A stretch of 64,000 nt of DNA from an uncultured bacterium. GTDB taxonomy: Bacteria > Bacillota > Clostridia > Oscillospirales > Oscillospiraceae. Of the stretch, positions 1-64,000 are shown in pieces. The notes beneath the pieces are model-generated. The model worked only from the letters and a program-made list of their open reading frames with translations. It was not told where the DNA came from and searched no databases. The stretch covers positions 1-64,000 of the forward strand of contig CAMNQF010000003.1 in assembly GCA_946548895.1 (NCBI GenBank), given 5' to 3'. The position numbers were made by a program, and so were the translations under genes. Every line of letters starts with the position of its first letter. Within the stretch, counting starts at the first letter, position 1.

Positions 1-144
1 CTGGTCCTGGCCGTTAGCACTTCCGTCTGGCTGAGCTAAAGGGATAACCACTAAACAGAAATATCTATTGGCTTCATTTTAGAGTACGCATCAAGGAATT
101 GCTCCATTGTTTCAATTCCAAAATCCTCCCGCAGAATTTCCCAT
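1..144. other. Window edge, no supported gene
   Basis: No complete gene is visible here. The first 39 bases read in frame 1 to a stop (taa at 37-39) and could be the very end of a gene lying to the left, but too little is left to identify it. The rest up to the integrase remnant is comparatively AT-rich and has no convincing start or ribosome binding site. Inference: part of the same integrated element as the integrase. Confidence 0.3.
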
Positions 145-774
145 ATGAGTTCTGTTCGCTGTTCCATAGTCATGTGTATCCGGGACGCTTTGGAGCTGGA
201 GCCGATAAAGTGGCGAACCCTCGTTCATATGCTGCTGATTACCGGCGCACGGCGCGGGGAAATCTTGGGCCTAAAATGGGACAAAGTGGACTTTGAGGGA
301 AACAAAATCCATATCTGTAACAACGTGCTCTACAGCGCCGACCGGGGGATATATGAGGATAGTCCTAAAACGGCCACGTCAAACCGCTTTGTCACACTCC
401 CGCTCGAAACCACGAAGCTCCTTCGCAAGTACCGGGCATGGCAGAATGAGGAACGGATCCGCCTGGGGGAATACTACCAGTACCAGGGCTTTGTATTTGC
501 CCAAGACAACGGCAATCCTATGCACTCGGACAGCGTCACCACATGGCTTGACAGGTTCAGCAAGCGGCACGGCCTCCCCCACATCAATCCCCACGCTTTT
601 CGGCATACAATGGCCTCTATGCTCTACTTCAACGGTGTGGACAGTATGTCTATCTCTAAGCGCCTGGGCCATGCACAGGTCAGCACCACCGCCAATATTT
701 ACGCCCACGTCATGGAGGAAGCCGACCAGCGCAACGCCGATATACTGGCCAACGTGTTTCTGAAAAAGGCTTGA
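145..774 (+). CDS. Tyrosine recombinase/integrase, N-terminally truncated remnant
   Basis: Catalytic domain of a phage or conjugative-element tyrosine recombinase, which cuts and rejoins DNA at attachment sites through a covalent 3'-phosphotyrosine. The reading frame of 209 aa keeps the catalytic signature: Arg in TGARRGE (about residue 31), HAFRHT (His and second Arg, about residue 151), the GHAQ histidine and the nucleophilic Tyr in IYAH. The N-terminal SAM-like core-binding and arm-binding domains of a usual 350-400 aa integrase are missing. The first dozen residues (MSSVRCSIVM...) do not look like the family and no good ribosome binding site precedes them, so this is probably a decayed gene. 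It lies directly beside the 3' end of a tRNA-Arg, a classic integration site. An internal-start functional fragment cannot be excluded. Confidence 0.8.
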   Translation: MSSVRCSIVMCIRDALELEPIKWRTLVHMLLITGARRGEILGLKWDKVDFEGNKIHICNNVLYSADRGIYEDSPKTATSNRFVTLPLETTKLLRKYRAWQNEERIRLGEYYQYQGFVFAQDNGNPMHSDSVTTWLDRFSKRHGLPHINPHAFRHTMASMLYFNGVDSMSISKRLGHAQVSTTANIYAHVMEEADQRNADILANVFLKKA

Positions 775-847
775 ATTTTGGAGCGAGTTGAATTAAAGTT
801 GAATTATTCGAGCGGGCACAAAATCAAATTGCTCGAAAAAATGAAGG

Positions 848-880
848 AAAGCGGTCATTTCTCATCGAAATGACCGCTTT
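848..880 (-). terminator. Perfect 13-bp hairpin beyond the tRNA-Arg 3' end
   Basis: Arms 848-860 and 868-880 are exactly complementary (13 bp) around a 7-nt loop. On the minus strand it follows the tRNA by three bases and a short T-run (838-842 region) comes after it, so it could end the tRNA transcript. On the plus strand it lies downstream of the integrase remnant. Bidirectional use is possible. Confidence 0.6.
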
Positions 881-883
881 CTT

Positions 884-960
884 TGGTACGGCTGAAGGGA
901 TTCGAACCCCCGACCTTTTGGTTCGTAGCCAAACACTCTATCCAGCTGAGCTACAGCCGC
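884..960 (-). tRNA. tRNA-Arg (anticodon ACG)
   Basis: Read on the minus strand from 960 to 884. The acceptor stem GCGGCTG pairs with CAGCCGT (one G-U pair). The D arm contains GCTC-AGCTGGATA-GAGT, the anticodon stem TTTGG/CCAAA closes the loop CTACGAA with anticodon ACG, and the T arm contains GGTTCGAATCC. The discriminator base is A and a CCA end is encoded (884-886). Length is 77 nt with CCA. ACG (read as inosine-CG) decodes CGU, CGC and CGA. The 3' end faces the integrase remnant, consistent with use as an attachment site. Confidence 0.95.
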
Positions 961-1093
961 ATACCATTCGCTTCAGAGCTTGATTATCATAACACACTGT
1001 CCGCGAAATTGCAAGCCTTTTTTTGCTTTTTCTCAAAAATTTTTCGTGCGTTGAACGGGGACCGGAGGTTTAACCGTCCGGCCCCCGCGCTGT

Positions 1094-2146
1094 TCACTGC
1101 GCCCCTCGCGCCGACCAATCCGTAAAGCGGCGGAGCATGGCGGCCACCTCCGCCCGGGTGGCGTCTCCGCCCGGCAGCAGGGATCCGTTGCTTCCGCTGA
1201 TAATGCCGGCATCTACCGCCCAGGCAATGGCGTCCCCGCCCCAGGAGGCTACCGATCCGGCGTCCGGGAATCTGGATAGATCCGCCCGGCCGCTCACATT
1301 GAGCCCCATCCCCGCCGCGTAACGGTGCAGAATTACGGCAATCTCCTGGCGGGTCACATTGGAGAAGGGATCAAACCGTCCGCCTCCCACCCCAGTGACA
1401 ACCCCCAGCTGGCCTGCCCAGATGGTGCCGGCGGTATACCACTGGCCATCCGGGATGTCCTGGAAGAGGGCGGAATACCCCACCGCGGGCTCCCCCGCCA
1501 GGCGGTGGAGCACTGTCGTCATCATGCACCGCTGCATCTTGCCGCCAGGCGCAAAGCTGGAACCTGTGACGCCGTTAAATAACCCGTTTTGATATACATA
1601 GGATACGTCCCCGTAGTACCACGCATCCCGGGCCACGTCGGTAAAGGGCAGCTCCACCGGCGGGCTCACAGGGTCCCCCGCCGCCACCGTCCAGCTCCCC
1701 TCCGCCATCCACTGGGCGGCGCTCGAAGCCACAGCCAGGACAACGTCCGTCCCGGCCAGATAGCGGTGCCCGGCGGTGAGGCCCCCGCCGACGGGCGCCT
1801 CCACACCCGCCGTGACATCCACCAGTTCCCCGGACCGCACCAGTCCGCTTCCCTCCGTCCAGATGAGGCCGGATCCGGTAGAGCCGGACAGCAGATCGCC
1901 GTTGACCCCCGACCGCGGCACAAAAGAACTCCTCCCCTGCCCCGCCTGGCCGGCGGCCTCGGTGAACAGCGCGGAGGTGTCCCGGTCCGTCTCCTGCTTC
2001 ACCACTGCCTGGAGGTCGTTCCAAAAGATCCCGGTCAAATAGCTCAGGGATACCAGCGTCTCGGACTGGCTGGCGGAAAAAGCAGCCAGCACACTCCCCG
2101 CCAAAAGGATCAGTGCCAGCGCCGCCGTCAAAACTCTCTTCCTCAT
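1094..2146 (-). CDS. Secreted S-layer homology (SLH) domain protein
   Basis: 350-aa exported protein. A signal peptide (basic RKR then a hydrophobic stretch, ending near SVLAAFSAS) is followed by a region of about 140 residues I do not recognise, then three SLH repeats from about residue 168 to the end: FTDVARDAWYYGDVSYVY, FQDIPDGQWYTAGTIWAGQ and FPDAGSVASWGGDAIAWA, each with a following TR-E or similar helix (TRQEIAVILHRY, TRAEVAAMLRRF). SLH domains anchor proteins non-covalently to secondary cell wall polymer. The start overlaps the rex stop by 4 nt (ATGA), so it is probably translated together with rex. The N-terminal half has no visible catalytic motif, so its role beyond wall attachment is unknown. 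Confidence 0.85.
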   Translation of the reverse strand: MRKRVLTAALALILLAGSVLAAFSASQSETLVSLSYLTGIFWNDLQAVVKQETDRDTSALFTEAAGQAGQGRSSFVPRSGVNGDLLSGSTGSGLIWTEGSGLVRSGELVDVTAGVEAPVGGGLTAGHRYLAGTDVVLAVASSAAQWMAEGSWTVAAGDPVSPPVELPFTDVARDAWYYGDVSYVYQNGLFNGVTGSSFAPGGKMQRCMMTTVLHRLAGEPAVGYSALFQDIPDGQWYTAGTIWAGQLGVVTGVGGGRFDPFSNVTRQEIAVILHRYAAGMGLNVSGRADLSRFPDAGSVASWGGDAIAWAVDAGIISGSNGSLLPGGDATRAEVAAMLRRFTDWSARGAQ

Positions 2147-2787
2147 GGCGCGTCCTCAGAGATCATGTAGCTCAATGTGAGCAGGCTGTCCGCAAAGTGC
2201 ACGTCCTCAATCTGGACGCCCGGCATATCCTGCTGGGGCAGCTCCACATTGGTAAAGTTCCAAATGCCCGTCACGCCGCAGGCCGCCGCCCGCCGGGCGG
2301 TTTGCTCCGCCGCCCCGGCCGGGACAGTGAGCACGCACACGCTCACCGGGTCATCCCTCAAATAGCTCTCCAAGGTGTCCACATGGTATACCGGCGTGCC
2401 GCTCAACTCACTGCCCACCAGCTCCGGGTCCACATCAAAGGCGGCCACCAGCCGGAAGCCGTTGGATGTAAACGGGAAATTCTCCATCAGCGCCCGGCCC
2501 AGGTTGCCCGCGCCCAGAATGGCCACCGTATGGCCCCGGTTCATGCCCAAAATGTCGGCCACCTCTGTACGCAGCCGCTCCACATTATAGCCGTACCCCT
2601 GCTGGCCGAACCCGCCAAAACAGGACAGGTCCTGCCGGATCTGAGACGCGGTGAGGCCCATGGATTTGGCCAGCGAGCTGGAGGATATCCGTACCGTCCC
2701 CGCGCGGAGCAGCTCGTCCAGGTGCCTGTAATACCGTGGCAGCCGGCGGATGACCGCGGAGGATATCTTGTCTTTCTTCATGTTCAA
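2143..2787 (-). CDS. rex: Redox-sensing transcriptional repressor Rex
   Basis: 214 aa, usual length for Rex, the NADH/NAD+-sensing repressor of fermentative and hydrogenase genes in Gram-positive bacteria. N-terminal winged helix (residues about 1-80; IRRLPRYYRHL, then SQIRQDLSCFGGFGQQGYGY) and C-terminal Rossmann domain with AILGAGNLGRAL for nucleotide binding. The end (MPGVQIEDVHFADSLLTLSY) matches the family's domain-swapped helix region. It has its own promoter (2817-2845) and overlaps the SLH gene behind it by 4 nt. Rex represses until NADH rises; no perfect Rex palindrome is evident in its own promoter. Confidence 0.95.
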   Translation of the reverse strand: MNMKKDKISSAVIRRLPRYYRHLDELLRAGTVRISSSSLAKSMGLTASQIRQDLSCFGGFGQQGYGYNVERLRTEVADILGMNRGHTVAILGAGNLGRALMENFPFTSNGFRLVAAFDVDPELVGSELSGTPVYHVDTLESYLRDDPVSVCVLTVPAGAAEQTARRAAACGVTGIWNFTNVELPQQDMPGVQIEDVHFADSLLTLSYMISEDAP

Positions 2788-2816
2788 CCGTTCCTTGCTT
2801 CAAAATTCGTCATTAT

Positions 2817-2845
2817 ATTGTACCCCATATCCGCCTGTTTGTCAA
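2817..2845 (-). promoter_or_regulatory. SigA-type promoter of rex
   Basis: On the minus strand TTGACA (2845-2840), a 17-bp spacer and TACAAT (2822-2817) lie about 30 bp before the rex start. Confidence 0.75.
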
Positions 2846-2883
2846 TTTGATCGGCTGAAAATTCACGACAGCCCTTGCCGCCG

Positions 2884-2891
2884 CATACACT
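2884..2891 (+). promoter_or_regulatory. Possible SigE-type -10 element of the sporulation operon
   Basis: CATACACT matches the mother-cell SigE -10 consensus CATACAnT and lies 30 bp before the first gene of the SpoIID-like/peptidoglycan-binding operon. The expected -35 (ATA-type) is weak, and no good SigA promoter was seen. This is an inference from one element plus gene content. Confidence 0.35.
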
Positions 2892-2920
2892 GTGGCATAT
2901 CCAACAAGGAGGAGTTGTCT

Positions 2921-3310
2921 ATGCCCCAAACCGGTTCTCTCACTGTACGCGCCTTCACCTCCAGCGCCCAGCTGCCCGTATCCGGGGCCACTGTCATCAT
3001 CTCCAGCCAGGAGGAGGACGGCCGCCGCAAGGTATTTTCCATCCAGACCACCGATGAGAGCGGAGGCACCGCCCCCATCACGCTGGAGGCTCCCGACAAG
3101 GGCCTGAGCGAGAGCCCAGGCCAAGCCTCGCCATTTTCCAACTATTCCCTGGTCGTGGAGCATCCGGATTATTACCTGGCCACCTTTGAGCGGCTCCAGG
3201 TGTTCCCAGGGGTGGAGACCGTGCAGAACGTCCCCCTGGTCCCCCTGCCTCAGCCCGCCGGGAGCAACATTGACGCCGCCCCAGTGGTCGTCACCCCTCA
3301 GCCGCTGTGA
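2921..3310 (+). CDS. Small carboxypeptidase-regulatory-like domain protein, possible SleC N-terminal module
   Basis: 129 aa, no signal peptide or membrane segment. The start at 2921 is set by a strong AAGGAGG nine bases before it; the frame stays open farther upstream but without a ribosome site. The sequence reads as one beta-sandwich: GSLTVRAFTSSAQLPVSGATV, then DESGGTAPITLEAP, then NYSLVVEHPDYYLATFERLQVFPG, like carboxypeptidase regulatory-like (Cna-B/transthyretin-type) folds. From memory, clostridial SleC proenzymes begin with such a module; here it is a separate gene 24 bp before a SpoIID-like/peptidoglycan-binding gene. Inference: structural or pro-region partner of that protein in spore cortex handling. 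Confidence 0.55.
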   Translation: MPQTGSLTVRAFTSSAQLPVSGATVIISSQEEDGRRKVFSIQTTDESGGTAPITLEAPDKGLSESPGQASPFSNYSLVVEHPDYYLATFERLQVFPGVETVQNVPLVPLPQPAGSNIDAAPVVVTPQPL

Positions 3311-3334
3311 CCGGCGGCCAGTAAGGAGGTTCCT

Positions 3335-4519
3335 ATGCCTATTTCAGTCACGCCTTACATACCCCAGACCATCACCGTCCACACCGGCCCCGCCGACCAG
3401 TGGGCGGAAAATGTGACGGTATCTTTCCCAGACTACATCAAAAACGTAGCCTCCAGCGAGATCTACCCCACCTGGCCGGAGGCCGCCCTCAGGGCCAATA
3501 TCCTGGCCCAGATTTCCTTCGCCCTCAACCGAATCTACACCGAGTACTACCCCAGCCGGGGCTACGACTTCGACATCACCGCCTCCACCATGAACGACCA
3601 GAAGTTCATCAAGGGCCGCAGCACCTTTGAAAACGTGGACCGCCTGGTGGATGAGCTGTTCACCACCTATATCCGCCGGGAGGGCTTTGTGGAGCCCCTG
3701 GCCGCCAAGTTCTGCAACGGCACCACCGTCACCTGCGACGGGCTCTCCCAGTGGGGCAGCGAAGCCCTGGCCCGCCAGGGGCTGGGCACCATGGACATCC
3801 TGCGCCGGTACTACGGCGACAACATCGAATTGGTGTCCAACACCCCCATCCGTGACATTGAATACTCCTACCCCGGCTATCCCCTGCAAAGGGGCTCCTC
3901 CGGCAGCTATGTCACGGTGCTCCAGGCCATGCTGAACCGCATCTCCCGCAACTACCCCGCCATTCCCCGCATCTATCCGGCGGACGGCATATTCGGCAGC
4001 CGGACGGAGGAATCGGTCAAGGCCTTCCAGCGTATCTTCAACCTCACTCCCGACGGCATCGTGGGCCAGGGCACCTGGTATAAACTGGTGGCCCTCCATG
4101 GGGCGGTCAGGAAGCTGTCCGAGCTGGTCAGCGAGGGCCAGCCCTTTACCCAGATCCAGGGCCCCGCCCCCGGCGTCACCCTCCGGGAGGGCAGCACCGG
4201 GGTGGCCGTGTCCGCCCTCCAGTACTTTATCTCCATCATCGGCCAGTTCTCCCCGGCGGTGCCCGTGCTGGCCATCGACGGCATCTTCGGCCCCCAGACC
4301 GCACAGGCCGTCAACGCCGTTCAAAGCCGCCTGGGCCTGCCCGTCACCGGCGTGGTGGACCAGGCCACCTGGCAGGGCATCTATGACGAATACCTGGGCA
4401 TCGCCCGCACCGCCCTGGCCGGGGCCAGCCTGCCCACCAGCGCCCAGGAGATCGAGCGGTCGGTACTGTCGGGCCAGTTCCCGGGCTACGACCTCAGCTA
4501 TGGAAGCACCGACACCTGA
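3335..4519 (+). CDS. SpoIID-like domain protein with two peptidoglycan-binding domains (SleC-like)
   Basis: 394 aa. Residues about 40-165 resemble the SpoIID/LytB fold: WPEAALRANILAQISFALNR near the start and the signature end CDGLSQWGSEALARQG...ILRRYYG. Two PG_binding_1 domains follow (about 180-255 and 278-352), each with the D-G-[IV]-F-G...F/VQ...G-[LI]-x-x-[TD]-G-[IV]-V-x-x-x-T-W pattern (ADGIFGSRTEESVKAFQ; IDGIFGPQTAQAVNAVQ). SpoIID-plus-peptidoglycan-binding is the architecture of SleC, the cortex-lytic enzyme of clostridial spores; SpoIID itself is a lytic transglycosylase. No signal peptide, as expected for proteins made in the mother cell. TAAGGAGG precedes the start. Substrate and activity are inferred. 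The C-terminal about 40 residues are unassigned. Confidence 0.75.
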   Translation: MPISVTPYIPQTITVHTGPADQWAENVTVSFPDYIKNVASSEIYPTWPEAALRANILAQISFALNRIYTEYYPSRGYDFDITASTMNDQKFIKGRSTFENVDRLVDELFTTYIRREGFVEPLAAKFCNGTTVTCDGLSQWGSEALARQGLGTMDILRRYYGDNIELVSNTPIRDIEYSYPGYPLQRGSSGSYVTVLQAMLNRISRNYPAIPRIYPADGIFGSRTEESVKAFQRIFNLTPDGIVGQGTWYKLVALHGAVRKLSELVSEGQPFTQIQGPAPGVTLREGSTGVAVSALQYFISIIGQFSPAVPVLAIDGIFGPQTAQAVNAVQSRLGLPVTGVVDQATWQGIYDEYLGIARTALAGASLPTSAQEIERSVLSGQFPGYDLSYGSTDT

Positions 4520-4536
4520 AAGGAAGGGAAACTGCT

Positions 4537-5094
4537 ATGAATTCCAACGCATCTGTGAATACCATCCTGCCCGCGCTCAACGAGGCCGAACGCAACGGCC
4601 AGCCTGTCCGTTCCCTCCAATATATGCTCAACCAGCTGGCCATTCACAACGACCGCCTCACCCGGCTAGCGGTGGACGGAATTTTTGGCGAACGCACCCT
4701 GGAGGCCGTCATGGTATTCCAGCGGGAGAACCGCCTGCCCGTCACCGGCACGGTGGACCTGGCCACCTGGAACGCCATCCGGGACGCCTATTTTCAGGCG
4801 GAACTGCTGCATGGCTTTCCGCCCGCGCTCAACGTGCTGCCCAACGGCGCCTATACCGCCGTGGAGGGCCAGACCTGCGAGGTGCTGCGCATCGTCCAGG
4901 CCATGTTTGGCTCCCTCACCAAGGTGATGAGCAACTTCAGCCCCTGCCAGATGAACTGCTGCAACGACGGCGAGACTTATCAAAACATACGGGAGGTCCA
5001 GCGGCTGTCCGGCCTGCCCGTCACCGGCGTCCTGGACCGCTCCACCTGGGCTTATATGGTCCAGCTTTACCAAACCCTGATTACCCGGGGCTGA
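4537..5094 (+). CDS. Peptidoglycan-binding protein (two PG_binding_1 domains)
   Basis: 185 aa, no signal peptide. The first PG_binding_1 domain (about 20-80) is clear: VRSLQYMLNQLA, VDGIFGERTLEAVMVFQ, LPVTGTVDLATWNAI. The second (about 105-180) is divergent, with no D-G-x-F-G but ending LPVTGVLDRSTWAYM. No catalytic domain, so it probably only binds glycan chains. It follows the SleC-like gene by 17 bp with AAGGAAGGG in the gap, so the three genes form one operon. Inference: accessory cortex- or spore-peptidoglycan-binding protein. Confidence 0.75.
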   Translation: MNSNASVNTILPALNEAERNGQPVRSLQYMLNQLAIHNDRLTRLAVDGIFGERTLEAVMVFQRENRLPVTGTVDLATWNAIRDAYFQAELLHGFPPALNVLPNGAYTAVEGQTCEVLRIVQAMFGSLTKVMSNFSPCQMNCCNDGETYQNIREVQRLSGLPVTGVLDRSTWAYMVQLYQTLITRG

Positions 5095-5178
5095 GGACAG
5101 GCAATTCCCCCTTGCCATTTCCACCGCGATTCGATATAATATCCGCAAGTGACAAGCAACGCAAAGGAGGCCAGACCC

Positions 5179-5712
5179 ATGGCCGGATTCATTCACGGCA
5201 AGCTGGACGTCAAACTGCTGGTGCTCTACATTTTGGACCGGGCGGCCGCCCCCATCGACTTCGCCACCCTCACCGACCTGTCCCTGTGTGACGAGGGCGT
5301 GGACTACTTTCAGTACGCGGAGGCGGTGTCCGAGCTGACGGACAGCGGACACCTGGACCAACAGGGGGAATTTTACTCCATCACGGACAAGGGCCGCAGG
5401 GTCTGTGCCGGCGGGGAAAGCAGCCTCTCCCCGGTTGTCCGCCAGCGGTGCGACCGGCGGCTGGCCCCGCTGAACCAGGCCCTGAAACGAAAGGCCCAGG
5501 TGCGGGCCCAGGTGGAGGAGGTCCCCCAGGGCTTCCACGTGCGGCTGTCCATGGACGACGACCAGGGGTCCCTGTTCTCCCTGACCCTGCTGGCCCCCAC
5601 CCGTGAGGACGCCCAGCGCATTGCGGACGGCTTCCAGGACCACCCGGACCGGGTATACAACGGCCTTCTGGGGGTGCTGCTGGCCGGCGGTGAGGGGAGG
5701 GAACCCCGTTGA
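5179..5712 (+). CDS. DUF4364 family protein
   Basis: 177 aa. The start at 5179 (MAGFIHGKLDVKLL) is preceded by AAAGGAGG; an ATG 30 bases upstream has no ribosome site. The first 75 residues form a winged-helix-like domain (LVLYILDRAAAPIDFATL, then SELTDSGHLDQQ and ITDKGRR), the pattern of DUF4364 proteins of Clostridia. The rest is alpha/beta without recognisable motif. Function unknown; a PadR/MarR-like DNA-binding role is an inference. Its stop overlaps the TTG start of the next gene. Confidence 0.7.
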   Translation: MAGFIHGKLDVKLLVLYILDRAAAPIDFATLTDLSLCDEGVDYFQYAEAVSELTDSGHLDQQGEFYSITDKGRRVCAGGESSLSPVVRQRCDRRLAPLNQALKRKAQVRAQVEEVPQGFHVRLSMDDDQGSLFSLTLLAPTREDAQRIADGFQDHPDRVYNGLLGVLLAGGEGREPR

Positions 5713-6524
5713 CCATCATGGGCTTTCCGCTCCCCAACCTGTTTCTCTTCTTCATCCTGTATTCCTTCCTGGGCTGGGTGATGGAGACGTGCTACTGCTC
5801 CATCATGGAGCACCGCCTGGTGGCCAGGGGGTTCCTCTACGGCCCCATCTGCCCCATTTATGGCGGCGGCGTAGTACTGATGGTCCTGTTCTTTACCCCG
5901 CTGAAACAAAACCTGGCGCTCTTCTACGTGGTAGCCGTGGTGGTCATGACTTCCTGGGAGTATCTGGTGGGCTGGGTGCTGGAACTCACCACCCACGTCA
6001 AATATTGGGATTACTCCCAGTATCGGTTCAACATCAAGGGCCGTGTGTGCCTCTGGGTAGCGCTCACCTGGGGCGTGTTGTCCTATATCGTGATTTTCTT
6101 GATTCATCCGCCCGTCCAATCCCTGGTGGAGAGCCTGCCGGTATGGCTGGAATTCATGCTGTGCGGCGCGTTTCTGGCGCTGCTGTCGGTGGACGCGGTC
6201 CTCACCATCCGGCATCTGGCCCTGGTCTCCCGGCTGGTGGTGGGCGTCACCCAGCTGGGCCAGGAGCTTCAGCTCCAGGCGGCCCTGGGCAAGGCCGAAC
6301 TCAGCGACCGGCTGGAGGACAGCGCCGCCGCCCTGCGCCAGCGCTACAGCGACCAGGTGGCCCAGCTGGAAAAGTACAGCCGCCGCTTCCGCCATATCTA
6401 TGGCACGCTGAAGGTCAGCCAGAAATATTCCGTCAGCCACGAGGACATCTTGGCCGCCGCCGCGCTGGCCAAGGAGGAGCTGCTCCGTTACAAGGACGCG
6501 CTCAAGTCCCGCGTCAAGCGCTGA
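5709..6524 (+). CDS. Putative ABC-transporter type IV / CmpB-like membrane protein
   Basis: 271 aa integral membrane protein. Residues 1-180 contain about five hydrophobic segments and the family signature ILYSFLGWVMETCYCSI, RGFLYGPICPIYGGG, SWEYLVGWVLELTTHVKYWDYS, matching the PF06541 (CmpB / putative ABC transporter type IV) family of Firmicutes. The last 80 residues form a charged coiled-coil-like cytoplasmic tail. Start: TTG at 5709 overlapping the upstream stop, with GAGGGGAGGG seven bases before; an ATG at 5718 is the alternative. The transport role is inferred from the family name only; no ATPase partner is nearby. Confidence 0.7.
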   Translation: MTIMGFPLPNLFLFFILYSFLGWVMETCYCSIMEHRLVARGFLYGPICPIYGGGVVLMVLFFTPLKQNLALFYVVAVVVMTSWEYLVGWVLELTTHVKYWDYSQYRFNIKGRVCLWVALTWGVLSYIVIFLIHPPVQSLVESLPVWLEFMLCGAFLALLSVDAVLTIRHLALVSRLVVGVTQLGQELQLQAALGKAELSDRLEDSAAALRQRYSDQVAQLEKYSRRFRHIYGTLKVSQKYSVSHEDILAAAALAKEELLRYKDALKSRVKR

Positions 6525-6534
6525 GGCAGCCGCA

Positions 6535-6567
6535 AACAGCCCGCCGGAACACATCCGGCGGGCTGTT
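6535..6567 (+). terminator. Terminator after the CmpB-like gene
   Basis: Perfect 14-bp stem (6535-6548 with 6554-6567) and 5-nt loop, followed by a weak T-rich stretch. It lies between convergent genes and may serve both. Confidence 0.75.
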
Positions 6568-6584
6568 GTCTTATTTCCTTCCTA

Positions 6585-7616
6585 TCAGCGCTGGCCCTTG
6601 TCGTAGGGGATTCCCTCCGCCTTGGGCGCCCTGGACTTCTTGGAGGTGAACGCCAACACCACCAGGGTGATGACATAGGGCATCATCCGATAGAGGTGGA
6701 CGCTGATGCCAATCTCCCCCAGCAGGCAAACACCGTCCCCGTTGATGTCGATGGAGGTGTAGGAGGCCGCCACGCACTTGAACAGGCCAAACAGCAGAGC
6801 CGCTCCGGCGATGTTCAGCGGCTTCCAGTTGCCAAAGATCATCACCGCCAGGGCCAGAAAGCCAAACCCGGCCACATCGCCGTTGGCGGAACAGTTTGCG
6901 GTGGTCAGGGCGTAGACAAAGCCGCCCATGCCCGCCAGCGCGCCGGAAATCGTGGTGCCCGCGTACCGCATCCGATACACGTTGATGCCCAGGGAATCAG
7001 CGGCCTGGGGATTTTCGCCGCAGGAGCGCAGGCGCAGGCCGAACCGGGTCTTGTACAGGATGACGGACAGCACAATGAACAGGAGAATACACACATAGGT
7101 GGCCGGATAGACCTGGTTGATAAAGGTCTCGCCCAGGAATCCCAGGTCGTCCGTCCGGCTGAAGCCCAGCGTGGTTTTGCGGAGCATAAACCAGGGCGGC
7201 GCGTCCCCCATGGCCATGTCCAGCACATTCTGGTTGACAATGATGCGGATGAAGAACAGCACCAGGGCCGGGGCCATCAGATTCAGCGCCGTGCCGCCGA
7301 TGGTCTGATCCGCTTTCAAATTCACCGAGGCGAAGGACAGCAGCAGGGAGAACACCGCCCCCGCGGCGGCGGCTACCAGCATGGCCAGCAGGGCAAAGCC
7401 CTGAAGCGCCACCCAATCGCCGTCCGCCTTGGCCCCGGCGAACCCGCCGGCCTCCTGCACAATGTTCACAAACAGTACGCCGATGAACGCGCCGAAAATC
7501 ATGATGCCCTCCAGGGCCAGGTTGATGATGCCGCTGCGCTCGGCGAATACGCCCGCCAGCGCCACGATCATCAGCGGAACCGCGTAGATCAAGGTCTGCC
7601 GGATCAGGAATGTCAT
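6585..7616 (-). CDS. Nucleoside ABC transporter permease (NupQ-like)
   Basis: 343-aa polytopic membrane protein of the BPD_transp_2 family (PF02653), as in B. subtilis NupQ and the streptococcal nucleoside importers. The hallmark NLALEGIMIFGAFIGVLF follows an early hydrophobic segment, and the SLGINVYRMRYAGTTISG loop is the conserved cytoplasmic coupling stretch. It starts by overlapping the upstream permease stop by 4 nt and is the last gene of the importer set. It should pair with the 7613-8842 permease to form the nucleoside channel driven by the ATPase encoded at 8898-10448. Confidence 0.9.
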   Translation of the reverse strand: MTFLIRQTLIYAVPLMIVALAGVFAERSGIINLALEGIMIFGAFIGVLFVNIVQEAGGFAGAKADGDWVALQGFALLAMLVAAAAGAVFSLLLSFASVNLKADQTIGGTALNLMAPALVLFFIRIIVNQNVLDMAMGDAPPWFMLRKTTLGFSRTDDLGFLGETFINQVYPATYVCILLFIVLSVILYKTRFGLRLRSCGENPQAADSLGINVYRMRYAGTTISGALAGMGGFVYALTTANCSANGDVAGFGFLALAVMIFGNWKPLNIAGAALLFGLFKCVAASYTSIDINGDGVCLLGEIGISVHLYRMMPYVITLVVLAFTSKKSRAPKAEGIPYDKGQR

Positions 7617-8842
7617 GCGTCCCCGCCCCCCTTCTCTGTCCCGGCCGCCGGGACCGGTCCGCTGTCCGCCGCCGGGGCCTTGCGCTTTCTCCGGCCGCCG
7701 ATCAGCATCTTAATCACCAGGGAGAAGGCGCTGAGATAGACAATGGCCGCGATAATCACATCGGTGATGTACTCGTTGTAGCCGGTGAGGTTGGTGAGCT
7801 GCTGCCCGGCGATATTCAGCATGGACATGAAGCAGCCTGTGAAGATGATGGCAATGGGATTGCTGGCCGCCAGCAGGGCCACCGGGATGCCGTTGAAGCC
7901 CACGGCGGGCAGGGCCTGGTAGGTGGACCAGTAGAATTCCGTGTTGCCGGAGAGGTAGTACAGGGACGCCGCCGCCCCCGCCAGCCCGCCGGCAATGGCC
8001 ATAGACAGCACAATATTGCGCTTGTCATTGATACCGGCGTACCGGGCCGCGTGGCGGTTGCTGCCGCAGGACACCAGTTCATAGCCTATGGTGGTCTTGG
8101 CGATGAAGACGTACACCGCCACCGCCAGCACAACGGCGATGATAATGCCCCAGTTCACCTGGGAGCCGGGGAAAACAGCGTCCAGCCCCCATTTGGCGGT
8201 TTCTACGCCGTTCCGGGCGGTCTTGTAGACATAGCCGGTCTTGCCGTTCTCCTCCATGTTGCGCCAGATGCTCCCGTCAAAGATCCAGGTAACAAGGTTG
8301 GCGGCGATCCAGTTGGTCATAATGCAGGCCAGCACCTCGTTGATGTTCAGCAGGGCTTTGAGCAACCCCGGGATGGCCCCCCACAGCGCCCCGGCCAGAA
8401 TGCCGGACAGAAACGCCAGCAGCCACACCGCCGGAGCGGGCACGGAGGTGGTGGGGATACTCAACGCCACGGTGAGGGTGGCGGCGGTGCCCATCAGGTA
8501 CTGCCCCGGCGCGCCGATGTTGAACAGGCCGGTTTTGAACGCCACCGCCACCGACAGGCCGGTGAGGATCAGCGGCGTGGCCCGGAAGAGCATATTGCCC
8601 ACGTTGGCGGGGTTAAAGCCAAAGGTAAGATTGCCCGCGGCGTCCCGCCCGGTGCTGAGGATGCCGCCCAGTACCAGCCGGATGCCGTCCCAGACGGAGC
8701 TGGGGCCCAGCGCGGCGTTGGTCAGGCCGGAGACCGCAACAATGGCGCAGCCCACCAGCAGGCCGATGAGGATGGAAATCAGAGAAGCGGCGACTGCCTT
8801 CGCCCCGTCTTTTTCCATCAGAGCCGACCACTTTTCTCTCAT
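7613..8842 (-). CDS. Nucleoside ABC transporter permease (NupP-like)
   Basis: 409 aa, second BPD_transp_2 permease, longer at the N terminus than its partner, as in NupP/YufP. Conserved stretches include FKTGLFNIGAPGQYLMGT, NEVLACIMTNWIAANLV and RYAGINDKRNIVLSMAIAGG. The C-terminal tail (GGRRKRKAPAADSG...) is charged and cytoplasmic. It overlaps the next permease by 4 nt and follows the ATPase gene by 55 bp. Confidence 0.9.
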   Translation of the reverse strand: MREKWSALMEKDGAKAVAASLISILIGLLVGCAIVAVSGLTNAALGPSSVWDGIRLVLGGILSTGRDAAGNLTFGFNPANVGNMLFRATPLILTGLSVAVAFKTGLFNIGAPGQYLMGTAATLTVALSIPTTSVPAPAVWLLAFLSGILAGALWGAIPGLLKALLNINEVLACIMTNWIAANLVTWIFDGSIWRNMEENGKTGYVYKTARNGVETAKWGLDAVFPGSQVNWGIIIAVVLAVAVYVFIAKTTIGYELVSCGSNRHAARYAGINDKRNIVLSMAIAGGLAGAAASLYYLSGNTEFYWSTYQALPAVGFNGIPVALLAASNPIAIIFTGCFMSMLNIAGQQLTNLTGYNEYITDVIIAAIVYLSAFSLVIKMLIGGRRKRKAPAADSGPVPAAGTEKGGGDA

Positions 8843-8897
8843 GCGCTCCCGTCCCCCTTTTCCGCGTCAATTTGGGCGGGATTTGGATCCTTCACAC

Positions 8898-10448
8898 TCA
8901 CGCGCCCTTCTCCTCCTTCCCGCTTATGTCCATGCGCTTGGCCCCGGCCATGTACAGGCCCAGCTCTTGAACGTCCGTCCGCTTCGGGTCAAATTCCCCC
9001 ACGATCTGCCCCTCGTACATCACCAGAATGCGGTCAGACAAGTTCATCACCTCATCCAGCTCCAGGCTGACCAGCAGCACCGCGCGGCCCTTGTCCCGCT
9101 CCGCCACCAGCTGCCTGTGTATATACTCGATGGCGCCCACGTCCAGTCCCCGCGTGGGCTGGACGGCCACCACCAGCGGCTTCTCCCGGTCCAGTTCCCG
9201 GGCAATGATGGCCTTCTGCTGGTTTCCGCCGGACATGGACCGGGCAACCGTCGCCGGCCCCCGGCCGGAGCGCACATCGTACTGCCCGATGAGCCGCTGG
9301 GCGTACTCCCGCACGGCCCCCCGGTTGATGAAGCCGTTGGTTTGGAACTGCTTTTCCCGATACCGCTGAAGCACCAGGTTCTGTTCCAGGGTAAAATCCA
9401 GCACCAGGCCGTGCTTGTGCCGGTCCTCGGGGATGTGGCTCATATTGGCGCCCCGGCGGCGGATGGAGGCGTGGGAGATGTCCTCCCCGCACAGCGTGAC
9501 CGTTCCCCCGGCGCACTTCTCCAGCCCTGTGAGGCCGTAGACCAGCTCTGTCTGGCCGTTGCCGTCGATGCCCGCGACACACAGGATCTCCCCCGCCCGC
9601 ACGTCGAAGCTGACATGGTCCACCGCGTTGCGCTTGTGGGCCCTGGAGGGCACGCAGAAATCCCGCAGGGACAGCACCGCTTCGCCGGGCTTGGCGGGCT
9701 CCTTGTGCACCTCCAGCTGGACGGACCGGCCCACCATCATGTCGGACAGAGCCTGCTTGTCGGTGTCCTTGGTGTCCACGGTGCCGATGTGCTTGCCCTT
9801 GCGGAGCACCGTGACCCGGTCGGACACCGCCATAATCTCGTTGAGCTTGTGGGAGATAAATAAAATAGACTTGCCCTCTTTGGCAAACTCCTTCATGGTG
9901 GTCATCAGCTCGTCGATCTCCTGGGGGGTGAGCACGGCGGTGGGCTCGTCGAAAATGAGGATTTCATTGTCCCGGTACAGCATTTTCAGGATCTCCACCC
10001 GCTGCTGCATCCCCACGGTGATGTCCTCCACCTTGGCGTCCAGATCCACCTTCAGGCCGTACCGCTGGGACAGGGCCTCCACCTTGGCCCGGGCCTCCTT
10101 CCGCCGGAGGAAGCCCGCCTTGGTGGTCTCCGCCCCCAGAATGATGTTGTCCAGCACAGTAAACACGCTGATGAGCTTGAAGTGCTGGTGGACCATGCCG
10201 ATGCCCAGAGCCGTGGCGTCGTTGGGGTCGTTGATTTTCACAACCTCTCCGTTTTTCTTGATGACCCCCGCCTCCGGCTGATACAGGCCGAACAGCACGC
10301 TCATCAGCGTGGACTTGCCCGCGCCGTTCTCCCCCAACAGGGCGTGGATCTCCCCGCGCCGGAGCTGGAGCGTGATGTCGTCATTGGCGATGATGCCGGG
10401 GAACTCCTTGGTGATGTGGAGCATTTCAATGACATTTTCCGCTTCCAT
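8898..10448 (-). CDS. Nucleoside ABC transporter ATP-binding protein (NupO-like, double ABC)
   Basis: 516 aa with two ABC domains. The first (about 5-240) has Walker A GENGAGKST, signature VGMQQRVEILKML and Walker B ILIFDEPTAVL. The second (about 255-500) has a degenerate Walker A (GIDGNGQTEL, without the Lys), signature SMSGGNQQKAI and Walker B-like LVVAVQPTRGLD; such asymmetry is normal in sugar and nucleoside importers. Start at 10448 (MEAENVIEM) because GGAGGAGA precedes it; the open frame continues 12 codons upstream without support. It energises the two permeases downstream and receives substrate from the BMP lipoprotein upstream. Confidence 0.92.
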   Translation of the reverse strand: MEAENVIEMLHITKEFPGIIANDDITLQLRRGEIHALLGENGAGKSTLMSVLFGLYQPEAGVIKKNGEVVKINDPNDATALGIGMVHQHFKLISVFTVLDNIILGAETTKAGFLRRKEARAKVEALSQRYGLKVDLDAKVEDITVGMQQRVEILKMLYRDNEILIFDEPTAVLTPQEIDELMTTMKEFAKEGKSILFISHKLNEIMAVSDRVTVLRKGKHIGTVDTKDTDKQALSDMMVGRSVQLEVHKEPAKPGEAVLSLRDFCVPSRAHKRNAVDHVSFDVRAGEILCVAGIDGNGQTELVYGLTGLEKCAGGTVTLCGEDISHASIRRRGANMSHIPEDRHKHGLVLDFTLEQNLVLQRYREKQFQTNGFINRGAVREYAQRLIGQYDVRSGRGPATVARSMSGGNQQKAIIARELDREKPLVVAVQPTRGLDVGAIEYIHRQLVAERDKGRAVLLVSLELDEVMNLSDRILVMYEGQIVGEFDPKRTDVQELGLYMAGAKRMDISGKEEKGA

Positions 10449-10548
10449 GTCTCTCCTCCCGCCTCCTCCTGATAGACTGAACATACAAAGCTATTTCTTA
10501 TTATAAAGCACAGCCGTCGAAAACACAAGAAATTTATCCATCCTGCAC

Positions 10549-10580
10549 AAAAAAAGGGGGGGACGCTTTCGCGTCCCCCC
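10549..10580 (-). terminator. Terminator between BMP lipoprotein gene and ABC ATPase gene
   Basis: On the minus strand a 10-bp GC stem (10580-10571 with 10566-10557), TTTC-type loop and a run of seven T. It lies behind the binding-protein gene, so the abundant lipoprotein is probably expressed above the rest of the importer by partial termination. Confidence 0.85.
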
Positions 10581-10599
10581 TCGGGAGCCGGGATTTGAA

Positions 10600-11823
10600 T
10601 CAGCTCTCCACAGACAGGGTCAGGTTGGAGTAGCTCTGCTCCAGGTTGGCATAGTCGGCGTCCACAGACACGGAGCCGTCCTTAATGCCGGCCAGCAAGG
10701 TCTCGTACTCGGCCACGGTGAACTTGGTCATGGACCAGGTGGCGGTGGGCAGGCCCACGGCGTCGTCCTTGGCGCCCAGGGAGGTGCCGGTGCCGCTGAT
10801 ATCCGCCCAGTTGCCGGTGAACTGCTTGTCCAGCGCGAAGTTGACGGACTGCTCCAGCCCCTTCATGGCGGAGGTGATCACGGTGTCGGACTGGCTGGAC
10901 TGGTCCACGTCCACGCCCACCACATAGCCGTCGTTGGCGGCGGCCGCGGCGGAGATGGAGCTGAACATACCGCCGCCGCAGGCAAACACGATCTCCGTGC
11001 CGCCGCTGTACCAGCCCTGCATCATGCTCTGCAGGTCGGGGGAGGGGGAGTAGTTGGAGCCGTAGGCCCAGCTGTAGCGCATTTCCACGTTGACGCCCAT
11101 CTCAGCGGCGGCCGCGTTGGCGCCCTGGACATAGCCGTAGCCGTAACGGCAGCAGGCGGGGTTGTCGCCGCCGCCGCCACCGGAGAAGCCCAGCTTGGTG
11201 AAGCCCTCCTTGACCACGGCGTAACCGGCCAGGTAGCCGCACTGCTCCTCCTGGAAGGCGATGCCGGCCACGTTGGCCAGCACGTCGCCGGGATCGTCCT
11301 GGCTGTCGCGTTCGGTCAGGGGGAAGCCGTCGATGAACACGAAGTTGACCTCAGGGTGCTCCGCAGCGGCCTTGCGCATCGCGCCGGCCTGGAGGAAGCC
11401 GGGGGCCACGATGACCTTCGCGCCGGCCTCAATGGCGGCCACATAGGCGTTGTAACGGTCGTCGTCGGTGGCCTCGTTGCCGTTGGCGGGCCGGTAGTAC
11501 TTGTAGGTCTTTCCGTTGTTGGCGGCGTACAGCTTTACGCCGTTCCATGTACCCTCGTTGAAGGACTTGTCCTTCAGGTCGCCCACGTCGGTAATCATGG
11601 CGATCTCATACTTGCCGTCGGCAGTGCTGGGGTTGTCGTCAATGGCGTTGGGGTCGGAAACCGGGCCGGAGCTCTCCCCGCCGCCGGGGGTGTTGGCGGG
11701 ATCGGCGTCCCCGCTCTGGCTGTTGGCGGGAGGCTCGCTGGACGCCCCGCCCGGGTTGCTGTTGCAGGCCGCCAGGCTCAACGCCATGGCCATCGCCAGC
11801 AGCATCGCGGTCAGCTTTTTCAT
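10600..11823 (-). CDS. BMP family nucleoside-binding lipoprotein
   Basis: 407 aa. Lipoprotein signal peptide (KKLTAMLLAMAMALSLAAC; lipobox LAAC with the lipidated Cys at 20), a Ser/Gly/Pro-rich linker (about 21-65), then a PBP1-BMP domain: IAMITDVGDLKDKSFNEGTW, then YNAYVAAIEAGAKVIVAPGF, NVAGIAFQEEQCGYLAGY and VVGVDVDQSSQSD. This family (BmpA/PnrA, NupN) binds purine or other nucleosides outside the membrane and hands them to the double-ABC importer encoded downstream. Substrate is inferred from family and the neighbouring deoC. Confidence 0.92.
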   Translation of the reverse strand: MKKLTAMLLAMAMALSLAACNSNPGGASSEPPANSQSGDADPANTPGGGESSGPVSDPNAIDDNPSTADGKYEIAMITDVGDLKDKSFNEGTWNGVKLYAANNGKTYKYYRPANGNEATDDDRYNAYVAAIEAGAKVIVAPGFLQAGAMRKAAAEHPEVNFVFIDGFPLTERDSQDDPGDVLANVAGIAFQEEQCGYLAGYAVVKEGFTKLGFSGGGGGDNPACCRYGYGYVQGANAAAAEMGVNVEMRYSWAYGSNYSPSPDLQSMMQGWYSGGTEIVFACGGGMFSSISAAAAANDGYVVGVDVDQSSQSDTVITSAMKGLEQSVNFALDKQFTGNWADISGTGTSLGAKDDAVGLPTATWSMTKFTVAEYETLLAGIKDGSVSVDADYANLEQSYSNLTLSVES

Positions 11824-11936
11824 GGCAAAACATTCCTTTCTTTTTCATCATTCCTGGGCGGCGTCCGCCGCCCGCACTCCTTGCCCGCAAAAAGGCGGGG
11901 CCTCAACATCTGCGCTCCCGCCTCTCGGACGAGCCC

Positions 11937-11965
11937 ATTATATCGCGCCCAACCGCAAAATACAA
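11937..11965 (-). promoter_or_regulatory. Promoter of the nucleoside importer operon
   Basis: Minus strand TTGTAT (11965-11960), 17-bp spacer, TATAAT (11942-11937). The resulting leader of about 105 nt before the lipoprotein gene contains GC-rich hairpins (around 11883-11902 and 11855-11878) that may regulate it, but no riboswitch class was recognised. Confidence 0.75.
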
Positions 11966-12011
11966 GGCTTTTTTACACTGTACACGAACTTTTAACAAAT
12001 GCGGCCCGTGC

Positions 12012-12677
12012 TCAGTATCCCTGGGCCCGCTGGCCCTTCACCAGCTTGACAATGCGGCTGGTGCCCAGCCGGTCCGCCCCCAGGGCCAGAAAATCCGCCG
12101 CGTCCTGGAGGCTGGCGATGCCTCCCGCCGCCTTGATCTTCACATGGGGGGCCACGTTGGCCTTGAACAGGGTCACGTCCTCCCGGGTGGCCCCGGCCGC
12201 GGAAAAGCCGGTGGAGGTCTTGATGAAGTCCGCCCCGCTGTCCGACACGATTTGGCACAGGCGCACCTTCTCCGCATCGGTGAGCAGGCAGGTTTCAATA
12301 ATCACCTTCAGCACCAGCTTCCCGCAGGCCGCCTTCACCGCCCTGATCTCAGCCAGCAGGTCGTCCCACCGGCCGTCCTTGGCCCAGCCGATGTTGATGA
12401 CCATGTCGATCTCCCTGGCCCCGTTGGCAATGGCGTCCTGAGCCTCGAACACCTTGACGGCGGTGGTAGAGTAGCCGTTGGGGAAGCCGATGACGGTGCA
12501 CACCGGGAGCTTGTCCCCCAGGTAATCCGCCGCCTGCTTCACGTAGCTGGCGGGAATGCACACACTGGCGCAGCCGTAAGCCGCCCCGTCGTCGCAGATC
12601 TGGCGGATCTCCTCCCAGGTGGCGGTCTGGGTCAGGAGGGTGTGGTCCACGGCGGCCAAAATGGTCTGGTTGTCCAT
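12012..12677 (-). CDS. deoC: Deoxyribose-phosphate aldolase
   Basis: 221 aa, standard length. Splits 2-deoxy-D-ribose 5-phosphate into glyceraldehyde 3-phosphate and acetaldehyde, the last step of deoxynucleoside catabolism. Class I aldolase TIM barrel with the Schiff-base Lys in [12 protein letters not shown], the second conserved Lys in [10 protein letters not shown], and phosphate-binding KAAGGI. Start at 12677 ([15 protein letters not shown]) with GAGGTGAT before it. It lies upstream of and in the same direction as the nucleoside importer, which suggests joint use of imported deoxynucleosides, though the importer has its own promoter. Confidence 0.95.
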
Positions 12678-12696
12678 TGGTATCACCTCATTGCAA

Positions 12697-12742
12697 TATA
12701 GTAAATACATTTTACTATAGGCGGGCCGGAAACGCAAGACAA
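12697..12742 (-). promoter_or_regulatory. deoC promoter overlapped by a 9-bp inverted-repeat operator
   Basis: Minus strand TTGTCT (12742-12737), 17-bp spacer, TATAGT (12719-12714). A perfect palindrome TATAGTAAA-n5-TTTACTATA (12697-12719) covers the -10 and the expected transcription start, the classical position for a repressor operator. The repressor is not known. Confidence 0.7.
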
Positions 12743-12897
12743 CCGGCTGTTTTGGCGTAAAATTCCCCGCCGCAACCTAAAGTCGTGCTGCGCCTGTTCG
12801 CCACGCGCGGCTTCGCTGCGGCTCAAGCAAAATCCGCCTCCGCTGCGCGGCGGCTGGGCTTTTGCTTTCGCTCCGCTCCATCCGCGCTGCTCACAAC
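12743..12897. other. Intergenic spacer, no gene seen
   Basis: GC-rich stretch with short inverted pieces but no supported reading frame, RNA or terminator. Frames open here are shadows without ribosome sites. Confidence 0.4.
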
Positions 12898-12968
12898 GGT
12901 TCCGCAACCTGTGGTTGTCAGATTGGACACTGTTTTTGGTTGCGCAACCTGCCGTTTTTTGGTATGAT
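12898..12968 (+). promoter_or_regulatory. Promoter and twin palindromic operators of the XRE-glycine-repeat gene
   Basis: -35 TTGCGC (12940-12945), 17-bp spacer, -10 TATGAT (12963-12968). A perfect 12-bp palindrome GGTTGCGCAACC (12938-12949) overlaps the -35, and a near copy GGTTCCGCAACC (12898-12909) lies 40 bp upstream, about four helical turns. Both are followed by CTG. Inference: autoregulatory binding sites of the XRE protein encoded downstream. Confidence 0.65.
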
Positions 12969-13014
12969 ACCCCTGTCCAAAGGCGCCGGACCATTTTCTT
13001 CGGAGGTATCGCAC

Positions 13015-13821
13015 ATGGAATTTCGAACCCGTTTATTTGAGCTTCGTCGCCAGGCGGGGCTGTCCCAGGAGGAGCTGGCCAACCTGCTGGGCATCACCCG
13101 CCAGGCGGTGCAAAAGTGGGAGGCGGGCACATCCCGCCCGGACATGGACAATCTGGCGGCTCTGGCCGACTACTTCAAGGTGTCCCTTGATTATCTGGTG
13201 ACAGGCAGGGAGGCCTTGCCCCCGCCCGCTCCCACCATCGTCAACAATTACTATCACGACTATCACGGACACCCCGAGCGCTGGCATTACGAGTACAAGA
13301 GCAAGCGCACCCTGTTCGGCCTGCCGCTGGTCCATGTCAATCTCGGCTATAGGGACCACTGGGCCCGGGGGATTATCGCCATCGGCAACATCGCCACCGG
13401 GCTTGTGGCCCTGGGCGGCGTGGCGGTGGGGCTGTTCACCCTGGGCGGGGTGAGCATTGGGCTGCTGCTGGCCCTGGGGGCGGTGGCCCTGGGCGGAGTG
13501 GCCATCGGAGGCGTGGCCCTGGGACTGCTGGCCTGGGGCGGCATTGCCCTGGGCTGGCTGGCGGTGGGAGGCTGCGCCGTGGGCGTGTACGCCGCCGGGG
13601 GCGTCGTGGCGGCCTCCCGGGTGGCGGTGGGCGGCGTGGTGTCCGCGCCCCTGGCCATCGGACAGATCGCCGACGGCGCAAAAACCATCCTCGTCCCCCT
13701 GGAGGGCCTGTCCGACCAGGCGGTCATGGACGCCCACGCCGCCATTACAGAGGCCTGTCCCGACGCGCCCTTCTTTGTGACCCGGATTCTGAAATTCTTT
13801 GTGTGGGCCGAGATGTCCTGA
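13015..13821 (+). CDS. XRE-family regulator fused to a period-5 glycine repeat domain
   Basis: 268 aa. Residues 1-65 are a Cro/C1-type helix-turn-helix: RQAGLSQEELANLLG, TRQAVQKWEAGTSRP, DYFKVSLDYLVTG. A short linker follows, including a His/Tyr-rich stretch (NNYYHDYHGHPERWHYEY) and the block KSKRTLFGLPLVHVNLG. Residues about 120-220 are a hydrophobic array with glycine nearly every fifth residue (GVAVG, LFTLG, GVSIG, AVALG, GVAIG, GVALG, LLAWG, GIALG, WLAVG, GCAVG). This could be a beta-helix or a membrane-embedded sensor; no charged residues interrupt it. Start at 13015 with CGGAGG eight bases before. Ligand and targets unknown. Confidence 0.75.
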   Translation: MEFRTRLFELRRQAGLSQEELANLLGITRQAVQKWEAGTSRPDMDNLAALADYFKVSLDYLVTGREALPPPAPTIVNNYYHDYHGHPERWHYEYKSKRTLFGLPLVHVNLGYRDHWARGIIAIGNIATGLVALGGVAVGLFTLGGVSIGLLLALGAVALGGVAIGGVALGLLAWGGIALGWLAVGGCAVGVYAAGGVVAASRVAVGGVVSAPLAIGQIADGAKTILVPLEGLSDQAVMDAHAAITEACPDAPFFVTRILKFFVWAEMS

Positions 13822-13870
13822 GCGGTCCCGCGGCAGATCAAGAACATCCTTCTGTACGCCCCGGCGGCAT

Positions 13871-14090
13871 ATAGTCAGCGCAGTTGAAAATCGGCAGCTG
13901 CCGATTTTCAGACAGCGGTACAACCGCTGTCCGGCAAAGCCTGTGCGCTGACTATGACGTCTGACACGAGGCCGCTTTACAGCCTGTTCGGCGATGATTC
14001 GCCGAACAGGCTGTAAAGAAGTATTTACTTCTTTTCAGCCGCGTCAACTATAACGAGAACCGGGCGGCTGGCCAGCCGCCCGGTTTTTTT
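13871..14090 (+). ncRNA. Highly structured element with nested hairpins and terminator (novel RNA or palindromic repeat)
   Basis: A 12-bp outer stem (13871-13882 with 13944-13955) encloses two perfect hairpins, 13885-13910 (13-bp arms, no unpaired loop) and 13911-13931 (9 bp, loop ACA), making a three-way junction. Next come a perfect 19-bp hairpin (13976-13994 with 13999-14017, loop TGAT), a small 6-bp hairpin (14018-14031) and a 13-bp stem with seven T (14059-14090), a strong plus-strand terminator. Every long palindrome is exact, which coding pressure does not explain. It could be the 3' UTR of the XRE gene, an independent small RNA or a MITE. The class is not recognised. Confidence 0.55.
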
Positions 14091-14562
14091 ACAGGTCCTT
14101 TTCCATCAGAATATATTCCTCCGTCCGCAGGCGCTCCCGGAAGCCGCATTTTCGGAACAGCTCCACCGAGGGGTTGTCGATGGCGATGTTGTCCACCAGC
14201 CGCGTCACGCCGTTCTCCCGGGCAGCGGCGCACAGCAGCTCCAGCCCCTGCCGGCCGAAGCCCCGGCCCCGGTGGCGGGCGGACACCAGCACGTCGCAGA
14301 CATAACCGCCGAACCCGCCGTCATAGTGGTAGGCGGCCTCGCCCACCGGCTCCCCCGTGCCCTCCAGGCGCAGATAGCGGTAAAACCGCCCGCCCGTCTC
14401 ATCCTCCAGCCAGCGGGCGTACCAGTCCCCCCAGCGCTCCCTGGGAAAGGCAACCGTTCCGCCATAGGCGTGGTTGTAGGCCATGGTATCCGGGTCGGCC
14501 AGCAGCGCCCGGCGGAAATTCAGCTCCTCCAGCTGCGGCCGGTACAGCACAAGTTTGTCCAT
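14089..14562 (-). CDS. GNAT family N-acetyltransferase
   Basis: 157 aa, one GNAT domain. Acetyl-CoA-binding motif A is CDVLVSARHRGRGFGRQGL (R-x-x-G-x-G/A type), and VDNIAIDNPSVELFRKCGF is the C-terminal acceptor-side signature. Start at 14562 (MDKLVLYRPQ) with GGAGGGGG before it; the frame upstream overlaps the DUF362 gene and is not supported. It sits 8 bp behind that gene, so it is probably co-transcribed. Acceptor substrate unknown. Confidence 0.85.
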   Translation of the reverse strand: MDKLVLYRPQLEELNFRRALLADPDTMAYNHAYGGTVAFPRERWGDWYARWLEDETGGRFYRYLRLEGTGEPVGEAAYHYDGGFGGYVCDVLVSARHRGRGFGRQGLELLCAAARENGVTRLVDNIAIDNPSVELFRKCGFRERLRTEEYILMEKDL

Positions 14563-14570
14563 ACCCCCTC

Positions 14571-15722
14571 CTACCGGTCCAACAGCCTGGCAATGGCGGT
14601 GCGGCGCACCGTCATCGCGCTCTTGGGGCAAAACTCCTGGCAGCAGAAGCACCGAATGCACTTTTTTCGGTCAATGCTGGGTTTTTTGTTTACCATGGTG
14701 ATGGCCTTGGCCGGGCACACGTTCCGGCACTCGCCGCACCCCACGCACTCCCCGGGCTTCACCACCGGCCGCTGGGCCAGCAGCTTTTCCATGGCCGCCC
14801 CCTTGAGCCGGCCCAGCAGGCTGTTCCCGCTTCCCCGGAACAGGTGGCTGTTGCCGGTGACGATGCGCCGGAAGTCCGGCAGGGCGAAGGCGGCGGGGTC
14901 CCCCTCCACCGCCAGCCCCTCCGCCGAGGGCGGAATGAGCCCCCGCTCCAGCGCCGCCTCCAGGGTGGGCACCTCCTCCCGGTTCAGGCCGATGAGCCCG
15001 GCGCACAGCAGGTCCACCTTGTGGGGGCTCTCCCCCGCCACCAGCGCCCCCATGTGCCGGGGGGTGCCCCCGCTGGGGCCGTTGCCCTCCATGCACTCCA
15101 CCGCGTCCACAAGGGTGAGCCGGGGTTTGAAATACTCGTTCAGGTCCACAATCATCCGGGCAAAGTCCCTGGGGTCCGGGTAGCGGAAATGGTACTCCGG
15201 CTTTACGGTACCTGGGATCGTCCCAAACATATTTTTCGCTCCGCAGGTCATGGCCATCATGCCGTGGGTTTTCAGCTTGCAGAAGTCGATGATGGCGTCC
15301 GCCCCGTCCAGCCACGCGGTATAGCGGAACTGGCGGCACACCTTCCCATCGGGGAACTGGGCGGTGCCCTCGGAAAAGTCCTGGTTCAGCCGCCCGCCCG
15401 CCTGCTCCACCGCCTTCAGTCCGGCGGCGGCATACACCCGGCCCACAAAGGCGGCGTTGAACAGCCCGCCGGGGCTGTCCCCCACCACCACGTCCGCCCC
15501 CCGGGCCGCCAGCAGCTCCACCAGGGCGCACAGCAGGGCCGGATGGGTAGTGACGGCCTTCTCCGGCTTGGCAAAGGTGAGAAGGTTCGCCTTGACCGCG
15601 ATTTTCATGCCCGGCCGCACCCAGTCCAGCCCGCCCAGAGGGGCCAGCGCCCGCTCCAGGGCGGCCCGGGCCTCCTCCCGGCCATAGCCGGCGCACGGAA
15701 CGATTACAACATCAGGTTTCAT
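14571..15722 (-). CDS. DUF362 domain protein with C-terminal 2x[4Fe-4S] ferredoxin
   Basis: 383 aa. Residues about 1-290 are the DUF362 domain (VKANLLTFAKPEKAVTTHP, GDSPGG, DFCKLKTHGMMAMTCGAKN), found in clostridial iron-sulfur proteins of unknown reaction. Residues about 318-370 carry two complete four-cysteine motifs, CVGCGECRNVCP and CIRCFCCQEFCP, for two [4Fe-4S] clusters. No signal peptide, so cytoplasmic electron transfer is likely. A terminator separates it from ispH-S1, so it may have its own promoter. Confidence 0.85.
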   Translation of the reverse strand: MKPDVVIVPCAGYGREEARAALERALAPLGGLDWVRPGMKIAVKANLLTFAKPEKAVTTHPALLCALVELLAARGADVVVGDSPGGLFNAAFVGRVYAAAGLKAVEQAGGRLNQDFSEGTAQFPDGKVCRQFRYTAWLDGADAIIDFCKLKTHGMMAMTCGAKNMFGTIPGTVKPEYHFRYPDPRDFARMIVDLNEYFKPRLTLVDAVECMEGNGPSGGTPRHMGALVAGESPHKVDLLCAGLIGLNREEVPTLEAALERGLIPPSAEGLAVEGDPAAFALPDFRRIVTGNSHLFRGSGNSLLGRLKGAAMEKLLAQRPVVKPGECVGCGECRNVCPAKAITMVNKKPSIDRKKCIRCFCCQEFCPKSAMTVRRTAIARLLDR

Positions 15723-15742
15723 GATTTCACCTCTTATGATCC

Positions 15743-15773
15743 AAAAAGGCTGCCGCAGGTGCGGCAGCCTTTT
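15743..15773 (-). terminator. Terminator behind ispH-S1
   Basis: Minus strand GC-rich stem (GGCTGCCGC/GCGGCAGCC) preceded by A and followed by five T, between the end of ispH-S1 and the start of the DUF362 gene. Confidence 0.85.
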
Positions 15774-15791
15774 AGAAAATCGAATGGGAAT

Positions 15792-17741
15792 TTACTCCTC
15801 CACGGGCTCCTCGTCCTCGCCGTCCATGGGGGCGGACTCCAGCAGGGCGCGGATGGACAGGGACACCTTCTTGTTCTCCTCGTCAATGGCGGTGATCTTG
15901 GCATCCACGGTATCGCCCTCGCTCACCACGTCGCCGGGCTTATCCACCCGGTGATCGGCCAGCTGGGAGATATGGATCAGGCCGTCCACGCCGGGGACGA
16001 TCTCGGCAAAGGCGCCGAAGGTCATCAGCTTGACCACACGCACGGGAGCCACGTCGCCCACGGAGTACTTGCTGGTGAAGACGGTCCAGGGCTCCTGGCT
16101 GTGGTCCTTCACGCCCAGGGAGATCTTCTTCTTCTCCGGGTCGAAGGAGATGACGTACACCTCGATGGGGTCGCCTACGCTGACCACCTCGGCGGGGGTC
16201 TTGATACGGGACCAGGACAGCTCGGAGATGTGGACCATGCCATCCACGCCGCCGATGTCCACGAAAGCGCCATAGGAGGTGAGGCTCTTCACGGTGCCGC
16301 TGTACCGCTTGCCCACCTCAATGTTGTCCCAGATCGCGGCGGCGGCGGCGGCCCGGGCCTCGGCGGCCACGGCGCGGATGGAGCCCACCACGCGGCGGCG
16401 GGCGCGGTTCACCTCGGTGATGCGCAGCTGCACCCGGGTCTTGACCATCTCGGACAGGTCGGCGCCCCGGGGCTTGCCGGACTGGGAGGCGGGGATGAAC
16501 ACCCGGATGCCCTTGACGCTGGCCACCAGGCCGCCCTTGTTCTCCTCGGTGATGATGCCCTCCAGCACGTCCTTGTTCTCCACGGCGTTCTCCACGGTCT
16601 CCCAGTTCTTGTCCGCGTCAAGGCGCTTCTTGGACAGCTTGACCACGCAGTCCCGGTCGCTGACCAGCATGACGATGGCCTCGATCTCCTCGCCCACCTT
16701 GGCGACGTCCTCCGCCTTCACGTCGGGGTCATCGCTCAACTCGGACAGGGGAATGGTGCCGGGATACTTCACGCCCAGCTCCACCTGGATCTCAGTCGGC
16801 GTGATTGCCGCGACCGTGCCAGTGACCCTATCCCCCGTATTCAAAATTTTGAACGACTCCTCCAGCATCTCCGCGAAGGACTGTTCAATCTCCATAATTT
16901 CATCGCTCATTTTGTTGCTGACCTCCTTTATTATCCACTCCGGCGTGGATGCGCCGGCAGTGATTCCAAGCGTACCAATCCCGCGGAACTGTTCCCGGTC
17001 AAGACCGCCGGCCCCCTCGGCCTGCACGACCACGGGGCAGCATCCGGCGCACAGCTGGGTGAGCTTTCTGGTGTTGGAGCTCTTCTGATCGCCGATGACG
17101 ATCATGGCGCCGCATTGACCGGCCAGTTCCAGCGCTTCTGATTGGCGCCTGGACGTAGCATTACATATTGTATCAAAAAATTCCGCGTTTGTACACACTT
17201 TTTTTGCGTTTTCCACGATTTTTTCCCAATTTGTCAATATAGCTGTCGTTTGGGACACAAATGTCAGCGGCTGCGCGGAAAAACCGGGCGTTTTTTGGAT
17301 AATTTGTTCCAGCTCCTCCCAGCCGGAAACCACAATCCCCCGCCGGGTGCATCCAAGAATACCCAAAATTTCCGGGTGGTCGGCCTCGCCCACCACCACC
17401 GGGACCCGGCCCCGGCCCTCCGCGCCGCGGACAATATCGTGTATGTGGGCCACGTTGGGGCAGGTGGCGTCCAGCACCCGGCAGCCCCGGGCCTCCAGCG
17501 CCCGGTACACCCCGTCCGGCTCCCCGTGGGCCCGGATGAGCACCGGCGCGCCCTTTGGGGCCTCCTCCGGCGCGGAGATGACGGACGCCCCCAGCTCCTC
17601 CAGCCGGCGGATCACGTGGTCGTTGTGGGTGATGTGGCCCAGCAGGTACACCGGGCCCTGGGCCGCGGCCCGCTCCGCCAACTCCACCGCCCGCCGGACC
17701 CCGTAGCAAAACCCGGCGGTCCGGGCCACCTTGACGGTCAC
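15792..17741 (-). CDS. ispH: Bifunctional HMBPP reductase (IspH) / ribosomal protein S1 fusion
   Basis: 649 aa. Residues 1-280 are IspH (LytB), the [4Fe-4S] enzyme that makes IPP and DMAPP in the last step of the MEP isoprenoid pathway: VARTAGFCYGVRRAVE (first cluster Cys at 12), LDATCPNV (second) and DTICNATSRRQ (third), plus SSNTRKL and GASTPEWII. After a linker (about 285-300) come four S1 RNA-binding domains (about 303-375, 390-455, 475-545, 560-630), for example GKRYSGTVKSLTSYGAFVDIGG. Such fusions are established in Clostridia. The start overlaps the plsC stop by 4 nt. The S1 half probably serves as the ribosomal or RNA-binding S1 protein. Confidence 0.95.
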   Translation of the reverse strand: MTVKVARTAGFCYGVRRAVELAERAAAQGPVYLLGHITHNDHVIRRLEELGASVISAPEEAPKGAPVLIRAHGEPDGVYRALEARGCRVLDATCPNVAHIHDIVRGAEGRGRVPVVVGEADHPEILGILGCTRRGIVVSGWEELEQIIQKTPGFSAQPLTFVSQTTAILTNWEKIVENAKKVCTNAEFFDTICNATSRRQSEALELAGQCGAMIVIGDQKSSNTRKLTQLCAGCCPVVVQAEGAGGLDREQFRGIGTLGITAGASTPEWIIKEVSNKMSDEIMEIEQSFAEMLEESFKILNTGDRVTGTVAAITPTEIQVELGVKYPGTIPLSELSDDPDVKAEDVAKVGEEIEAIVMLVSDRDCVVKLSKKRLDADKNWETVENAVENKDVLEGIITEENKGGLVASVKGIRVFIPASQSGKPRGADLSEMVKTRVQLRITEVNRARRRVVGSIRAVAAEARAAAAAAIWDNIEVGKRYSGTVKSLTSYGAFVDIGGVDGMVHISELSWSRIKTPAEVVSVGDPIEVYVISFDPEKKKISLGVKDHSQEPWTVFTSKYSVGDVAPVRVVKLMTFGAFAEIVPGVDGLIHISQLADHRVDKPGDVVSEGDTVDAKITAIDEENKKVSLSIRALLESAPMDGEDEEPVEE

Positions 17742-18340
17742 GCCGCCTGTTCCTCCAGGGCATTCACCCGGTCCAGCAGGTCGTCGGCGATGCGCTGGTA
17801 GTCCTCGGCGGAGGGCTTGCGCCCCTCAAACTCCGGGTGGTAGGGCTGGCCAAACACCACGGTGGTCTTGCGGAAGCGGCGCTTTTTCCGGGAGATGTAC
17901 ACCGGCACCAGCGGGGTGCCCGTCCGCGTGGCAAACATGGCCGCGCCGGTCTGGGCCTCGGAAACCTCGCCCTCCTTCACCCGGGTGCCCTCGGGGAACA
18001 TCAGCAGCTTCTCCCCCTTTTTCAGCACCCGCAGGCATTCCTTTGCCGCCGCCATATCGGACTTTCCCCGGTTGACGCCGATGATCCCCGCCTTTTTCAG
18101 CAGAAAACCAATCAACGGCCACTTCATAATCTCCGCTTTGGCCATCACATGGGTCTGCCGCTTTCTGCCCATGCAGCACACCACATAGAGTGGGTCCCCC
18201 AGGGTGGTGTGGTTGCCGCAGATCAGGGCTGCCCCCTCCGGGATGTTCTCCACGCCCACCGCCTTCCAGGGGTGAAAAATCCTCATGTAGATCCAAATAA
18301 TCGGGTAAATTACAGCGTACATCTTGTTTTTCATCCGCAA
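17738..18340 (-). CDS. plsC: 1-acyl-sn-glycerol-3-phosphate acyltransferase
   Basis: 200 aa PlsC. Acylates lysophosphatidic acid to phosphatidic acid in membrane lipid synthesis. Motif I NHTTLGDP (H-x4-D catalytic pair), motif II GVNRGKSD, motif III MFPEGTR and motif IV PLVPVYI are all present. An N-terminal hydrophobic segment (YAVIYPIIWIYMRIF) would tether it to the membrane. It lies between cmk (6 bp upstream) and ispH-S1 (4-nt overlap), the usual clostridial order. Confidence 0.93.
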   Translation of the reverse strand: MRMKNKMYAVIYPIIWIYMRIFHPWKAVGVENIPEGAALICGNHTTLGDPLYVVCCMGRKRQTHVMAKAEIMKWPLIGFLLKKAGIIGVNRGKSDMAAAKECLRVLKKGEKLLMFPEGTRVKEGEVSEAQTGAAMFATRTGTPLVPVYISRKKRRFRKTTVVFGQPYHPEFEGRKPSAEDYQRIADDLLDRVNALEEQAA

Positions 18341-18346
18341 ACCTCC

Positions 18347-19024
18347 TCAGACGTCCAGGCGTTCCCGGACCAGCCCCAGCAGCAGCCGGAAGCTCTCCTC
18401 CAGATCCAGGCCGGTGGTGTCGGCCAGCACGGCATCCTCCGCCTTGCGCAGGGGCGAGACTTCCCGATCCATGTCCCGGCGGTCCCGCTCCACCACCTCC
18501 CGGAGGACCTGGTTCAGGTCCGCCCGCTGGCCCCGCTCCAAAAGCTCCCGGTACCGGCGTTCCGCCCGGGCTTCGGCGGCGGCGGTGAGGTAGATTTTCA
18601 CGTCCGCCTGGGGGAGCACCACGGTGCCGATGTCCCGGCCGTCCATGATGACGTCGTTCTCACGGGCGGTTTTGCGCTGCATCTCCAGGAGAAACGCCCG
18701 CACCGCGGGCAGCGCGGCCACCTTGGAGGCGCAGGCTGAGATCTCATTTTCCCGGATGGCCTGGGTCACGTCCTCCCCGTCCAGGAACATATGCTGGAGG
18801 CCGTCCTCTCCGTAGCCCATGCCGATGGCCAGCCGGGGCAGCATCTCCGCCACCGCCTCCCCGTCCGCCGGGTCAATCCCCCGGCGGCGGGCCGCCAGGC
18901 CCACCGTGCGGTAAATGGCCCCCGTGTCCACATAGACAAAGCCCAGCTCCTGAGCCAGCCGCTTGGCCAGGGTGGATTTTCCCGCCCCGGAGGGGCCGTC
19001 AATGGCGATACTGCGTCTCTTCAT
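18347..19024 (-). CDS. cmk: Cytidylate kinase
   Basis: 225 aa. Phosphorylates CMP and dCMP with ATP in pyrimidine salvage and lipid precursor supply. P-loop IDGPSGAGKSTLAK at the N terminus, then LGFVYVDTGAIYRTV and the NMP-binding region VIMDGRDIGTVVLPQADVK. Same length and order as in other Firmicutes (cmk-plsC-ispH). Confidence 0.95.
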   Translation of the reverse strand: MKRRSIAIDGPSGAGKSTLAKRLAQELGFVYVDTGAIYRTVGLAARRRGIDPADGEAVAEMLPRLAIGMGYGEDGLQHMFLDGEDVTQAIRENEISACASKVAALPAVRAFLLEMQRKTARENDVIMDGRDIGTVVLPQADVKIYLTAAAEARAERRYRELLERGQRADLNQVLREVVERDRRDMDREVSPLRKAEDAVLADTTGLDLEESFRLLLGLVRERLDV

Positions 19025-19045
19025 GGCATAACGCCCTTTCCTTAC

Positions 19046-20302
19046 TTAATTGAATGCCTGTGCGTATTCCGCCGCGGCCAGGCCGGCGGCATAGCCGGTA
19101 GACCAGGCAATTTGCAGGTTAAAACCGCCGGTGTAGCCGTCCACATCCAGCAGTTCCCCGGCAAAATACAGCCCCTCTACTTTCTTGGAAGCCATGGTTT
19201 TGGGGTCCACCTCCCCCACAGCCACGCCGCCGGAAGTGACCACAGCTTCCTCCACCGGGCGAGCCCCCGCGATGGGAATGGAAAAACCCTTCAGCGCCGC
19301 CAGCAACGCCCGGCGCTGTTCCTTCCGAATCTCATGGGCCTTGGCGTCCAGCGGGATTCCCGCCCGCTCCGCCATCACCGGCACCGCGGACCGGGGGACC
19401 AGCCCGCCCAGGGCGTTGGCGCAGTCCTGATTGGCCCGGGCCGCAAAGTCCCGCAGAAGGCGGGCGTCCAGCGTCTGCTCATCCAGCGCCGGCTTCCAGT
19501 CGATGCAGGCGGCATAGCCGGAGCGGCTGAAATCCATATGGGCGGAGGCGGACAGCACCAGCGGTCCGGACAGGCCGAAGTGGGTAAACAGCAGCTCTCC
19601 CCGCTCCCGGAACACGGTTTTTCCCCGTCCGTCCCGGACACGCAGCTCCACGTTGCGCAGGGACAGGCCCTGAAGCCGGGCGCAGCAGGGGTCGTCCGAC
19701 TCCAGCGGCACCAGGGAGCCCCGGATGGGAACAATAGCGTGTCCCGCCGCCTGTGCCAGGGCGTAGCCGTCCCCGGTGGAGCCGGTGCGCGGATAGGACG
19801 CCCCGCCAGTGGCAAGGATTAATGCCTTACAGTCTTTGAGCTCTCCGCCCTTTCCCGTGCGCACTGCGGCCAGCCGCCCATCCAGCACAGACAGGCCAGC
19901 AGCCCGGTCCCGGCGCAGCTCCACCCCCAGGCGGCGCAGCTCAAAAAACAGCGCGTCCACAATATCCGCGGCCTTGTCGGAGACAGGGAACACCCGGTTT
20001 CCCCGCTCCGTTTTCAGCTTGACGCCCAGCCCCTCAAAAAACGCCATGGTATCCGCCGGGCCAAAACGGCTGAAAGCGCTGTAAAGGAATTTTCCATTAC
20101 GGGGAATGGAGGCCAGCAGCTCCTCCCGGTCGCAGTTGTTGGTGACGTTGCACCGGCCCTTGCCGGTGATATAAAGCTTCCGTCCCACCTTTTCATTGGG
20201 CTCCAGCAGCACCACACCCGCCCCTGCCCGGGCGGCGGTGACGGCGGCCATCATGCCCGCCGCGCCGCCTCCGGCCACGGCCACCTTATTTCCCGTCCTC
20301 AT
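19046..20302 (-). CDS. HI0933/YhiN family FAD-dependent oxidoreductase (flavoprotein)
   Basis: 418 aa. FAD-binding Rossmann motif VAVAGGGAAGMMAAVTAARAG at the start, then the family marker KLYITGKGRCNVTNNC, the second nucleotide motif LILATGGASYPRTGSTGDGY and the C-terminal FAGELLDVDGYTGGFNLQIAW. Members are annotated as NAD(P)/FAD-dependent oxidoreductases or aminoacetone oxidases; the true substrate is not settled. Start at 20302 (MRTGNKVAV) with AAGGTGGAG before it; it overlaps the end of the rpiR-type gene by 17 nt, so the two are probably translationally coupled. Confidence 0.88.
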   Translation of the reverse strand: MRTGNKVAVAGGGAAGMMAAVTAARAGAGVVLLEPNEKVGRKLYITGKGRCNVTNNCDREELLASIPRNGKFLYSAFSRFGPADTMAFFEGLGVKLKTERGNRVFPVSDKAADIVDALFFELRRLGVELRRDRAAGLSVLDGRLAAVRTGKGGELKDCKALILATGGASYPRTGSTGDGYALAQAAGHAIVPIRGSLVPLESDDPCCARLQGLSLRNVELRVRDGRGKTVFRERGELLFTHFGLSGPLVLSASAHMDFSRSGYAACIDWKPALDEQTLDARLLRDFAARANQDCANALGGLVPRSAVPVMAERAGIPLDAKAHEIRKEQRRALLAALKGFSIPIAGARPVEEAVVTSGGVAVGEVDPKTMASKKVEGLYFAGELLDVDGYTGGFNLQIAWSTGYAAGLAAAEYAQAFN

Positions 20303-21161
20303 ACTCCACCTTTTCGTATACCTGATACTCGTCCCAGATGCTCTCCAACCGCTGGAAGGTGGCGGTGACCTCCGCGGACTTTTTCCGCCCCACCGCCACA
20401 ATCAGCGCGTTGATGATGGACAACGGCGCCACCAGGGAGTCGGCAAAGGAGGCCATGTCGCTCTTGGCCAGCAGGCGGAAGTTGGACGTGTCGTACAGCG
20501 GGGACATATCGCTGTCGGTGACGGCTACCACCGTGGCGCCCTGGTCCCTGGCAAACTCCATGGCCCGGACAGACCGGGTGGAGTACCGGGGAAAGCTGAT
20601 TCCGATCACCACATCTCCCTCCCCCACCCGGAGCATCTGCTCAAACATCTCGCTGGCCAGGCTGGTCTGCACCTGGGTCACATTGTCGAAAATCAGCTTG
20701 AAATAGAACGTGAGAAAGTCGGACAGCGCCGCCGACGAGCGCACCCCCAGAATATAAATCCGGCGGGCGGACACGATGGCGTCCACCGCGTCCTCAAAGT
20801 CCTGCCGGTTCAGCTCGCTGAGGGTCATGCGCAGCTTCTCAATGTCCGACTGGACCACCTTGTCCAACACGTCCTGGGAGCCCAGCCGGTCATAGGACAC
20901 CTCAATGCGCTGCACGGTGGTGAGCTTGCCCCGTATCATCTCCTGCATGGCTTTCTGCATGGCGGGGTAGCCGTCGTAGCCCAGTTCGGCGGCAAAACGC
21001 ACCACGGTGGACTCGCTGATTTTCACCGCCTGGCCCAGCCGGGCCGCCGTCATAAAGGCGGCTTTGTCGTAGTTATCCAGAATATACCGGCCAATCAGCT
21101 TTTGTCCCTTGGAAAAGGTGTCCATCCTGCTCTGAATCACAGTCAAAATATCACGGCTCAT
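20286..21161 (-). CDS. MurR/RpiR family transcriptional regulator
   Basis: 291 aa. N-terminal HTH_6 domain (residues about 1-75: FSKGQKLIGRYILDNYDKAAFMTAARLGQAVKISESTVVRFAAELG, given here in parts) and C-terminal SIS domain (about 125-260: ARRIYILGVRSSAALSDFL, GDVVIGISFPRYSTRSVRAM) that binds phosphosugars in this family. Effector and target genes unknown. No sugar operon adjoins it; the nearest downstream genes are the flavoprotein and cmk. Confidence 0.88.
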   Translation of the reverse strand: MSRDILTVIQSRMDTFSKGQKLIGRYILDNYDKAAFMTAARLGQAVKISESTVVRFAAELGYDGYPAMQKAMQEMIRGKLTTVQRIEVSYDRLGSQDVLDKVVQSDIEKLRMTLSELNRQDFEDAVDAIVSARRIYILGVRSSAALSDFLTFYFKLIFDNVTQVQTSLASEMFEQMLRVGEGDVVIGISFPRYSTRSVRAMEFARDQGATVVAVTDSDMSPLYDTSNFRLLAKSDMASFADSLVAPLSIINALIVAVGRKKSAEVTATFQRLESIWDEYQVYEKVEYEDGK

Positions 21162-21274
21162 GGCAAAGCAACCCTACTCTCTATCTATCCTCCCGGCGCG
21201 GGCTGTTCCGCGCCAACAGGCCTATCATACCGTTTTGCCCGCCAAAAAGCAAGGGTTTTTGAAAGAATTTCCCC

Positions 21275-21967
21275 TCATTCCTGCAAAGCGGCCAGCTCCG
21301 CCGCCGTGAGGGGCCTCCACTGCCCCGCCTTCAGCCCCCCCAGCCGGAGGGGCCCTTCCCGCACCCGCCGGAGCCGTTCCACCGTCAGACCGGCGGCGGC
21401 GCACATCCGGCGCACCTGGCGGTTCTTCCCCTGATGGATGACCACGGCGAGGGAGCGCTCCCCTGTCCGCTCCACCCGGTCGGCAATGAGGACCTCCCCG
21501 CCCTCCGCCACCGGGGCCCGAAGAATGGGCAGGGCCCGGTCTATGTCGCCCCCGGCCCACACCTGGTATTCCTTCTCCACCCGGTGGGAGGGGTGGGTGA
21601 GCCGCTGGGTCAGCGCCCCGTCGTCGGTGAGGAGCAGGAGGCCCTCCGAGTCCATATCCAGCCGCCCCACCGGCCATACCCGGGCGGGACAGTCCGCCAC
21701 CAGCTCCGTCACAGCTCTGCGCCCCTTCTCGTCGGACAGGGTGGTGACATAGCCCCTGGGCTTGTTCAGCATGATGTAGGTGCGCCGCTTCCCGGCGGAC
21801 AGCGGCACGCCGTCCACCTCCACCCGGTCCCGGTCCGGGTCGGCTTTCCCGCCCAGGCGGGCCGTCCGGCCATTGACCGTCACCCGGCCCGCCTGTATGT
21901 ACGCCTCCGCCTGGCGGCGGGAGCACACCCCCGCCGCCGACAGCAGCTTTTGCAGCCGTTCTTCCAC
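21275..21967 (-). CDS. rluB: rRNA pseudouridine synthase (RluB/RsuA family)
   Basis: 230 aa. N-terminal S4 RNA-binding domain (EERLQKLLSAAGVCSRRQAEAYI, shown by LQKLLSAAGVCSRRQAE), then the catalytic domain with VWPVGRLDMDSEGLLLLTDDG, where the Asp of GRLD is the catalytic residue, and the closing HQGKNRQVRRMCAAAG. The family converts a uridine of the ribosomal RNA to pseudouridine. The gene follows dacF directly, the usual clostridial position of rluB, hence the symbol. Specific site not provable here. Confidence 0.9.
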   Translation of the reverse strand: MEERLQKLLSAAGVCSRRQAEAYIQAGRVTVNGRTARLGGKADPDRDRVEVDGVPLSAGKRRTYIMLNKPRGYVTTLSDEKGRRAVTELVADCPARVWPVGRLDMDSEGLLLLTDDGALTQRLTHPSHRVEKEYQVWAGGDIDRALPILRAPVAEGGEVLIADRVERTGERSLAVVIHQGKNRQVRRMCAAAGLTVERLRRVREGPLRLGGLKAGQWRPLTAAELAALQE

Positions 21968-21990
21968 CGCCGCCTCTCCTTTCCGTTCCG

Positions 21991-23094
21991 TTATGCCCTA
22001 CCCCGCAGCCCGGACCACAGCCGCTGCCAGAAATTCAGCGGCTCCCGCACGTCCACCCCCGCGCTGCCCTGGCTCATCAGCGGCATCCGGGCAATCACCC
22101 TGCCGTCCAGCAACCACCGCGCCTCCCCCAACTGCACCAGGGGGTCGAGGGGGGCCGAGGGACTGCGCAGCAGCTCAATTTCCATCACCGGCTTTTCCGA
22201 CTCGGCAAGAGGGTAGCCCAGCTCTCCCTGCGCCTCCACCGCCATGGTGGGAATCAGGCTGCCCCCCACCGCCACCGCCCCCAGCACCTCGCCCTCCCGG
22301 CACAGCGCCTGCCGGGGGTAGGCCTGAAAGCCGTAGTCCAGCAGCTTTTTGTGATCGTTCCAGTCGTCCCCGTCGTTGAGGGTGACGCAGATCAGGGTCT
22401 GGCCCTCCCGCCGGGCGGCGGACACCAGGGTGCGCCCCGCCTTCTCCGTAAACCCGGTTTTCATCCCCACGCAGCCCGGACAACTCCAGAGCAGCTTGTT
22501 GTGGTTGACAAAGGTGCGGGCGCCAATGGTGATGGACCGGGTGGCGCAGATCTCCGCCACCGCATCGTTCTCCAGGCACGCCCGGGCCAGCAGCGCCATG
22601 TCGTAGGCGGTGGAGTAATGGCTGTCGTCGTTGAGCCCGCTGGGGTTGGCAAAGGAGCTGTCCTTCATCCCCAGCTCCACCGCCCGCCGGTTCATCCGCG
22701 CCACGAAATCCGCCTCGTTCCCCGCCGTGTGGCAGGCGACGGCCATAGCCGCGTCGTTGCCCGACTGGAGCAGCAATCCATACAACAGGCCCCGCAGGGT
22801 GATCTCCTCCCCGGCCTTGAGATAGATGGACGACCCCTCGCTGCCCAGCCATTCCCCCTTGACGGTCACCACTTGGTCCAGGTCCTCCGCCTCTTCCACC
22901 GCCACCAGCGCCGTCATCAGCTTGGTAATGCTGGCGATCAGCCTGGGCTGATGGATGTTGTGCTCATAGAGCACCCTCCCGCTCTCGGCGTCCATGAGGA
23001 TGGCGCAGGAGGCATTGTCGCCCACCGCGTGGGCGGTCGGACACGCGGCGGCCAACAGCAGCACAGCCGCCAGCGCGGCGGTCATTTTTCTCAC
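21991..23094 (-). CDS. dacF: D-alanyl-D-alanine carboxypeptidase (DacF/PBP5 type)
   Basis: 367 aa exported serine peptidase that trims the terminal D-Ala of peptidoglycan stem peptides. Signal peptide about 1-23 (AALAAVLLLAAACPTAHA). Active-site motifs: SITK (nucleophile Ser and Lys), SGN, and KTG in MKTGFTEKAG. A PBP5_C-like domain follows (about 280-345) and the C-terminal NFWQRLWSGLRGRA may be an amphipathic membrane anchor. Position next to gerW and scpAB matches the SigF-controlled dacF of spore formers. The frame opens with GTG at 23094; ATG at 23085 is an alternative. A hairpin covers its ribosome site. Confidence 0.9.
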   Translation of the reverse strand: MRKMTAALAAVLLLAAACPTAHAVGDNASCAILMDAESGRVLYEHNIHQPRLIASITKLMTALVAVEEAEDLDQVVTVKGEWLGSEGSSIYLKAGEEITLRGLLYGLLLQSGNDAAMAVACHTAGNEADFVARMNRRAVELGMKDSSFANPSGLNDDSHYSTAYDMALLARACLENDAVAEICATRSITIGARTFVNHNKLLWSCPGCVGMKTGFTEKAGRTLVSAARREGQTLICVTLNDGDDWNDHKKLLDYGFQAYPRQALCREGEVLGAVAVGGSLIPTMAVEAQGELGYPLAESEKPVMEIELLRSPSAPLDPLVQLGEARWLLDGRVIARMPLMSQGSAGVDVREPLNFWQRLWSGLRGRA

Positions 23095-23103
23095 AAAAAG
23101 GTC

Positions 23104-23131
23104 ACTCCCATCTGAATGGTCAGATGGGAGT
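23104..23131 (-). promoter_or_regulatory. Hairpin sequestering the dacF ribosome binding site
   Basis: Perfect 12-bp stem (23104-23115 with 23120-23131, loop of 4). On the minus strand its 3' arm ends in GATGGGAGT, which contains the only purine-rich ribosome site before the dacF start. It may act as a translational brake or as a terminator behind gerW. Confidence 0.5.
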
Positions 23132-23170
23132 AGTATGGCCTTGACCGCCCGGACTTATCCGGGCGCGGAG

Positions 23171-23578
23171 TTACAGTACCTCTTCCCCGTTTTCTCCGGC
23201 ACTCTTTTTGTCAATATAGCCAGTGACCCGCTCAAACATCTCGGGCACCAGATCCACCACCCGGCTGACGGTGTCCCCGGGAGGAGGCGCCACGGGCAGC
23301 AGGCGCACATTCCCGTCCTTCACGATCAGAAACGCCACGGGGAGTACGCTGACTCCCGCCCCCGCGCCGCCGCCGAAATTCTTGGGCACATTCTGGGTTT
23401 TGCCAAAGTCGGAACCGCCGGTGGCAAAGCCGAAGGACAGCCGGGATACAGGGATCAAGGTCACGCCGTCCTGGGTTGTGATGGGCTGGCCCACCACCGT
23501 GTTGGCGTCCACCATCTCCCGGATCTTATTCATGGTGGTCTGGAGCACTTCGTTGATGGGATGGTTGTTTTCACTCAT
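23171..23578 (-). CDS. gerW: GerW family sporulation protein (YtfJ)
   Basis: 135 aa. Family hallmarks: EVLQTTMNKIREMVDANTVVGQPI near the N terminus, LIPVSRLSFGFATGGSDFG and the Gly-rich GGGAGAGVSVLPVAFLIV. YtfJ/GerW is a forespore protein needed for normal L-alanine germination in Bacillus. It overlaps the DUF2953 gene by 8 nt, which is the conserved ytfI-ytfJ arrangement. Confidence 0.93.
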   Translation of the reverse strand: MSENNHPINEVLQTTMNKIREMVDANTVVGQPITTQDGVTLIPVSRLSFGFATGGSDFGKTQNVPKNFGGGAGAGVSVLPVAFLIVKDGNVRLLPVAPPPGDTVSRVVDLVPEMFERVTGYIDKKSAGENGEEVL

Positions 23579-24203
23579 GACTCAATGCCTCCTGTCTTTT
23601 TCTAGGGGTCCTGCCGCTCTTGATCCACGTAAACAGCGCCTTTGTGCCGTATCGTATCCCCAGGGCGAATATCTGGCCCACTGTCAGCGTCACCGCCGCT
23701 TGGAGCTCCACCCCGGGTTCCGTGCGGCCGTAGTCCAAGCCGACCTGGAACGAGTGGCGCTTCACCTTGAAATTATGGTCAAGGATGGGCCAAAGCATAC
23801 CTAGGGCCGCGTTGGCCTGACCGTAACCCAGGGCAATGGCGGCGGGGTCCGTCCCGCCCCAGATCAGCTCCAGCTCCAAATCGTCGATGCGGATTTTACG
23901 CTTCAGCGCCCCGCAGGCCTCCCCCGCCACCGGCAGCACTTTCATCAGCCGGGATAAGGTGCCGGGCTGGCCTTCGGCGGGCTCCTTTTTGTGCTTTTCA
24001 GCCGCGGGCGGCTTCTCCCGTTTCGGCTTCGCCGGCTTTTTCGCTTTTTGGGGCTTGGCGGGCCACAGCTGAATTTGGAACGGACCCGCCAGAGCGGCGG
24101 CATACAGCCCCGCCTGCCCATAGCGCACCCTGCCGCCAACGCGGATCAGTGAAATGAGCCAGAGAACAGCCAGGACAGCCAGCAGGATTTTCAGCGCCGT
24201 CAT
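23571..24203 (-). CDS. DUF2953 (YtfI-like) membrane-anchored protein
   Basis: 210 aa. One N-terminal membrane segment (LKILLAVLAVLWLISLIRVGG), a Lys/Pro-rich linker (KPQKAKKPAKPKREKPP), then the DUF2953 domain containing RIDDLELELIWGGTDPAAIALGYG and KVKRHSFQVGLDYGRTEPG. It lies between scpB (4-nt overlap) and gerW (8-nt overlap), as B. subtilis ytfI before ytfJ. Role in sporulation inferred from the neighbourhood only. Confidence 0.85.
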   Translation of the reverse strand: MTALKILLAVLAVLWLISLIRVGGRVRYGQAGLYAAALAGPFQIQLWPAKPQKAKKPAKPKREKPPAAEKHKKEPAEGQPGTLSRLMKVLPVAGEACGALKRKIRIDDLELELIWGGTDPAAIALGYGQANAALGMLWPILDHNFKVKRHSFQVGLDYGRTEPGVELQAAVTLTVGQIFALGIRYGTKALFTWIKSGRTPRKRQEALSHE

Positions 24204-24820
24204 GGCCCTTCCTCCCCGCCCCGCTCCTCAGCGCCTCCCGCCGTCTCCGCCTCCCGGAGCCGGCGCAGGGCGGACTCCATCTCCATGGTGAGCTGGGCGT
24301 CCTCCTGGCTGGCGGAGGCCAACTCCGGCAGGTCGTCCAAAGTGGCCAGCCCGAAGGAGCGCAGGAAGCTTTTCGTGGTGCGGAACTGCATGGGCCGCCC
24401 CGGCACCGCCAGCCGGCCCGCCTCCCGGATGAGGCCCCGGTCCAGCAGAAGGCCCACGGTGTACGAGCTGTCCACCCCGCGGACCTGCTCGATATAGGCC
24501 CGGGTCACCGGCTGAAAGTAGGCGATGATAGCCAGCACCTCCAGGGCGGGCTGGGACAGCTTGGCGGGCTTGCGGTTCTCCAGCGCCTTGCGGATATATT
24601 CCGCCTGCTCCGGCGCGGAGCACATCTGCCAGCTGTTCTCCAGCTTCACCAGCCGGATGCCACGGCGGTCATAGCTGTAGGAATCCGCCATGCGCTGGCA
24701 TACGCTGTCCACCGTCTCCCGGTCCTGTCCCAGGGTCAGGCACAGGCGCTCCACGGGCATCGGGTCCCCCGCCGCAAACAGGATGCCCTCAATGGCACCT
24801 TCCAGCTCTTTTAAATCCAT
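24200..24820 (-). CDS. scpB: Segregation and condensation protein B
   Basis: 206 aa. Two winged-helix domains of the kleisin-partner ScpB: ELEGAIEGILFAAGDPMP at the start and LSQPALEVLAIIAYFQPVTRAYIEQVRG in the middle, then GRPMQFRTTKSFLRSFGL. With ScpA and SMC it forms the bacterial condensin. Start at 24820 (MDLKELEGAI) with GGAGGATG before it; the upstream 34 codons of the frame are not supported. The last 30 residues are a charged tail. Confidence 0.93.
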   Translation of the reverse strand: MDLKELEGAIEGILFAAGDPMPVERLCLTLGQDRETVDSVCQRMADSYSYDRRGIRLVKLENSWQMCSAPEQAEYIRKALENRKPAKLSQPALEVLAIIAYFQPVTRAYIEQVRGVDSSYTVGLLLDRGLIREAGRLAVPGRPMQFRTTKSFLRSFGLATLDDLPELASASQEDAQLTMEMESALRRLREAETAGGAEERGGEEGP

Positions 24821-24942
24821 TGGGGCATCCTCCTCTCCTCGTCGAAGCAAAGTCCGCTCCGCTTCCTTGCTTTTCCTCTCCCCACAAAAGCTGGCGGACG
24901 CTTTTGCGGGGCCACGGGGCAATGGCTTTGCGGGGACTCCTT

Positions 24943-25743
24943 TTAGTAACTCTCTACCGTCACATCCACCTCTTCGGGCAGATCGTCTACCGTACTGGTG
25001 ACGGTGCAGTCCTCCGCCGTCCCCGCCAGGTGGATGCGGTTGGCCTTACACAGCTCCAAAATCGCCAGGAACGTGGCCACCACCTCGGACCGGCTCCGGC
25101 TGGTCTTGAACAGCGCCTTAAACCGGGCCACGCCGAACTGGATGAGCCTGTCCAGAATGGACCGGGCCTTGTCCGCCACCGGGTAGGGCTCCCGGCCCAC
25201 GATGCCCTCGAAGGCCGACGCCAGGGGGGGCAGCTTGCTGTCCGCTCTGGCCAGCACCGAGCGGATGGCGGTCAGAATATCCGCCTTGTCATGGACGTAC
25301 TGATAGGCGTTGTCCGTTTTCACCGGCTCCGGCCGCTTGGGCAGATAGTCCCGGCCGAACTCGTACCGCCCGTTGAGCTCCTCCGTCACGTCCTTGATCT
25401 TCACGTAGGTCTCCTGGGATTTGTGCTCCTCCAGGGCGGCCATCAGCTCTTCCATCTCGCTCATGGCCACCTCGTCGTCGATGGACAGCAGCATTCGGGT
25501 CTTGATATACACCAGGTGGGCCGCCATGGTGACGAACTCGCTGGCCACCTCCAGGTTCAGCTCCTCCCGCTGGGCCATCCAGGCCAGGTACTGGTCCAGC
25601 AGGTCGGAGATCACGATATCCCGGATCTCAATTCTGTTTTTGCTCAACAGGTGGAGGATCAGGTCCAGGGGGCCGTCGAAGTCCTCCATGTCCTCCTGGC
25701 GGGCCTTCACCACCTTGTCCAGATGGTAGATGGGGGCTTCCAT
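24943..25743 (-). CDS. scpA: Segregation and condensation protein A
   Basis: 266 aa kleisin ScpA. The N-terminal SMC-neck-binding region begins with the family's FDGPLDLILHLLSKNRIEI, followed by DIVISDLLDQYLAWM and FVTMAAHLVYIKTRMLL. The C-terminal winged helix (about 190-265) ends in VATFLAILELCKANRI. Start at 25743 (MEAPIYHLDKV) because GGGAGGGG lies six bases before it; a Met six codons upstream is less likely. Followed after 122 bp by scpB. Confidence 0.93.
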   Translation of the reverse strand: MEAPIYHLDKVVKARQEDMEDFDGPLDLILHLLSKNRIEIRDIVISDLLDQYLAWMAQREELNLEVASEFVTMAAHLVYIKTRMLLSIDDEVAMSEMEELMAALEEHKSQETYVKIKDVTEELNGRYEFGRDYLPKRPEPVKTDNAYQYVHDKADILTAIRSVLARADSKLPPLASAFEGIVGREPYPVADKARSILDRLIQFGVARFKALFKTSRSRSEVVATFLAILELCKANRIHLAGTAEDCTVTSTVDDLPEEVDVTVESY

Positions 25744-25821
25744 GGCGCCCCTCCCTTCCATAATAGGGGTATTATAGCAAATTTTTCGTAAAAAAACAAG
25801 GGTGCGTCATTGGCTTGTACA

Positions 25822-26190
25822 CTATAAATCGAAATTTACAGCGGCAATCATAAACTGATATCCACTAATTTTGACCTCAAATGCGGTATCGCCCCACGGC
25901 TGAACCATCAACGCAGTTGGTTTCAGCGCCAAATGGTTCTCATATATCTGTTTGAGCTGTCCACCAGGCACGGTCATGTAGATTTCAACTCCACATCCAA
26001 TATGTGAAAGCTGATTGCCAGGAACATATCCCTCCGTGATACCAAGCAGAACAGAGTTGCCGCAAAGTGACACCCCCACCAAAGGGTCACCACTCTCCCA
26101 AGGCTGCGAAAAATCAATATTCCACCCAACAGCAGCAAATTCCTCTGCTGCCTTATAGGGGTCTATACAAGCAAGAATCGGCCGAATCAT
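25822..26190 (-). CDS. VOC/glyoxalase-like small protein
   Basis: 122 aa, one beta-alpha-beta-beta-beta-like module (MIRPILACIDPYKAAEEFAAVGW, GVSLCGNSVLLGI, HIGCGVEIYMTVPG, GDTAFEVKISGYQFMIAAV in order). The pattern resembles single-domain vicinal oxygen chelate (glyoxalase/bleomycin resistance) proteins. Base composition is visibly lower in GC than scpA and rnc around it, a sign of later acquisition. Substrate unknown; family assignment is moderate. Confidence 0.6.
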   Translation of the reverse strand: MIRPILACIDPYKAAEEFAAVGWNIDFSQPWESGDPLVGVSLCGNSVLLGITEGYVPGNQLSHIGCGVEIYMTVPGGQLKQIYENHLALKPTALMVQPWGDTAFEVKISGYQFMIAAVNFDL

Positions 26191-26236
26191 TTTTACTCTC
26201 TGCCTTTACTCATACATATAAATCCCGATTTATCGT

Positions 26237-26908
26237 TCATCCGTTCAGTCTCTCCAGCGCCGCCTTTGCCGCCATCTGCTCCGCTTCCTTCTTCGTCCGG
26301 CCCGCGCCCGTGCCGATGACCTTGCCGTCCACCGACGCCTCCATCTCAAAGCTGCGGCAGTGGTCCGGGCCGCTCTCCCGCACCAGCGCATAGCTCACCG
26401 CCGCCCCCGGCGTGCGCTGCACCAGCTCCTGAAGGGCGGTCTTGTAGTCCCGGTCTGCGGCCTTCTCCCGCTCCTTGTCCAGGATCAGCGCCCGGATGAT
26501 GGGCCGCACCGCCTCCATTCCCCCGTCCAAGTAGACGGCGGCCAGCATGGCCTCGGTGGCGTCCGCCAAAATGGAGGGCCGCTTCCGGCCCCCGCCCGCG
26601 TCCTCCCCCTTGCCCAATCGGAGATAACGCCCCAGCTCCAGGCTCTGGGCCGCCTCGTGGAGGCTCCCCTCGCACACCAGCGCCGCCCGGGTGCGGGTCA
26701 GCTCCCCCTCGGGCATATCCGGGTGCTTTTTGTACAGGTAGTCCGCCACCACCAGCCCCAGCACCGAGTCCCCCAGAAACTCCAGCCGCTCGTTGCTGGT
26801 CAGCCCCGCCCCCCGGTGCTCGTTGGCATAGGAGCTGTGGGTCATGGCGTGCTCCAGCAGCCCCCGGTCTTTGAAGCGGTAGCCCAGCTTTTCTTCCAGC
26901 TTGTTCAT
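26237..26908 (-). CDS. rnc: Ribonuclease III
   Basis: 223 aa, normal length. Cuts double-stranded RNA during rRNA and mRNA processing. The signature ERLEFLGDSVLGLVVADYL carries the metal-binding acidic residues, and LADATEAMLAAVYLDGG holds the second acidic cluster. The C-terminal dsRNA-binding domain ends with GTGAGRTKKEAEQMAAKAAL. It lies behind acpP, separated by a strong bidirectional terminator. Confidence 0.95.
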   Translation of the reverse strand: MNKLEEKLGYRFKDRGLLEHAMTHSSYANEHRGAGLTSNERLEFLGDSVLGLVVADYLYKKHPDMPEGELTRTRAALVCEGSLHEAAQSLELGRYLRLGKGEDAGGGRKRPSILADATEAMLAAVYLDGGMEAVRPIIRALILDKEREKAADRDYKTALQELVQRTPGAAVSYALVRESGPDHCRSFEMEASVDGKVIGTGAGRTKKEAEQMAAKAALERLNG

Positions 26909-26925
26909 ATATATCCCCCACCACG

Positions 26926-26955
26926 GAAAAAGCCCCGCCTTGGCGGGGCTTTTTC
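26926..26955. terminator. Bidirectional terminator between acpP and rnc
   Basis: Perfect 14-bp stem (26926-26939 with 26942-26955) with a 2-nt loop and A/T tracts built into both ends. Confidence 0.9.
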
Positions 26956-26971
26956 ATCGAAAATTGAGAGC

Positions 26972-27205
26972 TCAGAGGTCCAGGTGCTCCTGCATATACT
27001 TGTACAGGTCGCCCACCGTCACAATGGATTCGATGTCCTCGCTGTCCATCTCCTCCATGCCGAACTCCTCCTCCAGGGCCATGGACAGGTCCATCAGGTC
27101 CACGGAGTCCGCGCCCAGGTCGTCCACAAAGGCGGAGTCGGCAGTGATAGAATCGGGCTCCACACCGAATTGCTCGGCGATCAGTTTGCACAGTTTCTCA
27201 AACAT
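26972..27205 (-). CDS. acpP: Acyl carrier protein
   Basis: 77-aa acidic carrier of fatty acid synthesis. The phosphopantetheine attachment Ser is in DLGADSVDLMDLSMALEEEF. AAAGGAG precedes the start, and a good promoter lies in front of it, independent of plsX. The usual plsX-acpP-rnc order of Firmicutes is kept. Confidence 0.95.
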   Translation of the reverse strand: MFEKLCKLIAEQFGVEPDSITADSAFVDDLGADSVDLMDLSMALEEEFGMEEMDSEDIESIVTVGDLYKYMQEHLDL

Positions 27206-27244
27206 CTTTGAAGCAGCTCCTTTTATGTTGCTATAATCACTTTC

Positions 27245-27273
27245 ATAATAGGGGCTTTGGCCCTGGCTGTCAA
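27245..27273 (-). promoter_or_regulatory. SigA promoter of acpP
   Basis: Minus strand TTGACA (27273-27268), 17-bp spacer, TATTAT (27250-27245). Confidence 0.8.
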
Positions 27274-27301
27274 TAGTATTTTTGACAATTTTTTTCTAAG
27301 A

Positions 27302-28351
27302 TCAGCCCTCATTCCCGTCAGCCGCGGCAGAATGGGCGTTCAGGCGCATATGCTCCACATTTTCCGTAATATCTTCGATGATGGCGGCGCGCTTGAACTC
27401 CACCGCCTGGCGGATGGCGTTCTGGATGGCCCGGCCGTTGGAGGAGCCGTGGGCCTTGATGACCGGCTTGGAAATGCCCACCAGGGCCGTCCCGCCCACC
27501 TCGTTGGAGTCCAGGATCTTTTTGAAGTCCCGCAGGCCGTCTTTCATCAGCAGGGCGGCGATTTTCGTTTTCAGGCTCTTCTTGAACATCTTCTTCATCT
27601 CCCCGGTGAGGAACAGCCCCGCGCCCTCCACCGCCTTGAGGAAGATGTTGCCCGAGTAGCCGTCGGCCACGATCACGTCCACGGCCCCCTGCACCGCCTC
27701 CCGGGCCTCCACGTTGCCCACGAAGTTGATGCGGCCCTCCTCCTTGGCCTTTTGCAGCAGCCGGTACGCCTCCCGCTGGAGGTCCGTCCCCTTGGAGGGC
27801 TCCGCGCCGATGTTCAGCAGGCCCACCTTGGGCTCCGGGCGTCCCAGGACCCGCTCCGCGTAGTAGCTGCCCATGAAGGCGAACTGGAGCAGAAACTCCG
27901 GGGTGCCCTCGGCGGTGGCGCCGCAGTCGATGAGCACCGAGCCGCCCCCGGCCGTGGGCACCACCGGGGCCATGGCCGCCCGGCGGATGCCCTTGATGCG
28001 CTTCACCACGAGCGTGGCCCCGGACAGCAGCGCCCCCGTGGACCCGGCGGACACAAAGGCGTCCCCCTCCCCATTTTTCAGCAGGTTCAGCCCCACCGTC
28101 AGGGAGGAGTCCTTTTTCTCTTTAAAGGCGGTGGCGGGGTTGTCGCACATCTCCACCACCTGGTCGGCGTGGGTGATGGACAGCCCCGCCGGGAGCTCCG
28201 CCACCCCCTCCTTCCGAAGGGCCTCCAGGATGACCTCCCCCCGGCCCACCAGGATGATCTCCACGCCGTACTCTTTCATCGCCTGCAAGGCGCCCTGTAC
28301 CGGGGCCTGGGGGGCGTTGTCCCCTCCCATGGCGTCCACAATGATGCGCAT
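27302..28351 (-). CDS. plsX: Phosphate acyltransferase PlsX
   Basis: 349 aa. Makes acyl-phosphate from acyl-ACP for phospholipid synthesis. Family opening RIIVDAMGGDNAPQAPVQGAL, central GSTGALLSGATLVVKRIKGI, and later VADGYSGNIFLKAVEG. Start at 28351 (MRIIVDAMGG) because AAGGAGG lies six bases before it; a Met six codons upstream overlaps the trmFO stop as ATGA and is the alternative. Confidence 0.94.
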   Translation of the reverse strand: MRIIVDAMGGDNAPQAPVQGALQAMKEYGVEIILVGRGEVILEALRKEGVAELPAGLSITHADQVVEMCDNPATAFKEKKDSSLTVGLNLLKNGEGDAFVSAGSTGALLSGATLVVKRIKGIRRAAMAPVVPTAGGGSVLIDCGATAEGTPEFLLQFAFMGSYYAERVLGRPEPKVGLLNIGAEPSKGTDLQREAYRLLQKAKEEGRINFVGNVEAREAVQGAVDVIVADGYSGNIFLKAVEGAGLFLTGEMKKMFKKSLKTKIAALLMKDGLRDFKKILDSNEVGGTALVGISKPVIKAHGSSNGRAIQNAIRQAVEFKRAAIIEDITENVEHMRLNAHSAAADGNEG

Positions 28352-28365
28352 TTCGCCGTCCTCCT

Positions 28366-29667
28366 TCATAATCTCTCTTTCAGCGCGTCCACAATGTCCA
28401 GCGAACGCCTGGACAGCTCCGCATTTTTATTCCGCTTCCCCTTTACCCGGTGGTCCAGGGGCGGCATGATGCCGAAGTTGATGTTCATGGGCTGGAAATC
28501 GGCCACGCTCTCATTGCTGACATAGGCCGCCAGCGCCCCGATGGCGGTCTTCCGGGGGAAATCCGCCGGATCCCGCCCCAGCAGGCGGCGGGCCAGCTCC
28601 ACCCCCGCCAGGAAGCCGGAGGCGGTGGACTCCACATAGCCCTCCACCCCGGTGATCTGCCCGGCAAAGACGATCCGCTCATTGCCCCGCACCCGGTAAT
28701 AGCGGTCCAGCAGCCTGGGCGAGTTGAGGTAGGTGTTGCGGTGCATCACCCCGTAGCGCACATATTCCGCCTGCCGCAGCGCCGGGATCATGGAGAACAC
28801 CCGCTTCTGCTCCCCCCATTTCAAATGGGTCTGGAAGCCCACCAGGTTGTACAGCGTGCCCTGGGCGTTGTCCCGGCGGAGCTGCACCACGGCGTAGGGC
28901 TCCCGCCCGGTCTTGGGGTCGGGCAGGCCCTTGGGCTTCAGCGGCCCGAAGGCCAGGGTCTGCGCCCCCCGCCGTGCCATGACCTCCACCGGCATACAGC
29001 CCTCAAACACGTTCTTGTCCTCAAAGCCGTGGACCTCCGCCTCCTGGGCGGCGCACAGCTCCCGCCAGAAGGCCAGGTACTCCTCCTCGGACAGGGCGCA
29101 GTTGATGTAGTCCGCCGTCCCCCGACCGTAGCGGGAGGCAAACCAGGCGTGGTCCATGTCGATGCTGTCAAAGGTGACGATGGGGGCCGCCGCGTCGAAA
29201 AAGTTCAGATAGCTGCCCGCCGGGAACAGCCCGGCGATGGCTTCGGACAGGGCGTCCGAGGTCAGCGGGCCGGAGGCCACCACCACCTCCCCCTCGGGGA
29301 TGGACGCGGCCTCCCCCTCCACTATGGTGATGCCGGGGTGGCTTCGGACGGCGGCGGTGACGGCGGCGGAAAACCCCTCCCGGTCCACCGCCAGGGCGCC
29401 CCCCGCCTCCACCCGGGTCTGGTCAGCGCAGCGCAGGATCAGCGACCCGCACCGCCGAAGCTCCTCCTTCAGCAGGCCCGCGGCGTTCTCCAGCTGGTCG
29501 GAGCGCAGGGAGTTGGAGCACACCAGCTCGGCAAAGCCGGGGCTGTGGTGGGCGGGGGTCATTTTTTGGGGCTTCATCTCCATCAGCGTGACGGGAATCC
29601 CCCGCCGGGCCAGCTGCCAGGCGGCCTCGCACCCGGCCAGCCCCGCCCCAATGACAGTTACAGGCAT
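28366..29667 (-). CDS. trmFO: tRNA (uracil-54-C5)-methyltransferase, folate-dependent
   Basis: 433 aa. FAD enzyme that uses methylenetetrahydrofolate to make m5U54 in tRNA. FAD motif VIGAGLAGCEAAWQLARRGI, then the signature AELVCSNSLRSDQLENAAGLLKEE (Cys in CSNS), and GYVESTASGFLAGVELAR. The conserved C-terminal MNINFGIMPPLD is present. Start placed at 29667, eight bases after AAAGGA; a Met two codons upstream is possible. Confidence 0.93.
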   Translation of the reverse strand: MPVTVIGAGLAGCEAAWQLARRGIPVTLMEMKPQKMTPAHHSPGFAELVCSNSLRSDQLENAAGLLKEELRRCGSLILRCADQTRVEAGGALAVDREGFSAAVTAAVRSHPGITIVEGEAASIPEGEVVVASGPLTSDALSEAIAGLFPAGSYLNFFDAAAPIVTFDSIDMDHAWFASRYGRGTADYINCALSEEEYLAFWRELCAAQEAEVHGFEDKNVFEGCMPVEVMARRGAQTLAFGPLKPKGLPDPKTGREPYAVVQLRRDNAQGTLYNLVGFQTHLKWGEQKRVFSMIPALRQAEYVRYGVMHRNTYLNSPRLLDRYYRVRGNERIVFAGQITGVEGYVESTASGFLAGVELARRLLGRDPADFPRKTAIGALAAYVSNESVADFQPMNINFGIMPPLDHRVKGKRNKNAELSRRSLDIVDALKERL

Positions 29668-29679
29668 GGGCATCGTCCT

Positions 29680-29886
29680 TTACTTTGGCGTATCTGTGCG
29701 GCCCACCAGATAGTCGATGGACACATCGTAGAAGTCGGCAAGGGCAATCAAGGCATTGATGGTTGGTTCGGTTTGTTCTTTTTCATAATACTGATATCCC
29801 CGAATTTTAACACCCATCAAATCCGCTAACTGCTGTTGTGGAACTTTCCGTTCCTTCCGCAATAATTTCATGCGCTCGCCGTACAT
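29680..29886 (-). CDS. Small XRE-family (Cro/C1) repressor
   Basis: 68 aa, just one helix-turn-helix domain: QQQLADLMGVKIRGYQYYEK and the closing ADFYDVSIDYLVGRTD common in Firmicutes XRE proteins. It is divergent from the 29974-30225 gene, and a perfect inverted repeat lies between them (29917-29947). A TATAAT-like -10 (29932-29927) on the minus strand falls inside that repeat, so it probably represses itself and its neighbour. Confidence 0.85.
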   Translation of the reverse strand: MYGERMKLLRKERKVPQQQLADLMGVKIRGYQYYEKEQTEPTINALIALADFYDVSIDYLVGRTDTPK

Positions 29887-29902
29887 TTTTTACTTCCCCC
29901 TC

Positions 29903-29947
29903 TTGACACGACACACTTTTGCGTGTATTATATAGATACACGCAAAA
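29903..29947 (+). promoter_or_regulatory. Promoter with 12-bp inverted-repeat operator (XRE control region)
   Basis: Plus strand TTGACA (29903-29908), 17-bp spacer, TATTAT (29926-29931). The repeat TTTTGCGTGTAT (29917-29928) and its exact complement ATACACGCAAAA (29936-29947), 7 bp apart, cover the -10 and start point. A repressor bound here would block both divergent genes. Confidence 0.8.
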
Positions 29948-29973
29948 AGATGTCGTATTTGGAGTTGATACTT

Positions 29974-30225
29974 ATGACAGACGCAATGGAAGTCCTTTAC
30001 GCTTACGCCCAGGATTACCTGCTCCGTTCCCTGCTGGAGCGGGAGCCGGACTATGCCGACGCGCTCCGCCACGCCGACCAGCAGGAGCGGTCCCTCCGGG
30101 CCCTGTTGGGCGCAGACGAGGAGCGTCTGGACGCTCTGCTGGATGAGCGGAGCGGCTTGGATTTTCATCGGGGCCAGGCCCTCTTCCGCGCCGGATTCCA
30201 AATCGCCATGGAGCTGTCCCGCTGA
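29974..30225 (+). CDS. Small hypothetical protein (DUF6809-like)
   Basis: 83 aa, soluble, helical and acidic (AYAQDYLLRSLLEREPDYAD; ERLDALLDERSGLDFHRGQALFRAGFQIAMELSR in parts). The end resembles DUF6809-type proteins that often accompany XRE regulators in Clostridia, but this is from memory. The start at 29974 is used because the open frame's earlier ATGs lie inside the promoter or upstream of the expected transcript start; GGAG lies nine bases before. Likely under control of the divergent XRE protein. Function unknown. Confidence 0.6.
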   Translation: MTDAMEVLYAYAQDYLLRSLLEREPDYADALRHADQQERSLRALLGADEERLDALLDERSGLDFHRGQALFRAGFQIAMELSR

Positions 30226-30226
30226 C

Positions 30227-32614
30227 CTACTCCGCCGTCTTTTTCGTGGTCTTTTTGGCCGTTTCCGTCTTTTTCGCGGCGGTCTTCTTGGCGGCTGTGG
30301 TTTTTTTCGCCGCTGTGGTCTTGGCGGTGGACGCCGTCTTTTTCGCCGCTGTGGTCTTGGCGGTGGACGCCGTCTTTTTCGCCGCCGTGGTCTTGGCAGT
30401 GGACGCCGTCTTTTTCGCCGCGGGCTTCTTCTCCTCCGCCTGCCCGCCTTCGCCCTGGGCGGCGGTGTCCGCTTTCTTCTTGAAGCCGCCCCGCTTGTCC
30501 TCCGGCAGGAAATTGGAGCACGCCGGGTTGATGCAGAAGGGCCGCTTGAACCCCCGCCCGGACAGCTTGAACATGGTCTGGCCGCACACCGGGCAGTCGT
30601 CCTTCACCGGCACGTCCCAGGTCATGAAGTCGCAGCGCTTCTCTTCCACCTTGCTGTTCAGGTGCTCGCAGCAATAATAGGTATACTGCTTATTGGTCTT
30701 TTTGCTCACGCCGGTGCGCTTCACCAGACGGCCCCCGCACTTGGGGCACCGCCCGGGCATCTCCACCACCAGCGGTTTGGTAAAGGTGCACTCCGGCCAG
30801 CCGGGGCAGGCCAAAAACCGCCCGAACCGGCCCATTTTTACCACCATCTTCCGGCCGCACAGGTCGCACACCTCGTCCGACTCCTCGTCGGGCACCTTGA
30901 TGCGCTCGCCGTCCAGCTCGGATTCCGCCTTCTTCAGCTCCGCGTCAAAGCCGCTGTAGAACTCGCCCAGCACCTGCTTCCACGCCACCTCGCCGGCCTC
31001 CACCTTGTCCAGACGGCTCTCCATCTGGGCGGTGAAGTCGGCGTCCACAATATCGGGGAACTTCTCCTTCATCAGCCCCGTGACCACCTCGCCCAGGGGG
31101 GTGGGGCGCAGGTATTTGCCCTCCTTCACCACGTACTGCCGGTCGGTGATGGTAGAAATGGTGGGGGCGTAGGTGGACGGGCGGCCCACCCCCTTCTCCT
31201 CCAGCGCCTTAATGAGGGTGGCCTCGGTGAACCGGGCGGGGGGCTGGGTGAAATGCTGGCCGGGGGTTAAGCCGTCCAGCTTCAGCGGCTCCCCCTCCTT
31301 CAGGTCGGGCAGCGGCGACTGGGGGACCTCCTCATCCTCGTCCCGGCTCTCCTCGTAAACCGCTGTAAAGCCGCTGAACTTCACGGCGGAATGGCTGGCC
31401 CGGAAGCGGTAGCCCGCCGACTCCGCCTCAATGGTGACGCTGTCGTACACCGCCCCCGCCATCTGGCAGGCCAGAAACCGGCTCCAGATCAGCTTGTACA
31501 GGCGGTACTGGTCGGCGGTGAGGCTCTTTTTCAAGTCCTCCGGGGTGAGGTTCACGTCGGAGGGCCGGATGGCCTCGTGGGCGTCCTGGGCGCTGCCTTT
31601 GGACTTGAAACGCCGGGTCTTTTCCGGGTAATACTGCTTGCCATAACGGCTCTGGATGAAGGTCTTGGCCGCCGCCAGGGCCTCCTCCGACAGGCGCAGG
31701 GAGTCGGTACGCATATAGGTGATGAGGCCCACGGTGCCCACGCCCTGGATGTCCACCCCCTCGTACAGCTGCTGGGCGATGGACATGGTGCGCTTGGGGA
31801 TCATGTTCAGCTTGCGGGACGCCTCCTGCTGGAGGGTGGAGGTGGTGAAGGGGGGCGCGGGGCTGCGGTGCTTATCCTGCCGCTTCACCCCGGTTACCGT
31901 AAAAGGAGACCCCTTTACAGCGCTTACCACCTCCTGGACCTGCTCCTCGCTGGTGAGCTCCATCCGCTTTTCGCGGCCGTAGAACTCCGCCTGGAACCCC
32001 CCCACATTGGGGGCGACGCGGGACAGGCCGGCGGCGATGGACCAGTACTCCTGGGGGGTAAAGGCGCGGATCTCCTCCTCCCGCTCCACCGCGATCCGGG
32101 TGGCCACCGACTGCACCCGCCCGGCGGACAGCCCCCGGCGGATCTTCTTCCACAGCAGAGGCGAGAGCTGGTAGCCCACGATGCGGTCCAGCACCCGCCG
32201 GGCCTGCTGGGCGTCCACCAGGTCCTGGTCGATGCCGCGGGGATGGGCGATGGACTCCTTTACCACCTTCTGGGTGATCTCGTTGAACGTCACCCGGCAG
32301 GTCTTTTCCTTGGGCACGCCCAGCACGTTTTGGAGGTGCCAGGAAATGGCCTCCCCCTCCCGGTCCGGGTCGGTGGCCAGGTAGACCTTTTCGCTGGCCT
32401 TGGCGGACTTGCGCAGGTCCTTAATCACGTCCGCCTTGTCCTTGATGTTCAGGTACTCCGGCTCGAAGGTGGCCACATCCACCCCCAGGGTGCTCTTGGG
32501 CAGGTCCCGGATGTGGCCCATGGAGGCCTTCACCTCAAAGCCGGGGCCCAGGTACTTCCCGATGGTTTTCGCCTTTGCCGGCGACTCCACAATGACCAAA
32601 TTTGTCTTTGCCAT
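30227..32614 (-). CDS. topA: DNA topoisomerase I with histone-like Lys/Ala tail
   Basis: 795 aa. Type IA topoisomerase that relaxes negative supercoils. Toprim domain at the N terminus (LVIVESPAKAKTIGKYLG; DPDREGEAISWHL), catalytic Tyr in GLITYMRTDSLRLS (about residue 300), DAHEAIRPSD and GRPSTYAPTI. Three C-terminal zinc ribbons follow (CDLCGRKM..., CPKCGGRL..., CPVCGQTM...). The last about 75 residues are repeats of AAKKTASTAKTT and AKKT, a disordered basic tail like histone H1. Start at 32614 (MAKTNLVIV); a TTG three codons upstream, adjoining the dprA stop, is an alternative. Confidence 0.95.
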   Translation of the reverse strand: MAKTNLVIVESPAKAKTIGKYLGPGFEVKASMGHIRDLPKSTLGVDVATFEPEYLNIKDKADVIKDLRKSAKASEKVYLATDPDREGEAISWHLQNVLGVPKEKTCRVTFNEITQKVVKESIAHPRGIDQDLVDAQQARRVLDRIVGYQLSPLLWKKIRRGLSAGRVQSVATRIAVEREEEIRAFTPQEYWSIAAGLSRVAPNVGGFQAEFYGREKRMELTSEEQVQEVVSAVKGSPFTVTGVKRQDKHRSPAPPFTTSTLQQEASRKLNMIPKRTMSIAQQLYEGVDIQGVGTVGLITYMRTDSLRLSEEALAAAKTFIQSRYGKQYYPEKTRRFKSKGSAQDAHEAIRPSDVNLTPEDLKKSLTADQYRLYKLIWSRFLACQMAGAVYDSVTIEAESAGYRFRASHSAVKFSGFTAVYEESRDEDEEVPQSPLPDLKEGEPLKLDGLTPGQHFTQPPARFTEATLIKALEEKGVGRPSTYAPTISTITDRQYVVKEGKYLRPTPLGEVVTGLMKEKFPDIVDADFTAQMESRLDKVEAGEVAWKQVLGEFYSGFDAELKKAESELDGERIKVPDEESDEVCDLCGRKMVVKMGRFGRFLACPGWPECTFTKPLVVEMPGRCPKCGGRLVKRTGVSKKTNKQYTYYCCEHLNSKVEEKRCDFMTWDVPVKDDCPVCGQTMFKLSGRGFKRPFCINPACSNFLPEDKRGGFKKKADTAAQGEGGQAEEKKPAAKKTASTAKTTAAKKTASTAKTTAAKKTASTAKTTAAKKTTAAKKTAAKKTETAKKTTKKTAE
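30303..30410. repeat. Three 36-bp tandem repeats inside topA
   Basis: Copies at 30303-30338, 30339-30374 and 30375-30410. The first two are identical; the third has two substitutions. Each encodes 12 residues of the type AAKKTASTAKTT in the topA tail. Copy number is likely to vary between strains by slippage. Confidence 0.9.
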
Positions 32615-32623
32615 TCTATTCAA

Positions 32624-33868
32624 CTACTCCATTTTCAATTTGACGGCGGCCCGGAACCGCTTGCCGCTCTCCTCCGCCACATACCCCTGGACTTGAAGCA
32701 GAGTCATGGCGGACAGCACCCGCCGGGCGGGAATCTGGGTCTGCTCCACCAGGTCGTCCGCCCGGGCGGCCCCCCCGTCCAGCGCCAGCAGCAGTGCCCG
32801 CTGGTCGTCCGTCAGCTTATCCTTGCAGTCCTTCCAGCGGAGCTCCGATACGCCGCCTTTCTCCGCTTTTCGGGGCGCTTCGCCCGCCTTGCGGGGCTCC
32901 CGCCGCGGGGGGAGCACGGCGGTGCCCTCCAGCCTCTGCCGCTCCGCCTCCGGGGACTCAAAGGGCTCCCAGCCCAGCCGGAGCCGGCCTGGGAAGCGGT
33001 CGATCAGCTCAACCAGCACATCGTCCGCCTCCATAACCAGCTTGGCCTCCCCCTTCTGGATCAGCCGGTTGGTGCCCTCGCTCTGGGGCGCGTCCGCGGG
33101 CCCCGGGACCGCAAACACCTCCCTGTCCTGCTCCAGGGCGTGGCCCGCCGTGGACAGCGTGCCGCCGAAGCGCCCGCTCTCCACGGCAACCACCCCCGCC
33201 GACAGCCCGCTGATGATGCGGTTGCGAATGGGGAAGTTGCCGCCACGGGGTTCCGTCCCCGGCGGATATTCCGAAATGAGGGCGCCCGCCGCGGCCACGT
33301 CCTCATACAGCTCTCTGTGAAACCTGGGATAGATCACGTCGATGCCGCCGCCCAGCACCGACACCACCGGCCCGCCCGCCTTCAGCGCGCCCCGCACCGC
33401 AGCCGCGTCGATGCCCTCCGCGATCCCGCTGATAATGAGAGCCCCGCTCCGGCTCAATCCCGCCGACAGCCGGGACGCCATCCGAACGCCGTAGGGCGTG
33501 GCTGCCCGGGTGCCTACTATGGCGACAGCCGCCTCCTCGTCAAAAGCGAACTGCCTGCCCTTCCAGTACAGCACCATAGGCGGCTGGGCAATGGCCCGCA
33601 GCCGCTCCGGGTAGGCCGCGTCCTGGAGGGTAAGCAGACGGATCCCCAGCCGCTCGCAGTCTCCCAGCACCTGGTCCGCCCGGTCCAGTGATTTGTCCAT
33701 CAGAGAGCGCTCGGTCTCCGGCTTCAAGCCGCCCAGAAGAGCATATGCCTTTTCGTCGGCAAAAAACACTTGCTCCGGCGCGCCGAAATGGTCCAAAACC
33801 CGAACGGCCTCCTGCCCGAGCAGGCCCCTGCGCTGGGTCAGCCAGATCCAGTACTTCAAATTGGACAT
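32624..33868 (-). CDS. dprA: DNA processing protein DprA/Smf
   Basis: 414 aa. Loads RecA on incoming single-stranded DNA in transformation. An N-terminal helical domain (1-85) is followed by the Rossmann-like DprA core: VGTRAATPYGVRMASRL, ISGIAEGIDAAAVRGAL, VSVLGGGIDVIYPR, SEYPPGTEPRGGNFPIRNRIISGLS (in parts). A C-terminal winged helix (about 345-405) is also present. It sits directly upstream of topA, the common Firmicutes pairing; the stops and starts nearly abut. Confidence 0.95.
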   Translation of the reverse strand: MSNLKYWIWLTQRRGLLGQEAVRVLDHFGAPEQVFFADEKAYALLGGLKPETERSLMDKSLDRADQVLGDCERLGIRLLTLQDAAYPERLRAIAQPPMVLYWKGRQFAFDEEAAVAIVGTRAATPYGVRMASRLSAGLSRSGALIISGIAEGIDAAAVRGALKAGGPVVSVLGGGIDVIYPRFHRELYEDVAAAGALISEYPPGTEPRGGNFPIRNRIISGLSAGVVAVESGRFGGTLSTAGHALEQDREVFAVPGPADAPQSEGTNRLIQKGEAKLVMEADDVLVELIDRFPGRLRLGWEPFESPEAERQRLEGTAVLPPRREPRKAGEAPRKAEKGGVSELRWKDCKDKLTDDQRALLLALDGGAARADDLVEQTQIPARRVLSAMTLLQVQGYVAEESGKRFRAAVKLKME

Positions 33869-33889
33869 ATCCAGCCGCCTCCTCCGCTT

Positions 33890-34657
33890 CTAATCCCCAC
33901 GGGCCATCTCCCACAGCACCACCGCCGCCGCGACCGCCGCGTTCAGCGACTCGCACCGGGCCCGCATGGGAATTTTGACCGTCTTTTGGCACAGCTCCAG
34001 CGCCCGCCGGGACACGCCCCGGCCCTCGCTGCCAATAACCACCGCCGCACCATCCAACCGGGCGGCCCGCACGTCCACGGTGTCCTCCCGCAGGGCGGCG
34101 GCGTACAGCGGGACGCCCGCCTGGGACAGCAGCTCCGCCGCCCGGTCCAGCGCGCCCTCGTACACCGGCAGCCGGAACACCGCCCCCATGGTGGCCCGCA
34201 CCGTCTTGGGGTTCCACGGGTCCGCGCACCCGCCGCATAAAATCAGCCCGTCCGCTCCAAAGGCGTCCGCCGTGCGCCAGACCGTCCCCACGTTGCCCGG
34301 GTCCTGAACCCCGTCCAGCACCAGCCAGCGGCCGCCCTCCAGCCGGTCCGGCAGGGACAGCTCCCGCCCCCGGCAAATGAACACCACTCCCTGGGGGCTC
34401 TCCGTGTCCGCGGTGGACGCCAGCAGGCTGTCCGGCACCTCCGCCAGCCGGACCCCCGGCGGCAGCTCCGGCAGGGCCGCGCCCTCCGCGCAGATCACCG
34501 CCTCCAGCGCCCCGCCCCAGCGCAGGGCCTCCGCCAGCAGCTTGGGCCCCTCGGCGGCAAAGGCTCCCTCCGCCCGGCGGTACGCCCGGCGGCTGTTCAG
34601 CTTCCGCACCCGGGCCAGCAGAGGGTTGGCCCGGCTGGTAATGCGCTCCCGCTCCAA
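33890..34657 (-). CDS. TrmH/SpoU family RNA 2'-O-methyltransferase
   Basis: 255 aa. N-terminal substrate-binding domain (ITSRANPLLARVRKLNSR...AFAAEGPKLL) and SPOUT knot domain with VLDGVQDPGNVGTVWRTADAFGADGLIL, GSEGRGVSRRAL and IPMRARCESLNAAVAAAVVLWEM, given here in parts. Start set at a TTG (34657; LERERITSR) preceded by GGGGGAG; the frame is open farther upstream through a region with no ribosome site. The methylated rRNA or tRNA position cannot be told from sequence. Confidence 0.9.
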   Translation of the reverse strand: MERERITSRANPLLARVRKLNSRRAYRRAEGAFAAEGPKLLAEALRWGGALEAVICAEGAALPELPPGVRLAEVPDSLLASTADTESPQGVVFICRGRELSLPDRLEGGRWLVLDGVQDPGNVGTVWRTADAFGADGLILCGGCADPWNPKTVRATMGAVFRLPVYEGALDRAAELLSQAGVPLYAAALREDTVDVRAARLDGAAVVIGSEGRGVSRRALELCQKTVKIPMRARCESLNAAVAAAVVLWEMARGD

Positions 34658-34744
34658 AGCTGCTCCCCCCTCGCGCCAGATGGTATTCTTTTTTATTATA
34701 GCCGCTCCGCCGCCGTTTTTCAAGGGATTTATTCCCAAATCCGT

Positions 34745-34774
34745 AAAAAACCCCGGGCGCCGAAGCGCCCGGGG
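34745..34774 (-). terminator. Terminator of the Cys-rich SLH protein gene
   Basis: Minus strand stem CCCCGGGCGC/GCGCCCGGGG with a short loop and six T after it, 38 bp behind the stop. Confidence 0.9.
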
Positions 34775-34811
34775 CCCTTTGCCGGGAATTCAGGGTGTTG
34801 CTTACGTTGGC

Positions 34812-36947
34812 TTACTCGTCAGAGCCGAAGAACTCGCCCAGAATCTCGTCGCAGTTCATGGCGTAATCCTGGTCGTCCAGGCCCACCAGCGCGGCCAGCT
34901 CGGGCATCTCGATGCCCTTGAGCTTGGCGTAGCGGGACAGGAACAGCTTGGCCTGCTCCACAGTCACCAGCTCGTCGGGCAGGAACTCGGTGGCGGACAC
35001 GCCGTAAGCGATGTCGTTGGCCTGGCCCCAGCCGATGGCGTAGGCGTACTCATGGTCGGCGGGCACGTCCTCGAAGGTGGACAGGCCGGCCTCGGGGGAG
35101 CCCTCACGGCGGTACAGGTAATCCACGAACTCGGCGCGGGTCACAGGGCCAGCCAGAGGAATGGCGTTGTCGTCCAGCTCCACCTCGTCACCGCCACCCA
35201 GCGGGGTGTCGGTGTCGTCGATATAGACCTGGTCGTCGAACAGGGCGGGGATGGTATTGGGCGTACGGCTGAGTTCTTTCCCGCACACATCGCAGTAGAC
35301 CACGCTGTCGTAGGAGCCAGGCACGCCGATCTGGGGCGCAACGCGGTTCTCCTCAACGGGGTCGTTGGGGGTGTGGCCAGTGGCAGTACCGGGAATGGTG
35401 GTATCATAGGTGTCCCCGCAGCCTACGCAGACAAAAGAAACCTTCTCATCGTCCTCACAGGTCGCGGCCACACGGGCACTTTCATGATATCCCGCATGGT
35501 TCTTCCAGTCCTCGTACTCCACAGCGGTGGAACTGCCGCAGACGCCACAGCTGTACCACTTCAAGCCCTTCTGGGCACAAGTAGCTTCACGGATGACAGC
35601 GCCTTCAACGGTAAAGCTGCACTCGTGGTCGGCGTATTTGCCGCACATGGTGCATTTGCCGTCCACATAGTTGTGGTCGAGCTTTTCGATTACCTCGTAG
35701 TGCTCAAGCCCGCATTTACATTGGGTCACTTCAATGCCCATATGCTGGCAGGTAGCCTGCACCGCGTTGGGATGCCCCCCAACCGTAATATCAAAGCTGT
35801 GAGCAACGGGTTCGCTGTGAGTACCGCAGCCATAGCTATTCGCGCAGTACACAACGTGCTCGTCAAGGTTGAGCGGTACCAGCTTCCCAGAGAAATCATG
35901 CTCCAGCTTGCTGCCCGCCACAGTCCGGGTGTCGGTCGCGCCGCAGCCTTCGCGGTCGCACGTCGCGGTCTCGGTACCGTCCTTCATGCAGGTGGCGTCA
36001 TTGTTAGGCACATAGTTGGTGAAGCTGTGGCCCAGCTTGGTGCCCTCAAACACTTGGTCGTAAGACGCATTGCAGCCGGGGAAGCTGCAATTGTCCCACT
36101 TACACACCGCGTCCTCCGTGCAGGTGGCCTCGGTATCGTTATAATACTGATAGTTGTGCTTGCCCAGCGCCATATGGCAAGCCAGGCACTCAGCGGGATT
36201 CTTGCCGTGCTCGCACTTGTCGGTGGGGTCGACAGGTTCAGTGGGGTCGACAGGCGGCTCAGTGGTCTTCTTGTAGCCGCAGACATTGCACACGGTCTCA
36301 CCAGGGAGGTACAAGTGGGGTTCCTTCGTGCCAGTGGCGCCGCAGGTACGCACAGTCCAGTGACCATCCGCATCGAACTCACGATCATTCTTCACCGTGC
36401 AGGCGGCATCGTGGTTGCTGGAATCCACCCCAAGGGTAGTGGAGCTGATTTCATCCCCACAGTCGGCACACGTGACAGTCACGGAACCCTGATTGAGGCA
36501 GGTAGCGGCAACGGTCACGGTCTCAGTGTGGACGTGGTTGGCGGGATCAATCTGGAGTGTCGTTTCGCTGACCTTTTTCCCGCAGTCCTTGCACGTAACA
36601 GTCTCGGAACCAACATTGACACAAGTAGCTGCAACGGTCACGGTCTCAGTATTGGCGTGGTTGTTGGGGTCTTTGGAAAGTCTGTCAACAGGCCCAACAT
36701 AAACATTAGGAATACCACTATTCCTATGAAAGTTCCTTCCACAGAGAGTACATTCATAGTGGGCCTTTACGCCCTCAGCTGAACAGGTACCAGGTACTTC
36801 CGCAACATATGCCAACGAATTCTTCACGCAGAAAGGGCAATACCTACCATCCGCCGCAAAAGCGGTGGTGCCCAGCATCCCCACGCACATCATCAGGGCC
36901 AGAACCAGCGCGAGCGCGCGCTTGCCAACGTTTTTCAAATACATCAT
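34812..36947 (-). CDS. Large Cys-rich repeat surface protein with SLH-type C terminus, c-di-GMP riboswitch-controlled
   Basis: 711 aa, secreted: basic start then LALVLALMMCVGMLGTTAFA signal peptide. Residues about 30-570 hold many short Cys modules of the form C-x-x-C-G (CTLCGR, CKDCGKK, CADCGDE, CNVCGYK, CTMCGKY, CGVCGSS, CVGCGDT, CDVCGKE), each preceded by a distant third Cys (for example TVAATC then TVTCKDCG). These look like small rubredoxin/zinc-ribbon-like beta modules. The end (about 600-711) has SLH-like repeats (VTRAEFVDYLYRR, FEDVPADHEYAYAIGWGQAN, LVTVEQAKLFLSRYAKL) for wall anchoring. Start at 36947 after AAGGGA. Three GEMM aptamers in the leader imply c-di-GMP control. Binding partner unknown. 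Confidence 0.8.
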   Translation of the reverse strand: MMYLKNVGKRALALVLALMMCVGMLGTTAFAADGRYCPFCVKNSLAYVAEVPGTCSAEGVKAHYECTLCGRNFHRNSGIPNVYVGPVDRLSKDPNNHANTETVTVAATCVNVGSETVTCKDCGKKVSETTLQIDPANHVHTETVTVAATCLNQGSVTVTCADCGDEISSTTLGVDSSNHDAACTVKNDREFDADGHWTVRTCGATGTKEPHLYLPGETVCNVCGYKKTTEPPVDPTEPVDPTDKCEHGKNPAECLACHMALGKHNYQYYNDTEATCTEDAVCKWDNCSFPGCNASYDQVFEGTKLGHSFTNYVPNNDATCMKDGTETATCDREGCGATDTRTVAGSKLEHDFSGKLVPLNLDEHVVYCANSYGCGTHSEPVAHSFDITVGGHPNAVQATCQHMGIEVTQCKCGLEHYEVIEKLDHNYVDGKCTMCGKYADHECSFTVEGAVIREATCAQKGLKWYSCGVCGSSTAVEYEDWKNHAGYHESARVAATCEDDEKVSFVCVGCGDTYDTTIPGTATGHTPNDPVEENRVAPQIGVPGSYDSVVYCDVCGKELSRTPNTIPALFDDQVYIDDTDTPLGGGDEVELDDNAIPLAGPVTRAEFVDYLYRREGSPEAGLSTFEDVPADHEYAYAIGWGQANDIAYGVSATEFLPDELVTVEQAKLFLSRYAKLKGIEMPELAALVGLDDQDYAMNCDEILGEFFGSDE

Positions 36948-36996
36948 TTTTTTATTCGTCCCTTCTTTGCTGAAAATTACGGATGCAAAGTAATCC

Positions 36997-37145
36997 GGCG
37001 GCTGGGCTGCCATAGGTCCGGTTGACGCCGCTTCTTCAAAGCGGCTTCAGGGGTATACCCCTGACCTTACTTTGTTTCCATTGCTCGGGTCTCCGGGCCG
37101 TTAGGCCCCTGGCTTTGCGTCCCGCCGTTTCCAGCGGTTTGCCTC
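36997..37145 (-). promoter_or_regulatory. c-di-GMP-I (GEMM) riboswitch aptamer 3 (gene-proximal)
   Basis: Minus strand core GGCAAACCGCTGGAAACGGC then GGGACGCAAAGCC (37143-37111), followed by GGGGCCTAACGG. The 3' part CTATGGCAGCCCAGCCGCC is at about 37013-36997. The GAAA tetraloop (P1b), GACGCAAAGCC joint, CTAA motif and the 3' GCAGCCC-type strand are all GEMM-I consensus features. The variable arm is unusually long and holds two extra hairpins (TCAGGGGTATACCCCTGA; GCCGCTTTGAAGAAGCGGC). Confidence 0.88.
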
Positions 37146-37149
37146 GATC

Positions 37150-37270
37150 CAGCAGCCGGGCTGACTTAGCATCCTCACGGGGGTTGGGGTCTTCATCCCC
37201 ATTGCCTCCTTTGTCTGAGAACGCCTTAGTTCCCATGGCTTTGCGTCCCGCGGTTTCCCGCGGTTTGCCT
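37150..37270 (-). promoter_or_regulatory. c-di-GMP-I (GEMM) riboswitch aptamer 2
   Basis: Minus strand GGCAAACCGCGGGAAACCGC then GGGACGCAAAGCC (37269-37237), CATGGGAACTAAGG, and the 3' strand GAGGATGCTAAGTCAGCCCGG (37177-37157 region). All conserved GEMM-I elements are present, with a GAAA loop. Confidence 0.88.
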
Positions 37271-37274
37271 TTTT

Positions 37275-37368
37275 TCAGCAACCGGGCGAACATATCTCCG
37301 CCGCGCCGGGGCGCGGCTTCGACTTAGTCCCCATGGCTTTGCGTCCCACCGTTTCCGATGGTTTGCCA
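37275..37368 (-). promoter_or_regulatory. c-di-GMP-I (GEMM) riboswitch aptamer 1 (promoter-proximal)
   Basis: Minus strand GGCAAACCATCGGAAACGGT then GGGACGCAAAGCC (37367-37335), CATGGGGACTAAGTC, a GC hairpin (GCCGCGCCCCGGCGCGGC) and the 3' strand GATATGTTCGCCCGGTTGC (37297-37279 region). This is the most compact and canonical of the three. Confidence 0.9.
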
Positions 37369-37503
37369 AAATGCGCCCTGCCTGTCACCCTGCCGCCTCC
37401 GGCGCGTGTTCCGGCGGCAGGGATTTCCCAGGGCGGGACCGCCTCTCTCATGCGGCTCCCTCCTCTCTCGCGGGCGCACGCCCGCCCGTACTTCTCCACA
37501 ATC

Positions 37504-37532
37504 ACTATACCACATATTGTGGGAGTCCGCAA
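37504..37532 (-). promoter_or_regulatory. Promoter of the triple-riboswitch leader
   Basis: Minus strand TTGCGG (37532-37527), 17-bp spacer, TATAGT (37509-37504). It predicts a 5' leader of about 550 nt ending at the surface protein start. A strong hairpin (37389-37422, about 9-10 bp stem) lies between it and aptamer 1. Confidence 0.7.
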
Positions 37533-37586
37533 GGGGGTGCGCTCCACTTTTTTTACTCAAAAACCAATTTCTTCCTGGCCGAGCTG

Positions 37587-37626
37587 CGAAAAACCGCCGG
37601 AGAAATGGCTCTCCGGCGGTTTTTTC
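37587..37626 (-). terminator. Terminator of the hyp/DUF5692 operon
   Basis: Stem CCGCCGGAG/CTCCGGCGG with A and T tracts on both sides, between the DUF5692 gene and the leader promoter of the surface protein gene. Works in both directions by symmetry. Confidence 0.88.
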
Positions 37627-37650
37627 CGACTGTTTTGGGTTTTTGGCGGA

Positions 37651-38697
37651 TTACTGCCTGCCCTCCGCCCGGGCCATAGCCAGCTGGAAATCCTTCTGGT
37701 CGGTGAAGATCTCGTTTTTGTACGGGTTCTTCTTCTGCTCAACGGCCCGCTTGATGATGAAAGCCAAGGCCACCACGTTCACCGCCAGGGCGATCACCGC
37801 CACCACGCCCTGCATGGTGGGGTCGGCGGCGGTGGGCCGCACCGCCGGGTTCATCGCCCCGTCGGCGTACAGCACGGGGATGACGGTGAACCGGCTGGCG
37901 TCCTGGAACAGGGGGAACACCTGGGCAAACATACACCACAGCGCCAGGGTGTTGGCCCGGTTCTGAATCCAGCCGCCCTTGTTCCACAGGGCGTTGGCAA
38001 AGGTGGGGGCCAGCAGCAGCGCCAGGCCGCAGTACCAGGCGTGGGTGGGCAGGTTGTTGTAGGTGTACTCAAAGTTCCACAGGTCGTAGGCCAGAATGTA
38101 CACAAAGGTCATGTCCGGCCACAGCATATCCCGCCGGTCCTTGGAGGCGTAGATCCCCCACCAGCCGGTCATGCACAGAATGTTGACCAGCCCCGCGATG
38201 CCGTTCACCCAGTTCCACCAGCCGCCGTACAGCCACACGTTCTCGCTGGACAGCCACCAGCGGTCGCCGTGCTCCGCCAGGGACATCAGGCCCTTCACGC
38301 CGGACTCAAAGTCGCTGACCACGGCAATCAGGATGTTGATGGCCACGATGACGAAGGGGAACGCCTTGAACCACTCCGTCTTGCCGATGCTCCACTTGTA
38401 CTTCAGCATCATGAAGCCGATGCACCCCGCCGTGGCGGCGTACAGCTTGGCGTAGTGGAACCAGCTGGTCATGTGCACATAGGTCTGGTTATTCAGCGCC
38501 CAGTCCATGCCCATGCCGGCGCACACATAGATGGCGATAAAGTAGACGGTGAGCGCCGCCGGAATGCCCAGAAAGCAGATGACGCCGCCCAGCTTGCTCC
38601 GGCGGGCGAATTCGTTGGCCAGCACCAGCCCGGTGAACACCAGCAGCCAGCCCAGCAGCTGCCAGCCCGCGCCGTCGCCATAGATTTGAAACAGCAT
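37651..38697 (-). CDS. DUF5692 family polytopic membrane protein
   Basis: 348 aa with about eight hydrophobic segments (LLGWLLVFTGLVLANEF, FLGIPAALTVYFIAIYV, FPFVIVAINILIAVV, and others), Trp-rich loops (YGGWWNWVNGIAGLVNI; YDLWNFEYTYNNLPTHAWY) and a short charged tail. It fits the DUF5692 family as I remember it; no transporter or enzyme motif is evident. AAGGAGG precedes the start. It is the last gene of the hypB-flavoprotein-hypA run, which hints at a link with nickel enzyme or electron transport, but that is inference. Confidence 0.65.
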   Translation of the reverse strand: MLFQIYGDGAGWQLLGWLLVFTGLVLANEFARRSKLGGVICFLGIPAALTVYFIAIYVCAGMGMDWALNNQTYVHMTSWFHYAKLYAATAGCIGFMMLKYKWSIGKTEWFKAFPFVIVAINILIAVVSDFESGVKGLMSLAEHGDRWWLSSENVWLYGGWWNWVNGIAGLVNILCMTGWWGIYASKDRRDMLWPDMTFVYILAYDLWNFEYTYNNLPTHAWYCGLALLLAPTFANALWNKGGWIQNRANTLALWCMFAQVFPLFQDASRFTVIPVLYADGAMNPAVRPTAADPTMQGVVAVIALAVNVVALAFIIKRAVEQKKNPYKNEIFTDQKDFQLAMARAEGRQ

Positions 38698-38763
38698 TGT
38701 CTTTTCCTCCTTGCGGGGCTTCGCCCCGTTCTCTCTCTTTAAAGATACCCTGATCCATGCCGG

Positions 38764-39108
38764 TCAGTATGCCTCAATCTCCTTGATGCTCACCTCGTTT
38801 CCCGTCAAAAGCCAGGTGTTTTCGCTCCGGCAGTGGGGGCAGGTGCGGCCGTGGGCCACGGTGGGGTAGTCCCGCCCGCAGCCGCCGCAGCGGGTGACGG
38901 CGGGCAGCGCCTCAATCTTCAGCTCCGAACCGCTGACCAGCTCCGACCTGGCCGCCGCCCACCTCCAGCAGTCGGTGAGGCAGTCCGGCACCACGCCGGA
39001 CACCTCCCCCAGCTCCAGCACCACGGCGGACACCTTTTCCAGGCCGTTCTCCGCCGCCACCCCCTCCACACTGCGGATGATGTGGAACACAATGCCCAAT
39101 TCGTGCAT
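38764..39108 (-). CDS. hypA: Hydrogenase/nickel maturation protein HypA
   Basis: 114 aa. Begins with the nickel-binding MHELGI motif (His2), and has the zinc site of two CxxC pairs (CGGCG near residue 74; CPHC near 91). Delivers nickel to [NiFe] hydrogenase together with HypB. It starts 3 bp after the stop of the 931-aa flavoprotein gene. No hydrogenase subunit is in the window. Confidence 0.93.
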   Translation of the reverse strand: MHELGIVFHIIRSVEGVAAENGLEKVSAVVLELGEVSGVVPDCLTDCWRWAAARSELVSGSELKIEALPAVTRCGGCGRDYPTVAHGRTCPHCRSENTWLLTGNEVSIKEIEAY

Positions 39109-39111
39109 GAA

Positions 39112-41907
39112 TTACTTCCTGTTCTTCCTGGCCGCCCGGCGGATCTTGATCTCCCGTTTCACCATGTTGGGCATGATGGCCTTCATCTTGTCCTCGCTCT
39201 TCATCATAGTAGAGCACTCGGGCCGGTCCCGGAACAGATGGATGGCGTCAAACTCGCACCGGGTGGTGCACAGGCCGCAGCCGATACACTTGTTGGGGTC
39301 CACAATGGACGCGCCGCAGCCCAGGCACCGGGCGGTCTCCGCTTTGACCTGCTCCTCGGTGAAGGTGCGCTTCGCGTCCCGGAAGGACTTCTTCCAGTCG
39401 AAGCTGCCGTCCATACCCGGGATCTGCCGTGCGGCGGTGTCGTACTGCTCCACTTTGATGTTGTTCTTGTCCAGCTCCACAAAGTACCGGGGGTCCCGGC
39501 CGATGGTCATGCTGGTGCTGGGCTGGACGAAGCGGTGGAGGGAAACGGCCGCCTCCTTGCCCGCCGCGATGGCGTCGATGGCGAACTTGGGGCCGGTGAA
39601 CACATCGCCGCCCACGAACACGTCGGGCTGGGCGGTCTGGTAGGTTTTGGCGTCGGCCTTGGCCCAGCCGCCCCGGGCCAGCTCCACTTGACTGCCCTCC
39701 AGCAGCTGGCCCCACTCCACGCTCTGGCCGATGGACAGCACCACGTGGCCGCAGGGGACGGTGATGGTGTCCTGTTCGTCGTACTGGGGGGCGAAGCGTC
39801 CCTGGCCGTCCCACACGCTGGTGCAGCGCATGAACACCACGCCGGACACTTTGCCGCCCTCGCTCAGTATCTCTTTCGGGCCCCAGCCGCACTGGATGGT
39901 GATATCCTCCTCCTCCGCCTCGGCGATCTCCTCCGGGGAGGCGGGCATCTGATCCCTGGGCTCCAGGCAATACATGGCTACGCTGTCCGCCCCGCAGCGG
40001 TGGGCGGTGCGGGCGGCGTCAATGGCCACGTTGCCGCCGCCCACCACCACGGTTCTGCCGGGAACCTGTACGCCCTTCCCCTCTGCCGCCGCACGCAGGA
40101 ACTCTACGGCGGAGTACACGCCGGGGGTGTCCTCTCCGGGAATTCCCGGCAGGCGGCCCCGCTGGCAGCCGATGGCGATATAGAACGCCTCGTAGCCCTG
40201 GGCCCGCAAATCATCCAAAGTCAGGTCTTTGCCCACTTCAACTCCGCAGCGGAAGTCCACCCCCAGGGCCCGGATGACGTCGATCTCCGCGTCCAGCACA
40301 TCCTTCTCCAGCTTGAAGGAGGGGATGCCGTAGCGCAGCATTCCGCCCAGCTCTTTGTTTTTCTCGAACACGGTTGGCTCGTAACCCTTGAGGGCCAGGT
40401 AGAAAGCGCAGGACAGCCCCGCCGGGCCGCCGCCGATGATGGCGATCTTCTGGGAGAAGGCCCCTTCCACCTTGGGGATCACCTTTTCCGGCACAAAGCG
40501 GTGCTCCGCCTTTAAATCCTGCTGGGCAATGAATTTCTTCACCTCGTCGATGGCCACGGCCTGGTCGATGGTGCCCCGGGTGCAGGCGTCCTCACACCGG
40601 CGGTTGCACACCCGGCCGCACACCGCCGGGAAGGGGTTCTCCTTCTTGATGAGCTCCAGGGCTTCGGCGTACTTGCCCTGGGCCGCCAGCTTGAGATAGC
40701 CCTGGACGGCGATGTGGGCGGGGCAGGCGGTCTTGCAGGGGGCGGTACCCGTCTCGTGGGTGTTAATCCGATTCTTGTCACGGTAGTCCACGGACCACTT
40801 CTCCGGCCCCCACTTCACCTCGTCGGGCAGCTCCTGGCGGGGGTAGCGGATGGGAGCGCCGTCCTTGGCGCACAGCTTCTGACCCAGCTTGGCCGCCCCG
40901 GCGGGGCAGACCTCCACACAGCCGCCGCAGGCCACGCACTTGTCCCGCTCCACCTTGGCCACATAGGCGGACCGGCTCATATTGGGGGTGTTGAACAGCT
41001 GGCTGGTGCGCAGGGCGTTGCACACATTGACATTGCAGTTGCAGATGGCGAAAATCTTCTGGTCGCCGTCAATGTTGGTGATCTGGTGGACGTAGCCGTT
41101 GGCCTCCGCCTTGCGGAAAATCTCCAGGGCCTCCTCCTTGGTGATGTAGCGGCCCCCTTTGTCCGTCTCCACCACATAGTCCGCCATGTCGCCCACGGCG
41201 ACGCACCAGTCGTCGGCGTCGTCGCCGCAGCCCTCCCCCAGCTTGGCCCGGCTCATCCGGCAGGAGCAGGGGGAGGCGGCGTATTTGCCCTCGTACTTGT
41301 CCAGCCAGTGGGAGATGTGCTCGATGGAGATGGACTTGCTCTCCATGCCAATGGCCTTTTCCACGGGAATCACGTGCATCCCAATGCCCGCCCCGCCGGG
41401 GGGCACCATGGGGGTGATTTTCTCCAGGGGCAGGAAAGTCATGCGCTCGAAAAACGCCGCCACCTCCGGGTGCCCGTCGATCTGGGCCCGGCGCATATTG
41501 AAGAACTCCGCGCTGCCCGGCACAAACATGGGCAGGACGTACCGCTTCTCATGGTTGGGATTCTTGCCGTCCAGGTTCTCCCAGTGGTACTCAACCAGGC
41601 CGATGAGGCTCATCTCGTCCAGCAACTTTTGCAGCCTGTCCGGCTCCATGCCGGTGAGTTTCTGAATCTGCTCAAAGGTCTTGGGCCTGCGCACCTTCAT
41701 TTTCAGGGCCACGTCCGCCATCTCGTCCGTCACCAGCCCCGCCAGCCCCCAGTACTCCGGGTCGTCCCCGGTGACCCCGTGGAGCTTGGCGGGCACCCGG
41801 TCGGTAATCATCCGGCCAAGCTTGACGATCTTTTCCCGGGGCTTGTCCGTCTTGGGAATTTCAAACGGCAGCCCGCTCTCATCCAGGGGGAATTTTGTCT
41901 CGCTCAT
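39112..41907 (-). CDS. Multi-cluster Fe-S FAD oxidoreductase (GltD-like) between hypB and hypA
   Basis: 931 aa. N-terminal part (about 50-110) is winged-helix-like. Then come unusual Cys groups CSC-R (214-216) with Cys 227 and 235, and CNCNVNVC (289-296). A ferredoxin motif CVACGGCVEVCP is at 324-335. From about 385 the protein is like the glutamate synthase small subunit: CKTACPAHIAVQGYL and CGRVCNRRCEDACTRG (N-terminal clusters), FAD motif AIIGGGPAGLSCAFYLA (489-505), NAD(P) motif VVVGGGNVAIDAARTA (620-635) and GGDVFTGPKFAIDAIAAG. The C terminus has CLGCGASIVDPNKCIGCGLC (two more cluster motifs). A cytoplasmic electron-bifurcating or transfer role is likely; the substrate is unknown. Confidence 0.8.
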   Translation of the reverse strand: MSETKFPLDESGLPFEIPKTDKPREKIVKLGRMITDRVPAKLHGVTGDDPEYWGLAGLVTDEMADVALKMKVRRPKTFEQIQKLTGMEPDRLQKLLDEMSLIGLVEYHWENLDGKNPNHEKRYVLPMFVPGSAEFFNMRRAQIDGHPEVAAFFERMTFLPLEKITPMVPPGGAGIGMHVIPVEKAIGMESKSISIEHISHWLDKYEGKYAASPCSCRMSRAKLGEGCGDDADDWCVAVGDMADYVVETDKGGRYITKEEALEIFRKAEANGYVHQITNIDGDQKIFAICNCNVNVCNALRTSQLFNTPNMSRSAYVAKVERDKCVACGGCVEVCPAGAAKLGQKLCAKDGAPIRYPRQELPDEVKWGPEKWSVDYRDKNRINTHETGTAPCKTACPAHIAVQGYLKLAAQGKYAEALELIKKENPFPAVCGRVCNRRCEDACTRGTIDQAVAIDEVKKFIAQQDLKAEHRFVPEKVIPKVEGAFSQKIAIIGGGPAGLSCAFYLALKGYEPTVFEKNKELGGMLRYGIPSFKLEKDVLDAEIDVIRALGVDFRCGVEVGKDLTLDDLRAQGYEAFYIAIGCQRGRLPGIPGEDTPGVYSAVEFLRAAAEGKGVQVPGRTVVVGGGNVAIDAARTAHRCGADSVAMYCLEPRDQMPASPEEIAEAEEEDITIQCGWGPKEILSEGGKVSGVVFMRCTSVWDGQGRFAPQYDEQDTITVPCGHVVLSIGQSVEWGQLLEGSQVELARGGWAKADAKTYQTAQPDVFVGGDVFTGPKFAIDAIAAGKEAAVSLHRFVQPSTSMTIGRDPRYFVELDKNNIKVEQYDTAARQIPGMDGSFDWKKSFRDAKRTFTEEQVKAETARCLGCGASIVDPNKCIGCGLCTTRCEFDAIHLFRDRPECSTMMKSEDKMKAIMPNMVKREIKIRRAARKNRK

Positions 41908-41962
41908 TTCGCCTCTCCTCTCTTCCTTTCAAGCGCAGCGCGGCGGTCCTCGCCTTCAGGGC

Positions 41963-42631
41963 TCAGGCGCGCCAGCTCCTGACCTGCTCCCGCAGCCAGT
42001 CCGCCCACTCCCCGACCCCTTCGCCGGTCTTGGCGCAGATGGGGATGACCTTCGCCTTCGGGTTGCGCATTTTGATGTACTCCCGGCACTTTTCCATATC
42101 AAAATCAAAATAGGGGGCCACGTCGGTCTTGTTGATGAGCACCACGTCGCACACCTGGAACATCAGGGGGTACTTCAGCGGCTTGTCGTCCCCCTCCGGA
42201 ACAGACAGGATGGCGGCGTTCTTCACCGCCCCGGTGTCGAATTCCGCCGGGCACACCAGGTTGCCCACGTTCTCCAGAATGGCCAGCTCCACGTCGCCTT
42301 CGATGAGCTGGTCCAGTCCCTGCCGGGTCATGTCCGCGTCCAGGTGGCACATCCCGCCGGTGTGGAGCTGGATGGCCTTCACCCCCGCCGCCGCCATGGC
42401 CCGGGCGTCCACGTCGGAGTCGATGTCCGCCTCCATCACGCCGATTTTCATCTCATCCCTCAGCAGCTCCACCGTGCGCCGCAGGGTGGTGGTCTTGCCC
42501 GCGCCGGGGGAGCTCATCAGGTTGAGCAGGAAAATCCCCCGCTCCTTCAGCTCCTGCCGGAGCTGGTCCGCCCGCCTGTCATTGTCCGCGAAAACGCTCT
42601 GCTTTACCTCAATCACCCGAACTTGATCCAT
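41963..42631 (-). CDS. hypB: Hydrogenase nickel incorporation GTPase HypB
   Basis: 222 aa. G-domain P-loop LMSSPGAGKTTTLRR, EADIDSDVDARAM, HTGGMCHLDADM with the intersubunit metal-binding Cys/His, ILENVGNLVCPAEFD, and LINKTDVAPYF (NKxD guanine specificity). Hydrolyses GTP to insert nickel into [NiFe] hydrogenase together with HypA. No His-rich N-terminal nickel store. First gene of its operon, with promoter at 42674-42702. Confidence 0.94.
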   Translation of the reverse strand: MDQVRVIEVKQSVFADNDRRADQLRQELKERGIFLLNLMSSPGAGKTTTLRRTVELLRDEMKIGVMEADIDSDVDARAMAAAGVKAIQLHTGGMCHLDADMTRQGLDQLIEGDVELAILENVGNLVCPAEFDTGAVKNAAILSVPEGDDKPLKYPLMFQVCDVVLINKTDVAPYFDFDMEKCREYIKMRNPKAKVIPICAKTGEGVGEWADWLREQVRSWRA

Positions 42632-42673
42632 AGCTTTCTTCTCCTCTCTCTGGTTCAGCCAAGTAATGGCATA

Positions 42674-42702
42674 ATTTTACCATTTTCCCGTCTTTGCGTC
42701 AA
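42674..42702 (-). promoter_or_regulatory. Promoter of the hypB operon
   Basis: Minus strand TTGACG (42702-42697), 17-bp spacer, TAAAAT (42679-42674). Confidence 0.75.
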
Positions 42703-42796
42703 CTGCCCGAAAATCTTTCCGAATTTTCAGCCTTATCCACAGTTTCTCCCCCTTGTATTTGTCCAATCTGTATGATAAACTGTTCCCCGTGATATG

Positions 42797-42807
42797 TGGT
42801 ATGACCA
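42797..42807. promoter_or_regulatory. FadR-type GntR operator candidate
   Basis: TGGTATGACCA has TGGT and ACCA arms around a 3-bp centre, the t-GT-n3-AC-a consensus of the FadR subfamily. It lies 20 bp before the GntR gene start, so autoregulation is likely. Confidence 0.5.
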
Positions 42808-42827
42808 GAACCAGAAGGAGGCCCTCC

Positions 42828-43568
42828 ATGGAATTTGCCAAACTCTCCTCCCCCAGCCTGAAGGACCTGTTCGTCCAGCAGCTCCAGGGGATGATCCTGT
42901 CCGGGGCGCTGCCCGTGGGCGCCCAGCTGCCGCCGGAACGGCTCCTGGCCGAGCAGATGCAGGTGAGCCGGACGGTGGTGAACAGCGGCCTGGCCGAGCT
43001 GTCCGCCCAGGGCTTTCTGGAGGTCCGGCCCCGGCAGGGCACCTGCGTGGCCGACTACCGGCGGCGGGGCAGCCTGAGTACCCTCATCGCCATCATGCAG
43101 TACAAGGGGGGCGTGCTGGGCCGGGACGAGATCCGCTCCATCCTGGAGGTCCGCCGCGCCCTGGAGCACCTGGCGGCGGAGCGTGCCATCCGGTACGCCT
43201 CCGACCAGGCCCTGGACCTGCTGGGGGAGCACCTGGCCCGCATGGCCGCCTCGTCCAGCCCCGGGGAGGCGGCGGAGGCCGCTTTCGCCTTCCAGCACGA
43301 GCTGGCCCTGGTGGGGGGCAACAGCATCGTGCCGCTGATCTACTGCTCTTTCAAGCCGCCGGTCATCTCGCTGTGGGTGCGGTTCTGCAACCTGTATGGC
43401 ATCCCTGCCCTGGTGCACAATACCCAGACCCTCTACGCCCTGCTCCGGGCCCGGGACGCCCAGGGCGCCTCCCGCTGGATCGACGCCTATCTGGAGCAGG
43501 CCATCAGCGGCGGGCAGCAGATCTACGGCCAGCCGGACGCCGGCCTTGACACCTCCCCCCGCCCATGA
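42828..43568 (+). CDS. GntR family (FadR-type) transcriptional regulator
   Basis: 246 aa. N-terminal GntR winged helix: GALPVGAQLPPERLLAEQMQ, VSRTVVNSGLAELSAQGF, VRPRQGTCVAD. C-terminal helical FCD-like effector domain (about 85-235; RSILEVRRALEHLAAERA, FQHELALVGGN). Start at 42828 with AAGGAGG nine bases before. Divergent from the hypB operon, sharing a 196-bp control region, so hydrogenase-related genes may be its targets. Effector unknown. Confidence 0.88.
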   Translation: MEFAKLSSPSLKDLFVQQLQGMILSGALPVGAQLPPERLLAEQMQVSRTVVNSGLAELSAQGFLEVRPRQGTCVADYRRRGSLSTLIAIMQYKGGVLGRDEIRSILEVRRALEHLAAERAIRYASDQALDLLGEHLARMAASSSPGEAAEAAFAFQHELALVGGNSIVPLIYCSFKPPVISLWVRFCNLYGIPALVHNTQTLYALLRARDAQGASRWIDAYLEQAISGGQQIYGQPDAGLDTSPRP

Positions 43569-43616
43569 TATTATCATGTTCAAAAGTGCCCGCAAATTGG
43601 TTTTCAAAGAGAGAAG

Positions 43617-44570
43617 ATGCCGCCTATGGACCAGATTGCAGTCCTGATCCCCTGCTACAACGAAAGCCAGACCATTGAAAAGGTGGTGCGCGACATCTCC
43701 GCCGCCCTGCCGGAGGCGGTGGTGTATGTTTATGACAACAACTCCACCGACGGCACGGGCGAGCTGGCACGGGCCGCCGGGGCGGTGGTGCGCCGGGAGC
43801 GCCGCCAGGGCAAGGGCAGCGTAATCCGCCGAATGTTCCGGGAGATCGACGCCCGGTGCTATCTGATGCTGGACGGAGACGACACCTACCCCGTCCAGGC
43901 CGCCCCGGAGATGGTCCGGCTGGTGCTGGAGGAGGAGGCGGACATGGTGGTGGGCGACCGGCTCTCCTCCACCTACTTTCAGGAGAACAAACGCCCTTTC
44001 CACGGCTTCGGCAATTCCCTGGTGCGCGCGTCCATCAACCGGCTGTTCCACAGCGACATCCGGGACATCATGACGGGCTACCGGGCGTTCAGCTACCAGT
44101 TCGTCAAAACCTTCCCGGTGCTGTCCTCCGGCTTTGAGATTGAGACGGAGATGACCATACACGCCGTGGACAAAAAAATGTGGGTGGAAAACGTGGTGGT
44201 GGACTACCGGGACCGCACGGAGGGCAGCCAGTCCAAGCTGAACACTTACTCGGACGGCGCGAGGGTGCTGTTCACCATCGCGCGGCTGTTCCGCAGCTAC
44301 CGGCCCATGGGGTTCTTCGGCGCGCTGGCCCTGCTCCTCGCCGCCGCCAGCGGCCTGCTGTTCCTGCCCGTCCTGTCCACTTACCTCCAGACCGGCCTGG
44401 TCCCCCGCTTCCCCACCCTCATCGTCAGCGGCTTCGGGGCGCTGGCGGCGGTGGTGTCCCTGTTCTGCGGGCTGCTGCTGGACAACGTGCGGCAAAAGGA
44501 CCTGCGGGACTTTGAATTCAAGCTCCAGCTGGTCCATGACCAATACGCAAGGCGGGCGGAGGGCCTATGA
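43617..44570 (+). CDS. Family 2 glycosyltransferase (DPM1/GtrB-like)
   Basis: 317 aa. GT-A domain (about 1-220): AVLIPCYNESQTIEKVVRD, DNNSTDGTGELA, KGSVIRRMF, metal-binding LMLDGDDTYP. The ending IEIETEMTIHA is typical of polyprenol-phosphate mannosyl or glucosyl transferases. Two membrane segments lie at about 230-255 and 265-290. Start at 43617; Met 4 (43626) is equally plausible. It overlaps the next gene by 4 nt. Likely makes a lipid-linked sugar that the following membrane protein could use. Confidence 0.85.
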   Translation: MPPMDQIAVLIPCYNESQTIEKVVRDISAALPEAVVYVYDNNSTDGTGELARAAGAVVRRERRQGKGSVIRRMFREIDARCYLMLDGDDTYPVQAAPEMVRLVLEEEADMVVGDRLSSTYFQENKRPFHGFGNSLVRASINRLFHSDIRDIMTGYRAFSYQFVKTFPVLSSGFEIETEMTIHAVDKKMWVENVVVDYRDRTEGSQSKLNTYSDGARVLFTIARLFRSYRPMGFFGALALLLAAASGLLFLPVLSTYLQTGLVPRFPTLIVSGFGALAAVVSLFCGLLLDNVRQKDLRDFEFKLQLVHDQYARRAEGL

Positions 44571-46501
44571 ACAGGCAAGAAGCGCTCCGCAGGGCGCCGC
44601 GGGCCCTGGCGCTGGCCCTGCTCTCCATGCTCATCGCCGTGAGCCTGACCTGCTCCATGAGCATCGAGCCCTATTTCGCGGCGGACGAGGCGCTGGCCGG
44701 GCGGAGCGCCCTCTTCCGCTTTCTGACCTACTGCGCCCGCTCGTTCTCGGCGGAGCTGGGGGTGTCGTCCTGCCTGGGGCTGGGCGCGGGATTCCTGCTG
44801 TACGGCGCCTGCCGGCTGAAGCCTGCCAGGTCGGAACGGGCCCTGGCCGCCGTGTTCGGCGGGCTGTTCGCTTTCATGCAGGTGCTGGGCCAGTCCTACG
44901 CCGAAAACCAGAGCTGGGACGCCCTCTTCGGCACCCGCTTCCTCCTGTTCCGGGCGGCGGCGGCCTTCGCGGGGCAGGCCCTGCTGGCCGCCTGCCTGGC
45001 CCTGTACGCCTTCCGCCTCACCGACCGGATCGCGGGGGAAAAGCCGGACCGGCCCGCCTTTGACCGAAAGCGCTTCCTGCTGGCCGCGGGGCTGACGGCC
45101 CTGTGCTGGCTTCCCTACTACATTCTGTTTTTCCCCGGGCTGAACAACCCAGACACCAGTATGCAGATCGCCTGGGCCCTCCACTACCCCACGGAGTGGC
45201 TGAAATACTCCCCCGTCCGGGGGGAGGGCGTGTACGCTACCAACCACCACCCCTACTTCACCACCCTGCTGTTCGGCCTGTTCGCCCGGATCGGACTGGC
45301 CCTGGGGGACATCCGCTGGGGGGTGGCGCTGTACTGCCTGCTCCAGCTGCTGCTGACGGCGGGGGTGATGACCGGGCTCTGGTTCTACCTGCGGCAGGCC
45401 GGCCTGTCCCGCCGGATTTTCCGGGGCGGGCTGCTCTTCACCGCCCTGTTCCCCCTGTACCCCCTGTACGCCATCACCATGCTCAAGGACTCCCTGTTCT
45501 CCCTGTTCTGCCTCACCCTGTCGGCCCTCCTGTTCGAAATCGCCCGCACCAGGGGAACGTGCCTGAAACAGGCCTGGTTCTGCGCCCTGCTCTTCGCCAA
45601 CGCCTGGGCGGTGATGCTCACCAAAAACCAGGGGGTGTACTTTGTGGCGCTGGCGGGGCTGGCCTGCCTGGTGTGCAAAACCGTCCGAAAACGGGCGGCG
45701 GTCTCCCTGCTGCTCCCGGCGGCGCTGTTCCAGACCGTCTGGATGGGCATCCTGCTCCCCATGTGGAACGTGGCTCCCGGCGGGAAGCAGGAAACCCTGG
45801 GACTGCTGTTCCAGCAGACCGCCCGGTGCGTCCTCACCTACCCGGAGGACGTGGCGGAGGAAGAGGAGGCCGCCATCCGGGCCGTCCTGGACTACGACCG
45901 CTTCGGCGTGCTCTACGACCCCATGCAGTCCGACGGGGTGAAGTTCACCTTCAACCAGGACGCCACGGAGGAAGAGATGTCCGCCTACTACCGCACATGG
46001 CTTCAGATGCTCCGGCGGCACCCGGACGCCTATATCCAGGCGTTCATCAGCAATGTGTACGCCGGGTTCTACCTCCAGCACGAGACGCCCCTGTCCTACA
46101 CCCACTATGACAACCGGGAGGTGGCCGCCTACCCGGAGCTGTGCGTTCCCACGCCCCCGCTGCTGGCCCGGCTGGAGCCCGCCATCCAAACGGCGCTGCG
46201 GGCGGTGCAGCACCTGCCGGTGGCCGGGCTGCTGTTCAGCATCGGCGGCTACCCATGGGCCATCCTGTTCCTGTTTCTGGACGCCCTGCGCCGCAGGCGG
46301 TACGCCCTCCTCCTGCCCCAGCTGCCCTCCATCCTGACGGTGGCGGTGCTGCTCCTGTCCCCCGTCAGCGGCAGCTACCGCTACGCCATGCCCATGGCCT
46401 ACGCCATCCCGTTTCTGCTGGCGGCGGGCCTTCTGCCGGTGTGGCGGGAGGCAGGCGCCCCGGCGGCCCTGCCAAAGCAAATCACCGACCAAACAAAATA
46501 G
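44567..46501 (+). CDS. DUF6020-type polytopic membrane protein, possible GT-C glycosyltransferase
   Basis: 644 aa with about twelve hydrophobic segments. A conserved-looking early loop has FFPGLNNPDTSMQIAWAL and TNHHPYFTTLLFGLFARI, with acidic and His residues placed as in lipid-sugar-using GT-C enzymes; a large extracytoplasmic loop (about 410-500) follows. It matches DUF6020 as I remember the family. The 4-nt overlap with a polyprenol-sugar synthase suggests it transfers that sugar to a surface polymer. Catalysis is inferred, not shown. Confidence 0.65.
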   Translation: MNRQEALRRAPRALALALLSMLIAVSLTCSMSIEPYFAADEALAGRSALFRFLTYCARSFSAELGVSSCLGLGAGFLLYGACRLKPARSERALAAVFGGLFAFMQVLGQSYAENQSWDALFGTRFLLFRAAAAFAGQALLAACLALYAFRLTDRIAGEKPDRPAFDRKRFLLAAGLTALCWLPYYILFFPGLNNPDTSMQIAWALHYPTEWLKYSPVRGEGVYATNHHPYFTTLLFGLFARIGLALGDIRWGVALYCLLQLLLTAGVMTGLWFYLRQAGLSRRIFRGGLLFTALFPLYPLYAITMLKDSLFSLFCLTLSALLFEIARTRGTCLKQAWFCALLFANAWAVMLTKNQGVYFVALAGLACLVCKTVRKRAAVSLLLPAALFQTVWMGILLPMWNVAPGGKQETLGLLFQQTARCVLTYPEDVAEEEEAAIRAVLDYDRFGVLYDPMQSDGVKFTFNQDATEEEMSAYYRTWLQMLRRHPDAYIQAFISNVYAGFYLQHETPLSYTHYDNREVAAYPELCVPTPPLLARLEPAIQTALRAVQHLPVAGLLFSIGGYPWAILFLFLDALRRRRYALLLPQLPSILTVAVLLLSPVSGSYRYAMPMAYAIPFLLAAGLLPVWREAGAPAALPKQITDQTK

Positions 46502-46512
46502 GAGGCAGAGGC

Positions 46513-46573
46513 CAGCTTGTCGAAAAGACTTTTTCGACAAGCTGAACAAAGGCGGGCCCTACGGCCCGCCTTT
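46513..46573. terminator. Two hairpins between convergent genes
   Basis: A 14-bp hairpin (46513-46526 with 46531-46544, CAGCTTGTCGAAAA type) and an 11-bp GC hairpin with A/T ends (46548-46558 with 46563-46573). The second is a good bidirectional terminator for the DUF6020-type and Sel1 genes. Confidence 0.8.
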
Positions 46574-46588
46574 GCTATGTATTCCGGC

Positions 46589-49500
46589 TCACTTCCGCCC
46601 AAAGGGCCACCAGGAGCGTTTGCGCGGCTCCGGCTTCTTCGCCGGCGCGGGCTTCGCTCCGCTCCCCGGCCGGTTCAGCGCCTCCAGGGCCGTCAGGCTG
46701 TCCAGGGCCTCCCTGGCCTTTTGATAGCCCTTATCCGCCGCCCTCTGGTAGAATTCCCGGGCCTTCCGCACATCCCGGGCCATGCCCGTGCCATGCTCCC
46801 AGCACCGGCCCAGCAGGTACATCCCCCGGGCGCTGCCCCGGTCCGCCGCCTCCCGGTACAGCTCCGCCGCCCTGGCTTCGTCCCGGTCCACCCCCCGGCC
46901 CCCGGCGAAGCACTCCCCCAGGGAGCAGGTGCCGTCATTGCTTCCGCCCTGGTGGGCCTTGGTGTACAGCTCCACCGCCTTGGCCAGGTCCCGTTCCACG
47001 CCATAGCCGTTCTCGTAGCACTCGCCCAGCAGAAACTCCGCCCGGGGATACCCCTGCCGGGCGGCTTGGGCAAACCATTTTGCCGCCTCGCCGTCGTCCT
47101 CCTCCACGGCGATGCCGTGATAGTAGAAGAACCCCAGGTTGCACATGGCCCGGGCGTTGCCCTGCCCGGCCGCCTGGCGGTAGAGCTGGAGCGCCTTCGT
47201 CTTGTCCTGCTCCACCCCCTCGCCCAGCTCATAGCATAGCCCCAGGGCGCAGGTCCCGGGGGGATACCCCCCCTCGTGGGCAACGCGGTAGAGCCGGACC
47301 GCCTCCTCCATATTCCGCTCCACGCCGTAGGCGTACTCGTGGCACTCCCCCAGCAGGAAATGGGCCCGGGCGCTGCCCTGCCCGGCCGCCGCCTGGAACC
47401 ACTTCACCGCCTCGCCGTCGTTCATCTCCACGCCGATGCCCTGGTATAGGCAGTAGCCGTAGTTGCACTGGGCCCAGGCGCTGCCCTGCCCGGCCGCCTC
47501 CAGGTACAGCTCCGCCGCCCGGACGGCGTCCACCGCCACCCCCTTTCCGTACTCATAGCAGGTGCCCAGAGCGCAGGTGGCGGGGGCAAAATGCTGTTCA
47601 TGGGCGCTCTGGTACAGCTCCGCCGCCCGGGCCAGGTCACGCTCCACGCCGGCGCCGTTCTCGTAGCACTCGCCCAGCAGCTGCTGGGCCCGGGCCTGGC
47701 CCGCCTGGGCGGCCAGGGTGAACCATTTCACCGCCTCGGCATTGTTCACCTCCGTGCCGATCCCGCGGTAGTAGCAGAAGCCCAAATTGCACTGGGCCTG
47801 GACATAGCCCCGCTCCGCCGCCGCCCGGTACAGCTCCACCGCCCGGGCCTGGTCCCGCTCCACGCCGGTGCCCAGCTCGTAGCACAGCCCCAGGGCGCAG
47901 GTGCCGCCGGGGTAGCCGTTCTCATGGGACAGGCGGTACAGCTCCGCCGCCTTCTTCTCGTCCTTGTCCACGCCGAAGCCGCCGTCGTAGCACTCTCCCA
48001 GCAGCTGCTGGGCCCGGGGATATTCCTGCTCCGCCGCCAGCTGGAACCAGTGGGCGGCCTGCCCGTCGTCCTGCTCCACGCCGATCCCCTGGTAGTAGCA
48101 GTAACCCAGGTTGCACTGGGCCCGGGCCTCCCCCATCCCGGCGGACCTGCGGTAGAGCTCCACCGCCTTCTCCCGGTCCATCTCCACCCCGCGGCCCAGC
48201 TCATAGCACAGCCCCAGGGCGCATATCGCGCCGGGATGGCCCTTCTCGCCGCTCTCGCTGTACAGCCGCGCCGCCCGCTCCAGGTCCTGCTCCACGCCGT
48301 AGCCGCCCTCATAGCACTGCCCCAGCAGAAACTGCCCCCGGCTGTGGCCCTGGGCGGCGGACTTCTCAAACCAGGCGGCGGCCTGGCTGTCGTCCTCCTC
48401 CACGCCGATGCCCCGGTAATAGCAGTAGCCCAGGTTGCACTGGGCACGGGCGTCCTCGGCGTCCGCCGCCTGGCGGTACAGCTCCAGCGCCCGGCCCAGG
48501 TCCTGCTCCACCCCCTGGCCCAGCTCATAGCACAGCCCCAGGGAACAGGTGCCGGGGGGGTAGTCCCCCTCATGGGCCGCCTGGTACAGCCTGGCCGCCC
48601 TCACGTGGTCTACCTCCACGCCGTAGCCGAAGTCGTAGCAGTCCCCCAGCAGGCCCAGGGCGCGGGGATAGCCCTCCTCCGCCGCCATCTGGAACCAGCG
48701 GACGGCCTCCTTGTCGTCCACCTCCACGCCGATGCCCCGGTAGTAGCAGAAGCCCAGGTTGCACTGGGCGGGGACATACCCCCGCTCCGCCGCCTCCCGG
48801 TACAGCTCCACCGCCCGGGCCTGGTCCTGCTCCACCCCCTGGCCCACCTCGTAGCATACGCCCAGGGCGCAGGTGGCGGGGGGGTACTCATCCTCGTGGG
48901 CCTGCCGGTACAGCTCCGCCGCCCTTTTATCGTCCTTCTCCACGCCGGTACCGCTGTCATAGCACTGGCCCAGCAGGAACTGCCCCTTGCTGCAGTCCCG
49001 CTCCGCCGCGACGCGGTAGAACTCCGCCGCCCGGACCTGGTCCTGCTCCACCCCGGCCCCCCGGTCGTAGCACACGCCCAGGGCGCAGCTGCCTGGGCCG
49101 TAGCCCTGGTTGTGGGCGGCCCAGTACAGCTCCAGCGCCTTGGCCATGTCCTGTTCCACGCCGGTGCCCGATTCATAGCACTCCCCCAGCAGCGTCTGGG
49201 CCCGGGGGTGTTCCTGCTGGGCGGCTTTTGAAAACCAATAAAACGCCTCCTGGCCGTCCTGCTCCACGCCGATGCCCCGGTAGTAGAAAAAACCCAGGTT
49301 GCACTGGGCGGGGGCGTGGTCCTGCTCCGCCGCCTCCCGGTACAGCTCCGCCGCCCGCGCCTTGTCCATCTCCACCCCGGCGCCCAGCTCATAGCACAGC
49401 CCCAGCTCGCACTGGGCGGGGGGATAGCCCTGCTCCGCCGCCTGGGCCAGCAGCTGCGCCCCCCGCTCCGGGTCCTTCTCCGTGCCGATGCCCCGCAGGT

Positions 49501-49795
49501 AGCACAGCCCCAGGCTGCACTGGGCGGCGATGTACTCCCCCTCCGCCGAGCGGGCAAACCACTGAAACGCCAGCTTCTCGTCCCGCTGGGCGCCGCCGGT
49601 GCCGTTGCAGTAGTTCACCGCCGCCCGGTACTGGGCGTCCAGGTCGCCCTCCTCCGCCGCCTCCAGCAGCTCCCGGAAGCCCTGCTCCTTCTTGGCCGAT
49701 ACGTCCGCCATGCTTTGAATCAGCCCCGGGTCAATATAAACCATAAACGCATCCTGCCCGTCGGGCAGCAGGCCGTCATTCCGCTCTTCCGCCAT
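46589..49795 (-). CDS. Giant Sel1-like repeat protein
   Basis: 1068 aa, no signal peptide. After about 60 residues come roughly 27 consecutive Sel1 repeats of exactly 36 residues, up to about residue 1035, forming an alpha-solenoid for protein binding. Three repeat types alternate: A (YPPGTCALGLCYELG-GVEQD), B (AQCNLGFCYYRGIGVE-DD) and C (PRAQQLLGECY-GVE-D), so the true period is 108 residues. The end is a Pro/Lys linker and basic aromatic tail (PRKRSWWPFGRK). AAAGGAG precedes the start. Sel1 proteins often scaffold signalling or surface complexes; the partner is unknown. Confidence 0.92.
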   Translation of the reverse strand: MAEERNDGLLPDGQDAFMVYIDPGLIQSMADVSAKKEQGFRELLEAAEEGDLDAQYRAAVNYCNGTGGAQRDEKLAFQWFARSAEGEYIAAQCSLGLCYLRGIGTEKDPERGAQLLAQAAEQGYPPAQCELGLCYELGAGVEMDKARAAELYREAAEQDHAPAQCNLGFFYYRGIGVEQDGQEAFYWFSKAAQQEHPRAQTLLGECYESGTGVEQDMAKALELYWAAHNQGYGPGSCALGVCYDRGAGVEQDQVRAAEFYRVAAERDCSKGQFLLGQCYDSGTGVEKDDKRAAELYRQAHEDEYPPATCALGVCYEVGQGVEQDQARAVELYREAAERGYVPAQCNLGFCYYRGIGVEVDDKEAVRWFQMAAEEGYPRALGLLGDCYDFGYGVEVDHVRAARLYQAAHEGDYPPGTCSLGLCYELGQGVEQDLGRALELYRQAADAEDARAQCNLGYCYYRGIGVEEDDSQAAAWFEKSAAQGHSRGQFLLGQCYEGGYGVEQDLERAARLYSESGEKGHPGAICALGLCYELGRGVEMDREKAVELYRRSAGMGEARAQCNLGYCYYQGIGVEQDDGQAAHWFQLAAEQEYPRAQQLLGECYDGGFGVDKDEKKAAELYRLSHENGYPGGTCALGLCYELGTGVERDQARAVELYRAAAERGYVQAQCNLGFCYYRGIGTEVNNAEAVKWFTLAAQAGQARAQQLLGECYENGAGVERDLARAAELYQSAHEQHFAPATCALGTCYEYGKGVAVDAVRAAELYLEAAGQGSAWAQCNYGYCLYQGIGVEMNDGEAVKWFQAAAGQGSARAHFLLGECHEYAYGVERNMEEAVRLYRVAHEGGYPPGTCALGLCYELGEGVEQDKTKALQLYRQAAGQGNARAMCNLGFFYYHGIAVEEDDGEAAKWFAQAARQGYPRAEFLLGECYENGYGVERDLAKAVELYTKAHQGGSNDGTCSLGECFAGGRGVDRDEARAAELYREAADRGSARGMYLLGRCWEHGTGMARDVRKAREFYQRAADKGYQKAREALDSLTALEALNRPGSGAKPAPAKKPEPRKRSWWPFGRK

Positions 49796-49906
49796 GCGCG
49801 TCCACTCCTTTTTCGCTTTCTTGCCTCAGGCCGCCGCGCGCCGCGCGGCGCTTGCCGGTATTGTACCATACCCGCGGAAAAAAATCCATATCCAGTGTAA
49901 ACACGT

Positions 49907-49935
49907 TTGCGCCCCGCCCCGGTTTATGCTATACT
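49907..49935 (+). promoter_or_regulatory. Promoter of the GH13 gene
   Basis: TTGCGC (49907-49912), 17-bp spacer, TATACT (49930-49935). Confidence 0.7.
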
Positions 49936-49988
49936 GTGCCCACAGGCCCGCCCCGCCGGCCGGCCGTCTGACGAAAGAGGGAATTCAT

Positions 49989-51320
49989 ATGTCCAGCAAT
50001 ACCGATAAATCCTATCGAAATCAGGTCATGTACTCCGTATTCGTCCGAAACCACAGCGCGGAGGGCACCTTTGAGGGGGTGCGCCGGGACCTGGAGCGCA
50101 TCCGCGCCCTGGGCGTGGACATCGTCTGGCTGCTCCCCATCCACCCCACCGGCGAAAAGTGCCGGAAGGGCGCCCTGGGCAGCCCCTACGCCATCCGGGA
50201 CTACCGGGCGGTGAACCCTGAGTACGGCACCCTGGACGACTTCAAGCGGCTGGTGGACGGTATCCACCGGCTGGGCATGAAGTGCGTCATCGACGTGGTG
50301 TACAACCACACCTCCCCGGACTCCGTGCTGGCCCAGGAGCACCCCGAGTGGTTCTTCCACAAGCCGGACGGCAGCTTCGGCAACCGGGTGGGGGACTGGT
50401 GGGACGTGATCGACCTGGACTACGCCCAGCCCGGCCTGTGGGACTACCAGATCGACACGCTGAAATACTGGGCCTCCATGGTGGACGGCTTCCGCTGCGA
50501 CGTGGCCCCCCTGGTTCCCCTGGAGTTCTGGCTCCGGGCCCGGCGGGAGGTGGAGGCGGTGCGGCCCGGCTGCTTCTGGCTGGCCGAGTCGGTGGAGCCC
50601 GCCTTCGTCCGGGGGGGCCGGGCCGGAGGCCTGCCCGTGCTGTCCGACTCGGAGTGCTTCCAGGCCTTCGACGTGTGCTACGACTACGACATTTTCGACG
50701 TGTTTCAAGACTACGTGGACGAGAAGCGCCTCCTGGAGGACTACGCCCAGGCGGTGAACAACCAGGAGATCATCTATCCCGAAAACTATGTCAAGCTGCG
50801 CTTCCTGGAAAACCACGACCGGGCCCGGGCCGCCGCCATTTTCCCAAACAGGAAGGTGCGGCTCAATTGGACGGCGTTTCTCTTCTTCCAGAAGGGGATG
50901 ACCCTGCTCTACGCCGGGCAGGAGGCCAGCTGTACCCGCCAGCCCAGCCTGTTCGACAAGGACGCCGTGGACTGGTCCGCCGGGGAGGATATCTCAGAGC
51001 TGCTGAAAAACCTGGCGGCCCTGAAAAAGCACCCCCTGCTGGCCGACAGCTGGTACCAGGTCACGGCCCTTCCTCTGGACACGCTGCTGGCCGTCCACCG
51101 CAAGGGAAACCGCCAGCTGGTGGGAATTTTCGACCTGTACAACCCCTCCCGAAAGGCAAAGATGGACAACCGCTTCCGAACCGAAGCCGTTTCCGTTCCC
51201 GTGGAAGCCCCGGACGGCCGCTATCCCAACCTGGCGTTCCCGGGCGAAACCGTGGAGGTGGTGGGGGGCACGGTGGGCGTCAGCAGCCGTCCCATCATCT
51301 TTGAGGCCCCGGTGGGCTGA
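49989..51320 (+). CDS. GH13 alpha-amylase family glycoside hydrolase, cytoplasmic
   Basis: 443 aa, no signal peptide. (beta/alpha)8 barrel with the four GH13 regions: I DVVYNHTS, II DGFRCDVAP (nucleophile Asp), III FWLAESVEP (acid/base Glu), IV FLENHDRAR (third Asp). N-terminal YSVFVRNHSAEGTFEGV resembles neopullulanase and amylosucrase-like subgroups. Probably cleaves intracellular alpha-glucan or maltodextrin. Start at 49989 (MSSNTDKSYRN) with AAAGAGGG before it. Confidence 0.88.
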   Translation: MSSNTDKSYRNQVMYSVFVRNHSAEGTFEGVRRDLERIRALGVDIVWLLPIHPTGEKCRKGALGSPYAIRDYRAVNPEYGTLDDFKRLVDGIHRLGMKCVIDVVYNHTSPDSVLAQEHPEWFFHKPDGSFGNRVGDWWDVIDLDYAQPGLWDYQIDTLKYWASMVDGFRCDVAPLVPLEFWLRARREVEAVRPGCFWLAESVEPAFVRGGRAGGLPVLSDSECFQAFDVCYDYDIFDVFQDYVDEKRLLEDYAQAVNNQEIIYPENYVKLRFLENHDRARAAAIFPNRKVRLNWTAFLFFQKGMTLLYAGQEASCTRQPSLFDKDAVDWSAGEDISELLKNLAALKKHPLLADSWYQVTALPLDTLLAVHRKGNRQLVGIFDLYNPSRKAKMDNRFRTEAVSVPVEAPDGRYPNLAFPGETVEVVGGTVGVSSRPIIFEAPVG

Positions 51321-51389
51321 CCTGCGCGCAATCCAGCCGATGTTTCCACCTTAAATTGCGCATACTACCCCAAAAGGGGGCTGTGCGGG

Positions 51390-53111
51390 ATGGACATCTT
51401 TCAAGCGCTGGCCATGGCGGGCGGATTGAGCCTGTTCCTGTTCGGCATGGACCTGATGGGCGAGGCCCTGGAACGCCGGGCGGGGGGCGGGCTGCGGACC
51501 CTGCTGGGCCGGCTCACCACCGGCAGGGCGGCCGGGCTGCTCACCGGCCTGGGCGTCACGGCGGTCATACAGAGCTCCTCCGCCACCACGGTGATGGTGG
51601 TGGGCTTTGTCAACTCCGGGCTGATGACCTTAAGGCAGGCCGTCAACGTGATTATGGGGGCCAACATCGGCACCACCGTCACGCCGTGGCTGTTGAGCCT
51701 CACCGGGCTGGAGGGCGGGAGCCTGTTTCTCCGGCTGCTGAAGCCCTCCTCCTTCACCCCTGTTCTGGCCCTGACGGGCATCCTCCTCTATTCGGTGGGG
51801 AAGGGCTCCCCAAAGCGGGATACCGGCGCCGTCCTGCTGGGCTTCGCCACCCTCATGACCGGCATGGAAACCATGTCGGGCGCGGTGTCCGGCCTGGGGG
51901 ACTCCCCCGCCTTCCGGCAGCTGTTCCTCCTGTTCCGAAATCCCATCCTGGGCCTGCTGGCCGGGGCCCTGCTCACCGCCGTCATCCAGTCCAGCTCCGC
52001 GTCGGTGGGCGTGCTCCAGGCCCTGGCCGTCACCGGCCAGGTGTCCTATGCCGCCGCCATCCCCATTATCATGGGCCAGAACATCGGCACCTGCGCCACC
52101 ACACTCCTGGCCTCCATCGGCGCGGGCAAAAACGCCAAGCGGGCCGCCCTGGTCCACCTGTCTTTCAACGTCATCGGCTCCGCCGTGTGGCTGACGGCCT
52201 TTTGCGGGGCGAAGCTGGCCCTCCCCCCCGCCCTGCTGGACCAGCCCGCCACCCTGGCGGGCATCGCCGCCGCCCACACCGCGTTCAACCTGCTGTGCAC
52301 CCTGCTGCTGTTCCCCCTGTCCGGCCTGCTGGAAAGGCTGGTGGTCCGCCTGCTCCCCGACGGACGCCGCCCCGAGCTTCCCGCCCAGCTGGACCCCCGC
52401 CTGCTGGCCACGCCCCCCATCGCCCTGGAGCGGTGCCGCGCCGTGGCGGCGGATATGGCCCGCAACGCCGTTCTGGCGCTGAAGGAGGGGCTGGCCGCCG
52501 TGCGGGACTACTCCCCCGCCTCGGTTCGGTCCGTCCGGCGCCGGGAAGCGGACAGCGACCGCTGGGCGGACGAGTTGAGCGCCTACCTGGTGGAACTCAG
52601 CGCCCAGCCCATCAGCGCCCAGGACAGCGCCCAGGCGGCCCGCCTGCTCAAGCTCACCGGGGACTGGGAGCGCGTCTCCGACCACGCGGAGAATCTGGCG
52701 GAGGCCGCCGAGGAGCTTCACGGGCAGGGCGTCCGCTTCACGGACCGGGCGGCAAAGGAACTGGAAGTGCTGTCCGCCGCGGTAAGCGAGATCCTGGACC
52801 TGGCCCTGTCGGCCCACCTCCGCGGCGACCGCGGGGCGGCCGCCCAGGTGGAGGCCCTGGAGCAGGTGATCGACCACTTGAAAGACCAGCTGCGCACCAA
52901 CCACATCCTCCGCCTCCAGCAGGGCGGCTGCGCCATCGGCGCCGGGTTCATCTGGTCCGACCTGCTCACCGACCTGGAGCGCACCGCCGACCACTGCTCC
53001 AACATCGCGGAAACCGTGCTGGACCTGGACCGCCCCCACCAGCTTCGGGAGCCCGGCCCGGACTACCTCCGGGACCACCGGCGGTTCATGGAAAAATATA
53101 CCCTGGGTTAA
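51390..53111 (+). CDS. Na+/phosphate cotransporter with PhoU domain
   Basis: 573 aa. Residues 1-310: NptA/PiT-like Na/Pi symporter core with two inverted repeats, each bearing the QSSSA motif (VIQSSSATTVMVVGF; VIQSSSASVGVLQAL), and GANIGTT and GQNIGTC. Residues about 350-560 form a PhoU-like helical domain (WERVSDHAENLAEAA; LERTADHCSNIAETV) that binds metal and gates phosphate uptake. Imports phosphate with sodium. Next phosphate gene in the window is ppk. Confidence 0.92.
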   Translation: MDIFQALAMAGGLSLFLFGMDLMGEALERRAGGGLRTLLGRLTTGRAAGLLTGLGVTAVIQSSSATTVMVVGFVNSGLMTLRQAVNVIMGANIGTTVTPWLLSLTGLEGGSLFLRLLKPSSFTPVLALTGILLYSVGKGSPKRDTGAVLLGFATLMTGMETMSGAVSGLGDSPAFRQLFLLFRNPILGLLAGALLTAVIQSSSASVGVLQALAVTGQVSYAAAIPIIMGQNIGTCATTLLASIGAGKNAKRAALVHLSFNVIGSAVWLTAFCGAKLALPPALLDQPATLAGIAAAHTAFNLLCTLLLFPLSGLLERLVVRLLPDGRRPELPAQLDPRLLATPPIALERCRAVAADMARNAVLALKEGLAAVRDYSPASVRSVRRREADSDRWADELSAYLVELSAQPISAQDSAQAARLLKLTGDWERVSDHAENLAEAAEELHGQGVRFTDRAAKELEVLSAAVSEILDLALSAHLRGDRGAAAQVEALEQVIDHLKDQLRTNHILRLQQGGCAIGAGFIWSDLLTDLERTADHCSNIAETVLDLDRPHQLREPGPDYLRDHRRFMEKYTLG

Positions 53112-53118
53112 ACGCAAA

Positions 53119-53150
53119 CACAGCGGGAGAGACTATTTCTCTCCCGCTGC
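53119..53150 (+). terminator. Hairpin after the Na/Pi cotransporter gene
   Basis: GCGGGAGAG/CTCTCCCGC stem with a 7-nt loop just behind the stop. T-run is weak. Between convergent genes. Confidence 0.65.
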
Positions 53151-53170
53151 GCACATTTTCAGGCGGAGCC

Positions 53171-54088
53171 TCAATCCTCCCGCCACTGATCCCTGTTGTG
53201 ATCGGACCAAACCACCTGGTTGCGCCCCAGCCGTTTGGCGTCGTACAGCATGGCGTCCGCCGTCTTCAGGTAGGTTTCAAGCTGGTCGCCCATCTTGGGC
53301 ACCACGGTAACGCCGCCGATGCTCACCGTGACCCACTGGCTCACCGGGGAACTGTGAGGGATATGCAGGTCCTCCACCGCCTGCCGGATGGTCTTCATGA
53401 ACTCGAAGGCCGGGCGGGCCTCGCTGCCCACAAAGACCGCCACAAACTCCTCCCCGCCGTAGCGGGCAAAGAGGTCCGTGGCCCGCCAGAAGAAAGAGGA
53501 TATCTTCTGGGCCACAGTGGATATCACCTTGTCCCCCGCCGGGTGGCCGAAGGTGTCGTTGTACACTTTAAACTTGTCGATATCAAACATACAGATGGTG
53601 ATGGGCAGGCCAAACCGCACCGCCTCCTGCCAGCGGGCGGCGCTCTCGCTCTCATACCGCCGGCGGTTGGCCACGCCGGTCAGCTCGTCCACCATGGCCT
53701 GCTCCCGGAACTGCATCTGATACCGAAACAGCTGGATATGGGTGTTCACCCGGGCCCGGATAATCACCGGGCTGAACGGCTTGGTCACATAGTCCACCGC
53801 CCCCAGCAGCAGCCCCCGCTCCTCGTACTGGATGTCGGCCAGGCTGGTGAGCAAAATCACCGGGATGTGCTTGGTCAGCACCGTGGCCTTCAGCTCCCGA
53901 AGCAGCATGAAGCCATCCATTCCCGGCATGACCACATCCAGCAGGATGAGGGAGAATCCTCCCTCTTTGGCGGCGGCCAGCCCCTCCTCCGCCGTGTGGC
54001 ATACGGCCAGCTCATAGTCATCCTTCAAGATCGAGCACAGGAATTCGGTCTGCACCGCGCTGTCGTCGATCACTAATATCTTATCCAT
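53171..54088 (-). CDS. Response regulator with GGDEF diguanylate cyclase domain
   Basis: 305 aa. REC domain 1-120: KILVIDDSAVQTEF, acceptor Asp in LILLDVVMPGMDG, Thr/Ser LLTSLAD and Lys VTKPFSP. GGDEF domain about 135-300: ANRRRYESE, CMFDIDKFKVYND, and the active-site loop RYGGEEFVAVF (GGEEF, catalytically competent), so it should make c-di-GMP when phosphorylated. No RxxD inhibitory site is obvious before GGEEF. Start chosen at 54088 (MDKILVIDD); two in-frame Mets upstream lack better ribosome sites. It follows the PAS gene at 54146 and may sense its signal. Confidence 0.88.
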   Translation of the reverse strand: MDKILVIDDSAVQTEFLCSILKDDYELAVCHTAEEGLAAAKEGGFSLILLDVVMPGMDGFMLLRELKATVLTKHIPVILLTSLADIQYEERGLLLGAVDYVTKPFSPVIIRARVNTHIQLFRYQMQFREQAMVDELTGVANRRRYESESAARWQEAVRFGLPITICMFDIDKFKVYNDTFGHPAGDKVISTVAQKISSFFWRATDLFARYGGEEFVAVFVGSEARPAFEFMKTIRQAVEDLHIPHSSPVSQWVTVSIGGVTVVPKMGDQLETYLKTADAMLYDAKRLGRNQVVWSDHNRDQWRED

Positions 54089-54145
54089 GGGTCCCGCCCC
54101 CATCCTTTCCACCATCTCCGTCCAGCCTGCGCCAGGCGGACCAAA

Positions 54146-55042
54146 TCATACGTCTTTTTTTCCCGGGCCGGCGCGCAGGTCCCTCCGCCCCTCGGAGATG
54201 TCCTGCGCCACATAGACCGCCGTCAGCGGCATATCGTCCTCGCCCGCCCGGGCAAGCACCGCCGTGGCCCGGACCCAGCCCCAGGAGGCGTCCCCCTCCC
54301 CCGGTTCCTCCGGCAGCCTGCGGTATTCCACCGCCGCGCAGGGCTTCCACCAGCGCAGGCTTTGCCGCAGATTATCCACGTTCATCACCCGCAGGTACTC
54401 CGCCCTGTCGTCCGGGTGAATGAAATGGTTGGCATAGATGCCCAAGGCGGCAGTGCAGTTGACCTCGCTGCCCAGCACATTCTCCACCCGGTGCAGCTGG
54501 GTCACGGCCCGAAAGGTATCCTGCTCCAGGTCCAGGTAATAGGTTGAAAAAAACAGGCCGCTCAGGCTGCTGACGATATAGGCGTGGTCCTCCAGGGCGT
54601 GGAGGCGGGCCATGATGCCTTCCCGTTCCTGCCCCTCCCGCAGCACGTCGTGGATATCCTTGACGCACAAGGTGGCCGAGCGGTCTCCGCCGGACCGGTC
54701 CGGGACGGCCTCCATCAGGTTCCAGCGGTATCCGCTGCCAACCCGCCGGCGGTAGATCAGCGTGGACGCCTCTTTCCCCATCCCGGCGGCGCGGCGCAGC
54801 TGCTCCGGCCGGGTAAACGCCGCAAAGCGCTCCACGTCGTCCGGGTGGACGGCGCCGCCGCGGGCAAACTGCTCCAACTGCGCGGACAGCGGGCCCTTGC
54901 CCGGCTGCCAGCCTCCCGGGTCCGATTTCAGCACGTCACAGCGGTCTTCGTCCAAATATACATGAAGGATTTTTCGATAGGTATAGCCGCCGGATTCCGG
55001 CAGGCATTCCATAATCCTCTCGTAGTCTTCGTGATTCTCCAA
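54146..55042 (-). CDS. PAS-domain sensor protein without output domain
   Basis: 298 aa. Two PAS/PAC-like units: about 10-140 (VHPDDVERFAAFTRPEQ, YRRRVGSGYRWNLMEAVPD, ATLCVKDIHDV) and about 160-285 (FFSTYYLDLEQDTFRAVTQL, IHPDDRAEYLRVMN, WVRATAVLARAGEDD, YVAQDISE). No kinase, GGDEF or EAL domain follows, so output must come from a partner, most simply the REC-GGDEF protein encoded downstream. Start: TTG at 55042 preceded by GGAGGGAG; the ATG at 55114 would give a nearly leaderless transcript. Confidence 0.65.
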   Translation of the reverse strand: MENHEDYERIMECLPESGGYTYRKILHVYLDEDRCDVLKSDPGGWQPGKGPLSAQLEQFARGGAVHPDDVERFAAFTRPEQLRRAAGMGKEASTLIYRRRVGSGYRWNLMEAVPDRSGGDRSATLCVKDIHDVLREGQEREGIMARLHALEDHAYIVSSLSGLFFSTYYLDLEQDTFRAVTQLHRVENVLGSEVNCTAALGIYANHFIHPDDRAEYLRVMNVDNLRQSLRWWKPCAAVEYRRLPEEPGEGDASWGWVRATAVLARAGEDDMPLTAVYVAQDISEGRRDLRAGPGKKDV

Positions 55043-55122
55043 AGCGCACTCCCTCCAGGCGAACCCGGAGAGAGCCGTCCCCCAGGCTGCGCCAGCTGTT
55101 TTCGATATGGTCATTAGAGATT

Positions 55123-55151
55123 ATTATATCATAGTTGACCCTTCAAATCAA
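55123..55151 (-). promoter_or_regulatory. Promoter of the PAS / REC-GGDEF pair
   Basis: Minus strand TTGATT (55151-55146), 17-bp spacer, TATAAT (55128-55123). Confidence 0.8.
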
Positions 55152-55469
55152 TCAGTGGTTCCATTCCTCAAAAAATTTTTTCCATTAGGATTTTTTCCGG
55201 GCAAACATCCCATCCTGCGGCATACTTCGCCGCCAACCGCGCCCTAACCGGCGAAAAGAGGCGAGGGCCGGAGGAATTCCGCGGCTTCCCGCGTTTCGGT
55301 GGCGGCGCGCAGTTTCACCGGCGCCCCTCCCGTTCCCCCGCGCCGCCTCTCCCCAGACTATGACAGAACGGCCGGATCGGACCGCGGCTTCCGCCGCGCT
55401 GTGGCCGGGAGGCCGGAGCCGCGGGAGGGCGCTGCCAGCTGATGGACTGGCTCCCCTCGAAATCCGCCC
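55152..55469. other. Intergenic stretch, nothing recognised
   Basis: About 320 bp between divergent transcription units: AT-rich near the PAS promoter, then very GC-rich with short inverted pieces (GGCCGGGAGGCCGGAG region). No supported gene, RNA or operator. Open frames are not preceded by ribosome sites. Confidence 0.4.
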
Positions 55470-55498
55470 TTGATATCCTATCCCGCTTCCCATATAAT
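55470..55498 (+). promoter_or_regulatory. Promoter of the aldo/keto reductase gene
   Basis: TTGATA (55470-55475), 17-bp spacer, TATAAT (55493-55498). Confidence 0.8.
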
Positions 55499-55528
55499 GT
55501 AGATAAAAGCAAAAAGGAGGACACCGCC

Positions 55529-56719
55529 ATGCTGACCAATCCGTTTCAAGACAAGCAGCTCTCCCGGCTGGGCTTCGGAACCATGCGACTGCCCCTGCTC
55601 CCTGGCCAGACCAGCCCCGCCGCAATCGACCAGGCCCAGATGGACCAGATGATCGACTACGCCCTGGCCCACGGCGTCAACTACTTTGACACCGCCCATC
55701 CCTACCACGGCGGGCAGTCGGAGCGGGCGGTGGGCCGGTCGCTGGCCCGGCATCCCCGGGACAGCTGGTACCTGGCCGATAAATACCCCGGACACCAGCT
55801 GGCTGAACGCTACGACCCCGCCGACATTTTTGAGGAGCAGCTGGAAAAATGCGGGGTGGACTACTTTGACTTCTACCTGCTGCACAACGTGTACGAGAAT
55901 TCCATCCAGGTGTACATGGACCCCCGGTGGGGCATCCTGGACTATTTTGCCGAGCAGAAGCGGCTGGGCCGGATCCGGCACCTGGGCTTCTCCTGCCACG
56001 GGGACCTGAACACGCTGTCCACCTTTCTGGACTACTGCGGGGACCGAATGGAATTCTGCCAGCTCCAGCTGAACTACCTGGACTGGACCCTCCAGCAGGG
56101 CCGGGAGAAGTACGAGCTGCTCACCAGCCGGAACATCCCGGTCTGGGTAATGGAGCCCATCCGGGGCGGGAATCTGGCCAACCTGCCGGAGGACCAGATG
56201 GAAGTGCTGCGCCGGTTCCGGCCGGAGGACAGCGCCGCCGCCTGGGCGCTGCGGTTTCTCCAGGGCCTGCCCAATGTAAAGATGATCCTCAGCGGAATGT
56301 CCAGCCTGGATCAGATGGTGGAAAACGTGGACACTTTCACCCAGGACCGGCCCCTGGCGGAATCGGAGCGGTCCGCCCTGCTGGAGCTGGCGGAGGGCAT
56401 GAAGTCCGCCATCCCCTGCACCGGCTGCCGCTACTGCTGCGACGGCTGCCCCCTGGGGCTGGATATCCCCGCCATGATGTCCGCCTGCAGTGAGGCCCGG
56501 TACGCCCTCAGCTCCAACATTCGGATGCGCTTCGACGCCCTGCCGGAGGACAAGCGCCCCGCCGCCTGCGTCTCCTGCGGCCAGTGCGCCCGCGCCTGCC
56601 CCCAGGGCATCGACGTCCCGGCGGCCATCCGGGAGCTGGCCCAGGCCATCGAAAAGATCCCCGACTGGGCCCAGGTGTGCCGGGAGCGGGAGGAAGCCGC
56701 CCGGCGGGACCGGGGCTGA
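55529..56719 (+). CDS. Aldo/keto reductase with C-terminal ferredoxin domain
   Basis: 396 aa. AKR barrel (about 1-290): LSRLGFGTMRLPL, NYFDTAHPYHGGQSE (catalytic Asp and Tyr), WYLADKYPG (Lys), and YFDFYLLHNV (His). C-terminal [4Fe-4S] domain (about 300-375): CTGCRYCCDGCP and CVSCGQCARACPQGIDV. This fusion is common in anaerobes and may use ferredoxin as electron partner. AAAAGGAGG before the start at 55529. Confidence 0.9.
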   Translation: MLTNPFQDKQLSRLGFGTMRLPLLPGQTSPAAIDQAQMDQMIDYALAHGVNYFDTAHPYHGGQSERAVGRSLARHPRDSWYLADKYPGHQLAERYDPADIFEEQLEKCGVDYFDFYLLHNVYENSIQVYMDPRWGILDYFAEQKRLGRIRHLGFSCHGDLNTLSTFLDYCGDRMEFCQLQLNYLDWTLQQGREKYELLTSRNIPVWVMEPIRGGNLANLPEDQMEVLRRFRPEDSAAAWALRFLQGLPNVKMILSGMSSLDQMVENVDTFTQDRPLAESERSALLELAEGMKSAIPCTGCRYCCDGCPLGLDIPAMMSACSEARYALSSNIRMRFDALPEDKRPAACVSCGQCARACPQGIDVPAAIRELAQAIEKIPDWAQVCREREEAARRDRG

Positions 56720-56778
56720 CAGCTTGCGGAAAAAGTCCGCGAAAGGGCTTGCGCCCGGCGAAAAAGGGTGATACATTT

Positions 56779-56799
56779 ATGGGGTGGAAGGAGACGTGA
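56779..56799 (+). CDS. Possible 6-codon leader peptide before ppk
   Basis: ATG at 56779 reads MGWKET and a stop, with AAGGGTGA before it. It contains the ribosome site of ppk (GGAAGGAG) and ends six bases before the ppk start, so it could couple translation. No regulatory amino acid run is seen. Confidence 0.3.
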   Translation: MGWKET

Positions 56800-56805
56800 T
56801 CGACC

Positions 56806-59076
56806 ATGAAAGACCAGCCCGGCAACCCTCCCGCGCCCAGCGCGAATTCCTGCTATGTCAACCGTGAGCTGTCCTGGCTCCAGTTCAACCAGCGGGTGCT
56901 GGAGGAGGCGGAGGACCCCGCCAATCCCCTGTGCGAGCGGATGAATTTCGCCGCCATCTTCCAGAGCAACCTGGACGAGTTTTTTATGGTCCGGGTGGGA
57001 ATGCTGCTGGACACCGCCCACCTCAGCGTCACCGATGACAAAACCGGCATGACCAGCGTTCAGCAGACCGCCGCCGTGCTGGAGAAAACCAGGGCGCTGC
57101 TGGCGGACCGGGACCGCATCTGCAAGGGCTTGCTGCGGGAGCTGGCCGCCCAGGGCGTGGAGCTGTGCCGCTTCGGCAGCCTCCAGGATAAGACCCAGTC
57201 CTTCCTGGAAAAATATTTCACCTCCAACGTGCTCCCCCTGCTGTCCCCCCAGATTATCGGGCGCAAGCAGCCCTTCCCCTTCCTGCGCAACAAGGCCATC
57301 TACGCCGTGGCCATGCTGAAAACCAAGAGCGGCGGCGAACGCATGGGCATCGTCCCCTGCGGGGAGGGCGTACTCAGCCGCCTGGTTCCCCTGCCCGGGG
57401 AGGGACAGCGGTTCATCCTGGTGGAGGAACTCATCGCCAGCTTCCTGCCCAAAATCTTCGCCCATTACAAGGTGGACGGCACGGTGCTCATCCGCCTGGT
57501 GCGCAGCGCCGACATCCATGTGGACGACGCGCCGTCGGAGATGGGAGATATGCTGGCGGAGGAATACCGCAAAAGCATGGAGAAGATGATCCGCCGCCGC
57601 AAGCGTCTCCAGCCCGTCAAGCTGGAATACCAGGGAAAGCTCACCGACACCGTCCGGGACAGCCTGTGCGCCTGCCTGGGCCTGTCCAAAAAGCATCTCT
57701 TTGACAGCGCGGTTCCCCTGGACCTGACCTTTATGGGCTATCTGCGGGATCTGCTTCGGGACAAGGCCGGGCTGTTCTATCCCCGCCGGGTGCCCCAGAA
57801 CTCCCCCAATGTGGACCCCCTGGCCCCCATGGCGGACCAGATCCGGCAGCGCGACCTGATGCTCACCTATCCCTACGAGAGCGTCCGGCCCCTGCTGCGG
57901 CTCCTCCAGGAGGCGGGCCAGGACCCGGACGTGGTGTCCATCAAGATGACCCTCTACCGGGTGGCCCACAACAGCAAAATCGTGGAGGCCCTGGTGGACG
58001 CCGCCGAAAACGGCAAAGAGGTGGTCGCCCTGGTGGAGCTCCGGGCCCGGTTCGACGAAGAGAACAACATCGGCTGGTCCCGGGTGCTGGAACGGGCCGG
58101 GTGCCGGGTCATTTACGGACTGGACGGCTTGAAGGTCCACTCCAAGCTGCTGCTCATCACCCGGAAGCACAACGGTCAGGTGGAATACATCACCCAGGTG
58201 GGCACCGGGAACTATAACGAGGACACCGTGCGGCTGTACACCGACTACGCCCTCATGACCGCCGACCCAACCATCGGCGCGGACGCCGCCCAGGTATTCA
58301 ACTGCCTGGCCATGGGCGAGGCGGTGGAGGAGAGCCGCCTGCTGATGGTGGCCCCCGTATGCCTGCGGGCCAAGGTGCTGGCCCTCATCGGCCGGGAGAT
58401 CGAAGCGGCCAGGGCGGGCGGCGACGCCTACCTGGGCTTCAAGCTCAACGGGCTCACCGACAAGGTGCTCATCGACAAGCTTATTGAGGCGTCTCAGGCC
58501 GGGGTGAAAATTGAGCTGATGGTCCGGGGAATCTGCTGCCTCACCGGCGGCGTCCCCGGCATGACGGACAACATCCGCGTGTCCAGCATCGTGGGCCGCT
58601 ACCTGGAACACGCCCGGATCTACCTGTTCGGCACAGGGGAGCGGCGGGAGGTGTATATCTCCTCCGCCGACTTCATGACCCGCAACACCACCCGCCGGGT
58701 GGAGGTGGCCGCCCCCGTCATGGACCCGGACCTCCGCGCCCATCTGGAGCGGATGTTCCAGGACCAACTGCGGGACACCGCCAAACGCCGCGTTCAGCTG
58801 CCCAGCGGCGAGTACACCCGCCAGCCGGGGGAGCCCTTCAACTCCCAGGAGTATTTCTGCGATCAGGCGTACTCCGGCGCGTGGGCCCTGCTCAAGCGCC
58901 CACAGGAGTCCCCCAAAACAGCGAAGCCGCAGCCCGCCCCGGCGGCTCCGAAGCGGCCCTCCCCCAAGCCCATACCCGCCAAAACCGCCCCATCCCTCCA
59001 AAAACGGCCCGCTGTCAAGGTCCAGGCCCGCCGCTCCGGCCTGCTGGGCCGCCTTCTGGGACGGAATAAACCTTAG
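56806..59076 (+). CDS. ppk1: Polyphosphate kinase with proline-rich C-terminal tail
   Basis: 756 aa. Makes and breaks inorganic polyphosphate using ATP. Family opening NRELSWLQFNQRVLEEA and NLDEFFMVRVG; catalytic HKD-like sites with KVHSKLLLI (phosphorylated His region) and ISSADFMTRN, and TGNYNEDT. Residues up to about 690 fit normal PPK1; the last about 65 are a Pro/Ala/Lys linker ending in a basic amphipathic RRSGLLGRLLGRNKP, an extension I do not know in the family. Confidence 0.93.
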   Translation: MKDQPGNPPAPSANSCYVNRELSWLQFNQRVLEEAEDPANPLCERMNFAAIFQSNLDEFFMVRVGMLLDTAHLSVTDDKTGMTSVQQTAAVLEKTRALLADRDRICKGLLRELAAQGVELCRFGSLQDKTQSFLEKYFTSNVLPLLSPQIIGRKQPFPFLRNKAIYAVAMLKTKSGGERMGIVPCGEGVLSRLVPLPGEGQRFILVEELIASFLPKIFAHYKVDGTVLIRLVRSADIHVDDAPSEMGDMLAEEYRKSMEKMIRRRKRLQPVKLEYQGKLTDTVRDSLCACLGLSKKHLFDSAVPLDLTFMGYLRDLLRDKAGLFYPRRVPQNSPNVDPLAPMADQIRQRDLMLTYPYESVRPLLRLLQEAGQDPDVVSIKMTLYRVAHNSKIVEALVDAAENGKEVVALVELRARFDEENNIGWSRVLERAGCRVIYGLDGLKVHSKLLLITRKHNGQVEYITQVGTGNYNEDTVRLYTDYALMTADPTIGADAAQVFNCLAMGEAVEESRLLMVAPVCLRAKVLALIGREIEAARAGGDAYLGFKLNGLTDKVLIDKLIEASQAGVKIELMVRGICCLTGGVPGMTDNIRVSSIVGRYLEHARIYLFGTGERREVYISSADFMTRNTTRRVEVAAPVMDPDLRAHLERMFQDQLRDTAKRRVQLPSGEYTRQPGEPFNSQEYFCDQAYSGAWALLKRPQESPKTAKPQPAPAAPKRPSPKPIPAKTAPSLQKRPAVKVQARRSGLLGRLLGRNKP

Positions 59077-59127
59077 TTTTCTCAGCCGGAACGGCTCAAA
59101 TAAATTGGTTGGAAAGGAAGCTTCACT

Positions 59128-60213
59128 ATGAAACGAATCGGTATGCTCACCAGCGGCGGCGACTGCCAAGCCTTGAACGCCACCATGCGCGGCGTAGCCA
59201 AGGGCCTCTACAATATCTACGGCAACCAGGTGGAAATTTTCGGCTTCATCGACGGCTACAAGGGGCTGATGTACGAGGATTATAAAAAGCTCACCCCCAT
59301 CGACTTCACCGGCCTGCTCACCCGGGGGGGAACCTTCCTGGGCTCCAGCCGCCAGCCCTTCAAGCTGATGCGGACTCCCGACGAAAACGGCCTGGATAAG
59401 GTGGAGGCCATGAAATACACGTACCGCCGCCTCCGGCTGGACTGCCTGGTGGTGCTGGGCGGCAACGGCAGCCAGAAAACCGCCAACCTGCTCAGCGAGG
59501 AGGGGCTGAATGTCATCGGCCTGCCCAAGACCATCGACAACGACCTGTGGGGCACCGACACCACCTTCGGCTTCCAGTCCGCCATCGGCATCGCCACCGA
59601 TGTTATTGACTGCATCCATACCACCGCCGCCTCCCACAACCGGGTGTTCATGGTGGAGATCATGGGCCATAAGGCGGGCTGGCTGACGCTGAACGCGGGC
59701 ATGGCGGGCGGCGCGGACATCATCCTCATCCCCGAAATTCCCTACAACATCGACTCCGTGGTGGCCAAGATTGACCAGCGGGCCAACGCCGGCCACGGCT
59801 TCACCATCCTGGCGGTGGCGGAGGGCGCCATGTCCAAGAAGGAGGCCGCCATGTCCAAGAAGGAGTACAAGCAGCACATGGCGGAGCTGCTGGAGCAGTA
59901 CCCCTCCGTGTCCTACGCCATCGCCGACAAGATTCTGAAAAAGACCGGCAAAGAGGTGCGGGTCACGGTGCCCGGCCATATGCAGCGGGGCGGTACGCCC
60001 TGCGCCTACGACCGGGTGCTGTCCTCCCGGCTGGGGGCCACGGCGGCGCTGATGATCTCCCGGGACGAGTACGGCAGCATGGTGGCCATCCACGACCATG
60101 TCATCACCTCCGTCCCCCTCAAAGAGGTGGCGGGCAAGCTCAAGACCATTGATCCCAAGTCCGACATCATCACCGAGGCCCGCCTGCTGGGCATCAGCTT
60201 CGGCGACGACTGA
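59128..60213 (+). CDS. pfkA: 6-phosphofructokinase
   Basis: 361 aa. Phosphorylates fructose 6-phosphate in glycolysis. GGDCQALNATMRG (nucleotide), GGNGSQK (111-117), PKTIDND (133-139) and MGHKAGWLTLNAG. The Gly after GGN suggests ATP as donor, while Lys in PKTIDND is typical of PPi-type enzymes; such mixed signatures exist in group III PFKs. A 7-residue repeat AMSKKEA/AMSKKEY lies at about 234-246. AAAGGAAG precedes the start. Confidence 0.92.
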   Translation: MKRIGMLTSGGDCQALNATMRGVAKGLYNIYGNQVEIFGFIDGYKGLMYEDYKKLTPIDFTGLLTRGGTFLGSSRQPFKLMRTPDENGLDKVEAMKYTYRRLRLDCLVVLGGNGSQKTANLLSEEGLNVIGLPKTIDNDLWGTDTTFGFQSAIGIATDVIDCIHTTAASHNRVFMVEIMGHKAGWLTLNAGMAGGADIILIPEIPYNIDSVVAKIDQRANAGHGFTILAVAEGAMSKKEAAMSKKEYKQHMAELLEQYPSVSYAIADKILKKTGKEVRVTVPGHMQRGGTPCAYDRVLSSRLGATAALMISRDEYGSMVAIHDHVITSVPLKEVAGKLKTIDPKSDIITEARLLGISFGDD

Positions 60214-60235
60214 GCCGCGTCAAATCAGCACAGGG

Positions 60236-60270
60236 AAAGGCCCCGGGGCAGCGTGTCCCGGGGCCTTTTT
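60236..60270 (+). terminator. Terminator of pfkA
   Basis: AAAGGCCCCGGG/CCCGGGGCCTTT stem, 9-nt loop, T-run. Between convergent pfkA and pgsA; usable by both. Confidence 0.9.
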
Positions 60271-60284
60271 GCGCAGATTAAGCC

Positions 60285-60809
60285 TCACTTGTTCCAGTTG
60301 AGCACGTCCTTGTTCTTGACAAAATACTCCACGCCGGAGTAGAGGGTTGTGGCGGCGATGACGATGACGCACGCCCACTCGAACCATCCGGGGACGGGGA
60401 AGTGCATCAGGCTCAGGCAGATCATGGTGGAGAAGGTCTTGACCTTGCCCGACCATCCGGCGGCGATAACCCGGCCGTTGTCCACCGCCACCAGCCGCAG
60501 ACCGGACACGGCGAACTCCCGGGCCATGACGATGACCAGCGCCCAGTCCGGGAACCGGCCCATGGCGCAGAAGCAGGTCATGGCGGTGAGCACCAGCATT
60601 TTGTCCGCCAAGGGGTCCATAAACTTGCCGAAATCCGTCACCAGGTTGTGCTTCCGGGCGATATAGCCGTCCAAGAAGTCGGTGAGGCTGGCCACCACAA
60701 ACACCGCCAGGGCGGCGTAGTTGTTGCCGGGGAAGTCCAGGTGCCACAGCACCAGGTACACGGGAATGAGGATGACGCGCATCAGGGTAAGTTTGTTCGG
60801 TAAGTTCAT
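60285..60809 (-). CDS. pgsA: CDP-diacylglycerol-glycerol-3-phosphate 3-phosphatidyltransferase
   Basis: 174 aa, membrane protein making phosphatidylglycerol phosphate. CDP-alcohol phosphatidyltransferase motif DGYIARKHNLVTDFGKFMDPLADK with the four metal-binding Asp. Four to five hydrophobic segments. AAAGGAGAAG precedes the start. Last gene of the recA-recX-rimO-pgsA series. Confidence 0.94.
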   Translation of the reverse strand: MNLPNKLTLMRVILIPVYLVLWHLDFPGNNYAALAVFVVASLTDFLDGYIARKHNLVTDFGKFMDPLADKMLVLTAMTCFCAMGRFPDWALVIVMAREFAVSGLRLVAVDNGRVIAAGWSGKVKTFSTMICLSLMHFPVPGWFEWACVIVIAATTLYSGVEYFVKNKDVLNWNK

Positions 60810-60935
60810 TTCACGCTTCTCCTTTTGTCGGATGGTCCCAGGCCGCTGGCTTATGTTTCATTTTAACATATCCGGCCCGGGGATTCCACGAAAAAATGCA
60901 CAAGAATTTTCCAATTTCTTTGTCAGCTTTGCCGG

Positions 60936-62261
60936 TCACTCCTCAATCTCCCCCATCAGGTCGCCGCCGGACGCGCCGGTGATCCGCACCCACACGAACT
61001 CCCCCGCCGGGACCACTCCCGCCGCCGTGAACAGCACCCGGCCGTCGATGTCCACCGAGTCGGCGTAGGTGCGGCCGGCATAGCAGCCCGCCTCGGAGTC
61101 GAACCCCTCGCACAGCACCTCTATGCAGGTACCCAGGCGGTCCTCGTTGTACTGGTCCATGATCCGGGACTGGAGGTCCACCACCAGCTCCACCCGACGG
61201 GCGGCGGTTTCGGGGTCCACCTGGCCGTCCATGGCGGCGGCCAGGGTGCCCTCCTCCGGGGAGAACTGGAACACGCCCGCCCGCTGGAGCTTTTGCTCCC
61301 GCAGAAACCCGCACAGCTCCTCAAACTCCGCCTCCCCTTCCCCGGGCAGGCCGCAGATCAGGGAGGTGCGGATCACCACGTCGGGCATGGCCGCCCGGAG
61401 CTTTGCGAACAGCGTCTCGATCTCCGCCCTGGTGCTCCTCCGGCGCATGGCCCTCAATATGCCGTCGTTGGCGTGCTGGATGGGGATGTCCAGATAGTGG
61501 ACGATCTTCTTTTCCCGGGCAATGACCTCGATCAGCTGGTCCGTCACCGCCTCCGGGTAGAGGTAGTGGAGCCGTATCCAGTGAAAGTCCAGCCTGCACA
61601 GCTCAGTGAGCAGCCTGGTCAGGGTGGTTCCGTCCCCCAGGTCCAGCCCGTAGCGGGTGATGTCCTGGGCAATGACGATGAGCTCCTTCACGCCGCTGTC
61701 CGCCAGCCCCCTGGCCTCCTCCAAAAGCGCCGCCATGGAGCGGCTCCGATACCGCCCCCGCAGCTTGGGGATGACACAGAAAGCGCACCCGTTGGAGCAG
61801 CCCTCGGCGATTTTGAGGTAGGTCGTCCAAGGCGGGGTGGTCACCCAGCGCCCGCCGTCGTCATAGGCCTGGGCAATCTCCCCGAAATACTCCGGCCGCT
61901 CCCCCGCCATCACCCGCTCCACGGCGGACACCACATCGGTGTAGCTCCCCGTGCCCAAAAGGCCGTCCACCTCGGGCAGCTCGGCGCGGATATCGTCCGG
62001 GTAGCGCTGGCTGAGGCAGCCCGCCACCAGCAGCTTCTTCAGCTTTCCCGCGCTTTTTAGCGCCGCCAGCTCCAGAATGGCGTCGATGGCCTCGCTTTTG
62101 GCCGTCTCGATGAAGCCGCAGGTGTTGAGCACCGCCACGTCCGCCCCGTCTGGGTCGCCGGTGACGGCAAAGCCCGCCTCCCGGCACAGGGCCATCATCT
62201 GTTCGGTATTCACCAGGTTTTTGGCGCAGCCCAGGGATTGGAATGCCACTCTATAACTCAT
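60936..62261 (-). CDS. rimO: Ribosomal protein S12 methylthiotransferase
   Basis: 441 aa radical SAM enzyme that adds a methylthio group to Asp of S12. N-terminal UPF0004 domain (SLGCAKNLVNTEQMM; NTCGFIETAKSEAID), radical SAM CSNGCAFCVIPKLRGRYRSR (CxxxCxxC), and C-terminal TRAM domain (about 375-440). Starts directly behind recX. Confidence 0.95.
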   Translation of the reverse strand: MSYRVAFQSLGCAKNLVNTEQMMALCREAGFAVTGDPDGADVAVLNTCGFIETAKSEAIDAILELAALKSAGKLKKLLVAGCLSQRYPDDIRAELPEVDGLLGTGSYTDVVSAVERVMAGERPEYFGEIAQAYDDGGRWVTTPPWTTYLKIAEGCSNGCAFCVIPKLRGRYRSRSMAALLEEARGLADSGVKELIVIAQDITRYGLDLGDGTTLTRLLTELCRLDFHWIRLHYLYPEAVTDQLIEVIAREKKIVHYLDIPIQHANDGILRAMRRRSTRAEIETLFAKLRAAMPDVVIRTSLICGLPGEGEAEFEELCGFLREQKLQRAGVFQFSPEEGTLAAAMDGQVDPETAARRVELVVDLQSRIMDQYNEDRLGTCIEVLCEGFDSEAGCYAGRTYADSVDIDGRVLFTAAGVVPAGEFVWVRITGASGGDLMGEIEE

Positions 62262-62957
62262 TTATTCCCATTCCTCCTCCCGGAGCCGCTCCAGCGCCCC
62301 GGAAATCTCGTCCCACCCGTACCCCCGACGGGCCAGGTACTCGGACACCTTTTTCAGATTTTCCCGGGTGGGTTCCGCCCCCCGGAGCTTCTGCCGGGCC
62401 AGCTTGGCCACCTGCTCCCCGTCCGGCTTCCACTCCTCCATGGCCTCCTCCCAGAACTCCCGGGGCACCCCCCGGCGGTACAGCTCATCCCGGATCTTCC
62501 GCGGGCCGTACCCCTTGGCGGCGTAGTGCCGCACTACCGTGCGGGCGTACTCCCCGTCGTTGAGCAGGCCCAGCTCAATCAGCCGGTCTGCCACTCCCCC
62601 GGCACGCTCCCGCAGCGCCTCTCTCTGGGCCTGCAGAAGCTCCAGGTCCGGACCATCGTCCAGCTTGTCATAGGGGTATTTCTCCCGCTTCTGCCGGGGC
62701 GGTGTGCACAGCCTGTCCAGCAGCTCACTCCTGGACATGGGCCGCTGGGCCAGCAGCCCCACCGCCCGCTCCATGAGCTTCGACCGCTCCCCGGCGGCGG
62801 CAAGGGCTTCGCCCTCCCCTGCTGTCAGCTCTTTTCCGGCATACAGCCCCAGGGATAACACGTCTCCCTCCCCCACCCGGACCAGGGAGGCGTCGTCCAG
62901 CCACACCAGCCAGCGGCCCTGCTTATGCTGGGAGGGCTCTAACTTTTCAATCTTCAT
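62262..62957 (-). CDS. recX: RecA regulator RecX
   Basis: 231 aa. N-terminal extension about 1-60, then three-helix RecX repeats: VGLLAQRPMSRSELLDRLC, VADRLIELGLLNDGEYARTVVRHYAAKGYGPRKIRDEL (in parts) and YLARRGYGWDEISGAL. Modulates RecA filaments. Lies between recA and rimO. Confidence 0.9.
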   Translation of the reverse strand: MKIEKLEPSQHKQGRWLVWLDDASLVRVGEGDVLSLGLYAGKELTAGEGEALAAAGERSKLMERAVGLLAQRPMSRSELLDRLCTPPRQKREKYPYDKLDDGPDLELLQAQREALRERAGGVADRLIELGLLNDGEYARTVVRHYAAKGYGPRKIRDELYRRGVPREFWEEAMEEWKPDGEQVAKLARQKLRGAEPTRENLKKVSEYLARRGYGWDEISGALERLREEEWE

Positions 62958-63070
62958 AGCTTCTCATTTTACCCGCCTGCGAACGGCAGCACAAATCATA
63001 CAAGGAACGCCGGTCACGAGCATGGATAACACCGCCGCCATCCGCGCTTTCTCCTGCTGTTCTAAGGAAC

Positions 63071-64000
63071 CTATCCCTCAAAGTCGTCGGCGGACACATC
63101 CACCGCCCGGCCCGCCGCCTTGGCGGCCACCTGGGATTGGCGGCTCATCAGCTTATAGGAGTTGGCGCGGACTTCGGCTTCCACTTTCTCCGCCACCTCT
63201 GGATTTTCGGCAAAATACTTTTTCACCGCGTCTTTGCCCTGGCCGATGCGGGTGTCCCCCATGGAGAACCAGGAGCCCGACTTCTGCACGATGTCCAGCC
63301 TGACCGCCAGATCCACCAGCTCTCCCATTTTGGAGATGCCCTCGCCGTACATGATATCAAACTCCGCCTCCCGGAAGGGGGGCGCCACCTTATTCTTCAC
63401 AATCTTGGCCCGGGTGCGGTTGCCGATGATCTCGGTGCCGTTCTTGATGGCCTCGATCCGTCGCACCTCCATGCGCACCGACGCGTAGAATTTCAGAGCG
63501 CGGCCGCCGGTCGTCACCTCCGGGTTGCCATATACCACGCCCACCTTCTCCCGGAGCTGGTTGATAAAGATGACAATGCAGTTGGTCTTGGAGATGGACC
63601 CCGCCAGCTTGCGCAGGGCCTGGCTCATGAGCCGGGCCAGCAGGCCCACGTGGCTGTCACCCATGTCGCCCTCGATCTCCGCCCGGGGGGTCAGCGCCGC
63701 CACCGAGTCCACCACCACCACGTCGATGGCGCCGGAGCGCACCAGCGCCTCGCAGATTTCCAGCCCCTGCTCGCCGGTGTCCGGCTGGGAGATGAGCATG
63801 GAGTCGATGTCCACCCCCAGGGCCCGGGCATAGGTGGGGTCCAGGGCGTGCTCGGCGTCGATGAAGGCCACCTCTCCCCCCCGCTTCTGGGCCTCCGCCA
63901 CGATATGCAGGGCCAGGGTGGTCTTGCCGGAGGACTCGGGGCCGTAGATCTCAATGATGCGGCCCTTGGGCACCCCGCCGATGCCCAGGGCGATGTCCAG
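63071..64000 (-). CDS. recA: RecA recombinase (start beyond the window)
   Basis: About 310 codons, cut at the window end; the frame is open through 64000 ([20 protein letters not shown]). Walker [14 protein letters not shown], Walker [11 protein letters not shown], loop 2 [20 protein letters not shown] and NQLREKVGV. Homologous recombination and SOS. C-terminal end is Ala-rich rather than strongly acidic. Confidence 0.97.

What the first reader, a model, noticed from the sequence alone, without database searches (positions are those of the whole stretch)
36997..37368. Three consecutive c-di-GMP-I riboswitch aptamers in one leader
The minus strand repeats the GEMM-I core three times (GGCAAACC-n-GGAAAC-n-GGGACGCAAAGCC followed by a CTAA-type joint and a 3' GCCCGG or GCAGCCC strand). 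Single and double GEMM arrays are established; a triple array on one surface protein gene is rare and would allow a steep or layered response to c-di-GMP. The three differ in stems and arm lengths, so they are not a recent simple duplication.
Basis: partly seen in the sequence, partly recalled or inferred. Interest (0 to 1): 0.88.

Follow-up and report, generated by a model that had tools for sequence, protein, structure and literature searches.

The report
Compact multi-sensor c-di-GMP riboswitch arrays
An RNA leader of a gut bacterium's surface-protein gene packs three sensors for the signal molecule c-di-GMP almost end to end in front of what looks like one shared on/off switch at the ribosome-binding site, an arrangement not described for this sensor in the papers we could search.

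Summary
The three aptamers are real: RF01051 scores 59.9, 57.6 and 56.7 bits (cut-off 35) at 37377-37274, 37279-37149 and 37153-36994, minus strand. Triplets of this riboswitch are already in print (PMC4759541; 12 in PMC9481103). The layout is what differs: linkers are 8 nt, leaving no room for a platform between aptamers. In relatives, compact runs reach five aptamers. Of 55 arrays called compact by spacing alone, 54 carry one 3' element after the last aptamer, CCGGA-n-CUUUGC(G/A)UCCG-n-GCAAAG, which runs into the Shine-Dalgarno sequence; 2 of 16 spaced arrays have it. It can form an H-type pseudoknot. Its strand CUUUGCGUCC is the exact complement of the aptamer core GGACGCAAAG; the window carries a one-mismatch form. 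I propose a translational switch in which all aptamers compete for this one strand and c-di-GMP turns translation OFF. The architecture is well supported; mechanism and direction are inferred. The window's own predicted fold shows neither state, and its complementarity alone is not significant. Downstream genes look like secreted SLH- or sortase-type proteins.

The parts
37279..37368 (-). Aptamer 1 (c-di-GMP-I, RF01051), trimmed boundaries; C92-equivalent is 37278
   Evidence: 59.9 bits for 37377-37274; 74.8 bits with R1
37271..37278 (-). Linker 1, 8 nt (ctgaaaaa)
37153..37270 (-). Aptamer 2 (c-di-GMP-I), long P3 arm
   Evidence: 57.6 bits for 37279-37149; 66.7 bits with R1
37145..37152 (-). 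Linker 2, 8 nt (ctggatcg)
36999..37144 (-). Aptamer 3 (c-di-GMP-I) with a long P3 insertion that contains the palindrome GGGGTATACCCC
   Evidence: 56.7 bits for 37153-36994; the shorter alternative 37085-37153 scores 40.6. The longer reading ends directly at the 3' element, as in relatives. In a consensus fold made from this sequence and L038, one pair changes on both sides, two on one side, none breaks
36980..36997 (-). Platform stem S1: CGGAU (36997-36993) with AUCCG (36984-36980), directly after C92 (36998)
   Evidence: S1 covariation, 0/500 shuffles on 65 distinct sequences, 13 of the 14 two-sided changes at one pair
36965..36990 (-). Platform stem S2: CUUUGC (36990-36985) with GCAAAG (36970-36965). 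Crosses S1, so an H-type pseudoknot if both form at once. The same strand (CUUUGCAUCC, 36990-36981) is complementary to the aptamer core GGACGCAAAG with one mismatch
36960..36966 (-). Shine-Dalgarno-like AGAAGGG, whose first two bases lie in S2
   Evidence: sequence
34812..36947 (-). Presumed controlled gene: 711-aa protein with signal-peptide-like start and a weak C-terminal SLH match
   Evidence: SLH 15.6 bits against cut-off 20.8, E 0.017; nothing at E 0.001
37388..37422 (-). 5' leader hairpin CCCTGCCGCC / GGCGGCAGGG
37373..37405 (-). Proposed second pseudoknot pairing: hairpin-loop GCGCC (37405-37401) with GGCGC (37377-37373) just before aptamer 1
   Evidence: permutation 0/2000 over 46 unique leaders, relatedness not removed

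Best explanation
This is a c-di-GMP-I riboswitch with several adjacent aptamers and one shared translational platform. Without ligand, the 3' strand CUUUGC(G/A)UCC pairs with the core (GGACGCAAAG) of any unoccupied aptamer; the Shine-Dalgarno region stays open and the surface protein is made. When c-di-GMP fills the aptamers their cores are locked. The strand is released and pairs instead with the split copy of that core beside the ribosome-binding site, GGA in S1 and GCAAAG in S2. This pseudoknot, next to the last aptamer's C92, hinders translation (OFF). Because one strand serves N aptamers, N (1 to 5 in relatives) would mainly set the c-di-GMP threshold. Shown by sequence: the aptamers, the short linkers, the common 3' element with S1 covariation, the 9-10 nt complementarity. 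Inferred: that the strand really switches, the OFF direction, the threshold role.
For: (1) Three aptamers over the cut-off; the G20-equivalent is G in 201 of 201 aptamers of platform arrays. (2) Linkers in compact runs are 1-11 nt in 103 of 116 and 22-31 nt in 13; a strict terminator test gives 0 of 119 compact gaps, 12 of 17 spaced gaps in arrays without the 3' element and 0 of 5 spaced gaps in arrays with it. (3) Classed by spacing alone, 54 of 55 compact arrays carry the 3' element, against 2 of 16 spaced arrays and 3 of 13 singles. Searching genomes for the element alone, with no aptamer letters, gave 28 matches outside the window's genome; 26 were examined (four of those arrays were already held), 23 abut an R1 aptamer, one (L152) lies 46 nt after it, L162 is at a contig edge and L149 looks like chance. 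The backward-read control is 0 in every row shown. (4) S1 covaries: 0/500 shuffles. (5) The start codon lies 38-49 nt after the last aptamer in 43 of 48 platform arrays with a readable gene; the other five are those whose last aptamer R1 cut short. (6) The longest exact complement between a core and the 3' flank is 10 nt in 36 of 55 compact arrays, 2 of 16 spaced and 1 of 13 singles. (7) In the energy model the best core:strand pairing and the S2 hairpin differ by at most 3.0 kcal/mol in 43 of 58 arrays (my count). (8) Three GGDEF genes over the cut-off in this genome, one in the window.
Against: In the window, with all three aptamers present, the fold predicts neither core:strand pairing nor S1/S2 (all about 0); with aptamer 3 alone core:strand is 0.375. 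The CAUCC form (17 of 59, including the window) has a C-A mismatch with the core; its uninterrupted complement is 6-7 nt, and shuffled flanks reach that in 0.13 of cases for the window. The 59 and 79 platform arrays, and alignment A7, were selected by patterns that fix CUUUGC, UCC/UCU and GCRRRG, so the high pairing of S2 and part of the complementarity are there by selection; S2 in addition hardly varies. One compact array (L076, first) has a pseudoknot-capable platform but no core complement. S2 overlaps the Shine-Dalgarno sequence by only two bases. No control with randomised strands was run for the energies, and S2 was modelled there as a hairpin, not a pseudoknot. Complementarity to an invariant core cannot covary, and all platforms may descend from one ancestor. 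The terminator test had little room to succeed in 1-11 nt linkers (it saw the linker, 15 nt before and 3 after). No binding or expression data exist.
Confidence: 0.45

Rival explanations
1. Same compact array and platform, opposite sign: c-di-GMP stabilises a short P1 between the 5' flank of the last aptamer and GGAU, which breaks S1 and the pseudoknot and turns translation ON. Core pairing plays no part.
For: In last aptamers with an incoming linker of 4-11 nt, 25 of 34 can pair at 18-94 and 29 of 34 at 17-95. Surface proteins induced by c-di-GMP would fit a sessile lifestyle (general knowledge).
Against: No P1 covariation in any class. Last aptamers with linkers of 3 nt or less can pair at 18-94 in 15 of 19 but at 17-95 in only 2 of 19. 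Leaves the core complementarity unexplained.
Confidence: 0.27
2. Three independent riboswitches in series, as published for tandem c-di-GMP-I riboswitches, giving a digital response.
For: Published model for Bc3-5 (PMC4759541, section 4) and the class listing in PMC9481103. Spaced arrays in other genera of the family often have terminators (8 of the 11 loci L124-L133 and L135 have at least one).
Against: Linkers of 1-31 nt, 0 of 119 with a terminator, though the shortest leave hardly any room to find one; one common 3' element, only after the last aptamer.
Confidence: 0.08
3. Only the last aptamer switches; the upstream aptamers are ligand buffers, folding chaperones or mRNA-stability elements.
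For: The platform abuts only the last aptamer; in 8 of 79 platform arrays only one aptamer stands in the compact run; some first aptamers have altered cores (L044, L045, L048, L052).
Against: G20 is G in all 201 aptamers, and 192 of 201 keep GCAAA; all three window aptamers are kept in L038.
Confidence: 0.14
4. Transcription attenuation: a short hairpin after the last aptamer (S1) with a following T-rich stretch acts as a weak terminator.
For: The terminator scan flags S1 in the window. A strict script flags 12 of 79 platform arrays: 7 at S1, the window among them, and 5 at a hairpin made by the end of the last aptamer with CCG.
Against: 67 of 79 are not flagged; the S1 stem is 5 bp; the element keeps its distance to the start codon.
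Confidence: 0.06

Closest known systems
c-di-GMP-I (GEMM-I) riboswitch aptamer, Rfam RF01051
   Same: Each aptamer scores well above the gathering score; conserved core, GAAA loop, CUAA-type joint
   Different: Here 1-5 aptamers stand in close succession before one shared 3' element
[quoted passage not shown] abstract, start of introduction and section 4 seen)
   Same: Three c-di-GMP-I aptamers in one leader
   Different: There each unit is predicted to have its own terminator and to switch transcription ON; here no terminator is seen between aptamers and the platform lies at the ribosome-binding site
Adjacent-aptamer riboswitches, typified by glycine (PMC9481103 and PMC12452182; passages seen)
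   Same: Aptamers closer than 20 nt followed by a single platform
   Different: Up to five aptamers, another ligand; in the passages I saw, PMC9481103 places c-di-GMP-I under multiple platforms (my reading of a flattened table) and PMC12452182 calls contiguous c-di-GMP riboswitches complete tandem units
SLH motif, an orphan riboswitch candidate (PMC6429828; passages seen)
   Same: Lies upstream of SLH-domain surface proteins in Clostridia, Negativicutes and Synergistaceae; its authors suggest c-di-GMP as a possible ligand
   Different: Its consensus is only in a figure that is not held, so identity with the present 3' element is untested
H-type pseudoknot riboswitches at the ribosome-binding site, such as preQ1-I (recalled, not from a call)
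   Same: Crossed stems whose last strand meets the Shine-Dalgarno sequence
   Different: Here the pseudoknot would be the platform, not the ligand pocket

Membership tests
c-di-GMP-I riboswitch (RF01051) | Covariance-model score over the gathering score of 35 bits | tested here: met
   59.9, 57.6, 56.7 bits
c-di-GMP-I riboswitch (RF01051) | G at the position that selects c-di-GMP over c-AMP-GMP (residue number 20 recalled; the G/A rule is in the PMC9481103 passages) | tested here: met
   G in 201 of 201 aptamers of platform arrays; GGCAAACC in all three window aptamers
c-di-GMP-I riboswitch (RF01051) | Binding of c-di-GMP | not testable with these tools
   needs in-line probing
Tandem (pseudo-cooperative) c-di-GMP-I riboswitch, Bc3-5 type | Each aptamer followed by its own expression platform | tested here: not met
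   8-nt linkers in the window; no terminator in any of 119 compact linkers (the shortest linkers could hardly score). A platform of another kind inside a linker is not excluded by a test, only by lack of room
Adjacent-aptamer riboswitch (definition of PMC12452182: aptamers less than 20 nt apart, then one platform) | Distance below 20 nt and a single platform | tested here: met
   8 and 8 nt in the window; 103 of 116 compact gaps in platform arrays are 1-11 nt, 13 are 22-31 nt; one 3' element after the last aptamer. That it acts as a platform is inferred
Adjacent-aptamer riboswitch (glycine type) | Cooperative ligand binding | not testable with these tools
   needs dose-response data
SLH motif (PMC6429828) | Match to the published consensus | not testable with these tools
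   figure and supplements not held; Rfam scan of 36930-37060 gave no relevant family

The most novel reading that the evidence does not exclude
A riboswitch in which a single anti-core strand, copied from the complement of the aptamer's own invariant core, is fought over by N near-identical sensors and a ribosome-site pseudoknot built from a split mimic of that core. Adding or removing sensors (1 to 5) then tunes the ligand threshold of one shared switch across a family of surface-protein genes.
Probability: 0.32. Interest if true: 0.88.

Novelty: new variant of a known kind. Interest (0 to 1): 0.72.

Why it matters
It is a natural series of one to five sensors of one kind in front of the same platform, which makes the question of what extra aptamers do (steeper response, shifted threshold or nothing) directly testable. 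It would also add an adjacent-aptamer, translational form to a class listed so far (in the two surveys whose passages I saw) with one platform per aptamer, point to a set of c-di-GMP-controlled surface proteins in gut Oscillospiraceae, and offer a candidate identity for the orphan SLH motif.

Tried and rejected
P1 helix: tested in five classes of aptamers; observed pairing never exceeded the permutation mean, so no P1 is claimed. Array-wide closing helix between the 5' leader GGCGCA and the 3' UUGCGUCC: seen by eye in some arrays, not consistent across arrays, dropped without a statistical test.

Terminator in the window: only the S1 hairpin is flagged on the minus strand. Phage origin: 0 matches in viral contigs to a narrower form of the platform pattern. 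Rfam at a permissive threshold on 36930-37060: nothing relevant; RsmY and snoRNA hits are below their cut-offs.

Low identity of flanks in L038 (65%, 68%) was dropped: the DUF5692 gene is missing there and the ectodomain is divergent, so those columns are not homologous. Steep response by a shared strand: an equilibrium model gives a Hill slope of 1.00 and a threshold rising with N; an all-must-bind model gives at most 1.33 at N=5.

Papers: the nine searches listed no description of adjacent c-di-GMP-I aptamers on one platform, nor of quadruplets. That covers only the open-access library; most papers were seen as listings only, and only 20 of 44, 20 of 35 and 10 of 41 papers were listed.

Selection and drops: genus loci were chosen from RF01051 hits; three single hits of G029 were not fetched. 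The 16 family loci were picked by me from a cut-off list, 13 because listed hits lay close together and three with one listed hit. 14 duplicate loci and L050 (no flank) were dropped before the counts; 19 of 125 arrays with repeated sequence were dropped, whose 79 platform arrays include those fetched by the platform pattern. One search left out 10 arrays without a hairpin and one with too little leader. From the 67 platform stretches, L104 and one of L064 were left out of A7 and the window added (66 rows, 65 distinct). Two of the 28 platform matches outside the window's genome (G071:C113, C126) had no locus and were not examined. R1 cut some long last aptamers short (window, L038, L044, L064, L085, L152 at least), so I take the 11 of 201 C92 readings that are not C to be boundary errors, not checked one by one. 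The core finder misread some cores, which can only lower the counts. The start-codon distance printed searches only from 16 nt on; one search is used instead. L144 counts as a run of three but is probably five. Counts of quadruplets and of the quintuplet rest on draft contigs.

Full report
OBSERVATION. The leader of the gene at 36947-34812 (minus strand) holds three c-di-GMP-I aptamers. cmscan reports two over the gathering score of 35 bits (59.9 and 56.7 bits) and the genome search adds the middle one (57.6 bits). A model built here from 37 aptamers of the same genus and trimmed of flanks (R1) places them at 37368-37279, 37270-37153 and from 37144 on. The third has a long insertion in P3: the full reading to 36994 scores 56.7 bits, a shorter one 40.6. 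The full reading ends exactly at the 3' element described below, as in relatives. In a consensus fold of this aptamer with its counterpart in L038, one pair changes on both sides, two on one side and none breaks, over 13 differences. The aptamers are 72-78% identical to one another and 91-97.5% identical to their counterparts in L038, while the 51 nt after the last aptamer are identical. By blastn the leader segment is 88.6% identical over 779 nt, flanking DNA 85-87%, and the secreted ectodomain is far more divergent. So the arrangement is kept.

LAYOUT. The window's linkers are 8 and 8 nt. In the genus, 17 of 42 genomes have RF01051; compact arrays of two or more are in 11 of the 42 by my grouping. 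Of 59 arrays read in detail there, 16 are compact triplets and 6 compact quadruplets (all gaps at most 31 nt). Over all loci fetched, 106 unique arrays of 125 remained after removing repeats; 79 carry the 3' element (some were fetched because of it), with compact runs of one (8), two (36), three (26), four (8) and five (1) aptamers; gaps in these runs are 1-31 nt, 28 of 116 being exactly 2 nt. A strict terminator test found none in 119 compact gaps, 12 in 17 spaced gaps of arrays without the 3' element and none in 5 spaced gaps of arrays with it; the shortest linkers had hardly room to score. In other genera of the family, 11 loci that I looked at (L124-L133, L135) are spaced, 8 of them with at least one terminator by that test, whereas L134, L136 and L137 are compact.

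THE 3' ELEMENT. After the last aptamer comes CCGGA(U/C)-n-CUUUGC(G/A)UCCG-n-GCAAAG-(A)AAGG. Classed by spacing alone, 54 of 55 compact arrays have it, against 2 of 16 spaced arrays and 3 of 13 singles. The start codon lies 38-49 nt after the last aptamer in 43 of 48 platform arrays with a readable gene; the other five are cases in which R1 stopped early. Stem S1 (CGGAY/RUCCG) covaries: 14 cells with changes on both sides, 13 of them at one pair (UA 27, UG 24, CG 13, other 1 of 65), 0 of 500 shuffles reach this, and slid controls fall to 27-43% paired; on a first set of 32 sequences with only four S1 pairs the result was weak (32 of 500 shuffles). Stem S2 (CUUUGC/GCAAAG) is 99.5% paired, but the sequences were selected by patterns that nearly fix it, so this is not independent support; one array (L076, first) has replaced CUUUGC by a form that can pair with the neighbouring CAGCA (by eye). 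S1 and S2 cross, so together they make an H-type pseudoknot whose last strand runs into the Shine-Dalgarno sequence. Searching genomes for this element alone gave matches in 10 of 300 family genomes, 1 of 394 order genomes (the window's own) and 4 of 398 phylum genomes (own included), the last in two other families. Within those two families it is in 1 of 13 and 2 of 10 genomes. The backward-read control is 0 in every row shown. Of 28 matches outside the window's genome 26 were examined: 23 abut an R1 aptamer, L152 lies 46 nt after one, L162 starts at a contig edge and L149 looks like chance. A strict tandem-core pattern over the 84,980-species collection gave 23 stretches; titles, where informative, are Oscillospiraceae, Oscillibacter, Angelakisella and clostridial MAGs.

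ANTI-CORE STRAND. CUUUGCGUCC is the reverse complement of GGACGCAAAG, the conserved core of the aptamer. The longest exact complement between an aptamer core and the 3' flank is 10 nt in 36 of 55 compact arrays, 9 in 1, 8 in 1, 7 in 5, 6 in 11 and 4 in 1; among 16 spaced arrays it is 10 in the two that carry the element and 3-6 in the rest. In the CGUCC form dinucleotide shuffles of the flank reach the observed length in 0-1% of cases; in the CAUCC form (17 of 59 platform loci, including the window, one mismatch to the core) in 0-17%, and in 13% for the window itself. GGA of S1 and GCAAAG of S2 look like the two halves of the core, so the strand can pair either with a core or with this split copy. 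In the nearest-neighbour model the best core pairing and the S2 hairpin differ by at most 3.0 kcal/mol in 43 of 58 arrays (my count; no randomised control). In the window the model predicts neither with all three aptamers present, and 0.375 for the core pairing with aptamer 3 alone; this counts against a simple reading here, as do the mismatch and the exception in L076.

5' LEADER. A GC-rich hairpin (37422-37388) has a loop, GCGCC, complementary to GGCGC just before aptamer 1. Across 46 unique leaders matched pairs score 15.4 against 14.3 with shuffled partners, 0 of 2000; relatedness is not removed, and 10 arrays without a hairpin were left out. Some compact arrays lack it by eye (L107, L110, L111, L134), so it is an accessory.

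CONTEXT. Of 48 platform arrays with a readable downstream gene, all 48 products have a signal-peptide-like start by a crude rule; of 38 complete ones 23 have SLH-like and 10 sortase-like C-termini by motif and 5 neither. In Pfam, 6 of 10 downstream proteins show SLH at E below 0.1, two of the six under the curated cut-off, the window's among them; one of the ten (L036) follows a spaced pair. The genome has three GGDEF genes over the cut-off and two EAL matches just over theirs. One response-regulator GGDEF protein with a GGEEF motif lies in the window at 54115-53171.

MECHANISM. My best reading is translational repression by c-di-GMP through release of a shared anti-core strand, as stated above. 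Steps shown: aptamers, spacing, element and its S1, complementarity. Steps inferred: switching, direction, role of N. If one strand is shared, equilibrium gives EC50 about proportional to N with Hill slope 1.00; an all-must-bind case gives slopes up to 1.33 at N=5. So the natural series is a clean test of threshold tuning against cooperativity.

COMPARISON WITH PRINT. PMC4759541 (abstract, section 4) describes a triplet in which each unit is predicted to form its own terminator. PMC9481103 (passages) reports 347 doublets and 12 triplets of c-di-GMP-I and, as I read its flattened table, lists them under multiple platforms. PMC12452182 (passages) defines adjacent aptamers as under 20 nt apart and describes c-di-GMP as arranged in complete tandem units. 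PMC6429828 (passages) describes the orphan SLH motif, with c-di-GMP suggested as ligand; its consensus could not be seen. Nine searches listed no paper on compact single-platform c-di-GMP-I arrays in the held library; some of the 12 published triplets may still be of this kind.

Noticed in passing
window 37050-37061; also L038, L064, L072, L085: The palindrome GGGGTATACCCC sits inside the P3 insertion of the last aptamer in several arrays and occurs at only one other place in the window's genome (C36:33652). It may be a small hairpin element that inserts into P3, or a conserved arm.
   Followed up: partly
L040, L046, L049, L051, L058, L060-L063, L070, L073, L074: Last aptamers of many arrays share a larger P3 insertion (GGGGCGCGCTGGCC...CGCCC), by eye not seen in upstream aptamers of the same array; function unknown.
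   Followed up: no
window 37651-38697 (-): DUF5692 gene between HypA and the array; no blastn match at this place in the relative L038.
   Followed up: partly
window 38764-42631 (-): HypA, a 931-aa iron-sulfur/pyridine-nucleotide oxidoreductase and a HypB/CobW-type GTPase lie together; looks like a nickel or hydrogenase maturation cluster.
   Followed up: no
window 53171-54115 (-): Response regulator with GGDEF domain and GGEEF motif, a likely diguanylate cyclase about 16 kb from the array.
   Followed up: partly
G000:C1:46253-46572 (L036): The same genome also has a spaced c-di-GMP-I pair (158 nt apart, terminator between) without the 3' element, before another secreted protein: both architectures coexist.
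   Followed up: partly
window 30227-32623 (-): Topoisomerase I with a lysine/alanine/threonine-rich repetitive C-terminal tail.
   Followed up: no
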